Shown one piece after another: positions 1 through 64,000 of a stretch of DNA of 64,000 nt (its first letter is position 1; each line of letters begins with the position of its first letter). A program made the translations under genes and the position numbers. This DNA comes from Candidatus Altimarinota bacterium (GTDB lineage Bacteria; Patescibacteriota; Gracilibacteria; BD1-5; UBA2023): assembly GCA_028713325.1 (NCBI GenBank), contig JAQTON010000004.1, forward strand, positions 1-64,000. Direction: 5' to 3'. The notes beneath the pieces are model-generated. The model saw nothing but the letters and a program-made list of their open reading frames with translations, was not told the origin of the DNA and did not search any database.

Positions 1-219
1 GCATCTATGGTAAAAGTACTCGATAGACAAGAGGATATAATCATAGTAAAAGTTCCTGCGACCTATCTTCCCCTTCTGAGAAGAATCGAGAGAAACGAAA
101 GAAAAACTCAACTTTTTTCTGATTCCAATATCAAGAATAAGACCAGTTTTGCTCTCTCGTTAAAGCAAAAATGAATGACCGATGATTTTGTAAATAATTT
201 TCTGAAATCTTATGAATAA
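1..219 (+). CDS. Probable antitoxin of a type II toxin-antitoxin pair (5' end missing)
   Basis: The reading frame is open from the window edge to TAA at 217-219, with one in-frame TGA (172-174) read as Gly. The product is small and charged and ends MTDDFVNNFLKSYE. Its end overlaps the next gene by 8 bp, with that gene's ATG inside TATGAATAATG. Overlapping small genes in this order, with the second resembling a RelE/ParE toxin, is the usual antitoxin-toxin layout. Antitoxins commonly bind and neutralise the toxin and repress their own promoter. The DNA-binding N-terminus lies outside the window, so the assignment rests on context and the antitoxin family cannot be named. Confidence 0.6.
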
Positions 220-490
220 TGTCATCGTTAAGCCATACATAGAGGAAATAGTGAAAATGTTTCGGATACAGAGCAAGTTCCAGAAACAGGTCGAAAAGAT
301 AAAAACTGGAATCTTTGATAAATGACTTGGATTCGAGAAAATAGAGGTGGCGGACGGGATAATTCTCTATTCGTTTCGAATCGATATCCATTTCAGAGCC
401 TATGCTCGCAAAGAAAATGGAAATTTTATCGTCTTCGATGTAAATAATCACGACTATAAAACGATAGTGAAAAAATTGAAAAGCAGGTAA
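212..490 (+). CDS. RelE/ParE-like toxin
   Basis: This 92-residue basic protein starts at ATG 212, inside the end of the upstream gene. One TGA is read as Gly within FDKGLGFEKIE; without that reading the gene breaks in the middle. The C-terminal half has the RelE/ParE fold pattern of alternating beta strands: IILYSFRIDIHFRAYA, then FIVFDVNNHDYKTIVKK, where the family places its catalytic or contact residues. Members either cleave ribosome-bound mRNA or poison gyrase; the sequence does not say which. Translational coupling to the partner fits co-expression as a toxin-antitoxin module. A hairpin follows 16 bp after the stop. Confidence 0.7.
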
Positions 491-505
491 TGCCTTTAGA
501 GTATA

Positions 506-546
506 AAAAATCCCCGAAGTCTCTTTTGGAGATTCGGGGATTTTTG
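506..546. terminator. Bidirectional intrinsic terminator
   Basis: The stem is TCCCCGAA(g)TCTC pairing with GAGATTCGGGGA, flanked by A-runs on the left and T-runs on the right. It can therefore end transcription from the toxin gene and from the convergent SHOCT/DUF805 gene. Confidence 0.8.
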
Positions 547-555
547 GAAATGAGA

Positions 556-1113
556 TTATTTCGGAGGAGGTCAGAATCTGTTGTCTTTAGTATTTCAAGG
601 AGTAGCTATTAGGATTAAAAATAAAATCACTATCAATATGATAACTACTTTAGCAACATACCCATCATTCATAGGCTTAATATCAGACCAATCTATTATT
701 GGAAAAATAAATGGGAAGAATATATACAAGATGTTCCATCAACTTTCATTATAATCATGTAACCTTTTTATCGTCAATACGATTGATAAATAAAAGAATG
801 AGAAACCAATCAGTATACCACATATATACTCAATAATTGGATTGATATAAAATGGAAAGATCCCAATTGAAAGTATGAATTTTATAATTCCACTAAATAA
901 AAGACAATAGATAATTAGTAACAATATTTGGACCACAAATTTTGTTCTATCTATTCTTCATTTATGAGAAAATGATATGCGTAAATAATTATCTCACTTG
1001 GATTGTACCTCTCAGTCAAGAACTTTCTTTTTCTGAACTTGAAATTCCTCATCAGATAGAATCCCTTTCTCTTTTAATTGAGCTAATTTTTCAAGCTCGG
1101 TAATTGTGTCCAT
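556..1113 (-). CDS. SHOCT and DUF805 domain membrane protein
   Basis: The protein has 185 residues from ATG 1113 to TAA 556-558, with several TGA codons read as Gly. Residues 4-33 form a SHOCT motif (LEKLAQLKEKGILSDEEF). About 25 residues later comes a DUF805 membrane domain, with the family's R-x-K/F lead-in (IDRTKF), helices near residues 60-110, and the RLHDYNESGW signature, whose Gly is the TGA at 739-741. SHOCT segments often occur at the end of small bacterial membrane proteins; here it is N-terminal. The role is unknown. It stands alone, convergent with the toxin gene and separated from it by a terminator. Confidence 0.75.
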
Positions 1114-1165
1114 AAAGTTTAGAATAAAAATGTTGAGATGTTATTGTGAATACTTTTATTGGAAA

Positions 1166-1567
1166 CTAACAGCGTGTAAGAAATTCTATGGTAGATCAAT
1201 TTTTTTCCATATATTCAAACAGCCATCTATAATCCTGATAATGAGAAAAGCATAAGTTTATCTGGTCATCAGTAAATTTTGTACTATGTATGTTCGGTGA
1301 ATCTTTAAATATTTTAGCAAATTCTTCTTGTTCAAGAAATGTATCTTTCACATATGATGTTATGCAGAATTTATAAAAAGCCTCTTTATCATAAGGACTA
1401 ATTCCTTTTATATCAGTATTACTTCCTTTTAAATTAAGTTCTAAAATATAGCTTTTAAAAAGTTCAATAGTATTATCCATGGGGCGTAAAGTTAAATAAT
1501 TAAGGTTTAATTGATAAGAATAATCAAATAATAGAAACCACATTAAGAACAAAAGAAATCATTGCAA
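1166..1567 (-). CDS. Membrane-anchored hypothetical protein
   Basis: The frame runs to TAG at 1166-1168, with TGA read as Gly near both ends. There is no ATG near the beginning. TTG at 1567 gives MQGFLLFLMWFLLFDY, a single hydrophobic segment that would anchor or export the protein; TTG at 1552 is an alternative start, and the frame is open upstream to about 1597. The remaining 110 residues are polar, aromatic-rich and apparently helical (EEFAKIFKDSPNIHS, HYQDYRWLFEYMEKN). I recognise no family. The gene lies upstream of the SHOCT/DUF805 gene on the same strand with an 82-bp gap. Confidence 0.5.
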
Positions 1568-1655
1568 TACAAGAAGAATAAACAGAAAACCTCTTCTATA
1601 TTAAAGTGTTATAATTTCAACATCATCTATACAATCCTTTCATTTTTGTGTTAAT

Positions 1656-1811
1656 TTATAAGACATTTTTATTCATTCAAAATTTGGTTTTTTTTGAACC
1701 TTCACCATATATGATATATTTTTTGTTTATAAGCATTTCTCTTTCCTCTTTACTTATCTCTTTTCAATTTTGTAAGTTTTTTAAAATCTTATAGGGGTCT
1801 ATTTTTTTCAT
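1656..1811 (-). CDS. Small hypothetical protein
   Basis: The ORF has 51 codons from ATG 1811 to TAA 1656, with two TGA-Gly codons. It encodes a basic peptide beginning MKKIDPYKILKNLQNGKE, followed by SKEEREMLINKKYI, a pattern like a short amphipathic helical hairpin. It follows the end of the large surface-protein gene by 21 bp on the same strand, so co-transcription is plausible. No function can be assigned, and the ORF is short enough that chance cannot be excluded. Confidence 0.4.
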
Positions 1812-1832
1812 ATTTTATAGTAAAATTAAAAA

Positions 1833-3176
1833 TTAGTTTTTAATACAAATAATTGAGTATCTTCCGGCAATAGGATATGATCATGGTGGAGCATATTCAG
1901 AATTTCCATTGTCAGACCTACCATAGGATGATATAATTCACCCAACATAAGAAGAGGACCACCAACGACCACCTACTCAAAATCCCGTAAAATTCGAAAA
2001 ATCTTCGCTGCGTGGAACCGACCATCAGACACCAAGGATGGAACATATATTACTTTGTGTCGCTACTCTATCATCATAGAACATTTCATTGCCACTCATT
2101 AAATATACTCCTGTATTGGGTATATGTTTCATATTTTGACTTGTCCAACATTTTTCAGTTGGTCAGAATAGCTTAGTAGTATATGCAAAACCACCAGCCG
2201 TTACTGTATCTCAACAGGGAACACAACTTTTTCCTGAGGTTAAATATCCTGAATCGCAGGAAGTAACAACGCAATTATTCCAGTATTGTTGATATGATAG
2301 CGCTGATGTATTATTCCAAGATTGCTGACCAATTCCATTTGAAACTGTACAAGACTTCGTATTAGAAACACAAACATTTCACTCTTTATGCTCAGTGGAT
2401 GAACATATGATATTTTGTACACAGGTTCCTCCATTAAATTCATACCCAGAATCACAGGAAGTAACAGAACAGAAACCCCAACCTGCCCATCAGGTATCAA
2501 CTACCCAAGTTTGATGACCTGCTCAGTTTGAGTATGTACAAGATTTTGTATCTGAAATACAAGCATTATTTTCTACATGCTGACCTGAAGAACAAGTCAA
2601 TTGATTCTGAATACAACTATTACTTGAGATTGAGTATCAATTATTACAACTTTTCACACTACAACTTCCGCTAACTTCCTGCCCAGTGCCATTCTGGATA
2701 TAACAACTCTTTATCACAGGGACATTAATCACTACTGGTACTGATGGAACTACTACTGGCGGAACATAGGTCACCCCCGTAGATACTGTTATTTGTGGAA
2801 TTGCAGGATTCTGAATTTTTGTCTGAACTATAGGTTTTTTCTCCTCAGCATGTACTATCGACCCAGTTGATGTCACCTGCCCGTTCTTCTCTCCAAATAA
2901 ATCACCCAGATCAATATCATTACTGACCCGAATATTTTCTACAGTCTTTCCTACGAGTGCTTGCAAGCGAGCATTATTCGGATATTTTGACACTGCTTTT
3001 TCAAGAAGTATAATGATTCGACCTCGCATAGACTCTCACCGAGCCTGAATCATCTTCTCTACTTTTGCCGTAGCACTTGATACGATACTTCTATCCTTAT
3101 CATTCAGCTCGTAAGCAAAAGTAAAATAAGGGAATAAGAGACTTAAGATAAGTCAGACTACTAAATATTTTTTCAT
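1833..3176 (-). CDS. Secreted Cys-rich surface protein with C-terminal FISUMP-like domain
   Basis: The protein has 447 residues; standard-code reading would cut it into at least five pieces. Residues 1-20 are a signal peptide (MKKYLVVGLILSLLFPYF). A helical region with IIILLEKAVSKYPNNARL follows, then a Pro/Val-rich linker near residue 130. Next come three or four related Cys-rich units, each pairing a CSS.QH.E.N.C stretch with TKSCT..NG and VTSCDSGY. The last 140 residues (CWTSQNMK, GVGWSVPRSEDF, GRWWSSSY, YSIICIKN) match the pattern of the Fibrobacter succinogenes major paralogous domain family, seen in exported proteins. Secretion and a role in adhesion or display are inferred. Confidence 0.75.
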
Positions 3177-3243
3177 ACAAAAAAGGTCATAAATATAAAA
3201 TTTACAACCAAAAGAGAAAGATTTTTATGGTAGTCTTGGCAAA

Positions 3244-3390
3244 CAAAAAGGAGCAATCTATCGCATCCTATGTTCGCCAAAACAATTCTTTTCTCACATA
3301 TAGATATAGAAAGAAAGGAGAGAAGCAGATAAATTGCTCCTTAACTGTTTTCTATATGTGAGAAAATAAAAAAAGAATCATTTTGGCACC
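3244..3390 (-). ncRNA. Candidate structured RNA or attenuator leader with interleaved stems
   Basis: On the minus strand two long inverted repeats alternate. Arm A lies at 3387-3352 and its partner at 3303-3276, including an 11-bp perfect match CTATATGTGAG/CTCACATATAG and GCCAAAA/TTTTGGC at the ends. Arm B lies at 3340-3328 and its partner at 3262-3250 (GGAGCAAT/ATTGCTCC plus extension). The order A-B-A'-B' is that of a pseudoknot. TTTTTGTTT follows the last arm, as in an intrinsic terminator, and a TATAAT at 3395-3400 sits just upstream. The result could be a free RNA of about 145 nt or a leader controlling the surface-protein gene 70 bp downstream. I match it to no known RNA family. Confidence 0.5.
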
Positions 3391-3394
3391 TCCG

Positions 3395-3423
3395 ATTATA
3401 CCCATCCCTCCGAAAAAGCAAAA
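3395..3423 (-). promoter_or_regulatory. Candidate promoter for the structured RNA
   Basis: A perfect TATAAT (minus strand, 3395-3400) lies 17 bp downstream of the weak -35-like TTTTGC (3418-3423). Initiation would fall near 3388, at the outer edge of the first stem arm. Confidence 0.4.
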
Positions 3424-3429
3424 AAGAAA

Positions 3430-3461
3430 AATCCCACACTCTCTCAAAAGAGTATGGGATC
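3430..3461 (-). terminator. Intrinsic terminator of copA
   Basis: The minus-strand stem ATCCCATACTCT/AGAGTGTGGGAT has one mismatch and is followed by TTTTTCTTTTTT. It lies 17 bp after the copA stop and closes the copper block. Confidence 0.75.
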
Positions 3462-3477
3462 TATTAAGAAATAATCT

Positions 3478-6400
3478 TTATTTCCCCACCGACTTCAAGT
3501 AATTCTCTCGAAATTTCTTCGGCACGAAGTGCATCATATCGAGGGAAGTGAAGGTCTTTTTCGGAAGTCCGGCGATGATGACAGCGCTTCCGTTTTCATC
3601 TTCAATCGTATCATAGACTTTGGAGAATTCCCCTTCTTCCCGCATCATCCGTGTGTCGTCGTAGCCGACATACATACTCAGGTATTCCTTTCCGCCGATG
3701 AGATATGTTTCTTTTCTCGGGTTTATGATGTTTTTAAGGAGTGGCGGAATCGTCGCCTCGTCGTAGAGATAGAAATACTCCATCTCTTCAAGAGGGGTTT
3801 CGAGAACCATAAGACTCTCGGGAAAGAGGAGTTTCGTATGGTTTGGGGTCGAGAGTATGTGGGCATCGTCGAGGAAAGTTCCGGTCGGTTTCAAAATACC
3901 CGCAACCCGCACGGTTCCGACTCCGAAAAAGTCCGGAAGCTCGTCTCCGACTCACTTGATGAGTCCTTCCTCGATCATCATCGCTGCTTCCGCGGAACCG
4001 ACGAGCATATTGTTTCCGGTTATATCCACTGTTCCTGTTTTTACTTCTAATCCTACAGGGAGTGTGTCGGTCCCGAAAAATACTTTCGGAAGCCCGCGGG
4101 CGTCGAATCCGATTTTCGTTCGAGAACTCACCATAAAGGATTTAATATCGGAAAGAAGTCAAGGATTCGTGGCAGTATACGAACGAACCGATTCCGTCGC
4201 ATTTCCGAATTGGGAGAATTGCCAGAAGACCCCAAGAAAGAGCGCGGTCATAAGAACGGGTGCAACCGCGGAGAGGATATTTCGTTTCCCGGGACGGAAG
4301 TTCTTGAGAAGGAGCGAATTCGTCACCACCGATACCGAAGACAGCGCCATCGCGAGCCCCGCGAGCTCCGGTTTCATGATGAATCCGAAGGTCGAAAGCA
4401 CGCCTGCCGCCACGGGAATTCCGAGGATATTGTAGAAGAAGGCAAAAAACATATTCTGTCGAATCTTTCCGACCGTCTGACGGGAGAGTTCGATGGAGGT
4501 GAGGACATCGCGGAGGTCGTTCTTCATAACGACAATGCCTCCCGATTCCATCGCCACATCCGCTCCGCTTCCCATGACGATTCCGAGATCAGCCTGCACA
4601 AGAGCGGGGGAGTCATTGATTCCGTCGCCGACCATCGCTACCCTTTTCCCGGCACTCTGGAGCTTTTTCACTTCCAGCGCTTTATTCTCCGGCAACACTT
4701 CCGCAAGCACATTTTCGATGCCGACTTTTACCGCTATGGCACGAGCCGTTCGGGCATTGTCCCCGGTGACCATATAAACGGCGATTCCGAGTTTTTTCAT
4801 CCGCTCGATCGCTTCCGCGGAGGTCGGTTTTATGACATCCGCAACCGCGATGAAAGCGAGAAGATTCTTTTCATCCGCCAAGAACATAACGGTTTTCCCC
4901 TCCGCTTCGAGGTTTTCAATCGTCGCTTTCATCTTGAGAGTTATATTGTTTTCTTCGAGAAAAAGTCTCGTTCCGAGAAGATAGGTTTTCCCCCCGAGTG
5001 TTCCGCGAACTCCTCTTCCGGGAACCGCTTGAAAATTCTCGACATCCGCAGTGACCGCTTTCAATTCATCCGCTCTTTGAACGATGGCTTCCGCGAGCGG
5101 ATGCTCGGATTTTCGCTCCAACGCCCCGGCTATCGAGAGGATTTCCTTTTCTTCCATATCCGCGATCGGCACGATATCGGTAACTTTCGGTTTTCCTTCA
5201 GTAATCGTACCCGTTTTATCGAGCACGATGACATCGATCTTACAGGCAATTTCGAGCGGTTCTCCTCACTTGATGAGGATTCCGTGCTCGGCTCATTTCC
5301 CGGTTCCGACCATAATGGCGGTCGGCGTTGCGAGTCAGAGAGCACACGGACAAGCGATGACGATGACCGCGGAGAAGTAGAGAAGCGCCGTTGCGAACGA
5401 CGAGCCGAGGAGGAAGTACCAAACGGCAAATGTGATGATGGCGACGACGATAACCATCGGCACGAAAACGGCGGAAATATTGTCCGCAAGCCCTTGAATC
5501 GGAGCTTTCGATCCCTGAGCTTCCTCTATGAGTGCGATGATATGCGAGAGAGCGGTTTCGGAACCGACTCCGGTCACCCGAAACTCGAAGCTTCCGAGCT
5601 TGTTGATGGTTCCCGAAAAGACTTTCGAGCCGAAAGTTTTCTCGATGGGCATACTTTCTCCGGTGAGCATGGATTCGTCGATGCTCGAATATCCTTCGGT
5701 TATCACTCCGTCGACAGGGATTTTTTCTCCCGGACGAACGATAACGATATCCCCCTGTTTCACCTCCTCGACCGCGATATCCATAACGGATCCGTTTCGT
5801 TTTACGCGAGCCGTTTTCGGTGCCATGTCCATGAGCCGTTCGATAGCTTCCGATGTTTTTCCTTTTGCCCGTGCTTCGAGGTATTTTCCGAGCGAGATAA
5901 ACGCCACGAGAAATGCCGCCACCTCGAAATAGATGTCGGGTATTTTCATACCGTTAATCCCGATAAGCGAACCGGTCTGTATAAAATACACGACATACGA
6001 ATAGAGACTGTACGCGTAAGCGGTGAAAGTTCCGATGGCGATGAGCGAATACATATTCGCGGTCTTCATACGGAGTGCCGACCATGCTCCGGAGAAGAAT
6101 TCCCGTCCGATGAAAAACACTATCGGAGTCGCAAGGAGGAGGGAAATAATCGCCGCATACGGCATGATAAGTCCTTCATACTGCGGAAACCGAACGAAAT
6201 CAAGCACCATAAACAGTACCATCGGAACGGAAAGGATCGCGGAACTCACGAATCGTATCTTCCATTTCCCGATATCGTGCGTGCGTTTCGTGTGCTCGGA
6301 ATGATTTCCCGGAGTTGCTAAATCGAAAGCTTCGTATCCCGCATCGACAATAGCTTTCTTGAGTGCCTCGGGATTCGTGCTCTTCGGATCATATTTGATT

Positions 6401-6858
6401 CGTGCCTTCTCGGACGCGAAATTCACATTCGCTTCATTTACACCCGGAACTTGTTTCAAGGATTTTTCTATGAGCCCCGAGCAACTGGAACAGTGCATAC
6501 CACCTATTTCAAAAGTGACGATGGAAGAACTTTCGGAAAAGACTCATTCATGACTCCTCTCTAATGTATGTGAGTGGGGAGAATTTTCTTGCGAATCTCA
6601 TCATTTCAGAGAATCATCAGAATGATTTTCTTTCTCATCATCCTCGTTCTCCAATTTCGCTTCATACTCCGAATCCTTTATAATCGCCTCGACGATCGCT
6701 TGACCGGAAGTGGAGTCGTCGAACTTAACCATGAGAGATCTTTTTTCAATATCAAAAGCGGTACTCTTGATTCCTGGAATACTCTTGAGTGTCATTCCGA
6801 TGAGTTTGACACAAGATTCGCAGTGAATAGTCGGGAGATTGATAGTTGCTTTTTTCAT
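3478..6858 (-). CDS. copA: Copper-exporting P1B-type ATPase with extra C-terminal domain
   Basis: The product has 1126 residues, against about 750-850 usual for CopA, and is read through at least seven TGA-Gly codons. Two heavy-metal-binding domains carry CESC (13-16) and CSSC (123-126). Then come the TGES loop (MLTGES), the CPC copper site at 503-505 followed by UGA-Gly 508, GTGKG, the phosphorylated Asp in LDKTGT (547), and the GDGINDSP hinge. After the last helix pair about 290 residues are unexpected; they include [16 protein letters not shown], resembling the periplasmic core of MacB-type permeases. ATP-driven export of Cu(I) is the family role. The gene is last in the copper block behind a CsoR-like site. 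Confidence 0.93.
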
Positions 6859-6888
6859 AGTTTGTAAAAATAAAGATTAAAATAAAAA

Positions 6889-6916
6889 GTACCACTACCT
6901 TAGGTATAGGTATAGG
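6889..6916. promoter_or_regulatory. Candidate CsoR operator upstream of copA
   Basis: TACCTTAGGTA, an almost perfect palindrome, sits 35 bp before the copA start and is followed by a further GGTATAGG half-site. A related TACCT...AGGTTA pair lies before the csoR gene. CsoR-family repressors bind GC-centred TACC/GGTA palindromes and release DNA when Cu(I) binds, so shared control is plausible. Confidence 0.45.
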
Positions 6917-6993
6917 ATTTGTAAAAAAATAATCTTACTCCTTTAGGGAATGACAGAAAATAAATTCCCACCATTCCCAGTAGGGATATTTTT

Positions 6994-7248
6994 TTACATC
7001 AGATCTTTCTTCATCGCTTCAAATTCTTTCTTGTCAATCTCTCCTTTCGCGTAGCGTTCCCTCAGAATATCAAGGGCGGTTTTGTTTCCCTGTCCGCCTG
7101 GTTTAAAAGAACCTCACAAATCTCCGCGTACGAGGTACACGATGAGAACGATAACAGCAACCCAAAAGAGTATCATAAGAATAGGACCTAAAAAAGTAAA
7201 ATTCTCTCCGAATGGCACATAGCCATTGTATCCATACCAGTGCATCAT
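6994..7248 (-). CDS. Small single-helix SHOCT protein
   Basis: This 84-residue protein starts with ATG-ATG at 7248. It has one membrane helix ([21 protein letters not shown]) near residues 18-40, a Gly-rich link with one TGA-Gly (VRGDLGGSF), and a C-terminal SHOCT motif ([19 protein letters not shown]). Such proteins often accompany copper and other metal-efflux genes, and this one sits between copA and the cupredoxin fusion. The role is unknown; it may be an assembly or regulatory partner. Confidence 0.75.
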
Positions 7249-7309
7249 AGTAAGAAAAGTTAAGAAATAGATCCTCTATTATAATCCGATTTTCAATTCT
7301 TCCAAAAGA

Positions 7310-9076
7310 TTATTCGATATTGAGATACCCGTGTGGCATTCCCATGGCAGCACATACGAGCGGAAACCTTCCTTTTTTATCCGCTTTTATAGTGAACGTC
7401 ACTTTGTTTCCCGCCTCGAGATTTTGGATGTTCTCGTCGAATCCGGGAATCAGGATTTGTCGCATACAACCGCCGATGGTATCTTTCACATCGATGGTGA
7501 GCGTATAGGTTTTTCCATAAATAAGATTCAATTCATTCGGACTCATACCATCGCTGGTATAGACTGCGGAAAGAGTTTCATTTTGAGACACGGGAGGTGT
7601 AGTATTATTAATAAGAGTCTTTGCAACTGTGGTTTTCACTGGAGGCGAAGTTCTCACTCCCGTTGTCATCGGGCAACTGACGGCGGCTTCTATCGGAGTA
7701 TCTGAAACGGCGGTTGCCTGAGAAGGTGTCAGAGATGTTTGTATGTCCGACTCGGCACTATCGATGATGATTTTTCCCGAATACATCCCCATGCTGCACG
7801 AGAATTTGATCGTACCGCTTGCAGGCGAGATGAATTCGATGATATTCTCCCCTTGTTCGAGTTGTTTACTTACCCCGATAGAAGGAGTGGTGAGTTGACT
7901 CGCACAGGAGTAGGGATTGGTCGCATTGACAATCCATCTGGTCTTCATATTCGGCTTGATATGGAATACATTCGGACTGTATCCGCCGTCCGATTCGGTC
8001 ATTCGAATTTCTTGGACTTCATCCGATACGACCCCGGTCGATGGTACGACTTTAGTAGATCCACCGAGGTTCATAAGCGTGAATCCGTTCGAGATATTGA
8101 AGATTGCCAAGAGAAGTACGAGAACTCCCGTGAACTTGAAGAATCGTTTCGCGAAAGTTCCCGAGAGATACGAAGTGAGTCCTCCGACTCCGAGGAGTCA
8201 AGGAGCGGTTCCGAGGGCGAATGCCATCATAGTGAGAGCTCCAGTCGTGAAACTTCCGGTCGTGATGGCATATGCCTGCATGGCGAGCGTGAATCCGCAT
8301 GGCAGGAAGAAAGTAAGTCCTCCGGTTGTAAGTGCGACTATATGTTTCGAAGCGCTTCAGTTATTTGCGACTCCCGATCCGAGGAATTTCGGAAGCGTGA
8401 TCGATACTCGGGAAAGTCTCGGAGAAAGTTCCGAGAGGTTTACTCCGAGCAGAAGCATGATGAGTCCGGTTGCAACCGTGAGAACCCCGATAGCGAAGGG
8501 AGAAAGCGAGACGAAGGAACCGAATATTCCGAGGAGTCATCCAAGGATTCCAAATCCTGCGACACGGCCGATATTGAAATAGAGATGCGGTTCGAATCGG
8601 TGCCATTTCGAGGCCTGGATATGCTCTTCATTCCATTTCGAACTGACTCCGAGGATGAGTCCTCCGACCAGAGCCATACAGCTCGATACTCCCGCAGTGA
8701 CTCCGACGAGAAATGCCACGGTGAATGTCGGTGAAGCAAGGCTTCCAAAACCTCCAAAAGAGAATCCGCTCATCTTTGCGACCATATAGAGAGTATAGAG
8801 TGCCAATGCGATGAGAAGAATTTCAATGTACTTTCTCGGATTATGGTGAAACCAGGGAGGTGGTACTTCTTTCCCGATTTTGTACCCGCTTTCCTTGATG
8901 ATGGATTCGATGGCTTTTTCATCCGGCATTTTTTCGTCATACGAAATCTCGACCATTCCTTTGGATTGGCTTGCATGGACTTTCTCGACATGATCTACGC
9001 TCCGTATCGACTTTTCGAGGAGGAGTTCGCACGATTTGCAGTGCATTCCAGCGACGTCTATGGTGAGTTTTTTCAT
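7310..9076 (-). CDS. HMA domain / TauE-SafE-type membrane / cupredoxin fusion protein
   Basis: The protein has 588 residues from ATG 9076; the frame is open further upstream, but the HMA domain begins here (MKKLTIDVAGMHCKSC). The order is: metal-binding HMA domain with MHCKSC (residues 10-15); a linker; six or more membrane helices of the sulfite-exporter/DsbD-like type, with SSCMALVGG and FFLPCGFTLAMQ as the paired signature segments; then two cupredoxin-like domains with copper-ligand loops CSMGMYSG and CAAMGMPHG at the C-terminus. TGA-Gly codons fall in the membrane part. Moving copper across the membrane to an external cupredoxin site is inferred from the fusion and from the neighbouring copA and csoR. 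Confidence 0.85.
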
Positions 9077-9091
9077 ATTCGGTGAGTTAAG

Positions 9092-9210
9092 GAACTGCGG
9101 AAAAACTCGTTCTTTGAGATTAAATCTCCGTTTCCCCATTCTCCGTACAGTCGTACGGTTCATTTCGGTACTCGATTTGCACTCAAATTACTTCGTTTTT
9201 GCACAATTCT
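9092..9210 (+). repeat. Intergenic inverted repeat, family A copy 1
   Basis: Outer arms GAACTGCGGAAAAAC and GTTTTTGCACAATTC enclose a core with CTCCGTACAGTCGTACGG. The core is shared with copies at 14317, 15330, 55838 and, inverted, 20300. This copy separates csoR from the cupredoxin fusion gene. Confidence 0.8.
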
Positions 9211-9243
9211 AAATTACTATGTTCTATATTGTTTGTGTACTTA

Positions 9244-9522
9244 CTACTTCTTGTGGGATATATGAAATATATCCATCAACTCTCGTATAAATTTTTCTTT
9301 CTCTTCTTTATTCTGTCCTGCGAGCTTATCCGATCCGCAGGAACTTAAGTGGCTCTCCAATATGAGATCTTTCGCACTTTTCATAAGTCCGAGCGATGCG
9401 TTGATCTGCTGGGCTATATCCATGCAATACCGATCGTTTTCTACCATCTTCTCCACCGTCTCAAGGAGTCCACGAGTCTTTTTAAGATTCGTCAGAAGTT
9501 TCTGTTTATATGGTTCAATCAT
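9244..9522 (-). CDS. csoR: CsoR-family copper-sensing repressor
   Basis: The protein has 92 residues from ATG 9522 (MIEPYKQKLLTNLKKT). An upstream in-frame ATG at 9582 is less likely because the operator-like site would fall inside the coding region. The all-helical CsoR/RcnR family is recognised from RTRG-type helix 1 and from the ligand set: Cys in RYCMDIAQQI, then His and Cys in ESHLSSC. This is the Cys-His-Cys arrangement of copper sensors rather than the nickel type. It has no UGA codon. It lies at the head of the copper block and very likely represses it until Cu(I) binds. Confidence 0.88.
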   Translation of the reverse strand: MIEPYKQKLLTNLKKTRGLLETVEKMVENDRYCMDIAQQINASLGLMKSAKDLILESHLSSCGSDKLAGQNKEEKEKFIRELMDIFHISHKK

Positions 9523-9537
9523 ATTTTTTGAAAGTGA

Positions 9538-9562
9538 GAATATACCTGGGGGAGAGGTTATT
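9538..9562. promoter_or_regulatory. Candidate CsoR operator upstream of csoR
   Basis: TATACCTGGGGGAGAGGTTA has TACCT and AGGTTA arms around a G-rich centre and lies 16-40 bp before the csoR start. The arm pattern matches the site before copA, suggesting autoregulation. Confidence 0.45.
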
Positions 9563-9604
9563 CTTTTTTTTATGAAAGTCAAATTTTTTTAAAAAAGCCA
9601 CCAA

Positions 9605-10669
9605 CTAATGGTGACTTTCTGCCGAATGATGACTGCTCTCGTCCGTAACAAAATGTTTCTTATTTTCCAGATAAGCGTTGTACCAGATGGTTTCCACGAA
9701 TATCTCCAGTACCGAGTTCAGATGGGATATGAACACGAGAAGCACGAGGAAGAGTATCGAGAGTACTCCTATCGACAGGATTTGCAGTATGGAAATAGTG
9801 ACATAGGTGAAAAGTCCGGATATTATAAAAGGGAAAATTATGAAAATGATGGCAGTAATAAAAGTCCGAATATATACCAGAAGAAGAGTAAAATAGAGAT
9901 GAAAAGTTATATCAAGGTTACTGAGTGCCATTCGTACCGAAAGACTGAGTGATTCCAACGCTTTTTTATGTTCGAATATGATAAAAAATCGTGCATACGA
10001 AAAGAGGATATTTACGAGAAAAGAAAAACCCAGATAGACAATCATAAACAGGGTAATGCTCATGAAATAGTCTTTCCCGAATATCCTCAGAAGAAAGAGG
10101 TAGAAAGTAATAATGGAGAGAAGCTTGAAGATGGCGAGAGAATTACTGAGCTCAAAAATCGGAAGAAAATTCATGAGTCCCCGAGAGATACCATATCCAA
10201 GTCGCCCCTTGGTCTCACGAGGTTCAAAAGATCCGTCCTGTCTCTTGGCTATGAGGGATATAAGTCCTCATTCTGCAATCGGAGTAATAAAAAGATAGAG
10301 GATAACCCCGATAACGAGTGCTCCAATGACTTGCAGAAAATAAGAGGTATGAACCCATTGTATGATAAGAGCAAAAAATTGGTCTTTGAGTTGAAATATA
10401 TAAACGTAAGAAAAGGCAATCTGATAGAGGATGATACATCCCAAATAAATAGTGGACAATAAGGATGGAAAAAAGTTGAATTTTTTTATGAAAGAAGTGT
10501 TCATGACAAGATGCCAAGCAGGACCCACAATCGCTTCTCGGAGAGTGAGTTCTTTTGGGGTTTCATCTCCATCGCTCGATGTTTTAGAATGAGTCACCTG
10601 GGTTTCATGAGATACGTCCAGATTATGATGCTTTTCATGAGATGAGTGGATGTGTTCGGGAGTTTCCAT
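9605..10669 (-). CDS. Multi-helix membrane protein of unknown function
   Basis: The 354-residue protein ends in TAG. It begins with about 55 His/Ser/Thr-rich cytoplasmic residues (METPEHIHSSHEKHHN). Five or six hydrophobic segments follow, at roughly residues 75-95, 105-130, 180-205, 215-240, 275-300 and 300-325, and a His-rich tail (SSHHSAESHH) ends the chain. Two TGA-Gly codons lie near 10265 and before the second half. No family is recognised; the topology resembles DUF4013-like bacterial membrane proteins. The His-rich ends might bind metal, and copper genes lie just beyond, but it starts after a separate gene and may belong with the binding protein 3 bp upstream. Confidence 0.65.
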
Positions 10670-10672
10670 GGT

Positions 10673-12808
10673 TTAGAAGTTTACTAGAGGAGAATGTTTT
10701 TTTAGCCAATCTATCAGGCCACCAATGTTCTTTCCTTCAAATTTTATGGTAAACTCCTCTTTTAAGTACATATTTTCTCCAATATCGTAGAGCGATGATG
10801 AATACGGGAGCACTTGAGCTGTCCGCAATTGTTTAAGATTTTTGTCTATGAAGAAAGTATTGTGGGGACTATACAGCGGAACAAATACGTTTTCTTTTTT
10901 GAGGATTTCCAAAATTTGTGACTGAATGAATTTGAGCGAATCAGAATTAATTTGACTGGATTTGAGACGTTCGAGGAGGATATCAAGTGTGATATTTTTG
11001 AGTTTTGCGAAATTAAATCCCTTTTCTGCTTGTCAGGAGTGAAGGAACGGGAATATATTATAATCAAAAAGTCATAAATTTATTCCGGTAAGAATCATGG
11101 AATACTGTTTTTCTCCCTTGGATATAATGGTTTGAAGATCTTCCGTAGAAAGAGGGGTGATTTGAACGTCGATTCAGAGAGTTTTGAAATGGCGAGCAAT
11201 CTCTGTTGCAAGCGTCTCCATATAAGGAGTCTGTTTTGTATAAACAAACTGCAATGAAAACTTCTTCAGATTCTTGTCATAGTAGTAGAGAGAATCGAGG
11301 GGTTCGATTTTTTCTGTCAGAGTTTTTTTCTCTTCCGTTTGTTTCTGTTCGAGAACGGCTGAATTGTTTTTTTCCGATTGCAATTTTATGGCATATTCTT
11401 TCTCTTTCGCTTCCGCCTCCTCCGTTGTCGTTGCAAGGAAGAGAGTAATGGTTTCTTTTTCATCTTTCTTTCCCTCTGTTTCAAAAGCAAGATTATAGGT
11501 ATTTTCTCCATTTTTGAGATTTCCCATATTGAGTGCTGCACGATAGTAAAATTTCTTTTCCTTCGGAGAAAAAGCCTTGAGTTTATAGCCATTTATCGAC
11601 ACTCCCGTTACTCCTTCCGGAACATTTCCCGAAAAGAGAATATCCGTCTTTGTCGTTGCAAAATATTTTTTATTGCTGGGGTTGGTAAAATAGGCGGAAA
11701 CCCCTTCGTTTAGTGCTCTCAGATCAACTTTTCCTTTTGTAAGCTCTGATGCAAGAACCTCTTTTTTGAAGTAGCCAATATTTTTCATAACCGCTTCGAT
11801 TTTCGTCGCATCGAAGTCTGAAGGGAGAACCGATTCGTCTGTAAAAAATGGATTTTTGAGGAGCATTCCCGTCTTTTCGTCGAGTGAAGGAAATTTCGCT
11901 TCCGCAAGGGAACCAAGCAGGAGATTTCGGAGTTCTGAATTGATTTTATCCGAGTTGAGGAAGAGTGAAATATATTCCGGAAATATAAACTCATATCGAT
12001 CAAATCGAGGCGAGGAGAGGGAATCGATAGTACTGTTCGGAAAAACTATATTGAGACTATCCTTATTTGCTATGAGCTCGTTTTTATCATCGAAAAATCG
12101 GAATATATATCTTTGAATATACGTCTGCTCCTTTGTGTTTTGTTCATTTTTTATGAAAGAAACCTTTTCATTTTTTGTTTTTTCATCGGATTCTCGTTTT
12201 TCAAAAACATATGGTCCGGATGAAAGATTTTCACTTACGGAAAAACTATTGTTTTTTATTTTCGTCACGACTCCTTTTTCTATAATCGGATAGAGAAGCA
12301 TATCGAGAACCAGAACATCGGCTTTTCCAGAGAATTCAATATATTCCCCTTGATCCGTTATGGTAATTCCTTCCAAAAGTTTCTTGGCCGTTTTATTCAT
12401 ATCGTCATTCTGGAACATACTGTAAGTCGCCAAAATATCCTCTTTGGTTATGGAGGTTCCATCGCTCCACAGTGCATCGTTTTTTATATAACACTTGATT
12501 TCTGAAAAATTTTTCCCGAGATTACAATTAGCGATATCCCCTTCCATCTGTTTTGTTTCAACATTGTACCGGAGAAGCGAGCGGGAGAGGAATCGGAGCA
12601 GATAATCTCCTACCGGATCCGTTCCATAAGTCGCAGGGTTTAAATTCGGTACTGTTCCTATAAATCCTATGTTTATCGTTCCTCCTTCCTCGGGGCTTCG
12701 TACAGCGTCTTCGGATATGTACAGAAAAATAAGATGTACACTGGTTGCAAAAACGAAAAAAACAGAAAGAAATAGAAAATACTTCTTGATAGTTTGGTAT
12801 ATAGACAT
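10673..12808 (-). CDS. Oligopeptide-type ABC solute-binding protein (SBP_bac_5), membrane-anchored
   Basis: The protein has 711 residues; a TGA at 11174 read as Gly joins the two halves. An N-terminal helix (YFLFLSVFFVFATSVHLIFLY) exports or anchors it. The family-5 extracellular binding-protein pattern follows: GTINIGFIGTVPNLNPATYG, LLRYNVETKQMEGDIANC, and DALWSDGTSITKEDILATY. A beta-sandwich-like segment with a charged coiled stretch (EEAEAKEKEYAIKLQSEK) is inserted around residues 390-470, an addition to the usual fold. The family captures oligopeptides for import, but no permease or ATPase genes are next to it, so its partner is elsewhere or it serves another role. Confidence 0.85.
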
Positions 12809-12847
12809 GAGTCGAAATTAGAAAATCTTTGATTTTCGGGTTTTTCC

Positions 12848-13066
12848 TTATGAGAGGAAGAAATAGATAGTTGCATTGACAACAAAAACCGTTCCGAGAA
12901 TAATCGTCGCAATATGAAGGGTTTTTTCTGCTCCTCGTTTTTCAAATTTTCCGAAGTCATTCGATCCCGGTGCGATAGAAAGTCCATTCCCCTTTGCTTG
13001 CACAAGGATAAGAAGGACGAGAAGAATGCTGACTACGATTTGAATAATAAAGAATATCTTAAGCAT
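12848..13066 (-). CDS. secG: Preprotein translocase subunit SecG
   Basis: This 72-residue protein has two membrane helices (IIQIVVSILLVLLILVQ and LHIATIILGTVFVVNATIY) joined by the SecG loop with GNGLS and FGKFEKRGAEK. SecG helps SecA-driven export through SecYEG in the inner membrane. It lies 39 bp upstream of the binding-protein gene on the same strand, so the two may share a transcript. Confidence 0.9.
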   Translation of the reverse strand: MLKIFFIIQIVVSILLVLLILVQAKGNGLSIAPGSNDFGKFEKRGAEKTLHIATIILGTVFVVNATIYFFLS

Positions 13067-13103
13067 AAGAACGATGAGGAGGTTATAACAGAAGTGAAAA
13101 CTT

Positions 13104-13487
13104 CTATTTTTTGACTAAAGTATTCGCAACTATATTGAAAATGGTAAAAATTGCAACCGCAATTGCAAAAATCGCGATGCCGTGTATCTCATAACTCACT
13201 CCATTGATTCCAATCGCCTGGATGGCTTTTTCAAGGAGTTTTAATATTATCCCGTTGATAACGAGGATAAAAAGTCCGAAAGTCAGGAGCATGAAAGGGA
13301 AACCGACGATTTTCAAAAGAGGACGCACGATGACATTGAGGAGTCCGAGGATGATTCCTCCGGCGATATAGAGTTGCCAGCCCCCCGTTGCGACAATTCC
13401 CGAATCGGTCGTCAGATTATAAGGGAGAAAATAAGCAACCCCAAAGAGGATGGTCGCATTCGCGAGGACAGAGATAAGAATTTTCAT
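13104..13487 (-). CDS. Phage holin family 4-like membrane protein
   Basis: The protein has 127 residues from ATG 13487 (MKILISVLANATILFG). Four hydrophobic segments carry the family pattern GWQLYIAGGIILGLLNVIVRPLLKI followed by PFMLLTFGLFILVINGI. The family (YvlD-like) is widespread in ordinary chromosomes, so no prophage is implied. The function is unknown. It precedes secG by 37 bp on the same strand. Confidence 0.8.
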   Translation of the reverse strand: MKILISVLANATILFGVAYFLPYNLTTDSGIVATGGWQLYIAGGIILGLLNVIVRPLLKIVGFPFMLLTFGLFILVINGIILKLLEKAIQAIGINGVSYEIHGIAIFAIAVAIFTIFNIVANTLVKK

Positions 13488-13526
13488 AAGAAATAAATTT
13501 AGTAAATAAAAGAAAAATGAAAGTTT

Positions 13527-13611
13527 TGTCATTGCGAACGAAACGAAGTGGAGTGTGGCAATCCAGGAAAAGTATTTTTAATATGGATTGCTTCGTTCCT
13601 CGCAATGACAG
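13527..13611. repeat. Intergenic inverted repeat, family C copy 1
   Basis: TGTCATTGCGAACGAAACGAAG pairs with CTTCGTTCCTCGCAATGACA. This is the widespread GTCATTGCGAG...CTCGCAATGAC type of dispersed palindrome. Other copies lie at 29032, 32325 and 57972. Confidence 0.8.
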
Positions 13612-13714
13612 ACTACTTGTGATTATATCTTTTTTCTTTTTTTCGCAATTGTTTTGGATTTTTTTCAGAAAATGGATACTATGGGGGCGTTTGTTATTTC
13701 CTCCATCCCGAATT

Positions 13715-14314
13715 ATGAAAAAGAAAATTGCGAGTCTGTTACTGTGGAGTATGTATTTTTTTGGCGGGTTTGGGATAGTATGAGCAACAGTAGTATTCCC
13801 AGATTGAACCACTGTGGGTTCTACTCATTCTCCTGCAACTATAGGATGAGTTCCTTTAGTTGATACTCCTACTCCTGCACAAGGGAGTACTATACCAGCT
13901 ACAAGTAATCCTGCTGGGACAATGACAGTTGCGAATCCAAGTGGTCTTGTAGCTCCATGAGCTACTGTATGATGAACTACATGATGACCTACTCCCTCAT
14001 GAGGTCGCGACGATATGACGAGCACGGACTTTACGCTCAATCCCAACGATCTGAGTCCTTCCGAAAAGAAATATACCGGTGGAACGAAAACGAACTTCAA
14101 AACTCTTCTTGCCAACATCGGAAAGTATCTCCTCATAGCTACCACGACTATCGCCGTTCTCTCCATCGTTATCGGAGGCCTCATGATTTCTACCACCGGA
14201 CCGACGGATCGTGCGGCAAAAGGAAAGACGATTATTATGCTCAATATCATGGCGGTGGTTGTCGCACTTTTTTCTTATTCCATAATACAGCTCGTTTCAT
14301 GGCTCATCGCATAA
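13715..14314 (+). CDS. VirB2/TrbC-like protein with UGA-rich Gly linker
   Basis: The protein has 199 residues. A signal segment (ASLLLWSMYFFGGFGIVGA) is followed by a Pro/Thr/Gly-rich exported stretch. Within that stretch six UGA-Gly codons lie between 13958 and 14002 (APGATVGGTTGGPTPSGG). Two C-terminal hydrophobic segments follow (LLIATTTIAVLSIVIGGLM and MLNIMAVVVALFSYSIIQL), separated by a short charged loop (DRAAKGK), the topology of VirB2/TrbC pilin-like proteins. Three shorter relatives follow on the same strand. A role in a surface structure or secretion channel is inferred. Confidence 0.65.
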
Positions 14315-14316
14315 AA

Positions 14317-14437
14317 GAAATATGAAATAACTTCAATATTTGCATTCAAGCTTTACGCTTCCTCGTTCTTCATACAGTCGTACGGTTCACTACGGTTCGT
14401 AGTTTTCATACAAATATTATCATTCTTTCATATTTCA
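14317..14437 (+). repeat. Intergenic inverted repeat, family A copy 2
   Basis: The outer arms GAAATATGAAATAA and TTCTTTCATATTTC differ wholly from those of other copies but still pair. The core CTTCCTCGTTCTTCATACAGTCGTACGGTTCA is shared. It sits between the first two VirB2-like genes. Confidence 0.8.
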
Positions 14438-14460
14438 AGAATCTCTGGAAACCAATAATT

Positions 14461-14790
14461 TTGATACTTTTCTCACTTTCAGTTCTCTTTTCTTTTTCTC
14501 TCGCAAGTGCTGTCGATAGTCTTCCGCAGCCAGATGCGCTCGGACTCCCGTTTGAGAGTTCTACGGAAGCCACGACTCCTATCGTGAAAATCATCAAAGA
14601 ATCGATTAAGTATGTGGGACTTCTGGCCATTCTCGCACTTTCCTGGGGAGGTATTCAGTTTCTGACTTCCATGGGAAATGATGAAAAAGTGAAGCATGCG
14701 AAACAAACCGTTATCTATGCACTTGTGGGGGTTATCCTTTCCGTTATCGCTTATACTATAATCGATATCGTCAACAGTCTGAGAATTTAG
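14461..14790 (+). CDS. VirB2/TrbC-like pilin-type protein
   Basis: About 109 residues from TTG 14461. No ATG is available, and the frame is open upstream into the repeat, so the start is uncertain. A signal peptide ends near LASA. After a short exported stretch come two hydrophobic helices, YVGLLAILALSWGGIQFLTSM and VIYALVGVILSVIAYTIIDI, around the loop GNDEKVKHAKQT. This helix-charged loop-helix pattern is that of VirB2/TrbC pilins. No UGA codon occurs. It lies 16 bp before the next relative, which supports an operon. Confidence 0.7.
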   Translation: MILFSLSVLFSFSLASAVDSLPQPDALGLPFESSTEATTPIVKIIKESIKYVGLLAILALSWGGIQFLTSMGNDEKVKHAKQTVIYALVGVILSVIAYTIIDIVNSLRI

Positions 14791-14806
14791 AGGTTATTTA
14801 TTTTTT

Positions 14807-15328
14807 ATGAAAAGAAATATGAAAAAATGAATGGTAATTTTCATCCTATCGAGTTTGTGTTTTTTTGGCGGATTGGAAACAGGTTTTGCTGTCGTCACTG
14901 ACACAAGAGAATGTTCTCTGTTCCAGGCGGGGTATGAGTGCTATTGTCCTCCTGATACGACACTGGCTTGTGAAAATGTCCTCTTGCCACCTTCTCCCTC
15001 GGTATCATCTTCCACTTTTGGAAGTTCTCCGGTAGGAGTAACCCAGTCCATGCTTCAGGTTAGCGGTGGTGATAATAGTGCTAACAGTAGTACGAATGTC
15101 ACCTTTAAGGATAATTTCCTCAAAAATATCCAAGTGTATTTTATGGGTCTTCTCTGAATCGTGAGCGTATCGGTATTTCTCTATATCGGATTTATGCTTT
15201 TTACCGCACGGGGAAGCGAGGAGGATTTCAAAAAATCCTGGAAAGCTCTCATATATGCTGTTGTCGGACTGGCAATTATGCCACTTGCGTATGTAGTCGT
15301 CAAGATCGTCACTGGATTCACTTTTTAA
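14807..15328 (+). CDS. VirB2/TrbC-like protein with Cys-rich exported region
   Basis: This 173-residue protein starts at ATG 14807 (MKRNMKKGMVIFILSS, first UGA-Gly in the signal peptide). The exported part carries a Cys cluster (ECSLFQAGYECYCPPD, LACENV) and a Ser/Asn-rich linker. The two C-terminal helices (FMGLLGIVSVSVFLYIGFML and ALIYAVVGLAIMPLAYVVV) flank the loop RGSEEDFKKS, matching its neighbours. Disulfide formation outside the cell is inferred from the cysteines. It is the third of four such genes. Confidence 0.7.
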
Positions 15329-15329
15329 G

Positions 15330-15451
15330 AGAAATCTCTGAAAAACTCGTTCTTTGTGTTTAAATTTCCGTTTCCTCGTTCTCTGTACAGTCGTACAGTT
15401 CACTCCGGTACTCAATTTGCACTCAAATCACTTCATTTTTGAGAGATTTCT
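15330..15451 (+). repeat. Intergenic inverted repeat, family A copy 3
   Basis: Arms AGAAATCTCTGAAAAAC and TTTTTGAGAGATTTCT surround the shared core with CTCTGTACAGTCGTACAG. It separates the third and fourth VirB2-like genes. Confidence 0.8.
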
Positions 15452-15499
15452 GAAAAATTATTATTTTCACACAATCCATTTAAAATAATCCTCTTTCCT

Positions 15500-15898
15500 A
15501 TGAAAAAAATACTCTCCTCTCTTGCCCTTGGTATTATTACTTTCCTTTCTTTTTCGCCCCTATTTGCAGATTGCTCGTACGATGGAAATGGAAGTGTTCA
15601 GTGATCACTTGGGGGCTGTGCTCCAGTAGGCTCGATTACTTCAAATGATTATAGTATAGTGTGAGGAGTGAAGGGAAAAGTAGTACAAATAACCAATCAA
15701 CTCATTATCGCTGGTTCAATCCTCTCTGTTTGAGGAATCGTCTTTGCGGCCATTCTCTATGTAACGGCTCTTGGAGACGGTGAAAAAGTCAAAAAAGCAA
15801 AAACCGCGTTGCAATTCTCTGTCATCGGTTTCGTTCTTATGCTTCTTTCGTTCCCGATAGTGAATGCCATCGTTAACTTGATTTATGGAATCGGATAA
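15500..15898 (+). CDS. VirB2/TrbC-like pilin-type protein
   Basis: The protein has 132 residues with three UGA-Gly codons. A signal peptide (MKKILSSLALGIITFLSF) precedes a short Cys-containing mature N-terminus (DCSYDGNGSVQG). Two helices, QLIIAGSILSVGGIVFAAILY and FSVIGFVLMLLSFPIVNAIV, flank the basic loop GDGEKVKKAK. Size and layout are those of VirB2/TrbC pilin subunits. The gene overlaps the protease gene that follows by 14 bp, which suggests coupling. Confidence 0.72.
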
Positions 15899-16784
15899 TA
15901 ATAAAATCCTTTCAGTTCTTCGGAAATTTCAATTATTAAAAACATTTTTCATGCACTTTGCGTATACTGATTTTCTCAAATTTTTTCTCTATACGATTCT
16001 CTTTTTTCTTCTTTTTTTTGGATATAATACGGTATCTGGACCATATTATGAAACAACTTTTGATAGTGCTTCGATACTAAATCAGGAAGTGTCGATTTCC
16101 ACAACCTCCTCCGAACGACGGACAGTTGCACTGAAGAAAAATATACCCAAGAAAAAGGCAACAGAATCTTCACTCACCATTGCATTCAATCCGGAATACG
16201 TGAAAGTCGATAACGATATAGTGAATCGTCTCAAAGAGATTATTCAATCATCTTATTTCGGGTCAAAGATTACTCCGCTCCATCTCGTACTGGATAGCGA
16301 GAGACAAGATCCGAGGGGACAGGTAGTGGGAAATAAGCTCATTCTTTCCACAACCATTCCGAGTGATTCCGAACAAATGAAGGTTTTTGTCCATGAGCTC
16401 GGACATATTGTCGATATTTTCTATCTGAAAAAAGGATTCTTTGCGGATCCGTCCGATATTTTTTACGCTCTCTCTTGGGAGTCTTTCAACACCAAGAAAA
16501 AAGGGCAAAAAATAACGAATTTCGTTTCTGGATATGCTCTCTCAAATAAATATGAGGATTTTGCGGAGTCATTTTCATGGTATGTGTTTCACAATGAGGA
16601 TTTTGTTAAACGAGCCAAAAATGATACGATTTTGCAAAAGAAGTATGATTTTTTTCGATCCTCTGTGTTTGGAACGGATGCATTTGTAGATACCTCTTTT
16701 TGAATAGACGCTTTGAAAATTTATAATTGGGATACGACAAAGGTTTCAATAGATATTAAAAAATATTTGTATTATATAAAATAG
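15885..16784 (+). CDS. Membrane-anchored zinc metalloprotease-like protein
   Basis: The 299-residue protein overlaps the upstream gene by 14 bp; TGA 16701 is read as Gly and TAG ends the frame. One helix near residues 30-48 (FLKFFLYTILFFLLFFGY) anchors it. The outer domain contains HELGH in KVFVHELGHIVDIF, a gluzincin-type zinc site, followed about 60 residues on by YEDFAESFSWY, whose Glu can be the third ligand. This pattern resembles anthrax lethal-factor-like peptidases. Its position behind four pilin-like genes suggests processing of those proteins, an inference from context only. Confidence 0.65.
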
Positions 16785-16858
16785 TAGATATACTTGATTC
16801 TTCAATAAGCACTGACTGCTTCTTCTTTTTTTAAATCCCCTTCCTTACAAACGAACAT

Positions 16859-17416
16859 ATGAATGATTTTTTTACAGAGCTTGATTCCGATATTCTTGGT
16901 GTGAGAAAAACACAAGAAACTCCCAAATATACCGTTTCTCCCCTTCAAAAAGAGAGAACTGAAATGTGAGGTGAGAAACCTGTAACGGGGAGTCAAAAAA
17001 ATTCTCCGCATAATGCGAATAGAAATATTCCTCATTCTCCGTCGAAATCAAAATCTGAAAAAATTCCAAATAGGGAACAGAATGTGCAGGTTCCCACAAC
17101 CTATATTGCCGATATACGTGCCCAGATGATGAAATCCTGAGTAGTGACGATAGTGTTTAAAGCAGACGAAAAAACAAAAACACTCCTTGGTCATCTGAAA
17201 CTCGAGACTCGCGGTTTTGTTTACCTGGATGAAGTTCGCGAAGCACACAAGATGATTATCAAAAGGGCACGTGCCTCTTATGAGGACACCATTAAAGATG
17301 TTCCAGATATTGAAGAAAAAGATCTTATAAAAATTATTCGTCATGATCTGGAGATATTTCTCCAACAGAAGATGGAGAGAAATCCTGTGATAATCCCGAT
17401 AATTATCTCTGTATAA
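16859..17416 (+). CDS. Stand-alone RNase J C-terminal domain protein
   Basis: The protein has 185 residues with two UGA-Gly codons. The first 80 are polar and apparently disordered. Residues 90-185 match the C-terminal domain of RNase J: SGVVTIVFKADEK, then LETRGFVYLDEV, an acidic helix, and the closing KMERNPVIIPIIISV. No metallo-beta-lactamase part is present. The full RNase J of this genome (53831-55834) has its own, weaker C-terminal region without the RGFVY signature. The piece may assemble with RNase J, where this domain normally mediates oligomer contacts; that is inference. Confidence 0.72.
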
Positions 17417-17457
17417 AAATAACACTCCTCGCGAAATCGCGGAGTGTTATTTTTTTC
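17415..17457. terminator. Bidirectional intrinsic terminator
   Basis: ATAACACTCC...GGAGTGTTAT with an inner CGCGAAATCGCG loop lies between A-runs and T-runs. It sits between the convergent RNase J-domain gene and the DedA gene and overlaps the latter's stop codon. Confidence 0.85.
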
Positions 17458-18043
17458 CATTCCTTGCTCGCCACAAAACAGTAAATAAAACAAGAAGGAT
17501 AATAATGAGTACCAGAATACTGGTGGTATCTCCCGATATTCGCGATATCGTCTCCCATTGGTCACTGAATATATATCCGAGACCGGCAAAGAGAATGACA
17601 TAAATGAACTCCCCGGCGATATCATAAAAAAGAAATTTTTTATATGTTATTTTCGTGAGCCCCGCTAGGATATTGACTGTTGGACCAAGACTTGTTGTGA
17701 GAAATCGACTTGAAAAAATAGTAAAAGTGGAATGACGGGCGAAGAGAATTTCCAACGCTTGGAATTTCGGGGAGATAAGCAGATTTTTGAGTCCGATACG
17801 TACTAGAATATCACGACCATACCGAAATGAGATACAATACCCGATGACGTCTCCCAGTGTGCTCGCAAAAAACCCACAAATAAAGATGGTGTACAAATCA
17901 AAATACCCCTGTGCAGCGAATGCTCCAGCAGCTATAAGAAGAGCAGTTGCAGGAATGGGGAATCCAAAAGATGCTGTCGCAATCACGAGAAAAAGAACCG
18001 CGTATTTATAGATAAGGAGGGAGGAGAGGAAAAAACTCAGCAT
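17447..18043 (-). CDS. DedA family membrane protein
   Basis: The protein has 198 residues from ATG 18043; an upstream extension is open but lacks family features. DedA landmarks are FGFPIPATALLIAAGAFAA, the GDVIGYCISFRYGRD segment, and FSSRFLTTSLGPTVNILAG with the conserved Arg. DedA proteins are inner-membrane lipid or ion handling proteins; several act as undecaprenyl-phosphate or phospholipid flippases. No UGA codon occurs. It lies 10 bp downstream of a single-helix protein and probably shares its transcript. Two other DedA genes are in this window (38537, 51276). Confidence 0.85.
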   Translation of the reverse strand: MLSFFLSSLLIYKYAVLFLVIATASFGFPIPATALLIAAGAFAAQGYFDLYTIFICGFFASTLGDVIGYCISFRYGRDILVRIGLKNLLISPKFQALEILFARHSTFTIFSSRFLTTSLGPTVNILAGLTKITYKKFLFYDIAGEFIYVILFAGLGYIFSDQWETISRISGDTTSILVLIIILLVLFTVLWRARNGKK

Positions 18044-18053
18044 ACTGGGACGG

Positions 18054-18473
18054 TTATTTGATTGGGCGAAGAGATATATATTCAAGCACTTGCTTTTTAA
18101 TTTCTTCGATAAAGATTGCCTTATCAAGTTTTTGATTTCTTATATACCGCCCAATGGAGAGATTGGGGTAGTGAACATCTTCGATATGGAGCATATCTTT
18201 CAGATAGTTCTCTCTTATGTCGAAAACGAAATTGATATACTGAAAGGTCATCCAGGTGTCGATATATTCGATGTCTCTGGCGGAAGTCTGATTCATTTGT
18301 TTGTTTTTGAGGAGAAGTTCAGAAATGGGCATATGATTCTGAAACACGCCGGATCTATGAGCGAGTTGTATATTGCGTATGAGAAACACAGAAAACAGTA
18401 TCAAAAGAACGATAATTGCAATAGTAAAGAAGGATTCTACGGGAGTGAGTTTTTTCAATAGATTCCGAGGCAT
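18054..18473 (-). CDS. Single-helix hypothetical protein
   Basis: The protein has 139 residues with one N-terminal helix (FFTIAIIVLLILFSVFLI). A mostly helical, charged outer or cytoplasmic part follows, with IEYIDTWMTFQYINFVF and IRNQKLDKAIFIEEIKKQVL. No family is recognised. It is upstream of and close to the DedA gene on the same strand. The next 200 bp (18474-18674) contain no gene I can support. Confidence 0.6.
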   Translation of the reverse strand: MPRNLLKKLTPVESFFTIAIIVLLILFSVFLIRNIQLAHRSGVFQNHMPISELLLKNKQMNQTSARDIEYIDTWMTFQYINFVFDIRENYLKDMLHIEDVHYPNLSIGRYIRNQKLDKAIFIEEIKKQVLEYISLRPIK

Positions 18474-18674
18474 ATTACGAATATATTACGGATATATAAG
18501 TGAATTATATGGAGAAAGGAAAATTTACAAACTTAATATTTACTCAAAAGAGTATTTCCGATGAGGTGTTAATGAAACCGGTAGTAGTCAGATAAAAAAC
18601 AAAAGTGACAAAAAAATATTTTTCGATATAGTTGTAATCAGTTACCTTTTTATATTTTTCATCCTCCTATTTTT

Positions 18675-19880
18675 ATGAATGAAAGTATATGCATTCATGC
18701 AGAAAGCGAGACGAATTTACCTGAATTGATCATCAAAGGAAATGCAAGTCTCCCTATTGTACAAGGAGGAATGGGAGTGGGGATATCCAACTGGAGACTC
18801 GCTGGAGCAGTTGCCGGAGAGTGAGCAATCGGGACGCTTTCCGCTATCGGACATTCCATAACTCCAGCATACAAATTATTGCATAAAGGAGCTTTGATAG
18901 AAGCAAAAAAACAGTACCCAAATGGAGTGCCGAAAGAAGTGCGTCAAGGGATATTTTACGATACCAATCTTGTCTGTATTCGTGAAGAGATACGAAAAGC
19001 ACGTGAAATATCAGAAGGGAGGGGGTCTCTCTGGATAAATATCATGATGGCAACCAATGACTATGAACGACAAGTAATTACCGCCTGTGAATCGGGGATT
19101 GACGCGATAGTTTCCGGTGCGGGGTTTCCTTTTGCACTCCCTGAAATTACCAAAAATTATCCAAATATTGCTCTTATCCCCATACTCGCCAATGCACGCG
19201 GGGTAAAAGTTATTGTGAAAAAGTGGGCAAAATATGGAAAAATTCCAGATGCCATTGTTCTCGAAGATCCTTCCAGAGCGGGAGGACACCTTTGAGCATC
19301 GGGTGTTACTAAGATTCACGACAAAGAAACCCTATTGGAAATTTCTCTTCCGGAAACCCTCGAATTCCTCCAATCGGAAGGACTCAATATTCCTATTATT
19401 GTGGCATGAGGAATTGTTGATCGGGCGGATATGGATCGTATGTTTGCTCTCGGAGCTTCATGAGTGCAGATAGGGACGCGTTTTCTTGCTACGAATGAAA
19501 GTGGTGCGAGTCAGGATTTCAAGGAAAGTGTTATCCGTGCGAAAGAAAGCGACATTCGTGAATATATTTCCAATGCAATGCTCCCCGCTCGTGCTCTTAA
19601 TGACAGCGGTATTTTCTCCGTTATAGAAGGTCGCACCGCACATACGCGAGAATGCGTCGAAAATTGTCTCACGCACTGTGCATTCCGGGATGGAGTAAGT
19701 GCTCTCCCAAACGGAGAGACTCCCGCACAGATGTGTATACTTCATGCTCTCGCCCACGCAACCGAAGGTAATAAATCGGAAGCAAAAAACCGGGCTCTTT
19801 ATTTCACCGGAACGTCCGCGACGAGAATACGAACGATAGAAAGCGTAAAAGATATCATAGACGGATTGGTGGGAAGATAA
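18675..19880 (+). CDS. Nitronate monooxygenase-type flavoprotein
   Basis: The protein has 401 residues in the FMN-binding TIM-barrel family of 2-nitropropane dioxygenase/nitronate monooxygenase. Markers are PIVQGGMGVGISNWRLAGAV, EDPSRAGGHLG (family G-H pair), IIVAGGIVDRADMD and GASGVQIGTRFLAT. UGA codons encode Gly in the EGAIGT, HLGAS, VAGGI and GASGV motifs, a clear test of the code because these glycines contact FMN. An N-terminal substrate cap and a long C-terminal region with three Cys (RECVENCLTHC) are present. The family oxidises alkyl nitronates; some members are enoyl-ACP reductases (FabK), so the substrate is uncertain. Confidence 0.85.
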
Positions 19881-19920
19881 ACCCTTCTACTCTCCTTCGT
19901 CGAGAGGGTTGCTACGGCTT

Positions 19921-20207
19921 CAAGTCCCATCTCTCTGTATGTTTTTATCAAATTGGTGCCCGAGATGGGACTTGTTTTCTTCAGTGTCGCACCGACTCTT
20001 TCAGAGATCGGATACTCGCTTCAGAAAACGCTTTGGCACAGAAATCCCCATTCAAGGGGATTTCTCCCGGTTTCTTCCGAATTCTCGGAATCAACCGTGT
20101 GCCTACAGTTTCAAGTCCCATCTCTCCGGATATCTTGAGACAACAAAAGCCCTCCGTCTTGCGACGAAGGGCCTTTTTATGTCTCATGGTGCCCGAGATG
20201 GGACTTG
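19921..20207. repeat. tRNA-Leu 3'-end fragments in direct and inverted copies
   Basis: TGGTGCCCGAGATGGGACTTG, the last 21 nt of tRNA-Leu with its CCA, occurs at 19954-19974 and again in the tRNA itself at 20187-20207. Its inverse CAAGTCCCATCTC occurs at 19921-19933 and 20112-20124. The stretch also holds a GAAATCCCC/GGGGATTTC hairpin near 20044-20067 and an AGCCCT...AGGGC hairpin with a T-run at 20146-20178. No real gene lies here. It looks like tandem duplication of a tRNA edge or an old integration site. Confidence 0.6.
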
Positions 20208-20270
20208 AACCCACACACCTTTCGGCATACGCACCTCAAGCGTACGTGTCTACCATTCCACCACCCGGGC
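20187..20270 (-). tRNA. tRNA-Leu(GAG)
   Basis: The 84-nt cloverleaf has acceptor GCCCGGG/CTCGGGC, encoded CCA, anticodon loop TTGAGGT and the long variable arm of class II tRNAs (GCCGAAAGGTG). The T loop is GGTTCAAGTCC. It reads CUC/CUU leucine codons. Confidence 0.93.
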
Positions 20271-20299
20271 GGGTGTAAAAAGTTTCTTTAATAGAGGTG

Positions 20300-20446
20300 A
20301 AAAATACAGAGAAACGAAGGTATTTGAGTGCGAATTGAAGCCGTAGCTCCTCCTTATGGGGTTGCCGGAATGAAGTTGTACAACAGAGTACAACGAACGA
20401 GAGAACGGAAATTCAAGCTCAAAGATCGAGTTTATTGTGTATTTTT
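20300..20446 (-). repeat. Intergenic inverted repeat, family A copy 5 (inverted)
   Basis: The outer arms AAAAATACA and TGTATTTTT, read on the minus strand, enclose AACTCGATCTTTGAGCTTGAATTTCCGTT. A later CGCACTCAAATACCTTCGTTT also matches the family core. It fills the gap between two tRNA genes. Confidence 0.7.
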
Positions 20447-20447
20447 A

Positions 20448-20524
20448 TGGTGCACCCAGTAGGAGTCGAACCTACAACCAACGGCTTCGAAGGCCGCTAC
20501 TCTATCCAGTTGAGCTATGGGTGC
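20448..20524 (-). tRNA. tRNA-Arg(TCG)
   Basis: The 77-nt tRNA has acceptor GCACCCA/TGGGTGC, encoded CCA, anticodon loop CTTCGAA and a D loop with the Arg-type A (CTCAACTGGATAGAG). It reads CGA and CGG as Arg, in line with the use of those codons at conserved arginines here. Confidence 0.93.
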
Positions 20525-20633
20525 AAAGAACTCTTTCCCTATCAAAGCCGATGCAGTATATGGAAAAAACTCTTAATTGCAAAATTTTTTTAGAGATTTG
20601 TTTTTCCGAATGAAACGGACGTTGGTTCTATGT

Positions 20634-21737
20634 TTATATTTTCTTTGGAGGAAGAAAAACATTCAGTATTTTTTTACTTACGAAATCTACGGAATATAAG
20701 GACATATCTCTTTTGTCCTGCTTGATAGAGGGTTTGGAGAGTGTTTTTTTTAAAGCCTCTTTTATTTCTGAAACGCTCATTGGACGGAAAAATACGGCAT
20801 CATCTTTTTTGAAGATAGCGGTGATACTCGGAAGCAGGGAGGATGCTATGGGCAGATTGTAAGCGAAGGGTGTAAGAATCGAAAGTTCCGACCCTTCATA
20901 AAGGGAGGGAAGAACATACAGGGAAGCATTTTGATAGAGAAGGCCGAGTTTTTCTTCATCGAGCATACTGTAGATATGCACCCTGCTTTGAAGTCCGAGT
21001 TGTATAAGAGTGGATCGTATCTCATGGTATCATGGATCCTCTTTTCCGACGAGAACGAGATCGGCAGTGATATTCTCCTCTTTTATCAAGAGATCGTATG
21101 CCCGCAAAAGTCGGGGAATATTTTTGTATTCTCTTAAATCTCAGACAGAGAGAATATATTTTTCGTTAATGCCTTCTTTCACGAGAAATTGTTGTATCTC
21201 ATTCCCTTCGCCGAGCTTTAGTTCTCAATACATCGGTGGTATGACATGAATTTTCTCTTCATGGATATCGAATATCTCGATAATATCACGCTTCAATACC
21301 TCGCTGAAAGCGATAATGACGTGAGATTTACGTATGCTGTTTCGGAGAATGAAACTCTGCCAATGTCGCATCCAGATTCATTTCATGCGTTTTTCCGGAT
21401 AGAAATAGGATATAAGGTCCGAAAGGATGATGATAGTTTTTCCGAAATAAAATAAAGGAGTATTGGATTGTGAAAAAAGCATCATGTCGAGCTTTTCTTT
21501 GAAGAGTTCATAAGGGAAAACGAGTTGCTCTGAAATACTTCCCATTTTGACGGAGGTTTTTATGGCTCGAAAACGAGGAGATTCGGAAATAATTTCTCCT
21601 GTTTCTCGATCGTTAAAAAAGAGCACATATTCATTCCCATCTTCATTTTCCATGAGATAGGAGACGAAACTCTCTATATATTTCCCTATATGTCCATGGG
21701 ACGAGCCATAGGTACGGCAATCTATTCCGATTCGCAT
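20634..21737 (-). CDS. Glycosyltransferase family 4 (GT-B)
   Basis: The protein has 367 residues from ATG 21737 (MRIGIDCRTYG). The N-terminal Rossmann half has GHIGKYIESFVSYL and ends in PEKRMKGIWMRHW. The C-terminal half has KYILSVGDLREYKNIPRLL, the donor-site ADLVLVGKEDPGYHE, and the family-4 E-x7-E region SLYVLPSLYEGSELSILTPF. Several of the glycines, including VGD, are UGA. GT4 enzymes transfer a sugar from a nucleotide donor with retention, usually for exopolysaccharide or glycolipid assembly. It stands alone between tRNA-Arg and divergent rnr. Confidence 0.85.
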
Positions 21738-21862
21738 GCTTACAAGATTCAAATGTTACAGAGAAAGGAGTATAAAGATTTTTTGAAATATTGCAACGAA
21801 ATAAAAACTCGCATTTTTCCTCTTTTTTCGTATACTTCCAATAATAGTTATTAAAAATATAT

Positions 21863-23785
21863 ATGAGCCTTTCATACTCCACCGGAATATATTCTCAAAT
21901 TCAGCCTCATTTCTGATTCGTCGAAACTTCCGAAGGAGAGGTCTTTTTCGTCGGAAAACGCGAGCGAAACGGAGCACTCGACGGCGATACGGTGAAGGTT
22001 CAGATTATCAAGCAGGGAGCAGACGGAAAGAAAGCGGAAGCGAAAGTAATCGAGCTCGTGAAACGAACCGAAAAAGTACTCGTCGGAAGATATATCAAAC
22101 GACCGAAAAGCACCTACGGATTTGTTCAGGTGATTGAAGGGTTCGGCGGAAAAGACATATTCGTTGGAGACAGGGATGCACTCGGAGCTGCCAACGATGA
22201 AATCGTAACGATTCGTGTTTTCGGCGACAGGAACAAACCGAACGGAAAAGTCGTGTCCATACTCGGACACAAGGATAGTCCCGGAATGGCGGAACGGATC
22301 GTATTCCATGAGAACGGAATCGTGAAGGAATTTAGTTCAAGCGTGCTTCATGACGCGGAAAAATTGACTGCAAAAACCATAACTTCCGGACGAGTAGACC
22401 TCCGAAGCGAATGGATCATCACCATCGACGGAGCGGATGCGAAAGACCTCGATGACGCCATTTCCGTCAAGTGCCTCCCGAACGGGAATTTCGAACTCGG
22501 AGTGCATATCGCCGATGTCGCCGAATATGTCACGGAAGATTCCGCACTTGATCGCGAGGCATACCACCGCGGAACGAGTATCTATACTCCCGACGAAGTG
22601 ATACCCATGCTCCCGGAACACCTGTCCAACAATCTCTGTTCACTTCACCCAGGCAGTCCCAAAGCGACACTCAGTATCACGCTTGAGCTCGATAAGACGG
22701 GAAAAGTGCTCCGTTCCCGAATCGACGAAACGCTTATCGAGAGTAAACAACGGTTTACGTACGATGAAGTTCAGATTATCATAGATGTATTGGGTGGGAA
22801 AACAGGCGAACAGGAAGCTTTCGAAAAATACCCGGCAGAAATCATCGAGCTTCTCCGAAACGGACTCTCTCTCAAGCGGATTCTCGATAAACGACGCGCA
22901 AAAGAAGGAAAGATCGATTTCGATCTCAAGGAAGTGAAAATCACGACGGATTCCAATGGGAAAGTAGTGGATATATCGAAGCGGGACCGATCGGAATCGC
23001 ACAAGGTCATCGAAGAGTTTATGATTCTCGCGAACGAGGAAGTTTCCCGATTTTTCAGCGAGAAAAAAATCCCGTTCCTCTACCGAGTCCACGAGAAACC
23101 GAGCGAGGAAAAGGCGGACGAACTCATAGCTCTCCTCGACCACTACGGATACAATCTGACTCGCGAGATGCTCAGTCCCCGATCTCTTCGCGAGATTATG
23201 GATACGCTCCATGAAAAGGACTACTATTTCGTGCTCTCCAAGCAGATTCTCGGGAGTATGTCCAAGGCAATTTATTCCGAGGAAATTCTCGGGCATTTCG
23301 GACTCGCTCTTCACTACTATTCTCACTTCACCTCTCCGATCCGCCGGTATCCCGATCTCCAGATTCACCGCATCATCAAGGCGTGGCTTCACAATAAACT
23401 CGACAAAAAAGAGCTTAGTAGGTTTGCGGGACTCCTCCCGAAAGTCGCCAAGCATACATCCACGACCGAACGGAAAGCCGAGAGTATCGAGTACCTCATC
23501 CGAGATATCAAGATCATCGACTATATGCAGGACAAAATCGGGCAGATTTTCGACGGAATCGTGTCCTCCATCGGAGATCACGGAATCTATGTCGAACTCC
23601 CGAACGGTATCGAGGGACTCATCTATATGCGCGATATGCGTTCGACTCACCATTTCGACGAACGGGCCGGAACCCTCAAAAGCCTCTCCGGAGGCAAGAC
23701 CTACCGACTCGGCGACCCGATTTGTGTGCGGGTGACACAGGCGGACAAAACGCTCAGACGGTTGGATTTCGAAGTGGTGAAGTAG
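21863..23785 (+). CDS. rnr: Ribonuclease R family 3'-5' exoribonuclease
   Basis: The protein has 640 residues from ATG 21863, with one UGA-Gly at residue 18. It has an N-terminal cold-shock-like RNA-binding part (YGFVQVIEGFGGKDIFVG) and the RNB catalytic core with its four-Asp cluster in IDGADAKDLDDAIS. HIADVAEYV, SPIRRYPDLQIHR and a C-terminal S1 domain (GQIFDGIVSSIGDHGIYVEL) follow. CGG encodes the second Arg of IRRYPDL (23345-23347), showing that CGG stays Arg. The enzyme degrades structured RNA processively. It is about 640 residues against 750-800 for E. coli RNase R, lacking the basic tail. Confidence 0.93.
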
Positions 23786-23800
23786 ATGTGAGAAAAACTA

Positions 23801-23833
23801 TTGGACTTTTAATGACTTTGATTATGATATAAT
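23801..23833 (+). promoter_or_regulatory. Candidate promoter of the restriction-modification pair
   Basis: TATAAT at 23828-23833 lies 24 bp before the methyltransferase start. TTGGAC at 23801 is a possible but distant -35 element (21-bp spacer). Confidence 0.4.
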
Positions 23834-23856
23834 TCATAATTTACTAAGAATTTTAT

Positions 23857-24840
23857 ATGACAGATTTAACTTTTATTGATTTTTGTGCTGGCATTGGTGC
23901 AGGAAGATTGGCACTTGAAAACCTATGACTTACATGTCTGGGCTTTTCTGAAATTGATAAAAAGGCAGAGTGAACTTATAGAATTTTACATGATAGTAAT
24001 GAGGAAAACCTTGGAGATCTCACAAAAATTGACCCGAAAAAATTACCAGATTTTAACTTACTAATAGCAGGATTTCCTTGTCAGACATTTTCTGTGATAG
24101 GACAAAGAAAATGAATGGACGATAAAAGAGGAAATATCATTTTTCATTTGATAGATATAATGAAACAAAAAGATATCAAATATTTTCTTTTGGAAAATGT
24201 AAAGGGTTTAGTGAATCATGATAATGGAAAATCTCTTAAGACAATTATGAAATCATTAGATGAAGCGGGATATTATGTAAAATGGCAGGTTTTGAATAGT
24301 GTCCATTATGGAGTACCACAAATGAGAGAAAGAATTTACTTTGTAGGATTTAGAAAGGATTTACTTCCCAAAGATTTTGATTTTGTTTTTCCAAACAGTC
24401 AAAAACAAACTACTAAAGTTGAGGATTTTCTTATAGATACAAATGAATTGACTTTTGGCGAGAAACAACAAACGTATCAAACTTTTATTAAATATCTGGG
24501 CAATAAATACAACAAAGATAAACATTCAATAGATGCCCTGCTTTCAAATGAGCATCTCGTTTTGGATACAAGACAGTCTGATATCAGATTATATCATAAT
24601 AAAGTCCCTACTTTGAGACTTGGAAGACATGGAATTCTCTATGTAAGAGATAATAAGTTTAGGAAATTGTCAGGATATGAGTCAATATTACTCCAATGAT
24701 TCCCTAAAAAGCTTGCGATAAAAGCAAAAGAGAAAATACCTGATATACATCTTCTCAGACAAGCAGGAAATGCAATGACAGTGACTACTATACAAGCTGT
24801 TGCTGAAGAAATGCTGAAATCAATTAAATCTATCTCATAA
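23857..24840 (+). CDS. C5-cytosine DNA methyltransferase, probably GCGC-specific
   Basis: The protein has 327 residues with four UGA-Gly codons. The ordered motifs of 5-methylcytosine methyltransferases are present: TFIDFCAGIGAGRLALENLG (AdoMet), the catalytic Cys in AGFPCQTFSVIGQRKG, FLLENVKGLV, VPQMRERIYFVGF, and after a target-recognition region KLSGYESILLQGFP and RQAGNAMTV. Length and layout are like M.HhaI. Specificity for GCGC is inferred from the adjacent HinP1I-like endonuclease. The AT-richer base use compared with neighbouring housekeeping genes suggests transfer, yet the UGA codons show adaptation to the host code. Confidence 0.92.
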
Positions 24841-24851
24841 TATTCGTTTTC

Positions 24852-25604
24852 ATGGATGATAAAGCACAATTAGGCTCACAAACGGCAAGAGGTGGTTTTA
24901 GAAATGAGGATTTTGTTATTTCTTGTTTTAATAGTTGGCAAACAAATGATCTTGCGAGGGCTTGGCTTGAAACAATGAAATATAATTTACAAGAAATTGA
25001 ATATGTACAGGCAAATAAAGTTAAAGGCTCATATAAAGCAGATGTTCAGGTAGAAATCAAGATTTCTATCAAACTAAAAAATCTTACGGATGTTCAAAAT
25101 CTCCAAGTCAAGCTTGTTTCAAACCCACAAGGATTTAATCAAATTGATAAGAGATGGGTGAAGAATTATCAAGAACTTTGGAATATGCCAGAAAATGTTT
25201 TAACTTTATTGAAACATTTTACAGGTGAATTATCTCCAAAAATACCGAATCCAAGAGATTCAAGAAGAATGTTCGCTGATGAATTTTTAATTGGAGATCA
25301 GGAAATATTATTAAATTTTTTAAATGAAAATAAAACACTTATAGTGACTGATATCCTAAAAGGAAGAGGAAAATTTTCGGCAGAGTGGATGCTTGTGATT
25401 CTTAATGTTGAAGGTAAGGATTTACAGTGGGCTTTGAAGCCTATGAATGTTGTTTTGAATCATTACGGAAATGGTGATATAATAATCACTGATCGTGGGA
25501 GTTTTAAAATCGGAAGAATTACCATGCAGAGAAAAGGTGGTGATGCAGGAAGAAATACAGCAAAAATGTTACAATTCAAAATTAATCCATGTGAGATTAT
25601 ATAG
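24852..25604 (+). CDS. Type II restriction endonuclease, HinP1I-like
   Basis: The protein has 250 residues and closely follows R.HinP1I, which cuts G^CGC. Shared stretches include LGSQTARGGFRNE, QVKLVSNPQGFNQIDK, the LLKHFTGELSP motif, RRMFADEF, VTDILKGRGKFSAEW and RKGGDAGRNTAKMLQFKI. The active-site pattern is Asp (SYKAD) with Gln-Val-Lys (LQVK); the spacing between Asp and Gln is two residues longer than I recall for HinP1I. The gene starts 11 bp after the methyltransferase. Unlike its partner it contains no UGA codon, so it would be complete under the standard code as well. Confidence 0.9.
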   Translation: MDDKAQLGSQTARGGFRNEDFVISCFNSWQTNDLARAWLETMKYNLQEIEYVQANKVKGSYKADVQVEIKISIKLKNLTDVQNLQVKLVSNPQGFNQIDKRWVKNYQELWNMPENVLTLLKHFTGELSPKIPNPRDSRRMFADEFLIGDQEILLNFLNENKTLIVTDILKGRGKFSAEWMLVILNVEGKDLQWALKPMNVVLNHYGNGDIIITDRGSFKIGRITMQRKGGDAGRNTAKMLQFKINPCEII

Positions 25605-25680
25605 TTATTTTTACTATACCCATTTTCATTACTAAAAACACTTTCAGTGTAATAAAATCCTTTGATTCCCCAAATCGAGA

Positions 25681-25708
25681 AAAAATACTCCCAAACATTC
25701 GGGAGTAT
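25681..25708 (-). terminator. Intrinsic terminator of the 3D-domain gene
   Basis: The minus-strand stem ATACTCCC/GGGAGTAT is followed by TTTTT. It lies 18 bp past the stop codon. Confidence 0.8.
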
Positions 25709-25725
25709 CTGAAATGTATGTGAAA

Positions 25726-26940
25726 CTATTTCCCACTCCATGCCAATCCGTTACTCTGTTTCTCTTTAATTGCCAATAAATCCTTGAAGAGAGCTTCTCT
25801 CGTCGCTTTTCCAAGCTCTCCGAATTCCTCCGGGGCTATATTCCTCTCTGTTTGGTATGCTATAAGTGCCGCACGGGTGTTTTTCCCGAATATGGCAGTA
25901 TCCTTCTGGGCGAAGTAACCGAGGGATTTGAGACTCTGTTGAAGATTTCGAACATGAGCACCGATTTCATTCGCTTTCGGTGTTCCGAGTCTCTGCACGA
26001 AGAGGGTCACTTCCATCTTTTGAGCCTTCGTTCGCTTCTCTTGTTCCGCCTGTATGAGGGCGAGACGCTTTTCCTCCTGTTCTTTCTCTATGGCTATCCG
26101 AGCTTCCTCGGCTACTCGTTCCTTCTCGTTTTGTGTGTAGAGTGCGTAGATTTCTTGGAGTTTTGCACGAGTTTTTACTCCATAGTACCCGGCACCGAGG
26201 TTTTTTCTCGAAACTACGAGTTGATTTTCCACTTGAAAATCGTAGATGGCATCTTCCAGGGCCCCGGAATATTTCCCGTCGACGATACCACTGAAATATG
26301 AGAGTCGAGAGAGGATAATCTGCAGTTCCTTAATCTTTTCTGTCCCAGCATTCTTGCTGATGGCGGTACTGAAAATATCCGATACCCTCTCTTCTGTTTC
26401 TCTTTGTTGTAATTGCTGTTTTTTGTATTTATCCGCGGATATTTTCGCTATTTTTACCTGAGAGAGATCAATAATCTTTGTATCCGTTTCTTCATCCTTG
26501 GGTATGATTTTCCCGGTAACACTGCGTTTTCCCCAGGAGAGTGCACGACGGAGTCACTCTTCTCCTGTTCCCATCCAGATGTCCAGTCGATCGGCCGTGT
26601 ATCCGCGGGATCCGGATGACACGATGGCACCGCCTCGATCATCGATGGTTCCGATTCCGAGTCCTTCAAGATATACCTTAGTTCCGAACGCGTAGGTTTT
26701 CGGTCCGGCAAGCATTCCTTCGTACACGGCTTTCCCGCTTGCTCCGTGCGTTCCGTTTCCGTTGAGACGGATATCCGCTTCATAGCTTCCCTTGAGATAG
26801 AAGTTCTGATTAGGAAGGGGAGAATAATAAGCGGTGACGATGAATTTCGTCTTTTCAGGAGCGGTGATTTCATCTGCAAATACGGGAGAGATAATCGAGA
26901 AAAACTGGAGAATAATAAGTCCAAAACTAATATTTTTCAC
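25726..26940 (-). CDS. Secreted cell-wall protein with 3D and peptidoglycan-binding domains
   Basis: The protein has 404 residues with a signal peptide (ISFGLIILQFFSIISPVFA). Residues 30-130 are a 3D domain, the double-psi barrel of MltA/YocH-type enzymes, with its Asp set in IGTIDDRGGAI and TADRLDIWMGTG; the Gly after GEE is UGA. A linker leads to a first peptidoglycan-binding-like helix set (LQIILSRLSYFSGIVDGKYSG). A charged coiled coil (EKERVAEEARIAIEKEQEEKR) and a second such domain (NLQQSLKSLGYFAQKDTAIFG) follow. A role in cutting or remodelling the cell wall is inferred. It stands alone with its own terminator. Confidence 0.85.
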
Positions 26941-27033
26941 GGGGAATATATTTTTATTTGGTAAATGACGATTTCATTGTATCATATGAGTAAACCTTCT
27001 GGCAAAAAAACAGGTATTGACTATATATGAAAT

Positions 27034-27756
27034 ATGTATAAAAAATCTTTTTATCTCACGGAACCGGTCGGAAACAATGCTTTTTCCCATGAGAAACGAA
27101 CCAATAAATCTCTCTACATCCCCTCCATTATCGACGGAGACTTTTCGGACTTGAAACAGGGAAGCGAAAGAGTATTTGAGGATTTCGACGAAAAAAATAT
27201 TCTCCGATCCTGTACGGGACTGGAGAACTTTGTTCGCATGGAATGGAATGGGATTCCGATGATTGTATTCGACAATCACAATCATGCATTGTATTTCTGG
27301 TACGAAGCTCAGAATCGTGGAATAATAGGCACGAAAAACACGCTCGTGCATATCGATGAACATTCCGATCTCTGGGAGAACGAAAATGACCTTATTTGAA
27401 AAATAAATTTAGAGAAAGTTTTTGACTTTGTGAACTATAAATGTAATGTTGGGAATTATATCCAACCGGCTCTTCGTGAGGGAATTATAGAAAAAGTACT
27501 CTGTATCGAAGACACGATTGGTGTGGAAAAATACGCGTCATATGAGAAGTGAGAACGGGAATCTTTAGTCCTGAATTTGGATTTGGATTTTTTCGCTCCG
27601 GAATTGAATTTTATTCCCTTCGATGACAAGAGACGGATCATTCTTCGCTTTGCCCGTCAAGCGAAGCTCATCACTGTGGCGACAAGCCCGTTTTTTATCG
27701 ATCAGAAGCGTGCTATAGAGATGTTTAGAAAAGTATTCGAGTTTCCGGAAATATAA
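27034..27756 (+). CDS. UPF0489 family protein
   Basis: The protein has 240 residues; two TGA-Gly codons join the halves. The arginase-like family pattern is clear: PMIVFDNHNHALYFW, LVHIDEHSDLWE, VLNLDLDFFAPE and a closing ITVATSPFFIDQ. The Asp/His residues match a metal-site arrangement, though no enzyme activity is established for the family. It stands alone between the divergent 3D-domain gene and convergent yidC. Spermidine or peptide amidohydrolysis would be a guess from the fold. Confidence 0.8.
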
Positions 27757-27757
27757 A

Positions 27758-27787
27758 AAATATCTCATTTTTGAAGTGAGATATTTA
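27758..27787. terminator. Bidirectional intrinsic terminator
   Basis: AAATATCTCA and TGAGATATTT lie between two convergent genes, with A/T runs on both sides. Confidence 0.7.
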
Positions 27788-27801
27788 TAATCAAGATATT
27801 C

Positions 27802-29004
27802 TTATTTCTTCTTTTCACTCATTTTATTCACCACTATCTGCTGGCCGAGCATAAAGAGCGTTCCGATGAGCCAGTAGATTCCGACTCCCGCAGGGAAGAA
27901 GAAAGTGGAAACGGCAATCATGGCAGGCATTCCCCAGAGCATGAACTTGTTCATAACACTCGGATCGGGCATAAAGGATGGCTCGGTTTCCGTGTATTTT
28001 CCATCTTTTTTCTCGATGATTTTTTTCTCAAGTTTTTCCAACTTTTTTACATCATCTTCTTTTGGGAGAGAGAGTTTAATCTGAAACCATTGAGCTCCTC
28101 CGACCGCGAGAGCGAGAATAATTCCGGTAATTCCTCCGATAGAGAGCAGATGAATTCCAAAAAATACGGTATCGATTTTGGAGATATCAAAACTTGCGAG
28201 AGGTGAATAAAGATAGAAGTAATTAGAGAGAAGGGTAATCTCCAATACTACCCAGTAAAGAACTATCAAAAGAGGCATCTGAATAAGAAGGGGAAGGCAA
28301 GATCCGAGTGGATTTACCTGTTCCGCCTTGTAGAGTGCCATGAGTTCCATTCCGATTTTTGCCTGATCTCCCTTGTATTTTTCTTGAAGCTCCTTGATTT
28401 TTGGCTGTATCGCTTGCATTTTCTTGCTGTTTGCGAGGATATGATGTTGCGGAACGAGAAGGATAATTCGAATGAAAATGGTTACGAGAATAATCGCAAG
28501 ACCGAAACTGTATCCTGGAAGCGTGGAGATGAGAAATGCGAAAAGATTGTAGATAGGTGCGTAGAAGAGATTCCGAAAAAGCGATCGGAAAAATCCGGGA
28601 ACCTCACCGAGCGTATCGCCGTAAGAGGTTTTTCCGTTTACCGTCAGGCTGAATTCGTATTTTCCCGGCGATTGAAAGAGGCGATAGAGGGGAGAGATAT
28701 CGAGTTTTTCTTTTGCTCCGTTCCCGATAGTGAGGGTTTTACAGAATTCTTTCGGCGGATTCGTGAGGAGATTATGATCTTTTTTGATGGAAAAATCGCG
28801 ACACGTATCGATAGTGATGCTTGCGGAAGTAGTGTTCTGTATTTCAATCACGGGGATATCGGGAGTCACATACGAAGTACTTCCGACACTGAGGATTATT
28901 TCATTGTTCGGAGTAGTGTTTTGCGTTGGTTTCGGGAGAATCCAATTGAGTGCGATGAGAGTGATGAAAAATATGAGGAGAAAATTCAGAAGACGAGTGT
29001 TCAT
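27802..29004 (-). CDS. yidC: Membrane protein insertase YidC/Oxa1
   Basis: The protein has 400 residues from ATG 29004; open frame further upstream lies in a repeat. An N-terminal helix (LLNFLLIFFITLIALNWIL) and a shortened external beta domain of about 120 residues precede the 60KD_IMP core. The core has LAIILVTIFIRIILLVPQ with its hydrophilic-groove Arg, KMQAIQPKIKELQEKYKGD, LPLLIQMPLLIVLYWVV and the final GMPAMIAVSTFFFPAGVGIYWL. YidC inserts and folds inner-membrane proteins with or without SecYEG. No UGA codon occurs. Confidence 0.95.
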   Translation of the reverse strand: MNTRLLNFLLIFFITLIALNWILPKPTQNTTPNNEIILSVGSTSYVTPDIPVIEIQNTTSASITIDTCRDFSIKKDHNLLTNPPKEFCKTLTIGNGAKEKLDISPLYRLFQSPGKYEFSLTVNGKTSYGDTLGEVPGFFRSLFRNLFYAPIYNLFAFLISTLPGYSFGLAIILVTIFIRIILLVPQHHILANSKKMQAIQPKIKELQEKYKGDQAKIGMELMALYKAEQVNPLGSCLPLLIQMPLLIVLYWVVLEITLLSNYFYLYSPLASFDISKIDTVFFGIHLLSIGGITGIILALAVGGAQWFQIKLSLPKEDDVKKLEKLEKKIIEKKDGKYTETEPSFMPDPSVMNKFMLWGMPAMIAVSTFFFPAGVGIYWLIGTLFMLGQQIVVNKMSEKKK

Positions 29005-29031
29005 TGATAAGGAATTAGATATTAAGGAGAT

Positions 29032-29183
29032 TGTCATTTCGACCGCAGTGGAGAAATCCCTTTTGATTACTACATTTGAAATAAAACTTTTAGAATTTAA
29101 GAAACTTATTCTTTGTAATTTCTTTAAGAACAGTATCAATTATCTCGGTCTAAAGGGATTCTTCGACTTCGCTCAGAATGACA
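29032..29183. repeat. Intergenic inverted repeat, family C copy 2
   Basis: TGTCATTTCGACCGCAGTGGAG pairs with the GACTTCGCTCAGAATGACA end across a loop of about 90 bp. It lies between yidC and tRNA-Arg. Confidence 0.8.
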
Positions 29184-29206
29184 TATTTTCTTTTTACGAA
29201 CCATCT

Positions 29207-29281
29207 TGGTGTCCTCGACTGGAATCGAACCAGTGTCTGAGCCTTAGGAGTGCCCTGTTCTATCCACTGAACTACGGGGAC
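29207..29281 (-). tRNA. tRNA-Arg(CCT)
   Basis: The 75-nt tRNA includes encoded CCA, anticodon loop CTCCTAA and T loop GGTTCGATTCC. The acceptor GTCCCCG/CGAGGAC has one C-A mismatch. It reads AGG arginine codons. Confidence 0.88.
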
Positions 29282-29302
29282 AGATATATGTAAATATGCT
29301 TT

Positions 29303-29369
29303 GTAAATGGAATCTCACCTTGTGCCTGCAACTCAGAAGTGCTATATCTGCTCACTGAACTACGGGGAC
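29303..29369 (-). pseudogene. Decayed second copy of the tRNA-Arg gene
   Basis: GTCCCCGTAGTTCAGTG is identical to the 5' end of the neighbouring tRNA-Arg. The anticodon arm (GCACTTCTGAGTTGC) is altered, the T arm is weak (AGGTGAGATTCC) and the 3' acceptor half and CCA are missing. A tandem duplication followed by decay explains it. Confidence 0.7.
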
Positions 29370-29448
29370 GAATATTTTGCTTTTTCTCTTAAAATCGATA
29401 CTATCGAATACAAGAAAAGCCTCCGTACTATATGAAAAATAACTAAAA

Positions 29449-30366
29449 ATGCAAATACACTTAAAAACCTGTTTGGAGAGAACGAAAGATTTTTTAAACA
29501 CCCCCTCCTCACTTCCAAAAATCATCATTATCTATGGTCCGACCGCTTGCGGGAAAACGAGGCTTTCCATCGAGCTTGCGAAACATCTCGACACGGAGGT
29601 CATCAGTGCGGATTCGAGGCAGATATATCGATATATGGATAGAGGAACCGGGAAGGTTACAAAGGAAGAAATGCAATGAATTAAGCATCATATGCTCGAT
29701 ATCCGAAACCCTGACGAGTCTTATTCGGTCGGAGCATATCAGAAAGAAGCATTTCAGATTATTGAAAATCTTCATTCTCGAAAAAAAACCCCGATTTTGT
29801 GTGGAGGAACGGGACTCTATCTCGATTCCGTCGCCTTTCATTTCGATATCCCTCCGATGGAACCGGATTGGGAATATCGTGATGCACTTGAAAAAATTCG
29901 CACAGAAAAAGGGAATGAATACCTCTGGAATATGTTGGAAACTCTGGATTCGGAATACGCTCAAACGATTCATCCGAACAGTCATCATGCGGTGATTCGT
30001 GCTTTGGAAGTGCTCGAAAAAACGGGAAAATCCAAAGGAGAACTCCGAGTGAAAAAAGATCCGCTTTTCGATGTGCTTTTTCTCACTCCCTACGATGGAG
30101 ATCGTGAAAAATTGTATGAGAGAATCAATGTCCGCATCGAGGAGATGTTCACTCTCGGTCTCGTAGACGAGGTAAAGGGTATTTTGGAGAAATGATATAG
30201 TTCCGACTGCAAAGGACTCTGAACTATCGGATACAAAGAAGTAATCGAATATCTCGATGGAAAGTGTACCACCCTGGAATGCAAAGCGAAGATTCAGCAG
30301 GGAAACAGAAATTATGCGAAGAGGCAACTCACATGGTTTCGACGATATCAAGAATGAAATAAATAA
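29449..30366 (+). CDS. miaA: tRNA dimethylallyltransferase MiaA
   Basis: The protein has 305 residues with three TGA-Gly codons. The P-loop GPTACGKT (residues 28-35), [37 protein letters not shown] and [13 protein letters not shown] are signatures of the family. [17 protein letters not shown] near the end is also conserved, with its first Gly encoded by TGA or GGA as aligned. MiaA adds a dimethylallyl group to A37 of tRNAs reading codons that begin with U. It lies just after the tRNA-Arg pair on the opposite strand. Confidence 0.95.
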
Positions 30367-30375
30367 AAATCCAAA

Positions 30376-30479
30376 ATAATATCAATATATATTTTTCGAA
30401 CGTTACCGAGGACCTGTTTGAGCACCTCTGATATTGGAGCGAGTTCCGCAGGAAGAGAGAAAAGATATATTGAGATTAT
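30376..30479 (+). repeat. Intergenic inverted repeat, family B copy 1
   Basis: ATAATATCAATATATATTTTTCG pairs with the GAGAAAAGATATATTGAGATTAT end. The core with ACCGAGGACCTGT and GCGAGTTCCGCAGGAAG is shared, inverted, with 42773-42868. Confidence 0.75.
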
Positions 30480-30497
30480 GAAAACAAGAGAGTATAT

Positions 30498-30710
30498 TTA
30501 CTTCGTCAAAAAATTCGTCAATTTCTTCAAAAGTTCGAAAGGGATGCGTTCCCACATTTCGAGCATTTCCCGGATATGATCGACAAATTCCATGGTTTTC
30601 TCCACTCTTCCGAGGATGATATAGAGACGGTAAAGCACGAGAGACAGAAGTGTTCCGACGATAATCGAGAATGTTATAAGGACAATATCGAGAATAAGCT
30701 TGGTATCCAT
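30498..30710 (-). CDS. Small single-helix membrane protein
   Basis: The protein has 70 residues with one N-terminal helix (LILDIVLITFSIIVGTLLSLVLY) and a short amphipathic C-terminus (FVDHIREMLEMWERIPFELLKKL). No family is assigned. It ends the minus-strand run that begins with the pyruvyl-transferase-like gene, 24 bp after the gene before it. Confidence 0.6.
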   Translation of the reverse strand: MDTKLILDIVLITFSIIVGTLLSLVLYRLYIILGRVEKTMEFVDHIREMLEMWERIPFELLKKLTNFLTK

Positions 30711-30734
30711 AAGAATAGAAATTAAGAAGTAATT

Positions 30735-31205
30735 TTATTTTTCTCCGTCTTTTTTATCGTAAAATGAGAAATTTTTTATAAATGCACGAATTTCTTCCTC
30801 GGTAGTTATCTTTCGAATGGTTCCATCGTTCATCTTCACCAGCACCGAAGGGATGACATCCATTTCTACCGTTTTTCTGAGGTCTTCGCTTCACTCTTCT
30901 ACGATGATTCGAACAGAACCCGACTCAATCCATGCCTTAGTAAAAATAACAGGAAGCAACGTGAGAAAAAATTTCGTGAAAGAATCGTCATCGCGAATAC
31001 AGAAAATGACATATCGCTTCTCCTCGTTAAGCTTCTCGTAAGAAGAAATATCCTTGAGGGTAAATATACTCTCTTTGAGCTTCTCATAGCTCCAGGCACC
31101 CGTTTTTTCCGCATATTCTTTGCTCGTCTCAAATCATTTCTTCGCCATATCCGTTGCCTTTTCGCTCCAGATGATTGCCTGATCTTTAAGATTTTTCCAG
31201 TCCAT
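30735..31205 (-). CDS. Hypothetical soluble protein
   Basis: The protein has 156 residues from ATG 31205, with two UGA-Gly codons (KKGFETSK and VEEGSED). It starts within the last 20 bp of the upstream gene, which indicates translational coupling. The mixed alpha/beta sequence includes LNEEKRYVIFCIRDDDSFTKFFLT and VIPSVLVKMNDGTIRKITT. I recognise no family and there is no membrane or signal segment. Confidence 0.65.
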
Positions 31206-32295
31206 CGAAAAAATTATTAGTAGTAATGGATATTTCACGTTTTATTGTATCATTCTTTGCACTTAAAGCAAATTTCTGCTCGTTTTTCTCTTTTTCGAGC
31301 TCCATAAATCGTTTTTTGAATACTTCTATGTCAAATATTCGTGCGGCGAGAGAATACTCGTAGTGGATGCTTCGTATGAATTCATCGGTTTTTTTTCCGT
31401 AACTGATGGCAAAAAACGGAATTGCGTGAACGAGGGAGAGAATGAGGCTATGGAGACGCATTCCGATGACAAACTCGAGTTCTTTATATGTTTCAAGAGT
31501 CTCTTCTATATTTTCGGTAGAACGAAGCTGGTATTTTTCCTTGAGATCTTTAAGAAACGTGTCATCATTGGTGGAAGGGTTTCCTGGGTGAAACGAATGG
31601 TTCAGAAGAATGGGTTCATATCCATGAGCCATAAGGAAAGTAATGATTTTCTCGATGTTTTCGAATTCATCCTGAAGAAATCATGAACGAAACGAGAGTC
31701 CTATTTTTGGTCGATGCTTGATAAGGAGCTTCGGAATCTCCGGATCATAGGAGAGTACGGAATCTCGCAGAAGCAAACTTTTTATCCCTATGGATTCGAG
31801 TGTTTTCTTGCTTTCGGCATCGCGGACCGATATGTAGATATTCTTTCCGGAGAAAAGTGAGAGTATCTTTGCTTCATTCTCTTTTTTCAAGTGGATTCCG
31901 AGCGACCAGTAGATGATGGGTTTTCCGAAAAACTTCGCGAGCCATATCCGAAATTTCCACGGTCGGAGGAGTTTTTCAAAAGATTGTCCCTCTTCGTTGT
32001 CATAGAGGAGTCCGCCACCACCGATGACGACCGCATCGGATTTTCGGATGGTAAGAACGGTCCGTATGAAATACCAGACATTATGAAGCGGTCGTTTCTT
32101 GAGATTGTGGGGGAAATACGACAGGTATTCAATGGAGGGGTCCTCCGGAAGGAGCGAACTTTTTGCATCATATGTGAAAACCGAAAAAGTTGCCTCTTTA
32201 TGGCGATTTTTGAGGTACATATATTCCTGAAGGAGGATGAGTTCATCTCCGAGGTTATAGGCTCCGGTGGCAGTGAAGAGGGAATAGTGGGACAT
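31186..32295 (-). CDS. Polysaccharide pyruvyl transferase family protein (CsaB/WcaK-like)
   Basis: The protein has 369 residues, one TGA-Gly joining the two halves. The family signs are an N-terminal GAYNLGDELILLQEYMYL, the acceptor-side VVIGGGGLLYD, KPIIYWSLGIHL, a central ISVRDAESKKTLESIGI, and FVIGMRLHSLILSLVHAIPFFAISYGKK with the conserved Arg-His. Members ketalise pyruvate onto cell-wall polysaccharide, which in some bacteria anchors S-layer proteins. That would suit a cell with many surface proteins, but the acceptor is not visible from sequence. Confidence 0.83.
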
Positions 32296-32324
32296 AGATG
32301 AATTCTAAGTAGAAATTAAAAGGT

Positions 32325-32479
32325 TTGTCATCTCGAGCGAAGTCGAGAGTTCCCTTTAAGTATAGTTATATGGAGTAGAAGTGTAAAATTTCTCAAATAA
32401 TTCAGATTACGTTGTTTTTATAGATCATAGGGTCAATGAAGTGGTCAAAAGGGATTCCTCGATTGCACTCGGAATGACA
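32325..32479. repeat. Intergenic inverted repeat, family C copy 3
   Basis: TGTCATCTCGAGCGAAGTCGAG and the GATTGCACTCGGAATGACA end, with TTCCCTTT/AAAGGGA next to them, flank about 90 bp. It lies between ruvA and the pyruvyl-transferase-like gene. Confidence 0.8.
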
Positions 32480-32486
32480 AATAAAC

Positions 32487-33074
32487 TTACTTTGCCAAAT
32501 TTTTTATACAATACACCATCCTATCCTGAAGTCCAATGAGCGTGTCCGGAATCGCTTCGACGATTCGTTCCACTACCTTTCGATCGTATCCCATAGAGAG
32601 GAGCGAGTCGGTAATCTCGACATTTCCCGGTTTCCGGAGAGAGGTTTGCGGTGTTTGTTCGGTGATATCGTCAATGCTGACTTTGTGTTTCAATTCTACG
32701 ATGATTTTCAGTGCCATTTTCTTCCCGATTCCAGGGAGCGATGAGAGGAATTTCTCGTCCCCTTCGTCGATCGCCTGTATAAGGAGGTGAGTTCCCATAG
32801 AAAGCATGGCAAGAGCGGTTTTCCCTCCGACTCCGCTGACTTTGAGGAGTTTCCGGAACAGGGCTTTTTCCTCGCGGGTCTCGAATCCGAAAAGCACCTC
32901 CGAAACATCGGTGATATGGTGATGGATAAAGAGATCCCGTACTTCTCCAATCGTCACATTAGCAAGTGTACGAATCGGGACGAGAATCTCGAACCCGAGA
33001 CCGGTTCCGGTTACGATCAAATCAACTTTCCCGTCTTCGACGGTAAGGATGGCTCCGGAGAGGTGAGAAAACAT
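32487..33074 (-). CDS. ruvA: Holliday junction branch migration protein RuvA
   Basis: The protein has 195 residues in three parts: an OB fold (MFSHLSGAILTVEDGKVDLIV, LGFEILVPIRTL), two helix-hairpin-helix motifs (KLLKVSGVGGKTALAML and LSSLPGIGKKMALKIIVEL), and a small C-terminal helical domain (ITDSLLSMGYDRKVVERIV) that contacts RuvB. RuvA holds four-way junctions for RuvB-driven migration. ruvB and ruvC are not adjacent. No UGA codon occurs. Confidence 0.95.
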   Translation of the reverse strand: MFSHLSGAILTVEDGKVDLIVTGTGLGFEILVPIRTLANVTIGEVRDLFIHHHITDVSEVLFGFETREEKALFRKLLKVSGVGGKTALAMLSMGTHLLIQAIDEGDEKFLSSLPGIGKKMALKIIVELKHKVSIDDITEQTPQTSLRKPGNVEITDSLLSMGYDRKVVERIVEAIPDTLIGLQDRMVYCIKNLAK

Positions 33075-33136
33075 AGACGGAAGTTAATTAATGGAAAATA
33101 TATGACGAGCAGTATAATCGGAACTTGTTTTTTGGC

Positions 33137-33175
33137 AAAAATAAAATCCCACTCGGGTGAGGGGATTTTATTTTT
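33137..33175 (-). terminator. Intrinsic terminator of the pilin gene
   Basis: The stem AAAATAAAATCCC/GGGATTTTATTTT closes a CTCACCCGAGT loop and is followed by T on the minus strand. It lies 20 bp after the pilin stop. Confidence 0.8.
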
Positions 33176-33194
33176 AAAAATCAAGAATGAAAAA

Positions 33195-33809
33195 TTATTG
33201 TGCATTAATGAGAACGATAAGCGAGTCGTCCGCAGCAACAGCAAGAGCTGATCCATTCGCTTTTACAACTCATTTAACTGGTGTTGTTCCAATCGTCCCC
33301 TCGGCTACCGATGTATCATTGCTGGCAGTATCGAGACCTACTTCATAACGAACCTTTTGTCCACCTACTGTACCACCACCATCAGTATCCGCCTTTTTTT
33401 GAACATTTCCGAGATTTTCGAAAGCGGTAGAGAGTTCATATTCCCCGAATGTAATACCGTTATTATCAGATGCTACTACGTAGGCATATGCACAATCTGG
33501 AGTATCTGCTGCGGTACCGCCATTATTACAGGGTTGTGCGAATTTGGAATCCGTTGGAATTTTTCCAAGATATTTAGTTAACTCAACTTGAAGAGTGCTT
33601 CCTTTTGGGTATTCGCTGACATCTTGGTAGGATTGTTCTACTCCTCATTGTAATGCTTTTATATCATTAATTCTCGTCGTATCACGAGCTTTTTGAATCT
33701 GGCTCGTATAGGTAGCGGTTGCTCCGGTTGCGAGAATTCCGATGATGGTGATAACTACGAGCAATTCTATGAGGGTGAACCCACGAGTGTTATTTTTAAG
33801 TAGAGACAT
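33195..33809 (-). CDS. Type IV pilin or pseudopilin
   Basis: The protein has 204 residues. A short leader with the prepilin peptidase site (NTRG before FTLIELLVVITIIGIL) and the conserved Glu at mature position 5 define the class III signal. The pilin helix continues with ATATYTSQIQKARDTTRINDIKAL. The globular part has a Cys pair (PCNNGG, PDCAYAY) that may form the D-region disulfide. Two UGA-Gly codons occur. The strong promoter upstream and own terminator mark a single-gene unit, probably the major pilin served by PilB (43036-45738). Confidence 0.9.
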
Positions 33810-33843
33810 AGGAAAAAAGAAAAGTTATAAAGTAACGGAAGAG

Positions 33844-33872
33844 ATTATATACAATGTTTTTTAAAATGTAAA
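33844..33872 (-). promoter_or_regulatory. Strong sigma-70-type promoter of the pilin gene
   Basis: TTTACA (33867-33872) and TATAAT (33844-33849) are separated by exactly 17 bp. Transcription would start near 33837, giving a leader of about 28 nt without a Shine-Dalgarno motif. Confidence 0.75.
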
Positions 33873-33910
33873 TAAAAAAACAGGACTTTTATGTTTTTTA
33901 TCGTGAAATA

Positions 33911-35083
33911 TTACTTTTTGAGCGAGAGAATTTTGGTGATGAATACGACGATGATAATGAGAACGAAGAAGAGTATCGCTTTCCCTATCTTATCGAGAAA
34001 TATCGCTGCCATACCGAAGAGAAATGCGAGAGAATAGACGAAATATCGAACGAAGTTCTCGGACATCCCCATGTTGAGGAGCCGATAATGGAGATGATGA
34101 ATACGGTCTCCGGAGAGAGGATTTTTCTTGTTGTAGAGCCGCATAAGGATGACATAAAAGGCATCGATGAGATAAACTCCGAGAACGGTCGCAACGGTGG
34201 CGATTTTTCCTCCGGCTATGATGGCGAGTGTGGCTATCATAAAGGCAATGAACATCGTCCCGGATTCTCCGAGAAGCACGTGAGGCTTGATGTTATAGAG
34301 CCAACTTATGAATACGGAAGGAATGAATATCGCGAGACAGAAAAGCACAAAGACGGAATTGGCTTGGGAGAGGGAAGAAGGGTCTATTAAGTAGAGCTTG
34401 ACGGTCAGTACTGCCATCACGAGAAGAGTGACAAACGAGAGTCCGGAGGTGAGTCCAGGAACTCCATCCGACCAATTAACGGAATTGAAAACAATCACAT
34501 ACCAGATAATAGTGAAGATAAGAGGAATGAGATAAATCTGAAGAGACCCGAGAACGACGTAATATTGATCGAGATAGAGAACTCAGCCGAATATATTGGA
34601 AACGTACCCGATCTTGATGCTCGTAATTCCGATAATGGCTCCCACTCCGATCTGCATCATAAGCCGGACTTTGGCTGGCACGAAAAACGGAGTGGAGCGT
34701 CGCATCTCCCCGAGCTCTTCGGCAGTTTTTTTTATATTATCCTTACTTGCACGATCAAACTTATAAATAGTGTCGAGATCATCTATAAAACTCACGAGAG
34801 TGACGACTCCTCCGAGTACGAGGATAATAAAAAGTCGGGTCTGGTTTATGTCGCTCAAAAGCGGATAAAGAAATGCCGAAAGAAACAAAAAATTGAGATA
34901 GAGAATACTCCCGATACCGAGTGGCACCGGCTTTCTTTTATGCCCATACGGTGCCGGATTATCAAGGAGTCCGAAATGTGAGAAAAGGTATTTTCCAACA
35001 TGGAAAATACCGAACGAGGAGACGAGGGAAGCTACCAAAAAAAGACCGAATTGTGCAAAGAGAGGGAATGATGCGAAGTTCAT
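33911..35083 (-). CDS. Undecaprenyl-phosphate sugar-1-phosphate transferase (WecA/TagO family)
   Basis: The 390-residue protein has about ten membrane helices, joined across a TGA-Gly at 34583. Catalytic loops of the MraY/WecA superfamily are visible: VTLVSFIDDLDTIYK (Asp pair), FNSVNWSDGVPGLTSG, and SGDRIHHLHYRLL, the basic motif that separates the WecA/TagO branch from MraY. The enzyme links a sugar-1-phosphate, often GlcNAc, to the lipid carrier and starts O-antigen, teichoic acid or capsule synthesis. It could supply the glycosyltransferases found elsewhere in the window. Confidence 0.88.
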
Positions 35084-35146
35084 ATTTTAAACAGTTATAT
35101 AACTCGAGAAGTATATATAAAAGTTCCGTTCTGTCACTTTTTTCTT

Positions 35147-35848
35147 TTACTTCCGTATCAGACACTTTTCCACACACTTTTCTGCGATTTTTTGTAATGC
35201 CTCGAGTTCGGGAGTCGTAAAGCTTCCTCCTTCAAAATCCGGATTCAGGGTATGTTCTCCTCGATAATTTTGAAGAGCATATTTCTTCGCTCCCCGAATG
35301 GAAACGACTATCTCTTCGATATCTTTCGGAGAATGCACTCATTTTATAACCGTCGTACGGAACTCGTAGTCGGGAGCTCGTGTTTTGATGAGTTCTATAC
35401 TTTTTTTGTATTTGGAAATATCGATATTTTTCCCAGTAATTTCATGATATTCATCGAATATGTGTTTCACATCCATAGCGATATAATCGACGAGTTTTTG
35501 ATCCAAAAGATCTTCGATGACTTCGGGATTACTCCCATTGGTATCGAGTTTTACGAGGAATCCGAGGTTTTTAATTTTTCGACAGAATTCCGGCAAATCC
35601 ATATGAATCGTTGGTTCGCCACCGCAGATAACGACTCCGTCGAGGAATCCAACGCGGGTTTTTAAAAATCGGAAGAATATCTCCTCGCTGATGAAATCAT
35701 GACGGATTTTCTTGATTTCCTCCGGAAGTACGAACTCTGGATTATGACAAAATCCACACCGGAGATTGCACCCCGGTGTGAAAATGATTGTCGCCAGCTT
35801 CCCCGGATAATCAAGGAGTGTGGATTTTTTGATGGCGGAGATTTGCAT
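35147..35848 (-). CDS. nrdG: Anaerobic ribonucleotide reductase activating protein
   Basis: The protein has 233 residues with a TGA-Gly at 35339. The radical-SAM motif CNLRCGFC (three Cys) lies near residue 28 and is followed by GGEPTIH and VKLDTNGSNPE. The N-terminus ISAIKKSTLLDYPGKLATIIFTPGC is typical of NrdG proteins of the NrdG2/PflA-like type. It uses AdoMet and a [4Fe-4S] cluster to place the glycyl radical on NrdD. The gene follows the nrdD pieces with 1 bp between it and the small radical-domain gene. Confidence 0.9.
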
Positions 35849-35849
35849 A

Positions 35850-36044
35850 TTATGCTACTTGAAATTCCGCTATAAATTTGGAATTTTCCGTCGTGCACTC
35901 ATTGAAGTACTCGCGAGTGTAGAATTCGGATTTCTTTCCGTTATTGAACTGGCTTACCGGACGGTAATATCCCATAACGCGAGTATAAATTTCACACTTC
36001 GTACGAGTTTGTTCAACTCCGTCTTTATCGATGAATATTGGCAT
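35850..36044 (-). CDS. Separate glycyl-radical domain of anaerobic ribonucleotide reductase
   Basis: This 64-residue protein is the C-terminal end normally fused to NrdD: CEIYTRVMGYYRPVSQFNNG, then GKKSEFYTREYF. The Gly in RVMGYY is the expected radical site by comparison with RVxGYY tails of class III enzymes. It is encoded 26 bp after the TAA of the catalytic gene, in a different frame, with its own ATG 36044. The sequence after the zinc site of the larger gene is only about 30 residues long, so the domain is truly missing there. The two chains probably assemble, with NrdG activating this piece. Confidence 0.8.
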   Translation of the reverse strand: MPIFIDKDGVEQTRTKCEIYTRVMGYYRPVSQFNNGKKSEFYTREYFNECTTENSKFIAEFQVA

Positions 36045-36070
36045 AGTATTGGTGGGTTAAAAATAGATAA

Positions 36071-38275
36071 TTAAACAACTTCTTCACTCATTTCTTTTAT
36101 TTTCTCTTCATCCGCCGTGTAATTCAATCGGAAATCCATGTCATACTTCTTTCCGGTGAATCCCAATTCTTCGTCACACTTCGGACAATAGTCGTTTTCT
36201 CCGTTGATGTACCCGTGTTTCGGGCAGATCGAGAAGGTCGGGGTGACGGTGATATACGGGAGTTGATAGTTGGAGATAACCTTTCGAACGAGGTTTTTGC
36301 ATGCCTCGGCATCGCTGATCCGTTCCGCCATATAGAGATGGAGAACCGTTCCTCCGGTGTATTTGCACTGGAGATTATTCTGGTATTCGAGTGCCTCGAA
36401 TGCATCGTCCGTGAAGTTCACGGGAAGTTGAGAAGAGTTCGTATAGTAGGGATTCTCGGGAGTTCCGGATTGAATGATCCCGGGAAGTTGTTTCTGATCT
36501 TCTTTGGCAAATCGATAAGTGGTTCCTTCCGCTGGCGTCGCCTCGAGATTATACATACTTCCGGTTTCTTCCTGGTACTCCTTCAATGTCGTTCTCATGT
36601 GCTCGAGAATGTCGAGAGCAAAGGTTTCTCCCCAAGGAGTCGAGATATCTTCACGACCGTTGGTGAAATTCATAATCGCTTCATTCATTCCATTGAGCCC
36701 TATTGTTGAGAAGTGATTTCGGAAAGATCGGAGGTATCGGTAGGTGTACGGATAGAGTCCTCGTTCCAGCCATTCTGTTAAAACTTTTCGTTTGAGTTCA
36801 AGAGATATTTTCGAAAGATCCATCAAGTGTCGTACTTGTCGTTTGAATCCTTCCGCATCGCCCTTGTAATTGTATCCGATACGAGCAAGATTGATGGTTA
36901 CTACTCCGATAGAACCGGTCATCTCGGCAGATCCGAAGAGTCCGTTTCCACGCTTGAGAAGCTCTCGAAGGTCCAGTTGGAGTCGGCAGCACATGGAACG
37001 AACCGCCCCCGGTTTATAGGCTTCCGTGTTTTCCACGGTCGTGACCTTTCCATCCTTATCCTTCATTCGTTTGTATTGAGATCCTATGAAGTTTTGGAAA
37101 TAGGGAAGTCCGTATTTTGCCGTCACATCGAATATTCGAAGTGCGTCCGGAGATTCCCAGGGGAAATCCTCAGTAATGTTATACGTCGGAATCGGAAAGG
37201 TAAATGCTCGACCCTTGTAATCTCCGGCAGCATATACTTCGAGAAGTGCCTTATTGACAATCGCACGTTCTTTATCGAGTTCTCCGTATTTTTTCATGTA
37301 TTCTCCTCTGTCGTATCCTCCGAGATGAAGTCCTTTTTCCACCAAGTCTTCCGGACAAGTCCAGTCAAGCGTGATGTTCGTAAACGGAGTTTGTGTTCCC
37401 CAACGGGACGGAACGTTGAGTCCGAAAACGAAATTCTGCATTTGCTGAAGAACATATCCGTAAGTTTTATCTTCAATGTAGGACTCTTTTTCCGCTTCTG
37501 TTTTAAAAGTGACATGGTATTTTTCTATATCTTCACGAACCTCTTCGGAATACTTGTGAACAAAAGGGGAGAGATAGGTGTCGAATGAGGAGAAAGCCTG
37601 TGCTCCCGCCCACTCGTTTTGAAGGGTTCCGAGGAAATTGATCATCTGATTTACGGCTGCCTGAAGATTCTTTGGAGGTGCCGATTCTATACGATTCGGC
37701 ATTCCGTTGAAACCTTCTTCGAGGAGTTGTCGAAGGCTCCATCCCGCACAGTATCCGGAGAACATATCGAGATCGTGGATATGATAATCTCCGTTTCGGT
37801 GGGTATTTCCCACCTCCGCAGGATAGATGTGCGAGAGCCAGTAATTTGCGGTGATTTTCCCGGACGTATTGAGGATGAGTCCTCCGAGAGAATATCCGGA
37901 ATTCGCATTCGCATTTACACGCCAATCGGATTTTTGAAGGTATTCATCCATAGTTTTTCCTACTTCTACCACTATGGAACTGTCTGCACGAGCTTCAGCT
38001 CGCTTCGCACGGTACACGATGAATGCTTTTGCAACCGTGTCGTGTCCGTCTTTTATAAGCACTTCTTCCACAGTGTCCTGAACGGATTCTATATTTGGGA
38101 TACCTGAACCGATTTTTTCCTCGGTACGCATGATGACCTGGTCAACAAATGAGGAAACCCTGGAAAAGTCTGTTCCGCCTACCGCTTCGATGGCGGATTG
38201 AATAGCGTGCTCAATTTTTGTACGATCGAATGTTACGATAGCTCCATTACGTTTCCGGATTTTATATATAGCCAT
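36071..38275 (-). CDS. nrdD: Anaerobic ribonucleoside-triphosphate reductase, catalytic chain
   Basis: The protein has 734 residues. An ATP-cone lies at the N-terminus (YKIRKRNGAIVTFDRTKIEHAIQ). The class III catalytic barrel has GDYHIHDLD, GYCAGWSLRQLLEEG, VRSMCCRLQLDL and GSIGVVTINLARIGY. A four-Cys zinc site sits near the end (CPKHGY, DYCPKCDEE). The chain stops about 30 residues after that site, and the glycyl-radical tail is a separate gene. There are no UGA codons among 734, unusual here for a protein of this length. Two NrdR boxes lie upstream. The enzyme makes dNTPs from NTPs without oxygen. Confidence 0.94.
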   Translation of the reverse strand: MAIYKIRKRNGAIVTFDRTKIEHAIQSAIEAVGGTDFSRVSSFVDQVIMRTEEKIGSGIPNIESVQDTVEEVLIKDGHDTVAKAFIVYRAKRAEARADSSIVVEVGKTMDEYLQKSDWRVNANANSGYSLGGLILNTSGKITANYWLSHIYPAEVGNTHRNGDYHIHDLDMFSGYCAGWSLRQLLEEGFNGMPNRIESAPPKNLQAAVNQMINFLGTLQNEWAGAQAFSSFDTYLSPFVHKYSEEVREDIEKYHVTFKTEAEKESYIEDKTYGYVLQQMQNFVFGLNVPSRWGTQTPFTNITLDWTCPEDLVEKGLHLGGYDRGEYMKKYGELDKERAIVNKALLEVYAAGDYKGRAFTFPIPTYNITEDFPWESPDALRIFDVTAKYGLPYFQNFIGSQYKRMKDKDGKVTTVENTEAYKPGAVRSMCCRLQLDLRELLKRGNGLFGSAEMTGSIGVVTINLARIGYNYKGDAEGFKRQVRHLMDLSKISLELKRKVLTEWLERGLYPYTYRYLRSFRNHFSTIGLNGMNEAIMNFTNGREDISTPWGETFALDILEHMRTTLKEYQEETGSMYNLEATPAEGTTYRFAKEDQKQLPGIIQSGTPENPYYTNSSQLPVNFTDDAFEALEYQNNLQCKYTGGTVLHLYMAERISDAEACKNLVRKVISNYQLPYITVTPTFSICPKHGYINGENDYCPKCDEELGFTGKKYDMDFRLNYTADEEKIKEMSEEVV

Positions 38276-38386
38276 AAAATTAATTAAGAATTTAGAATGT
38301 AGAAATGTTCGGGGAACGTAGAATTTTTATGGCTTAAAATAGCGTGTTCTTTGTCTAAAAATTGTACATTCTCCAGTAATATATTT

Positions 38387-38434
38387 TAACTATATGTTGT
38401 GTTTTAAACATATGAACGACACAATATATGGTTT
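38387..38434. promoter_or_regulatory. Paired NrdR boxes upstream of nrdD
   Basis: TAACTATATGTTGTGT (38387-38402) and ACACAATATATGGTTT (38419-38434) both match the ACACwATATATwGTGT pattern. Their centres are 32 bp apart, about three helical turns, as in known NrdR operators. They lie 110-160 bp before nrdD. Repression when dATP is abundant is the known role of NrdR. Confidence 0.75.
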
Positions 38435-38469
38435 TTTAAAAAATGCAAAACTTTTTGAAAAAAAAGAAA

Positions 38470-38499
38470 ATCCCCGCTTTATAAAGGGAAAAAATGGGG
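38470..38499 (-). terminator. Probable terminator of the DedA gene
   Basis: CCCCATTTTTTCCC...GCGGGGA on the minus strand is followed by TTTTCTTTTTTTT, about 40 bp past the stop. The stem is imperfect. Confidence 0.5.
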
Positions 38500-38536
38500 C
38501 TTGTTTGAAAGTTGACTTTTGACTGATTGTAGAAAT

Positions 38537-39328
38537 TTATTTTTTTTTCTCCAACGCCTCCTTCGTCTTATCTTCAATTTCCTTCTCCTTTTCTTTTAGA
38601 TATGATATAAAAGCCTCTCGTTTAAAGAAATATATATAAACAACGGTACAAATTATAATCCCCCCGAGAACGTATGAAAAATAGGAGAGAATCGTCTTGT
38701 AATAGGTTACAAAAGCGACTCCGAGCGAGATGATGGTACCCGCCCAGAGAACGGATCCGATGATATTGTAGATCCAGAATTTCCCCGTGTGCATGCCCAT
38801 GGACCCGGCGATAAAAGGGATAAAGGCACGGGTAAAATTATGAAACTTTCCAAGTATTATAAACCAAGCACCGTTTTTCTCGATCTGTTTTCGGAGATAC
38901 TTGAGCTCGGTTCTCCCAAGTCCGAACCAGTCCCCGTATCGTTCGAGAAAATCGTGTCCGTACCATTTTCCGAGGAAGTATCCGATGGCGTTCCCGATGA
39001 GTGCTCCGACAATCGCAAAACATACCATATATCCGAGTTGTAGCGGTCCGAGTTTTCCGAAAAAACCTCCGACCAGAAGCATGATCTGTTGTCCGGGAAC
39101 AAGCACCCCGATGACAGGGAACGATTCGATAATGCTGCTGGCAAATGCGATGAGATAATTCCAGCTCCCGAGAAGATGTATTTGTCGTTCCATCCACTCG
39201 ATGAATTGTTCAATAAGGGAGGGCTTGAACAGAGCAATAACCGTGAGTGCGAAGATAACGCATCCGAAAAGGAAATTGAGGAACCGAAAAAAGATATGGG
39301 AAATATGATGGATGAGTTTGCGTTGCAT
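38537..39328 (-). CDS. DedA family membrane protein
   Basis: The protein has 263 residues from ATG 39328; earlier in-frame ATGs add no recognisable sequence. The domain has ESFPVIGVLVPGQQIMLLVGGFFG, GNAIGYFLGKWYG, and the conserved KFHNFTRAFIPFIAGSMGM with Arg and Pro. A long basic C-terminal tail (EKEKEIEDKTKEALEKKK) is an extra. Lipid-carrier or phospholipid flipping is the role shown for some family members. Another DedA at 17447 is shorter and lacks the tail. Confidence 0.88.
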   Translation of the reverse strand: MQRKLIHHISHIFFRFLNFLFGCVIFALTVIALFKPSLIEQFIEWMERQIHLLGSWNYLIAFASSIIESFPVIGVLVPGQQIMLLVGGFFGKLGPLQLGYMVCFAIVGALIGNAIGYFLGKWYGHDFLERYGDWFGLGRTELKYLRKQIEKNGAWFIILGKFHNFTRAFIPFIAGSMGMHTGKFWIYNIIGSVLWAGTIISLGVAFVTYYKTILSYFSYVLGGIIICTVVYIYFFKREAFISYLKEKEKEIEDKTKEALEKKK

Positions 39329-39473
39329 GATGAAGAGATTTGATGTCAGCCGGTCAGTTTTCATTTCTTGTTCATATGAAGCCGATATATACCGAAGTAT
39401 ACCAAGGCCATATAAGCTTCTAAATGAAAACCGGCTTGCTTCCAATAATGAAATAAGGGGATTGCAATAGAGT

Positions 39474-40487
39474 CTACGTATTTTCTATAAAAAATCCATT
39501 TTCTTTTCTATATTTTGCAAAGAGAACATCTCATTTTTGCACTTGGGCGTTGCAAACCACAAAAGGTTCGTCATCTTCGAAATATTTGTCATGAACTGGA
39601 CGGACGGAAAGTTCCAGATGGTGTTTGGTGCGGAAATACTCCTGCACCGTTTGGCGGATATTGGTTTCCGTCGGAGGAAGTATAAACGGTTGATATTCTC
39701 GCTCTATTGAGGAATAATAAATGCGGTGATTTTCGTGAAGCACCACTTTGATGTGAACATCTTTGGTGGGAAATATCGTTTTTTTCTTTTTTTCCCGTAT
39801 TTCGAGGGCTCCTTGGGTTTTGAACCAGAGACAATCATTGAGGGGGTATTTTTTTGAAAGCTCTCTCCACTCAGTATCGCTGGATGGTTTTGTGTTGAGT
39901 GATACTTTCGATCCGAAATCCATAAATGCCGCATTCATTTCTCGTGCCGAAATTTCCGTGTTTTGAAAATCTTTCTCAAGGAATGTTTTTTCTTCCTGTG
40001 TGAGCTTTTGAGAACGAGTTCCATAATAATACCTCGAAAATATCTTTTCGAGATTGGTATCGAAACTGAGAACCGGTTCGTCATATACAAAAGCTCGAAT
40101 GGCCGCTGCGGTGTAGGGGCCAACTCCGGGGAGTTGCATGAGTTGTTCGGTATTGTTTGGAAATATTCACCCGCATTGTTCTGTAAGTATCTTTGCAGTT
40201 TTTAACATATTACGTGCCCGGGAATAGTATCCGAGCCCTTGATAATACGGAAAGAATTCTTCATAGGAGGTATTCGCAAGCGATTCTACTGTCGGAAATC
40301 ATTCAAGAATCTTATCATAGTAAGATACCACCCGCTCCACTTGCGTTTGTTGGAGGAGTATCTCCGAAAGCCAGATATGATAACCCTGATCTTTGACGGA
40401 GAGATGGAAATGTTGTCGCCAGGGAAGCGAATGGCGACCGTATGTTTTCGACCAACCAAGAAGAGAGAGAAAAGGAAATGGAGGCAT
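39474..40487 (-). CDS. mutY: A/G-specific adenine glycosylase MutY lacking the Fe-S cluster
   Basis: The protein has 337 residues with TGA-Gly at three or more places. Catalytic Glu lies in IWLSEILLQQTQV, the helix-hairpin-helix is LPGVGPYTAAAI, and the catalytic Asp is in SFDTN. The stretch that normally carries the four cluster cysteines reads SLNTKPSSDTEWRELSKKY and has only a single downstream Cys, so no [4Fe-4S] cluster can form. The C-terminal region with HIKVVLHENHRIYY resembles the NUDIX-like 8-oxoG recognition domain. MutY removes adenine opposite 8-oxoG. Clusterless MutY proteins are known from some anaerobes. Confidence 0.88.
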
Positions 40488-40651
40488 TTTGTGATAGTGT
40501 GAATATAAAATATTGGACAGAGGGATTATATGGTTTTTTCAAAATATAAGAAAGTTTTTAGTCACATTTTTAAAAAACTTTCAAATTTTAATCAAATTTT
40601 AATATTTGAACATATTCTTTCTGAAAGATTATTATCTTAATTTGCATTTCT

Positions 40652-41536
40652 ATGTTAGATATGAGAACTTCATTTTTAGACAGTAGAACAGAGGTAATGT
40701 TTCGAATTTCTAGTGAAATGGAAACGAACGCGATGAAACTCATCGGAATTACACGGGATTTTATAACACACGCTTTATCTGAAACCCCAACAGAACAAGA
40801 AGTTTGTGAATGTTTGAGAAAAAAGAGATTTCATTTTATCTCTCAAGGGATATTTGACGGGGCGGGAAATTTGAAAAAAACGGAACTTCTTGCCCGATTG
40901 CAGGAATCGAGCGGAAAGATATTATTTCCTTCTACCTTTACCCCGATTATAGAAATGAAAGGACTCAGTATAGTTTTTGATTATCTTGTGATGGAAAAGG
41001 CATTTGAACAGATTTTTTATAGAAACCCCTCTATTCCTTGTGCCATTAATATTAATCCTTCAACATTTGATTCCACTTTTATCAATGACGTCGATAGGCT
41101 TTATGAAATGTATAGCATACATCCTTCGCGGATTATATTTGAGATACTTGAAACAGAAAAGATTGATGACTATGACGATTTCAACACAACCCTTTCTGAA
41201 CTTCGAAAAAGGGGATATAAAATCGCTGTCGATGACTTTCATCCATTGTGAAATCACAATGCCATATGTATCGAGAATCTCATAGAAATTGATACGGTGA
41301 AAATTGACGGAGAATATATGAAAGATCTTTATTGCAAGAAGAATTCTTCGTTTACCGTAGAGGATTTTTCTGTCAATATTAAACACATTATAAATACGCA
41401 CCCCACTGTCGACATAGTAGTTGAAAAAATGGAAGATCATGGGATGTTTGAGTTCTTTCGGGACATTTTTGATGAACTCGGCATAAAAAACGTCTGCTTT
41501 CAGGGATACTATTTTGACAAAGGCTCCGATTTTTAG
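40652..41536 (+). CDS. EAL-domain protein, possibly degenerate
   Basis: The protein has 294 residues with one TGA-Gly (FHPLGNHN). An N-terminal helical segment precedes the domain. EAL landmarks follow in order: ELLARLQ in place of the signature E-x-L-R, ININPST, RIIFEILETE, the loop VDDFHPLG, VKIDGEYM, VVEKMED and CFQGYYFDKGS. The metal and base positions (Glu, Asp-Asp, Lys, Gln) are mostly kept, but the signature ELL and the FHPLG loop deviate. It may cleave c-di-GMP weakly or only bind it. PilB in this window carries c-di-GMP-binding-type repeats. Confidence 0.8.
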
Positions 41537-42642
41537 TTTTTTTCAAATCCTTTTGCACATACATACCCCGTCGCCCATGCCTGCTGGAGATTAAAGCCTC
41601 CGGTTTTCCCGGTGAGATCGAGCACTTCCCCTATGAAATAGAGATGCTCGATTTTTTTTGACTCGAAATAATTGGTCAACTCCGAAAGCTTCACTCCGCC
41701 TCCGGTAACCTTTGCTTCGCTCCATGGTTTGAGGTCTTGCAAATGGAATGTCACATCGTTTTTCATCTTATCGAGCTCAAAAAAACTCTTCACTTTTTTG
41801 GTCATGCTTTCCTCATGGAACGTGAGTTTTACAGTGATATGTTCTTCAAAATAAGTTTTTTGTTGAGATTCTTTGATCCCCATTTTTCGAAGGTGTTCCC
41901 CGAGTTTTATAACCGCATTGAAAACGATTGGTCCGGAGAGTCCTGTGTGAGTAAAGAGAAAAGACCCCGTTTCGTTATAGAGGAGTTTTTTATCGTCATA
42001 GAGTGAAAGTGTGAGATCGAGGGTGCTTCCCGAGAGTTCTGCCAAATCTTCTCGTGTTACCATACCACAGAGTCCACGATACGGATCGGTTATATCGATG
42101 TCGAATTGTTTCGCAATGGCGTATCCGAATCCATCGGTTCCCACTTGCGAAAAGCTTTTTCCTCCGGTTGCGATAATGAGGTTTCGCCCCTCTATAATTT
42201 TTCCGGACGCTTCATGAACCAAAAAAACATCATCCATTTTCTCTATTTTAACGATATCGCACCTTGTCTCAATTTCCGTATTATTTTTCTGCGATTCCCG
42301 CATCAAGAGTTCGAGAAGATCTTTGGATTTTCCACTCTCGAGGATAACCCGTCCCCGATCTTCGATACATGTTATAATCCCATGTTTTTCCACCCAGTCG
42401 ATCATATCATAGTTTGAGAACTTTGCGAGAAGGCTGTGAATGGCTTTTATATTTTCCCCGAAATAATCGTCCTCGGGTGATATATCGATGTTCGTAACAT
42501 TGCAACGCTCTCATCCTGAAAGGATAACTTTTTTTCCGAGAGAACTATTCTTTTCAAGGATGATTTTCCGAAGGTTTTTCGGAGCGAATATGGAATAGAA
42601 GAGACCGGCAGCACCGCCACCGATGATAATAATGTCATACAT
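41533..42642 (-). CDS. HI0933/BaiN-family FAD-dependent oxidoreductase
   Basis: The protein has 369 residues from ATG 42642. The dinucleotide-binding GGGAAGLFYSIF lies at the start, LGKKVILSGGERCNVTN includes a UGA-Gly, and LIIATGGKSFSQVGTDGFGYAIA, LLFTH-type GLSGPIVF, AKVTGGGVKLSEL and the C-terminal LTGKTGGFNLQQAWATGYVC are family hallmarks. The protein is of the usual length. Physiological substrate is unknown for most members. Its end overlaps the convergent EAL gene by 4 bp. Confidence 0.88.
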
Positions 42643-42772
42643 AAGACTGAAGATATTGAAAATATTTTCATAGAATATATCCCGTTTTCTTTTTTTCGCG
42701 AATTTACTTGCAAATCTTTTGCAAAAAAACAGTTTTTCCATATAAATATCCACGCTTTAGAGCAAGGCTTGG

Positions 42773-42868
42773 AATTTTAGATATATCTTTTCTCGCTTCC
42801 TGCGGAACTCGTCTATTATCCGATGACTCAGACAGTCCTCGGTATCACTCGAAAAATATATCTAAAAT
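42773..42868 (-). repeat. Intergenic inverted repeat, family B copy 2 (inverted)
   Basis: ATTTTAGATATATCTTTTCTCG and CGAAAAATATATCTAAAAT enclose a core with CTTCCTGCGGAACTCG and ACAGTCCTCGGT, the inverse of the copy at 30376. The outer stem sequence differs from that copy but pairs. Confidence 0.75.
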
Positions 42869-42888
42869 AATAGTGAGATAAATATTAT

Positions 42889-42976
42889 GGAGAGGTCGCA
42901 TAGTGGCCTAGTGCGCACCCTTGGAAAGGGTGTGTGGGGCAACCCACCGGGAGTTCGAATCTCCCTCTCTCCGCCA
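42889..42976 (+). tRNA. tRNA-Ser(GGA)
   Basis: The 88-nt class II tRNA has acceptor GGAGAGG/CTCTCTCC-type pairing, anticodon loop TTGGAAA, a long variable arm (TGTGGGGCAACCCACC), T loop GTTCGAATC and encoded CCA. It reads UCC/UCU. Confidence 0.93.
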
Positions 42977-42986
42977 TTGTAAATAA

Positions 42987-43022
42987 AAATATCCGTCCCG
43001 AGTACTCGGGACGGATATTTTA
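42987..43022. terminator. Bidirectional intrinsic terminator
   Basis: This is a perfect palindrome, AAAATATCCGTCCCGAGT paired with its inverse, with T-runs on both strands. It separates tRNA-Ser from convergent pilB. Confidence 0.9.
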
Positions 43023-43035
43023 AAATCTATAGATT

Positions 43036-45738
43036 TTACTCGGAGAGTTTTTCTAGAGAGTCATTATATTCTCCGTATACGGCATTTTCTATTTCAGTTT
43101 CGGACAATTCACCTACCAATAATCTCTCTATTTCATCCACAGTCCTTTTGACTTTCGGAAATTGGAGAGTTTTGACGAGGCGCAATACTTCGCCAAGTGT
43201 TGTTTCTCCGCAAAGTGCACGATAGAATCCATCTTCAACCATATTGGTCATCCCATGCTTTCTTGCTGTTGTTTCCAGTTGTCAAGATGTACAACCTGCC
43301 AATACCGACACTTTAAGTTCTTCGTTTACACAGAAAAGTTCCACTATGGTGAGACGTCCATTAAAACCGGTATGATTACATTCCTTGCATCCTTTTCCAC
43401 AATAAAACTTTGTTTCATGTTTTTCCATATATTCATCAACTCCAGCGATGAATCTTTTAAAATAACTCAATTCTTTTTGATCGGGTTCTTGAGGTGTTTT
43501 ACAGTGAGTACATATCTTTCTAACGAGACGTTGCCCAAGTATGGATACGAGCGTAGAGCCGAGGAGAAAAGGTTTAATTCCCATATCGATGAGACGAGTT
43601 ATCGCCGAAACTGCATCGTTCGTATGAAGCGTGGTAAAGAGTAAATGTCCGGTAAGTCCAGCTGTCAACGCAGCTTCCGCAGATTCCTTATCACGCATTT
43701 CTCCAAACATGATGACATCGGGATCCTGTCTCAAAACTCCTTTAAGAACCTCGGGAAACGGCAATTCAAAATGTCCACCGGCATTTATCTGATTTGCCCC
43801 GGACAATACATATTCCGGAGGATTTTCAATAGTAACGATATTTACTTCGGAGGTATTTAAGCTTGCGAGCGTTGAATGAAGTGTTGTTGTCTTTCCGCTT
43901 CCCGTCGGTCCCGTAACGATAACGATACCATTCGCCATACTACAGATGAGTTCGTATTTTCGTGCGATATTTTTGTGAATGCCCAATTCTCCCAAGCTTG
44001 GAATTTTCTCATTTTGTATGAGAATTCTTGTAACAAGTTTTTCACCGTTTACATACGGCATTATTGAAAATCGGAGATCTGCGAATGTACTCTTATCTAC
44101 ATAATGTATGCTTTTTCTTCCATCAAAGATTCGGTCTTTTTTTAGTGCATCCTTGAAATGAAATACGTGTTTCAGTCCCTGGATAAAAAATTCTTTTACC
44201 GAAAGAGGGAGATCCATAAGGGGCAGAAGTATTCCATCCACACGGACTCGTACTCGCACCTTATCTCTCATCGGTTCTATATGAATATCCGATGCTCGCA
44301 TGTCTATGGAACGCATAAGAATTTCCGCAAACATATTGAGATTTTGATTTTTAGAATTGAAAAGCTCTTTTCCAATTTTGAATACATCATCTTTTTTAAT
44401 ATCCATATCGGTTTGAGCTCTGGTTTTTATGATATCTCTCTCGGCGGCATTTCTGAGTGCTATTTCCTGTTCGAAAGATTTTTTCAAAAATGCCGAAATT
44501 TCTTCAGGTGGGGCATAATCAAAGGAGAGATCGATATTGGCTTTATTATCAGAATCTGAGTTTTTGGTTTTTTTGAAATCATAGGTGTGCTGTCTCAACA
44601 AGATAATGTCTTTATATTTTCGAGAAATTTCCCTTCGGATGTGCTCTACTCATTCTCCTGAATTTTCATGATATATGATGGTAATCGCATATCCTCCATT
44701 ATCATTTTGGTATATTTTATAAGGAATAAAATTATACTTTTTAAGGGTTTCCTTACTAAAAAGAAAAAAGAGACTCATATTTGTCTCGGAAGTTTTTGGA
44801 CATACGCGAACCATGTCCTTCTGTTTCGCGATGATTTGTATGAAACGTTCTTTGCTCACTATTCACATATCTTCGATAAGAATATCTCCGATTTTTCGTT
44901 CGATGCCTTTATTTTGAAAATCCATCTGTATTTTCATAGCTTCTTCCAATTGGTTTTTGTTGACGAGTCCATAGGCAAGGAGAAGTTCTCCTGTCTGCAT
45001 GGAATATCCTTTGCTGTTCGTAAAATATAGGAATTTTTTTCGGTCAATGAGATTAAGTGCCATAAGCACTTCTCATAAAAGCATGTGCTTTCATGCTTCC
45101 TGTTGTTCTTTTTGGTATTTCAAAGCTTTTTTCAGAGCATCTTTGTTTATATAATGTTCTTTTATAAGAGCTTCTCCAAGTTTTAATTTATTTGGAGAGA
45201 GTCATTTTGGAATTTCAAGGGAAGAAGTCGGTTTAATCTCCGACTGTTGCGGAGTATCAGGTTTTTGAGCAATAGAAGATATGGTCGACTGGATCTGTTC
45301 CTGTGAAGAATCAGGTTTCGGAACGACAGAAGATATATTCGGTTTAATCTGCCGTTGTTGGTTGAGAATTTCATCAAGAGTTTCTTGCGTTATCAATTTC
45401 AGATCCTCTACGCAGATTTCCCCGATGAATTTCGTCTTCCCCTGTTTTTGATAATCTTGCTGGATCATAAAGGCGGTCGTCATATCTTCCATCGTGGCAA
45501 GACCGTTTCCGAGCAGGATTTCTCCAATCTGGAGAGAAAGCTTTTTAGATATGGAGTTAAGTGCAGTTATAGCTTCACCAAGCGTAACATCCTTTCCTTG
45601 TTTCTTTTCTGAGATTTGGTGCCGCATGGTTTTTACCAACTCTTCGGTGCTTAAAACTCCCCTGTCGACAAGAAGCTCACCAATACGCTTGAGTTTGTGC
45701 GGAGTTTCTGCGGATGTGGCTGAAACAGAAGAGGTCAT
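43036..45738 (-). CDS. pilB: Type IV pilus assembly ATPase PilB with four MshEN-type repeats
   Basis: The protein has 900 residues against about 560-580 for typical PilB; four TGA-Gly codons join the pieces. Residues 1-320 hold four tandem units, each with an R/QxGExLLxxGL pattern (RIGELLVDRGVLSTEEL, QIGEILLGNGLATMED, KLGEALIKEHYINK, QTGELLLAYGLVNKN), the MshEN signature that binds c-di-GMP in relatives. The ATPase core has ASDIHIEP, GPTGSGKTTT (Walker A), VIMFGEMRD (Walker B), LHTNDA and the zinc cysteines CTHC and CGKGCKEC. It powers pilus extension. The extra repeats and the nearby EAL gene suggest control by c-di-GMP. Confidence 0.92.
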
Positions 45739-45918
45739 ATTAAAAAATATGGATTATTTTGATACGGATTTTCTTTCAAGAAACTATTATATGACAGAAT
45801 GGAACTTCTCTAATATAATGTATATTCCTATAAAAAGCAAACTTATGGAATTATCCTATTTTTTCTCCTCTTTGTTCAGAGAGAGGCACTTCGACGGGAT
45901 GTTGTCAGGATGATTTTT

Positions 45919-46659
45919 CTATTCCCACAATTTCATCGCACTCATTCCAATAACCCCCATTATAAAGCACGCTATCGTGAGATATTTGTATTTCGATTGA
46001 CTGTGGACAACGGGGAGGAGATCTGTGGCAGAAACATAGAGGAGAGAGCCTCCGGCAAATGCAGTAAGAAGAGCGGTAGATATTTCGCCCGTATAAGAGA
46101 GAAGCACATCCGATAGGTAGAATCCAATCGGTGCCGCGAGAGCGAAAAGAACAAGTGCTCCAATCTGGGTTTTTCTTTGGAATCCTGATTCTTGGAATAT
46201 GGCGGCAAGCGAGAGGGAGATGGGGATTTGATGGATGACTACTCCAAAAAGTATGCTGTACCCGAGAATGCTTGATATCCCGAATCCGGCACGAATCCCC
46301 AGTCCATCGAAGATGGTGTGGATGAAAATTGCGATGAGAGTGACGAGTGCCACATGATTGTAGTGCTCATGGGGATCCTCGTGGGTATGGTCCCCATGTT
46401 TATGATCGTTTCGGTGTTTGGTTAAAAGTTCTTCCACGAGATAGATGATGAGGAATCATCCCATAAATGCATAGATGGCAATATTGCTCGATTCAAGGGA
46501 TTCTGTCAGAATATGCACGAGCGATACCGCGAGCATAGAACCGGCTCCGAGGGCTATGAGGAGATTTAAAATAGTCCCGTTTATTTTCTGGAAAAAATAC
46601 AAAATTATCCCGGTTGCAGAGATGAGAAAAAGAGCGGCGAGAGGGAGAAAAAGATTCAT
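45919..46659 (-). CDS. ZIP family metal transporter
   Basis: The protein has 246 residues with eight hydrophobic segments and one TGA-Gly after helix 2. The long cytoplasmic loop is His-rich (HRNDHKHGDHTHEDPHEHYN), as in ZIP carriers. Helices 4 and 5 carry the transport-site residues in IFIHTIFDGLGIRAG and GVVIHQIPISLSLAAIF (His-Asp and His-Pro). The family imports zinc or other divalent metals; direction and metal are not certain. The next gene upstream is a small protein 30 bp away on the same strand. Confidence 0.88.
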
Positions 46660-46689
46660 AAAATAATGAGGAGAATAAAGAAATACGGA

Positions 46690-46905
46690 TTATTTTTTCA
46701 TATCTTTCTCGGTCATGTTGTTTGCTACGGTGGAACGGACATGATTGAGAATGTTGTCCATATTGCGTGTGAGCTGAAGGGCTACATCTCTTTTTCCAGC
46801 GACTATGGCATCTAAAACTTTTTCACCTTCCATTCTCATTTGAGCGAGTTGTCTTTGTATATAGAGTCTTGAGTTTTCGGACATTGGAATATAGTTTTCT
46901 TCCAT
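46690..46905 (-). CDS. Small hypothetical protein
   Basis: The protein has 71 residues from ATG 46905 (MEENYIPMSENSRLY); an upstream ATG at 46956 would overlap the promoter-like site. It is helical and charged: RQLAQMRMEGEKVLDAIVAG, then LTRNMDNILNHVRSTVANNM. No family is known to me. It sits before the ZIP gene with a 30-bp gap and may share its transcript. Confidence 0.55.
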   Translation of the reverse strand: MEENYIPMSENSRLYIQRQLAQMRMEGEKVLDAIVAGKRDVALQLTRNMDNILNHVRSTVANNMTEKDMKK

Positions 46906-46956
46906 AAAATTTATTTTTTTATAAAATGTAAAATTTCTATGAATGAAATATTCCAT

Positions 46957-46986
46957 ATGATACTATGGTTTTTCCGTAAAAGTCAA
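46957..46986 (-). promoter_or_regulatory. Candidate promoter of the small gene and ZIP transporter
   Basis: TTGACT (46981-46986) and TATCAT (46957-46962) have an 18-bp spacer containing TTTACGGAAAAACC. A near-identical element lies before the next minus-strand gene at 47506-47532. Confidence 0.55.
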
Positions 46987-46990
46987 TAAA

Positions 46991-47025
46991 AAATACCCCC
47001 CGAGAACACGAAGTTCCGGGGAGTT
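46991..47025 (-). terminator. Intrinsic terminator
   Basis: The minus-strand CTCCCCGGAACTTCGTGTTCTCGGGG stem with one bulge is followed by TATTTTTTA. It lies directly after the stop of the 47030 gene. Confidence 0.75.
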
Positions 47026-47029
47026 ATTG

Positions 47030-47464
47030 CTATTTTCTGCTACCGTTGCGTCTAGTGAGACGAGAAGGAGTCAGTTTTTGTTTTTGCGGACGACCGTGCA
47101 GATCGCGGTGAATGCCCCGGGGAAGTTTCAGATTCCCCGAAGAGAGAGTACGAGTCGCATGATTCCCCTGTTTTTGGTGCTGATGCCGATGATTAGCATG
47201 TACACTGGGTTTTATTTTTTGTTGCACGCTCCCCAGAAGGATATTCATATGGGCACTCATCCCGAGCACATGAGTGAGTCTGTGCAGACTGTTTAGAGCA
47301 AAAACTACAATTGGGATTCTCCTCATTTCTTTTTCCTCCTCAAGATGTGTGGTAAGAATGGTAGGTAGGTGTTTTGTAAGCGATTCTATCCGTTTGGCAA
47401 TCTCATGTGTGATGCACAAATGATTGAAATCACCTCCGGTTATAAAGATTCCACGCTGGTTCAT
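47030..47464 (-). CDS. Basic hypothetical protein
   Basis: The protein has 144 residues, very rich in His, Arg and Lys, with no membrane segment or known domain. It begins MNQRGIFITGGDFNHLC and ends in a strongly basic tail (LPRGIHRDLHGRPQKQK). A promoter-like element upstream and a terminator right after the stop support a real single-gene transcript. RNA or DNA binding is suggested only by charge. A shorter reading frame on the other strand is less convincing. Confidence 0.5.
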   Translation of the reverse strand: MNQRGIFITGGDFNHLCITHEIAKRIESLTKHLPTILTTHLEEEKEMRRIPIVVFALNSLHRLTHVLGMSAHMNILLGSVQQKIKPSVHANHRHQHQKQGNHATRTLSSGNLKLPRGIHRDLHGRPQKQKLTPSRLTRRNGSRK

Positions 47465-47505
47465 AGATATTTCTCCCTCGATTTATTTTGAAACGAGTAC
47501 TTGAG

Positions 47506-47532
47506 ATGATACGGTTTTTTCGTAAAAGTCAA
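47506..47532 (-). promoter_or_regulatory. Candidate promoter of the 47030 gene
   Basis: TTGACT (47527-47532) and TATCAT (47506-47511) are 15 bp apart. The spacer TTTACGAAAAAACCG repeats the one in the 46957 promoter, hinting at a shared control element. Confidence 0.45.
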
Positions 47533-47604
47533 GAGATATACTTCCTATTGCTTTTTCTTCTCGAATCCATATGATATCCGGGTTATTTTTCCAAATCATT
47601 TACT

Positions 47605-49245
47605 ATGTCCGACTCTCGTCTCGCACTTGCGAACCTCCTCTTCCCGAATCTTCCGCATACACCCGAATCCCTTGAGATTCTTTATCCTCCTCGGAACGCT
47701 TCGGTCGTGACTCGCGTTGGTCCGAGCCCGACGGGGTTTCTCCATATCGGAACCGTATACACCGCACTTTTATCTGAAAGAATAGCTCATTTGAACGGTT
47801 GAGTATTCTATATCCGCAATGAAGATACGGACGATAAGCGTGAGATTGAAAACGCGGCGCACATTATGGTGGATGGGATAAGGAAGTTCGGTATCCAAAT
47901 CGATGAAGGGGGAATCGGTCCGGATCATTCGGATATGGGTTCCTATGGTCCGTATTCACAGTCCAAACGAGGTGCTATCTATCAAGCCTATGTAAAAGAA
48001 TTGGTCGTTCGAGGAATGGCGTATCCTTGTTTTCTCTCCGAAGAAGAATCTACTACGATACGTGAAGAACAAACTATCGCGAAACAACCACTCGGAATCT
48101 ATGGATCTTACAGTCCTTGGCGCGTTGCGACTCTGGAGGAAGTTCAGACAGCTCTTTTGGAAGGGAAGAAATACGTTCTCCGATTTCGCACTCATGGAAA
48201 TCCGAGCAAACGAGTGAATCTCCACGATGAAATCCGGGGAGATATCGAAATGCAGGATAATTTTATGGATACGGTTCTCTTGAAACAGACGGGAATTCCT
48301 ACCTATCATCTCGCTCATGTGGCAGACGATCATTTGATGCGAACGACCCATGTGATGCGCGGGGACGAATGGATTGCATCATATCCGCTTCATATTCAAT
48401 TGACGGAAGCACTTGGTTTTACTCCTCCGAAGTATATCCATATCGCTCCGCTTTGTAAACTCGAAGGAGGAAATAAACGCAAGCTCAGTAAACGAAAAGA
48501 TCCCGAGGCGAATGTGGAATTTTTTTTCGAACAAGGCTACACGATAGAAGCACTTGTGGATTATATGCTCGGTATCATGGATTCCGGGTACGAGGCATGG
48601 AGACTCGAAAATCCGGATGCCGATTATAAGACCTATCCGCTCTCGATAGAGAAACTTCCTCTTTCCGGGGCACTTTTCGATAGAGAAAAACTCAATTCCA
48701 TCGCAAACAATTTTCTTACCAAACTTTCCACCGAAGAGCTCCAGAAACGAGGACTCGAATGGGCTCGAAAATACGACAGAGAACTCGCGAAACTTATGGA
48801 ACTTTCTCCAGAACTGACATATAATGCTCTCGATATCGAACGCCATACCGAGAAAGACCCGAGACGATTCACGGTTTTTTCCGATCTTCGCGATCAGCTT
48901 CAGTTTTTCTACGAAGAAACTTTCGAATCCCTCAAAAGTAGTGTTCCGACACTTCCCGAGTGCATCACTCCTGAGATTCAAAGGGCATTTGTGGAAGACT
49001 ATCTCAAGGCGTATGATCCGACTATGGATCGAGATACATGGTTTGAACAGTTGAAAACTATCGCTCATGCTCACAAGTTCGCTCGAACCGGAGAAGAGTG
49101 GAAAACCGGCGAATATCACGGAAGGGTCGGAGATATTGCCATGATGCTCCGTCTCCTCCTCTGTGCTTCGGCCAAAACTCCCGATCTCTGCTACACGATG
49201 CGAGTCCTTGGAAGAGAGACGATGGAGAGACGATTGAAGGGATAG
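47605..49245 (+). CDS. gltX: Glutamyl-tRNA synthetase
   Basis: The protein has 546 residues with one TGA-Gly (LNGGVFYIR). Class I signatures are present: TRVGPSPTGFLHIGT (HIGH), FYIRNEDTDDKRE, LAHVADDHLMRTTHVMRGDEW, and RKLSKRKDPEANV (KMSKS equivalent). The C-terminal anticodon-binding helical region is longer than usual for bacterial GluRS (about 470). The enzyme charges tRNA-Glu, and possibly tRNA-Gln where an amidotransferase corrects it. A tail gene follows 81 bp later. Confidence 0.94.
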
Positions 49246-49326
49246 CATCAAATAGAAAACGAAATATTGATTTTTCATGGGAAATTCATACACTCGGGGA
49301 TATATTTCCGTAATTATTTTATCTCT

Positions 49327-50490
49327 GTGCGAATTATTTATTTTACGGATACGTTTTATCCTACGACGAATGGTATTGTTACGAGTATTATTTCTTTTTC
49401 TCGCGAACTTGCTGACCGGGGACACGAGATATGTATCGTGGTTCCCGATAACCCGGGGGTTTGAGGCTTCGAATACCCCGGCATTGAAATCCTTCCGGTA
49501 AAAGGATTTCCCGCATTTTTCTACCCGGACTTCAAAATTACTTTTATTTTCACTCCATCGCTCATTCGGAAAATCCGAAAATTCAAGCCTGACATTATTC
49601 ACTATCATACGCAATTTGTACTTGGATGGCAGGCAATTGTACTCGGGAAGATACTGAAAATCCCTCGAATTGGAACATTTCACACCTATATTGCGGATGA
49701 ATGATACCTCAAGGTAATAGGTCTCGAAAATTTTCATATTTTCGGAGAACTCGGATGGAAATACAATAACTTTTTTTACGAGCATTGCGAGCACGTCATT
49801 TCTCCAAGTATCAATGCCCGAGAGGAACTTGTTAATCATGGGATTCCCGCAGAAAAAGTTTCCATTCTCCCGAATCCACTTCCGACAGAGAAAAAGACGA
49901 CACTCGTTCATCTCGACATCGCTACACAAACTCCGAATATCATCTTCTCTATTGGGAGGCTTTCCAAAGAGAAAAGTTTCGATGTTTGCATAGAAACCAT
50001 CCACTTGGTTTCAAAAAAAATTTTTGATGTATGTTTTGTGGTCGTTGGAGACGGTCCGGAAAGGGAGAATCTTGAGGAACTTTCGAAGAAACTCGGTATC
50101 GAGAACAATATTCGATTTCTCGGAAAGATCCCGCACGAAGATCTCTTGAACTCCGATATATTTGCCCGGTCGAAATGTTTCTTGACCGCATCCACAACAG
50201 AAACTCAGGGTATTACTATCATCGAAGCCATGTCCTTCGGACTCCCCATCGTCTGAGTGGACGAGAAATGAGTAGGAGAAATGATAGAGGACAATGGATA
50301 CAAGGCAAAAGCCTGAAATACCGAAGAGCTTGCCAACTATTGCATATCCTTGCTGGAAGATGCGAAACTTCAAAAGAAACTTTCGGAGCGAAGCCTTCAG
50401 ATAGTGAAAAAGTATGATGTATGAAAACTCACGGATAACCTCGAATCTATTTATCAACAAGTTATCAACCATGGACCAAGAAAGAAATAA
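49327..50490 (+). CDS. Glycosyltransferase family 4
   Basis: The protein has 387 residues from GTG 49327, chosen because the GT-B N-terminus begins there (RIIYFTDTFYPTTNGIVTSI). Then come HEICIVVPDNPG, IIHYHTQFVLGW, the second-domain start IIFSIGRLSKEKSFDV, VVVGDGPERENL and the E-x7-E signature in TASTTETQGITIIEAMSFGLP. Six or more UGA-Gly codons occur, including the GVDEKGVGEM segment. The layout resembles mannosyl- or glucosyl-transferases of glycolipid synthesis. It overlaps the following glycosyltransferase gene by 20 bp, so the two are coupled. Confidence 0.88.
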
Positions 50491-51274
50491 ACCAACAGTC
50501 TCCATCATACTCCCGGTGTATAATACTGCCGAGTATTTGAAAGAATGTATTGAGAGTATCCTCAGTCAGACGTATATTGATTTTGAGCTTATCATCATCG
50601 ATGATGCATCGAGTGATGCAAGCTCGACGATTATCGAGCACTATGCGATGCTCGATTTGAGAATCCGATTCCTTCGCAATGAAGTAAATTGAGGGATTGG
50701 ATTTACTCGAAATAGGGGATTGGAAGTAGCGCGAGGAACATATATCGCCAACTTCGATAGCGACGACATCGCCTTTCCGAAATGGATTGAAACTCAGATT
50801 TTATTTTTGGAAAACAATCCGACTGTCGATATCGTTGGAGCGAATTTTATCTTTATCGATAAAAGCGGGAAAATACTTCTTCAAAAAAATAATTTTCCTG
50901 AATATGACAGGGATATCAAGAAAATTATTCCACTCGTTTGTCCGATAGCGAACAATACGGTAGTTATCCGCAAAAAATGTTTCGATGAAATGGGAGGATA
51001 TCGACCGTCCGCACATATCGCTGAAGATTATGATCTCTGGATGCGATTTCGCGAAAAATACGTATTTTACAATATGCAGAAATGTCTCGTGTATTACCGC
51101 GTCCACGGACAAAACAGCATCATGCGAGAACGAGACAGAATAGTGAGAGAAACGCTCGCGGATTTTCGAAATAAAGCCAAAAATCTGTACCCGCCTTCTT
51201 TTATAATTTTGAGATTTGTCATTCTTTCATTCGTATCATACGGGATAGTGTTTATTCGAATTAAATTCCGATAA
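50471..51274 (+). CDS. Glycosyltransferase family 2 (GT-A)
   Basis: The protein has 267 residues from ATG 50471. VSIILPVYNTAEYLKECIES and FELIIIDDASSD open the GT-A fold, the metal-binding DxD is NFDSDD, and EDYDLWMRF supplies the catalytic-loop ED. The Gly in NGGIGFTRNRGL is TGA. A C-terminal hydrophobic stretch (FIILRFVILSFVSYGIVFI) probably holds it at the membrane. It overlaps the GT4 gene upstream and is followed after 1 bp by a DedA gene, forming a surface-polysaccharide operon. Confidence 0.88.
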
Positions 51275-51275
51275 T

Positions 51276-51791
51276 ATGGACCTCATTAAAGCATTTTTTG
51301 AAACTCATCCCCAACTTATCTACTCAAGCATCTCCGGAGGAATGTTTCTTTCTGCCCTTTTTCCGGTATCGTTCATTTTCTACGGGGATTATATTTTCAT
51401 TCCTGCAGCTATTTTGTCCCAGAGCGGATTTATCGACATTCGATTCGTTTACTTTGCGACGATTCTCGGAGTGTATGTGGGTGATTTGGTGAGTTTTTTT
51501 CTCGGACATTCGCTGGAGCGAACCATTTTTACACCCGATGCAAAGTACCTCAATACCCACCTCCTTCAAAAAGGGGAACGATTTTTCGAAAAATACGGAA
51601 AATTTGCCATCCTTTTTTCTAAGGGGCTTCCGGTCGCACCGGGAATTACTCCATTTCTTGCCGGGATTAATAGAATGAATCGATGAATGTTTCTCGCGTA
51701 TGATTTGATTGCCACCATCGTGATTTTTGCTATTATCTATGGGACACTCTACGGAGGAATTGGGGCGGTTCGAATATTTTTTGGATGGTAA
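51276..51791 (+). CDS. DedA family membrane protein, short
   Basis: The protein has 171 residues; one TGA-Gly (NRMNRG) joins the last helix. The domain shows FIFYGDYIFIPAAILSQSG, GVYVGDLVSFFLGHSLE, and KFAILFSKGLPVAPGITPFLAGI with the conserved basic and Pro residues. It lies 1 bp after the GT2 gene, so a role in moving a lipid-linked intermediate for that pathway is plausible. It is shorter than the other two DedA proteins. Confidence 0.82.
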
Positions 51792-51875
51792 AACATCATA
51801 TTATTTGAAATTTGCTTATTTATACCCTTTATGATATTATATAAGCTATAAAAACCTTCTTATTGAGATATTATT

Positions 51876-53021
51876 ATGGATAAATTAGAAAATGCAGACA
51901 TCCTCAATCCGATTAATGTTCGTAATTTTTCTCATGAAATCAAAAATTGGATTAAATATCGAGTAGGTCTCTATCTCAAAAAAAACAATTCTTCTGAAAT
52001 AACCTCCTATATGAAGGACGAAGAAAATAGATTGCGGGAAAGGGTGCAAATATGAAATGACATACGAATTGTCGCAGATAGTCATGAAGATTATGAAAAA
52101 ATATTACAAGAACTTGCACTCGATTCAAATAAGAAAAAACTCATTATAGGGTGATGAGCCATGTATGGAGTAACTTCCTATCTCATCGCCAAAAATATGA
52201 TTGAATCCTGAGTAGATTTCAATTATTTTGTCTGATCTAGTTCGGGAAGTATCGTAGCATGATTGCTTGCAACGGATAATCTAAGTGAGGAAAATATAGA
52301 GTATTTTTTGAAAGGAATACCTGAAAAAGTAGAACCTTCAAAGTTATGAAATATCTTGTTGATAAAGCTCCTTCCATTCTTTGTTGATATGATGGAGCAT
52401 TGACAGACGCTCACTATTCAAGAAAAGAAATTGCTCGTCACAGTTTTTATGGAAAATATGAGCATTATAAAACTCTTTAAAAAAGGAGAAGTAGATGAGA
52501 AGGAGATAGAGATGAACATTAAGTGATTGACCGGTAGGGATATAAGAGTGAAAAAACAGAGTTTTGTGGATATAAACAAAAATTATGGCAAGCAATTATC
52601 AATCAATGTCACAACGCTTGCAAGACGAAGAAAAGAAGGCATTATGAAAAAAATAGTTATTCCAAGACCTGAAACATTGGAATTGAGATGATGATACCCT
52701 GTGATAGATGCTATTTTACACTCTTGTGGAGCTTCTTGATTATTTAATACAAAGAAGATAAAGAAACTTAATCTTATCACTTTTGATGCTATGTTTAACG
52801 GAGGACAATACTCGAACAAATTCCAATCCAAGGATAGTATGTATACGAATATTCTCATTCATACGGACTGGTTTTTTGGTATTATGCGATTATTATTGCC
52901 TGGATACTGAGAGAATAACTATGTTATCGCCCCGAGATTATTTTGAACGGATTGTTATAATCACTCTGAAAAGTCTATTGTACAACTGACTCAGATTGCC
53001 AGAGATATGATAAACAAATAA
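51876..53021 (+). CDS. Patatin-like phospholipase, UGA-rich
   Basis: The protein has 381 residues from ATG 51876 to TAA 53019-53021, with about 14 UGA-Gly codons. The oxyanion motif KLIIGGGAMYGVTSYLI includes a tandem TGATGA, and the nucleophile elbow is YFVGSSSGSIVAGLLAT (G-x-S-x-G, first Gly UGA). The catalytic Asp is probably in LITFDAMFNGGQYS, replacing the usual D-G. An N-terminal helical region of about 90 residues is extra. Patatins hydrolyse acyl lipids. Read with the standard code no piece of this gene exceeds about 60 residues, so normal gene finders would miss it. Confidence 0.85.
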
Positions 53022-53078
53022 TTTTTTAAAAGAGATAAAAAAGAAATTATATTTTAATATTTGTTCTTCATTTCAAAT

Positions 53079-53516
53079 ATGTTCTCTCCTATAAAATCTC
53101 AAATATCGCTCCCGTTCGACGATGGCATCGTCCCGAGAAAAGAGCGTATTTTGGAGAGTGATATATTCGTAGATAGGGGGTCTAAATACGGATACGGCTT
53201 TACACAAGTACAATGAAAGGAAGATATAAAAACATTTTTGAAATACATTCGCTCCACGAAGTCTTTCGACACCGCCGATCATTGCAGCTATGCCTTTCGG
53301 ATTCTGTCTAGCGAGGGAATTCTCGTGGAAGGGAAGTGAGATGACGGAGAAACTGGAGCGGGACAGTGTATTCTTCGGGAGCTCAAGAGAAGAAATATCG
53401 AGCAGGTGATTCTCGTTGTCTCTCGACATTTCGGAGGAGTTTATCTTCAAACGGATAGATATAAAAATGTCGTGAATGTTGCAAAAATGGGGATAGAGCG
53501 AATTATCAACAAATAA
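53079..53516 (+). CDS. YigZ/IMPACT-family (UPF0029) protein
   Basis: The protein has 145 residues with two UGA-Gly codons, one inside the family signature (EGKGDDGETGAG, normally DDGEPSGTAG). Other landmarks are KYIRSTKSFDTADHCSYAFRI, LRELKRRNIEQVILVVSRHFGG and VYLQTD. The usual C-terminal ferredoxin-like domain is missing, and the GG-L-G loop is altered, so this is a short variant. The family is linked to translation control in eukaryotes; bacterial function is unknown. It is 57 bp after the patatin gene. Confidence 0.78.
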
Positions 53517-53602
53517 TTTGTATTTTCGACATATTTCCATATAATACCTTCTCAAATTCCCTATATATATCCTTGCGGTGATATATGCCTTCCTTTTCGT
53601 AG

Positions 53603-53782
53603 TTAGTTGATAGCTTTGTACTCTTCACTCGTGAGTCGTATAAGCTGTTCATTAGTTTTCAATATTTTTCGTATTTCTTGTTGGAATCGACCTTTTTTCT
53701 GTTGCCGAAAATAAAGAGTCATCCTTCAGTGATAGTAATTAATTTGAATTTCAAAAAGACTCTCTTGCAGGGGTTTTCACAA
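53603..53782 (-). CDS. Possible small protein
   Basis: The frame is open from about 53800 to TAA 53603-53605 with TGA read as Gly twice. TTG 53782 gives 59 residues, ATG 53722 gives 39. The sequence is basic (FRQQKKGRFQQEIRKILK, then LTSEEYKAIN) and looks like the end of a helical DNA-binding protein. No family match and no promoter are apparent. The rest of the 314-bp gap between the YigZ-like gene and rnj shows nothing else I can support. Confidence 0.25.
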
Positions 53783-53830
53783 AAATAAGCAAGAACATGC
53801 TTTTATCTCGTTATTTTTTAATCAAAATTT

Positions 53831-55834
53831 ATGCCACACACACATACTCCACAAGACGGAGATCACAATAATATATCAAGAGAAGGAATTCCTGCCTCAC
53901 AGGGAGAACGTCCCGTTTCACACTTCGATAAACGAAGAGAACAAGGACACTCGTGACACGGAAAGAGTCATACTTCCGAACATCATAAGCCTCATCATTC
54001 CGGTCATTCTGCCTCTCCGAAGAAATTTTTCGGTTCCATGCACCAAAATCAGAGTGACGAGAAACTCCTTCCCGGTTCGAGTTACCTTTTTCCTATAAAC
54101 AAGAGAAATAAGAAAGCGTTCCCGTTTTCCACACCAAAACAAGCGATTCGCAAAAAAGCGAATATTATCGAACTTCGACCGAAACCGATTGAAAAAGATA
54201 CGCTTCGCATCATTCCATTCGGAGGACTGGAGCAGGTGGGTCTCAATTGTATGGGATTTGAATACGGAAACGAGATTATCATCGTCGATATGGGACTTCA
54301 ATTCCCCGATCAGTACCAACACGGAGTTTCTTCGAGTATCCCGGATCTCTCCTATGTTCACAACAAGAAAATCGTAGCGGTGCTCATTACTCACGGGCAC
54401 ATCGATCATATCGGAGCCATCCCGTTTATCATGCGTCAGATCGGGAAGAATGTTCCACTCTATGCCACTCCCATGGCGTACGAGCTCATAAAGATGAAGC
54501 AATCGGAAATCGATTATCAGCTGACCAATATTCAAGAGTATCACCGGAATAAATCGGTAGTGCTCAGTAATAATTTTACTGTTACTCCCTTTACGGTGGA
54601 TCATTCTATTCCTGACAGTGTCGGACTCTGTATCGACACTCCCGTGGGACGATTCATCCATACCGGAGACTGGAAATTCGACAAAACCCCTCTTCCGCAC
54701 CGTCCCTCTACGGACTACGAACTTTTGCAGAATTTTGGAGACAGAGGAGTGCGAGCTCTCTTGTCGGACAGTACCAATGCACATCTTGCCGGTTCCTCCA
54801 TTTCCGAGTCGGAAGTAGTCGGATCTATCGACGAGATATTCGTGGGTGCCAAAGCACGTATCATTACCGCAACATTCTCTTCTATTATCGATCGTATCAT
54901 CCTCATCATCGCGACGAGCGAGAAATTCAACCGAAAGGTCGTCCTTCTCGGACGCGGGATGAACAATTATATGGACATCGCTCTCAAACTCGGATACGCC
55001 CGCCCACAACCGGGAACGCTCATCACCATGGCGGAAGCCGATAAACTTCCGGACGACCAAGTGACTATCTGTTGTACCGGAGCACAAGGAGAGCGTTATG
55101 CCGCTCTCATGCGTATCGCAACGGGAGAATCATACGATACGACTTTGAAACCGACGGATACCGTCGTATTCAGTTCCTCGGTAATTCCCGGAAACGAACG
55201 ATCCGTTCAGGGGCTTTTCGACATCATCATGGCTCAGGGGCCTCGAATATGTCAGTACAAGGAATCCCGTATCCACGCCGGAGGACATGCTCAGGCAGAG
55301 GATACCAAGAAGATGATTTCTCTCATTCGCCCGGAAGTCTATGTTCCGATTTACGGGTTCCCTTTCATGCTCCATGGAAATGCACAGAATGCCTACGAGC
55401 TTGGATATGATGAAAATCATGTCCTCATCGGAAAAAACGGTCAGATTTTCGAATTCACCAAAGATTCTTTCAAACTGACTCATATGTACGCTCCGCACCG
55501 ACTCGTGACCGTGGACGGAAATATGATTGGATACAGCAAAGAGGATGTACTTCACGACCGATTCCAACTCTCCACGGGAGGTGCTATGGTCGTAAGTATC
55601 GCGAAGAAGTGAGGAGAATATCTCTATCAGTTCGACAATGTCGGACTTCCGAAGATGTCAGAGTTTCCTCATCTCGAGAAACGTCTTATTCAACTCCTCG
55701 ATACCATTCTCCAAGGAGACATCACGAAGTTTCGCGACGTGGAAGCGCTCAAGAAACATATCGCCAAGAAAATCGGAGATACGGTATTTGACGAGATTGC
55801 GAAGGAGCCATTAGTAATGGTACTCGCGCATTAA
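53831..55834 (+). CDS. rnj: Ribonuclease J
   Basis: The protein has 667 residues. About 90 N-terminal residues are His/Ser-rich (HSGHGKSHTSEHHKPHHSG) and absent from typical RNase J. The metallo-beta-lactamase core follows with THGHIDHIGAIP (HxHxDH), FTVDHSIPDSVG, IHTGDWKFD and SDSTNA. The beta-CASP part has VVLLGRGMNNYMDIA, CTGAQGER, FSSSVIPGNE and HAGGHAQAED. After a TGA-Gly (AKKGGEYLY) comes a short C-terminal region without the usual RGFVY signature, which is found instead in the protein at 16859. RNase J is a 5'-3' exo- and endoribonuclease central to mRNA decay. Confidence 0.93.
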
Positions 55835-55837
55835 AAA

Positions 55838-55955
55838 GAACCTCTGAAAAACTCGTCTTTCGAGTTTAAATCTCCGCGTTCTCACTCTCCGTACATGAGT
55901 ACGGTTCGTTCAAATGCTCGATTTGCGCTCGAATTACTTCGTTTTTGAGAGGTTC
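55838..55955 (+). repeat. Intergenic inverted repeat, family A copy 4
   Basis: Arms GAACCTCTGAAAAAC and GTTTTTGAGAGGTTC are perfect apart from one base. The core contains CTCCGTACATGAGTACGG and CTCGAATTACTTC. It follows rnj and could act as its terminator or stabiliser. Confidence 0.85.
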
Positions 55956-55984
55956 CAGAATACGGTATAAATGGTTCTATCTCT

Positions 55985-56015
55985 AAAAACACCCCGAAAT
56001 TCGGGGTGTTTTTTT
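55985..56015. terminator. Bidirectional intrinsic terminator
   Basis: AAAAACACCCCGAA/TTCGGGGTGTTTTT is a perfect stem with T-runs both ways. It lies between rnj and the convergent DUF167 gene, overlapping the latter's stop. Confidence 0.9.
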
Positions 56016-56268
56016 ATCCAATTCGCACTAACTTTACTGTGTCCGTCGCTCAGGCGATGATCTCAATAGTACTCTTTCTAATTCATAACACTTCCGCGAG
56101 AAATCGTATGAGTTCCTCATTCGCCTTTCCTTTTTCCGGAACTGCCTTGATACGGATTTTTATCGTACCGTCATCGAGGGTACTCAAGTATTCGGTCTTC
56201 GGTTGCTTGGTGGTGACTTTTATCCGAAGATAGGTTTTTTCATTGGAATTCAGAAGAGGGGGAAACAT
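56014..56268 (-). CDS. DUF167 (YggU-like) protein
   Basis: The protein has 84 residues with two TGA-Gly codons. The family layout is clear: YLRIKVTTKQPKTEYLS, IRIKAVPEKGKANEELIRFLAEVLG, and IEIIAGATDTVKLVRI. YggU-type proteins form a small alpha/beta fold of unknown role. It follows der by 17 bp on the same strand, so the two are probably co-transcribed. Confidence 0.88.
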
Positions 56269-56285
56269 GGGACAGGAATTATATT

Positions 56286-57953
56286 TTATTCTCCATCATC
56301 TTCTTCTCTCTCTTCTTTTTGTTCACCTTTTTTCGCTTTTCTTTCGAGTTGTTCTCGATTCTTCGCTTTTTCTTCGTGATGTCTCTCCGCATCGTCCTTG
56401 AGTCGCTCGTCCTTGAGTCCTCCTCATTTCTTGAAGATACTTTCACGACCCTTGAGTTCGAGAATGATGGGCGTTCCGGCAAACCCAAAAAATTCTCGTA
56501 TTCGGTTCTCGATATAACGGCGGTAGGAGAAATGGAAATGACTTTCATTATTCACCGATATCATAAACTTCGGAGGATTGATATCTACCTGAGAACCGTA
56601 GTAGATTTTCGGTTTGTGAGCCTTTCTGTTTCAGGTCGGTGCATGTTGATAGGTAATCTGTGAGAGGAAGTCGTTGAATACTCCTGTTTTCACACGCTTG
56701 TTTCGCTCGTCTCGAATCTTGAAGGCGATATCGAGAATAGTATCGACTCGTTTCCCGTCAACTGCCGAAGTAAATACAGGAGTCACATAGGAGATGAAAT
56801 CAAACTCATGATTGATATATTCGATATATCGATTCATAATAGTGGACCCAGAATATCGCTCATCCGTTGTGGACATCTCGGGAGCACGATTGTGTGCCTT
56901 GAGGGGAGTTTCTGGAAGGGGAGGAAGTTTATTTCCTCGTCCTTTCGCTTTCGCTATCTTTTCTGTCTCGGATTTTGCCTTGTCTGCCTGACGTTGAGCT
57001 TCTCTCTCCTCGAGAGTTTGAACGGTTGGACGAGCGAGAATTTTATCCCACTTGTTGCAGACGAGGATGATACCCTTCTTCTCTTCGAGGGCTCGCTCTA
57101 CCACGTGCTTGTCCTGAGAAGTGATTCCCTCATCGGCATCGATAACGATGGCAACGAGATCTGCACGAGTAATGGATCGCTCCGAACGCATAACACTCCA
57201 CTGTTCGAGATTGGCACTTCCAATCTTTCCGGAACGTCTGATACCCGCTGTATCTATGAGGACGATTTTTTCTCCGTTCCATTCCACGATGGAATCGATA
57301 CTGTCGCGAGTGGTTCCCGGCATATCCCGTACCATCGCACGATTCGTTCCGGTTATAGCATTGATAAGGCTTGATTTTCCGACGTTGGGACGTCCGATAA
57401 TGGCGAGTTTCAGCATCCCGTCGTCATATTCCGTCTCTTCATAATCGAGTCCATTTTCCTTGAGGTTATGAACCATCGCAAGTTTGAGTATATCGAGTCC
57501 TCGATCATGGGCGGTACTCGTGATAACGAAATCGTCGAAACCGAGAGCAGCAAGAGCATAGGCTTCGTTCATCCGTTCGATATTATCCGCTTTGTTGGCG
57601 ACGACGATAACCTTCTTCCCGGATTTTCTCAGGAGCTTGGCGATCTCTTCGTCGAGTGCGGTAAGTTTATCATACTCCAAAACGAAAAGAATCAGGTCGG
57701 AACGGGAGATAGATTCCTGAACGCGACTTCGTATATCGGAAAGGATTTCATCGTCACTTCCGATAGTGAGACCTCCAGAATCGGCAAGTATGTAGGAGAT
57801 GTGATTTTCCGGATCATGCATCTGATATTCGACGATATCTCGAGTAGTATTTTCGATATCTGAAACGATGGCGATTTTGTGACCGGAAAGAACATTAAAA
57901 AGACTCGATTTCCCGACATTAGGACGTCCAACAATAGTGATTCGTGCAATCAT
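56286..57953 (-). CDS. der: Ribosome biogenesis GTPase Der (EngA)
   Basis: The protein has 555 residues from ATG 57953; typical Der has about 440-490. Two G domains are present: GRPNVGKSSLFNVLSG, ADSGGLT and VANKAD in the first; GRPNVGKSSLINAITG, DTAGIRRSGK and CNKWD in the second. An unusual basic, Pro-rich insertion (about 60 residues, KAKGRGNKLPPLPETP) follows the second NKxD. The KH-like domain ends in PKFMISVNNESHFHFSYRRYIENRIR, and a charged tail of about 55 residues (DERLKDDAERHHEEKAK) is extra. UGA-Gly occurs at 56631 and near the tail. Der matures the large ribosomal subunit. Confidence 0.94.
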
Positions 57954-57971
57954 AAAACATAAAAAGGTTAC

Positions 57972-58050
57972 TGTCATCCTCGCGAAGTCGGACTCTAAAG
58001 GACTGTCTTCGCGAGATACTTTGTAGATTCCCACCTTCGCGGGAATGACA
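57972..58050. repeat. Intergenic inverted repeat, family C copy 4
   Basis: TGTCATCCTCGCGAAG and CCTTCGCGGGAATGACA pair, with an inner AGTC.../...GACT hairpin and a further CTTCGCGAG. It lies upstream of der. Confidence 0.75.
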
Positions 58051-58146
58051 TTTCTAATAAAATCATATAAAAAATGCTATATGATTAGCATTTTTAAATT
58101 ATATGTTGGCGAGTATAGCGAAAATACTTGAAAAAGCAAAAAGAAT

Positions 58147-58731
58147 CTATTTCTGTTGAGCAAGACGGAAAATTTTGGTATTGAGATTTTCTTGGATATA
58201 AGAAAAGACGGAGGAGAGAATTTTTTTTCTGTTCTCAGAGATATTCCGAGAGTTGATTATTTGAATTTTTGTACTGATGTCGCCTCGTATTTTCTCGAGA
58301 AGTTTTGATTGAGCTGCCGGATTATTATTTGTTACGCGTTCAAGACTTATGTTCAAATTAGCGAGTATCTTATCGATTTTGATTTTATATGATTCGATCA
58401 AAAAGGTATTGATATCATTGATAGTTTTTTCTTTATCCTTTTTTTGTTCTTCTGTTTCTTGTTCTACCATAGAAGCTTCATCTCTTGTTTCTTGTTGTGA
58501 AATGGAAGATTTTTTATCATTGATTTCGTCTTTTTCTGTAGAACTATTATTCGTTACTCCGCTTGCAGTTGCTGATCCGGTATTGTTACTAAGAGCAAGG
58601 GAAATGCTTTCATTCGACACCGTCTCCATGGAGATATCCTCGGTTTCAGAAGTTATTTTTGACGTGGCAAAAACGTCCACGGTAAAACAGAAGGAGAGGA
58701 CTATAACAACGAACTTAAGGAGAATATGCAC
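58147..58731 (-). CDS. Secreted hypothetical protein
   Basis: The protein has 194 residues. A signal peptide (LLKFVVIVLSFCFTVDVFA) is followed by a Ser/Thr/Glu-rich low-complexity stretch and a mainly helical C-terminal half (YKIKIDKILANLNISLERV, then ILSSVFSYIQENLNTKIF). No UGA codon and no family are seen. It is downstream of the histidine-kinase gene on the same strand after about 95 bp. It may be an external factor linked to that system, by position only. Confidence 0.6.
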   Translation of the reverse strand: MHILLKFVVIVLSFCFTVDVFATSKITSETEDISMETVSNESISLALSNNTGSATASGVTNNSSTEKDEINDKKSSISQQETRDEASMVEQETEEQKKDKEKTINDINTFLIESYKIKIDKILANLNISLERVTNNNPAAQSKLLEKIRGDISTKIQIINSRNISENRKKILSSVFSYIQENLNTKIFRLAQQK

Positions 58732-58825
58732 GAGGCAGATATGTAATGAATTAAATTATGATTTTCAATATACTCTCTTTTACGAAAAAACAAAATCGTC
58801 AAGGTGAATAATTCGTGAAGAGCTT

Positions 58826-60166
58826 TTATTTTACAAAACTCATTTTGATGCAGAATCCTTTTCCCGTGTCACTCTCGAGAAGAAGGGTTCCTTTGTGAAG
58901 CGAGATTATTTTCTCTATTATAGAGAGGCCTATTCCAATTCCGTGGTCGTTTGAGGCACTTCGAGACTTGTCTACTTGATAAAATTTCTCTCGAATAAAG
59001 GCAACTTCTTTTTTGGGAACTCCATTTCCATCGTCTCGGAAAGTGATGAATATTTTCCCGTTTCTCTCGCTGCTTTTTATCGTCAAAATCTTTTCTGTCC
59101 CCGCATATTTTATAAAATTTGAGAAAATATTATGCAAGAGTTGGATAAATTTACTTTCGTCAAAATTAAGAATAAGAGGAGATTTGTTTTCCGGAATAAT
59201 GATCTGCTGTTTTTGTTTCGTGAGAAGAGGGATGTATTCTTCCCGCAAATGCCCGATAAGTTTCGTGAAATCAATAGAGGTGATTTTTAATGCTTCCCTG
59301 TCGGTTTGCTCGAGTTTTTCGTACTCCATAATGGAACTCGTAATTTCTATCAAACGGTTGATTTCTTTGTGAAGCAGAGCATAATTTTTCGGAGTACTTT
59401 CTATGATACCGTCATCCATTCCTTCCAGATAACATTTGATGGCGGTGATGGGGGTTTTTATCTCATGACTCAAATCCGAGAGGAGATCGGAACGGATTTT
59501 TTGCTGATGGCTTAGATTTTTATTGAGTGCATTGATGGTACTGACAAGTGCTCAAAATTCATCCTTTTTCTTGTACTCAATCTGCCTGTATCCTTTTCGT
59601 GAGATGATATCGGAAAGATTTTCTACGATGGACTGAATGGGACGAAAAGAAAGGCGTATCCAAAGCCAAGAGACGATCAAAACAAGAACAATCACCAGAA
59701 TATTTATAAAAAACATTGCCCGAATGGTTTTCAGGAGAAATTGCCCTTCCGGCGTCGTGTTATGAAGAAATGAAAAATTGAAGATTCCGGAAAAAAAAGA
59801 ATCGAGAGCCTTGACGAAAAGCACCTGTTCGATGGAGTTTTCCGGAATTCCTATTTTTTGGAGGGAATCTATAATCGATGGTGCATACGTTCTCGGATTG
59901 TCGGAGAAATGTTCCAAAGAAGCGGATATTCCCGAAAGATCCGCGAGGATTTTTTTATACTCTTCCAGCGTCGCATCGTCAAGATTTTTGGTTTTTGTAA
60001 AGGCGGAGATGAGATCAAAATTGATATCGGGAACCTCCTGTTTTATACTCGTCAAATACTCCGAAAAATACTCCGTTGCGAAGTATTTCAGTGCAAAAAT
60101 ATTTACCCCGATCGTCATGACGAGAACGAGGAATATATAAATAAGGAATTTCTGAGAAAATTTCAT
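58826..60166 (-). CDS. Sensor histidine kinase
   Basis: The protein has 446 residues, with one TGA-Gly (KDEFGALVS) in the HAMP-like linker. Two helices (FLIYIFLVLVMTIGVNIFAL near residue 10 and INILVIVLVLIVSWLWI near 160) bracket an external sensor of about 130 residues. The phospho-acceptor His is in SDLSHEIKTPITAI. ATP-binding boxes N (NIFSNFIKYAG), G1 (FRDDGNGVPKK) and G2 (GIGIGLSII) are intact. It partners the response regulator encoded 7 bp upstream. The signal is unknown. Confidence 0.92.
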
Positions 60167-60173
60167 GGAAAAT

Positions 60174-60863
60174 CTATAAAGAGGTTTTTATTATCCTGTA
60201 TCCGATTCCTCGTACCGTCTCTATCATGGCGGCATCTCCGATTTTTCTGCGAAGATTCTTCATATGCGTATCGATGGTACGATCGTAGAGGTAGTGGTCA
60301 TATCCGATAATCTCTTTCATGAGCGTTTCCCGTTCCACGATATGATCTCGATGTTCTATGAGATAGGCGAGAATCAAAAATTCCGTTTTCGTCATTTTCA
60401 CGACCGTATCGGAAATTTTCACGATATATTCTTCCATATCGAGAGTGATTGTTTCAAAAGACAGGAATAATTCTTTTTTTTCTTGATTCGATTGTTTTCC
60501 AAGACGTTTCAGTATGGCACCTATGCGGGCAATGAGTTCTCGCGGGGAAAAAGGCTTCGATATGTAATCGTCGGCCCCGAGCTCGAGAGCTCTTACTTTG
60601 TCATCCTCATTATCACGTGCCGAGAGTATGATAATGGGAATGATGCTCAGTCCTCTCAACTCCTCGCACACAGAAAAGCCATCTTTTTTTGGGAGATTCA
60701 AATCAAGAATAATGAGGTCGAAATCTGTTCCGGAATCTTTAAATACCACTATAGCCTCCTCTCAATCATGAGCAATACTCATTTTTATGTCGCTTTTGGC
60801 AAGATAGAGCGAGAGAGATTTGACGATTCCAGGATCGTCTTCGACGAGAAGGATGTGGGTCAT
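60174..60863 (-). CDS. OmpR/PhoB-family response regulator
   Basis: The protein has 229 residues from ATG 60863 (MTHILLVEDDPGIVKS), with one UGA-Gly (AHDGEEA). The receiver has the acidic pair EDD, the phosphorylated Asp in IILDLNLPKKDG, and the Lys in ISKPFSPREL. The winged-helix output domain has LTKTEFLILAYLIEHRDHIV-like residues, RTIDTHMKNLRRKIGD and VRGIGYRI. It controls transcription once phosphorylated by the adjacent kinase. Targets are unknown; surface-protein genes flank the pair. Confidence 0.93.
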
Positions 60864-60873
60864 AGTGAGAATT

Positions 60874-61272
60874 TTATTGTTCGTTATCTCTTAGATAGTC
60901 AAATCATTGTCCATTTGGTCCTGTCGGTATCCCATTCATAGAATGCTGTACTTTTACGGGAAGTCAGTCTTCCAAAGCTTTGGAAACAGGGCTGGTATCT
61001 CTCAAATCCATATCCCAGAGATCCTTGGCTTCCATAGCTTTTTCGGTTTGTTGCCGTGTTTTAAATTTGAGCGTTGCTATCGATTCTGAAGCAAGACAAC
61101 GGAGATATACGAGAAACACTCCAGGAATAGCAAGGAAATTCTCGAAACCTGCCTGCATTTCTTCTATGACAGATCATTGTTTGTCTAAAATTTCTTCATT
61201 TTTCCGAGTAATTTTGACAAGAGGATTTGCTTCAAAACGATCGGAAACTTTCGAGAGGAAGTCAGGCTTCAT
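60874..61272 (-). CDS. Hypothetical protein
   Basis: The protein has 132 residues from ATG 61272, ending 11 bp before the response-regulator gene. It carries three UGA-Gly codons (DKQGSVIEE, ALEDGLPVK and GQGFDYL). It is mostly helical (NEEILDKQGSVIEEMQAGFEN, FKTRQQTEKAMEAKDLWDMD) with a Pro/Gly-rich end. No family is recognised. Close spacing suggests it is made together with the two-component proteins. Confidence 0.65.
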
Positions 61273-61300
61273 ATTTTTAAAGATAAATAATTAAAAGCTT

Positions 61301-62314
61301 TTATTTTTTCTTACAAAGAGCACTATAGTAGGTACTTACGTCTGTTTTCTTCGCGATTTTTCCGATAACTGCAGCGTCACAAGCGACAGTTCGTTCGAAA
61401 GCGGTCCCTTGGAGAGTTTCCATTTTCTTTATCTCAGCGAGAGAATTCTCATATTTCCCGATGATGTAGTAACTACGGTAGCGTATGCGAAGAACTTCAA
61501 GGTCGTTCGGATTTTTTATGATATAGCTATCAGAGAGTTTCAAAGCATCGAGAAGCTTGGTTTTGTCATATGCTGTTTTAATCTGAGCAAGAGTTACCTC
61601 GGTTGTTGCGACATTTCCAGAAGAAACGGAAGAAGTTGTAGTATTGGTATTTGCGGTACTTCCGCTTGTGCTTACTACCCCATCAAGAAGCTTCCCTTTA
61701 TAGTTCGGATTTTTTATACGAGTTCGCACGGAACTTACATAGGGATTGCTTCCGAAAACGGTTCGATATTTTTGTACCGCATAATCGAGTTCGAAGAGTC
61801 CGATTTTTGTAAGATTCAGATTATTGTCGAAAGTATACAGAACTTTTGTTTTAAATGCCGTTACTCCCGGGGGATTGTTTCCGTCATCGAGAGAGAGGAA
61901 AAAAGCGTTCGGTTCTATGAACTCAAAGAGTCCGATAGACGTGTACCCGGGGAGATTGTTCTCCGAGAGAATAGTGCCGAGTTTTCCATTTACCTGTTTT
62001 ATAACCGTGTCGTATACGTCGGATTTCGATGTTGTCACTGTGGTTATAGTCGAAGAAGAGGGTATCGTCGGAGGAGTAATGATAGCGGGAGCACTCACAG
62101 TTCCACCGGTTCCTCGGAGACTTACAATCTCTTTTCTAAGGGCATCGTTTTCTGTTTGCAGTTCAGCGATGCGTGTTTCGTACTTTTGTATGAGTTTCGC
62201 CACCGTATCGGTCAAGACTGTTTTCATATCGGATATATCGTCGGCCCGAACGACAGAGAGCGAAGCGATGAATCCGATAAAAAGGACAGAAAGAATATAT
62301 TTTTTAGTAAACAT
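61301..62314 (-). CDS. Secreted protein with coiled coil and helical-repeat tail
   Basis: The protein has 337 residues with no UGA. A signal peptide (ILSVLFIGFIASLSVVRA) leads to a coiled coil (VAKLIQKYETRIAELQTENDAL) near residues 35-65 and a Ser/Thr/Pro-rich link. A globular part follows with YTSIGLFEFIEPNAFF and related IGLFELDY strands. A last helical region (LLDALKLSDSYIIKNPNDLEVL) resembles a TPR-like hairpin, with two Cys near the end. The function is unknown. It is 28 bp upstream of the hypothetical gene before the response regulator, so it may belong to that transcript. Confidence 0.65.
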   Translation of the reverse strand: MFTKKYILSVLFIGFIASLSVVRADDISDMKTVLTDTVAKLIQKYETRIAELQTENDALRKEIVSLRGTGGTVSAPAIITPPTIPSSSTITTVTTSKSDVYDTVIKQVNGKLGTILSENNLPGYTSIGLFEFIEPNAFFLSLDDGNNPPGVTAFKTKVLYTFDNNLNLTKIGLFELDYAVQKYRTVFGSNPYVSSVRTRIKNPNYKGKLLDGVVSTSGSTANTNTTTSSVSSGNVATTEVTLAQIKTAYDKTKLLDALKLSDSYIIKNPNDLEVLRIRYRSYYIIGKYENSLAEIKKMETLQGTAFERTVACDAAVIGKIAKKTDVSTYYSALCKKK

Positions 62315-62423
62315 ACGGATAAAAATTATGATTAGAAAAATTTATAGCCCAACTATACCGATTCCTCTTCCAAAATCAACTTTTTTATGAATCGGGAGAG
62401 GAGGAAGCAGGGGGAGTGTGGTT

Positions 62424-64000
62424 TTATTTGCACACCGGAACACTCGGATGGTCGAGGCAGACGAGAGATTTGAGAGAATCGTTCTCTTCCTTCAGTTTTT
62501 CTATTTGATTTTGTTGTTCTTTGGTAGCATTCACAAGGTATGGAATAATGAATTCAGTTTTTAGTCCGAGCATTCCCGTTTTCGGATCTGTTATGGAAAC
62601 AGCCTCTGGAATTATCCGTTGAACATCTTGAGCGATGAAACCAAGATTATTTTTCGTTCCGGAGATATAATCATAGGCTGCTGGTTTCAGTTGTAGAACT
62701 TTTTCCAATCCATTATTGATATATACAATATTCTCTTTAAGCCGACGATCAGAACCATATGTCCAAGCACTCTGATTGATATAGCCGGGACCTATAAAAT
62801 AACCTGCCCAAGTCGTTCCATAAGACAATAGACCATATTGCTGTGAATTAGAGGGATTTGCAACAATAGCCCAATCATTTACCGGACCAACTACCGTCAA
62901 TCTATATCATGGTGCTGTCGTCCCGATCCCGACGTTCCCGCCACTCGGTTGCAATGCTAAGTTAAAAGAAGAGCCGTCATTGGTTTGATGACGATGCTGT
63001 ATCCATGCAGTATATGGGCTTCCCACCATACCCCCTATCACTAGCTCAGTACCGGATCCTGGCGCCAATGCAACCATAGCAGCCGCTCCGTGTGTCAAAG
63101 AAGGATCTGAAGTACCTGCATTAAGCAAGTGTAATTTCGACGTTGGACTCGTCGTCCCGATTCCAACATTACCACCTTCGGGCTGTAATACAAGGAATTG
63201 ATTCCCACCACCTCAAGTATTTGCTTGAATTTTAAAATAATTACCCCCCGTTTGATGTGCTTCAAAAAAACCATAACTTGATCCTCCGCCAGAACCTCCA
63301 ATAAATAAACCAGGCGTATTTATCTCTCTAATATCCAATTTATATCCCGGACTCGTCGTCCCAATTCCGACATTCCCGTCTTGTCTTATAAACATTCTCG
63401 TATTAGTCCCATTTGTTTTAAGACTTATTCCACCACCTCCTGAAGTCTGATCACCACCGGCAACCGTTAGATTTAATCCTGCTGATGTGCCACTGGGTAG
63501 GGTGGTATTGATGTTGTATGTTCCATATTTAGTAAGATATCGCGTAGCGAAATTTGTTGGATGTGTTTCCTCAACTTCCATGTAGGGAGATAACTGACCA
63601 CTGGTGATGTCAGAAAAAAGATGTAATTTTTCTAATGGACTCGTCGTTCCGATTCCGACGTTCCCAGCAGTATCTACAGCTATTCGATTTGCACCAGCAG
63701 TGTCATCACCTAGATAGAAGTTACCAGCAGAGGTTGAATTTAATGTCCATTTATGACCAGTTACTGGAGTTAAATTAGAAATGGACATTTTTAACGAACT
63801 ACCACTACCTCCAGCAATAGAAAGGGGAAATTCAGGACTCGTCGTCCCAATCCCGACATTCCCTCCGCTTCCGAACACCACTCGGTTGCTTCCGTTCCAG
63901 AAACGGAGTTCCTCGGAGGTTTCGTCGTGGTAGATCCCCCAGAGAGGCTTGGTTCCGGATTGGATGTCGAATTCTGCATTCGTTCCAGTAATGGTTTTGA
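62424..64000 (-). CDS. Tail-fibre-like surface protein with S74 intramolecular chaperone domain (5' end missing)
   Basis: At least 525 residues; the frame is open to the window edge, with TGA-Gly at two places. Five copies of the spacer motif GNVGIGTT(S/A)P occur, separated by beta-rich segments (FLVLQPEGG, TWAGYFIGPGY), a pattern of trimeric fibres. The C-terminus is a peptidase S74 domain beginning YGSDRRLKENIVY with the Ser and Lys of the self-cleavage dyad, then KPAAYDYISGTKNNLGFIAQD and a terminal coiled coil (EQQNQIEKLKEENDSL). In phage tail spikes this domain guides trimer folding and cuts itself off. A secreted adhesin is inferred here. Confidence 0.85.

Follow-up and report, generated by a model that had tools for sequence, protein, structure and literature searches.

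A candidate segment-swapping transcription attenuator upstream of restriction-modification and cell-surface genes in Candidatus Gracilibacteria

What is encoded by the interleaved inverted repeats that precede a gene for a secreted Cys-rich protein, and how might they act on that gene? The repeats form a leader on the minus strand of the window (the whole stretch of 64,000 nucleotides that was analysed), between a copper-type P-ATPase gene with a downstream hairpin and the start codon of the Cys-rich protein at 3176. The original prediction was of an RNA with two interleaved stems, possibly an attenuator for a surface protein, that matched no known family.

Architecture of the leader

The repeats are present in the predicted order, A-B-A'-B'. 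B/B' consists of 3248-3262 and 3328-3342 (15 nt, 93%), while A/A' consists of 3276-3304 with 3351-3387 and can be divided into the sub-arms 3286-3304/3351-3369 (19 nt, 95%) and 3276-3292/3371-3387 (17 nt, 88%). The perfect cores of 11 bp and 8 bp that had been given for the stems are approximate figures; the B:B' duplex has 15 pairs including one G-U, with an energy of -20.4 kcal/mol. TATAAT at 3400-3395 precedes the first arm and TTTTTGTTT at 3249-3241 follows the last, both as originally described. Read on the minus strand from the likely start at 3387, the order is A (3387-3374), B (3342-3328), A' (3304-3276), B' (3262-3250), and a U-tract (3249-3245). The fold of this leader lies 5.9 sd below that of shuffled sequences. 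The span first proposed, 3244-3400, falls inside the element but is too short: the element runs on to the start codon, taking in one more arm, C (3231-3245), and a terminator (3179-3213). The A':C hairpin and the A:D pairing, which make the leader a switch, had been missed. The parts of the leader are as follows.

3395-3421, minus strand: promoter, with a TTGctt-like -35 (about 3416-3421) and a TATAAT -10 (3395-3400)
3374-3387, minus strand: arm A, GCCAAAAUGAUUCU, the predicted 5' end of the RNA; partner of A' or of terminator arm D
3351-3369, minus strand: 5' arm of the distal extension of the A helix; pairs with 3286-3304 and covaries across relatives
3328-3342, minus strand: arm B, AAGGAGCAAUUUAUC; partner of B' (pseudoknot) or of local strand b
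3316-3331, minus strand (approximate boundaries): local strand b, about UCUGCUUCUCUCCUUU; can hold B in a hairpin
3276-3304, minus strand: arm A' and its distal extension, ending in AGAAUUGUUUUGGC; partner of A or C
3250-3262, minus strand: arm B', GAUAGAUUGCUCC; partner of B
3245-3249, minus strand: U-tract directly 3' of B', part of the conserved CC+UUUUU
3231-3245, minus strand: arm C, UGUUUGCCAAGACUA; rival of A for A'
3179-3213, minus strand: terminator D, with the antiterminator target UUUUGG (3208-3213), a 10-bp stem (3200-3209/3185-3194) and a U6 tract (3179-3184) that ends 2 nt before the ATG
1833-3176, minus strand: putative regulated gene, encoding a 447-aa secreted Cys-rich protein (code 25)

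In the pseudoknotted state, strand b may pair with the linker between A' and B'. The 447-aa protein has no match in Pfam or NCBIfam. By sequence likeness, the neighbouring gene at 3478-6858 encodes a P-type ATPase with a heavy-metal-binding N-terminus; a terminator-like hairpin follows it at 3431-3460, and the membrane protein encoded at 7310-9163 has a metal-binding motif similar to that of the ATPase.

Conservation and covariation

How widespread is this leader? When 59 genomes were searched at the DNA level, its 3' half proved to be conserved in further genera of the order. Two covariance models were then used, R1 (the A':C hairpin only) and R2 (a wider model). The element was found in 36 (R1) and 39 (R2) of 77 genomes of one Candidatus Gracilibacteria order, in several copies in some, from match lists that in part count one palindrome on both strands. 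Its distribution within the order is patchy. Outside the order, there is one weak match among 276 genomes of the class and none in a phylum sample of 379 other genomes; strong matches among named records are all to Candidatus Gracilibacteria. Searches of phage records gave no match. Four pattern matches in IMG/VR fail the covariance model, as do two of the three tested from genomes outside Gracilibacteria, the third being a marginal Flavobacteriales match (E 0.004).

Neither the window region nor 12 relatives match Rfam 15 at gathering or permissive thresholds, in agreement with the original prediction; the hits listed at permissive thresholds (e.g., plant microRNA models) are at chance level and far below the cut-off. 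This RNA is not described in the literature searched, nor is any such cis-regulatory RNA family for Patescibacteria. In the Gracilibacterium genome paper, stem-loops flank a repeat gene and are not shown to be this element (PMC6851277). The predicted structured RNA belongs to a family that is widespread in the order and previously undescribed.

The comparative set comprises 59 non-redundant elements. The absence of covarying pairs in relatives had been named as the outcome that would count against the original prediction; what was found is extensive covariation. Across A:A' and B:B', 97.2% of cells are paired (97.0% and 97.5%, respectively), with 351 two-sided compensatory cells and two-sided change in 20 of the 24 pairs. 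Neither helix was part of R1, the model that found the relatives. These counts were made on excised and concatenated arms, with the register of B set for best pairing and that of A chosen within two bases. The percentages are therefore slightly optimistic, but arms slid by one to three columns still give only 38-52% paired cells and 36-107 two-sided cells, and shuffled arms 71% paired. Arm C competes with A for A', and this pairing covaries too: 93.0% of A':C cells are paired, with 108 two-sided changes. A:A' and A':C are mutually exclusive because they have arm A' in common.

Comparison of cognate with non-cognate arms gives the same picture for the A:A' duplex (-15.8 versus -7.7 kcal/mol, z -24), the distal A helix (-8.6 versus -3.5, z -20), B:B' (-19.8 versus -10.0, z -18), A':C (z -13), and the stem of terminator D (-7.7 versus -2.6, z -13). 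The local B:b hairpin has a cognate z of -7.1 and the weaker helix between b and the A'-B' linker a z of -3.6, both with approximate boundaries. These z-scores are inflated, since permutation and shuffle tests ignore relatedness; the inflation is kept in check by the slid controls and by the fact that the elements come from several families. Sequence comparison gives good support both to the structured RNA and to its architecture as a switch.

When the 59 relatives are aligned on arm A, T occurs at -34 and -33 in 95% and 83%, and the -10 bases T-12, A-11, and T-7 in 83-86%. The -35/-10 pair is sharp, and the predicted +1 is fixed at the first G of arm A (GCCAAAAU). The one unpaired stretch that is nearly universal is CC+UUUUU after B', with 92-100% conservation per column; its position directly after B' makes B:B' a possible first intrinsic terminator. 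At the other end, a hairpin and U-tract abut the ATG in 38 of the 59 elements, the window gene included, compared with 0 of 51 other ORFs of the window; some of the remaining 21 have weaker hairpins and some apparently none. Two copies, the second copy of L083 (987-1040) and L087, keep A'-B'-C but have no A or B, and are possibly decayed or partial elements.

A proposed relay between alternative helices

How could such a leader control the gene behind it? Three features seen in the sequence are those of an attenuator: a promoter on the strand of the gene, mutually exclusive conserved helices, and an intrinsic terminator before the coding region. The compact regulatory RNA or attenuator of the original prediction is thus borne out as a candidate by covariation in relatives, a sharp promoter, and a terminator abutting the ATG. 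The leader is probably a cis-acting transcription attenuator that swaps segments in a base-pairing relay, with A:A' and B:B' in the OFF state and A':C and A:D in the ON state. The comparative data argue strongly for attenuator function and moderately for this polarity.

Transcription would start at arm A. Arm A', made about 100 nt later, would pair either with A or with the later arm C. In the OFF state, A:A' would form and be locked by the B:B' pseudoknot, leaving A hidden; terminator D could then form and the gene would not be transcribed, while B:B' with its own U-tract may act as an earlier terminator. In the ON state, B would be kept in its local hairpin and C would take A', and the freed A would pair with D, breaking the terminator so that the gene is read.

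Which arm is the antiterminator? Shortly ahead of the start codon, the sequence on the 5' side of the terminator (UUUUGGC and variants) is the complement of arm A. In the first version of the model, C:D had this role; it was dropped for A:D once divergent leaders showed D matching A only. The opposite polarity, in which A:A' frees C, C:D is the antiterminator and the pseudoknot is the ON state, is unlikely, even though in most members some 7 nt of C could also pair with D (C:D cognate z -3.3) and C, lying closer to D, is kinetically favoured. The cognate z for A:D is -9.2, and A:D is the stronger pairing in 38 of 44 leaders and in 31 of 37 compared with equal windows (p 1e-6). In six divergent leaders (L102, L170, L174, L175, L176, and L192), D reads CUCGG or UUUCGG, which can pair with CCGAG in A and not with C; pairing with D has energies of -10.8 to -16.2 kcal/mol for A and -1.5 to -2.0 kcal/mol for C. 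Since D follows A rather than C, most clearly in this CCGAG subtype, the antiterminator strand is most likely the very 5' end of the RNA. Polarity is less clear in the window leader than in the divergent members, as A:D there has only 7 contiguous pairs and is hardly stronger than C:D (-7.0 versus -6.5). The divergent subtype lies upstream of EcoRI-type methyltransferases and was mostly missed by the covariance models. One such leader, L175 (G000:C3, about 146.6k), is a second, very divergent copy in the genome of the window itself; it precedes an EcoRI-type adenine methyltransferase gene and was missed by both R1 and R2.

What drives the switch? The two folds are close in energy: the median difference between A:A' and A':C folds is 0.5 kcal/mol across the 59 elements, and the leader of the window has -58.6 kcal/mol when folded as OFF and -55.8 kcal/mol when folded as ON (pseudoknot energy left out in both comparisons). 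A metabolite-binding riboswitch, with the pseudoknot as an aptamer stabilised by a small ligand, would have two such near-isoenergetic states, and both the promoter-leader-terminator layout and the conserved pseudoknot are typical of this class. It is nevertheless a somewhat less probable reading than the reversed polarity: the near-invariant columns sit in helices, the sole near-universal unpaired stretch is the U-tract, GCGAACA can be replaced by GCGAUAU with a compensating change in C, and the downstream genes have no common metabolic theme (Pfam on 30 proteins). That no invariant unpaired core is present speaks against a classical aptamer, though it is still compatible with a ligand. Together with the near-equal fold energies, this lack of a core makes control that is kinetic, stochastic, or driven by a protein likelier than a small-molecule aptamer, and kinetic or stochastic control fits as the driver of the switch.

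Could the RNA act elsewhere, or could the conserved unit be DNA? An independent trans-acting small RNA of about 140 nt, ending at the U-tract after B' and with the downstream gene incidental, would account for the separate promoter, the conserved U-tract, and the compact pseudoknot; it is improbable, given that conserved pairing runs past the U-tract into C and D and that a same-strand gene follows directly in all 59 elements (ORF start within 250 nt of C). A MITE, an integron attC-like site, or an invertible repeat might explain why copies are several per genome and patchily distributed, why they contain inverted repeats, why the site in the window is accessory, and why homology between G000 and G001 begins exactly at GCC. 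Such a DNA-level element is very hard to reconcile with the fixed orientation to the downstream gene, the +1 at arm A, the terminator at the ATG, and changes that are compensatory rather than copied; no relatives were confirmed in viral contigs.

The attenuator can be compared with known systems. Segment-swapping attenuators include the trp and pyr leaders and the rep leaders of plasmids pT181 and pIP501. The element shares with these a leader with a dedicated promoter, helices that exclude each other, an intrinsic terminator ahead of the gene, and an upstream segment able to preempt a terminator arm. Unlike these, it has no visible leader peptide and no enrichment of antisense promoters (promoter-like antisense sites in 35 of 59 leaders, compared with 38.4 ± 3.3 in shuffles); its antiterminator strand lies at the 5' end of the RNA, it has an interleaved pseudoknot and the third competitor arm C, and it is common to many unrelated genes. 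A pseudoknot with a downstream expression platform is also found in transcriptional riboswitches such as c-di-GMP-II, preQ1, and SAM-II, from which the element differs in having no detected invariant unpaired ligand-binding core and no Rfam match. In type III toxin-antitoxin loci (ToxIN), which are tied to phage defence, a promoter is followed by a pseudoknotted RNA, a terminator, and then the gene. The element resembles them in this order and in the link to phage defence. It differs in having no tandem RNA repeats and in its genes, which are methyltransferases, surface proteins, and others; Pfam found no ToxN/CptN/TenpN-type toxin among 30 downstream proteins. A relay switch that covaries heavily but lacks a conserved ligand pocket would broaden the known range of RNA attenuators.

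Genes behind the element

Is the element dedicated to surface proteins? A Cys-rich gene does lie downstream in the window, as originally stated, but the class is not surface-specific. Restriction-modification genes follow about 25 of the 65 elements with a downstream ORF (about 40%), and comprise EcoRI-type, C5, and N6/N4 methyltransferases, a Tsp45I endonuclease, and a ResIII/HSDR protein. The remaining genes largely encode surface, secreted, or zinc-ribbon membrane proteins; pseudopilins, a Peptidase_S74 protein, lipoprotein-like genes, and a nuclease with a signal-like N-terminus are also found. The restriction-modification genes were assigned by Pfam (for representatives) and NCBIfam, the others among them by sequence likeness. 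The order has 21 listed EcoRI-type methyltransferase genes (one fragment left out), of which 14 follow a detected element and five more follow a divergent one.

A single RNA device appears to gate a wide range of defence and cell-surface genes. This offers a directly testable mechanism by which cells that are reduced and depend on a host could govern their restriction-modification and surface genes with a small set of regulators. It is tempting to speculate, tentatively, that a ligand-free switch with near-equal folds serves throughout the lineage as a portable module, giving on/off heterogeneity to these genes in Gracilibacteria. If true, heterogeneity generated by the leader would be a non-genetic counterpart of phase variation.

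The leader and its gene look like an accessory block, as genome G003 has the orthologous ATPase followed by a pseudopilin-like gene and no leader. In G001, a leader (L049, G001:C61) has 94% homology to window positions 3387-3174 that begins exactly at the +1 (GCC), the promoters being different; the gene behind it looks broken shortly past its start. Serine recombinase genes adjoin the element in L018 and L019, which suggests mobile neighbourhoods. In-frame TGA codons number between 0 and 17 in the EcoRI-type methyltransferase genes of the order, a spread that suggests recent acquisition of some of these genes from standard-code donors.
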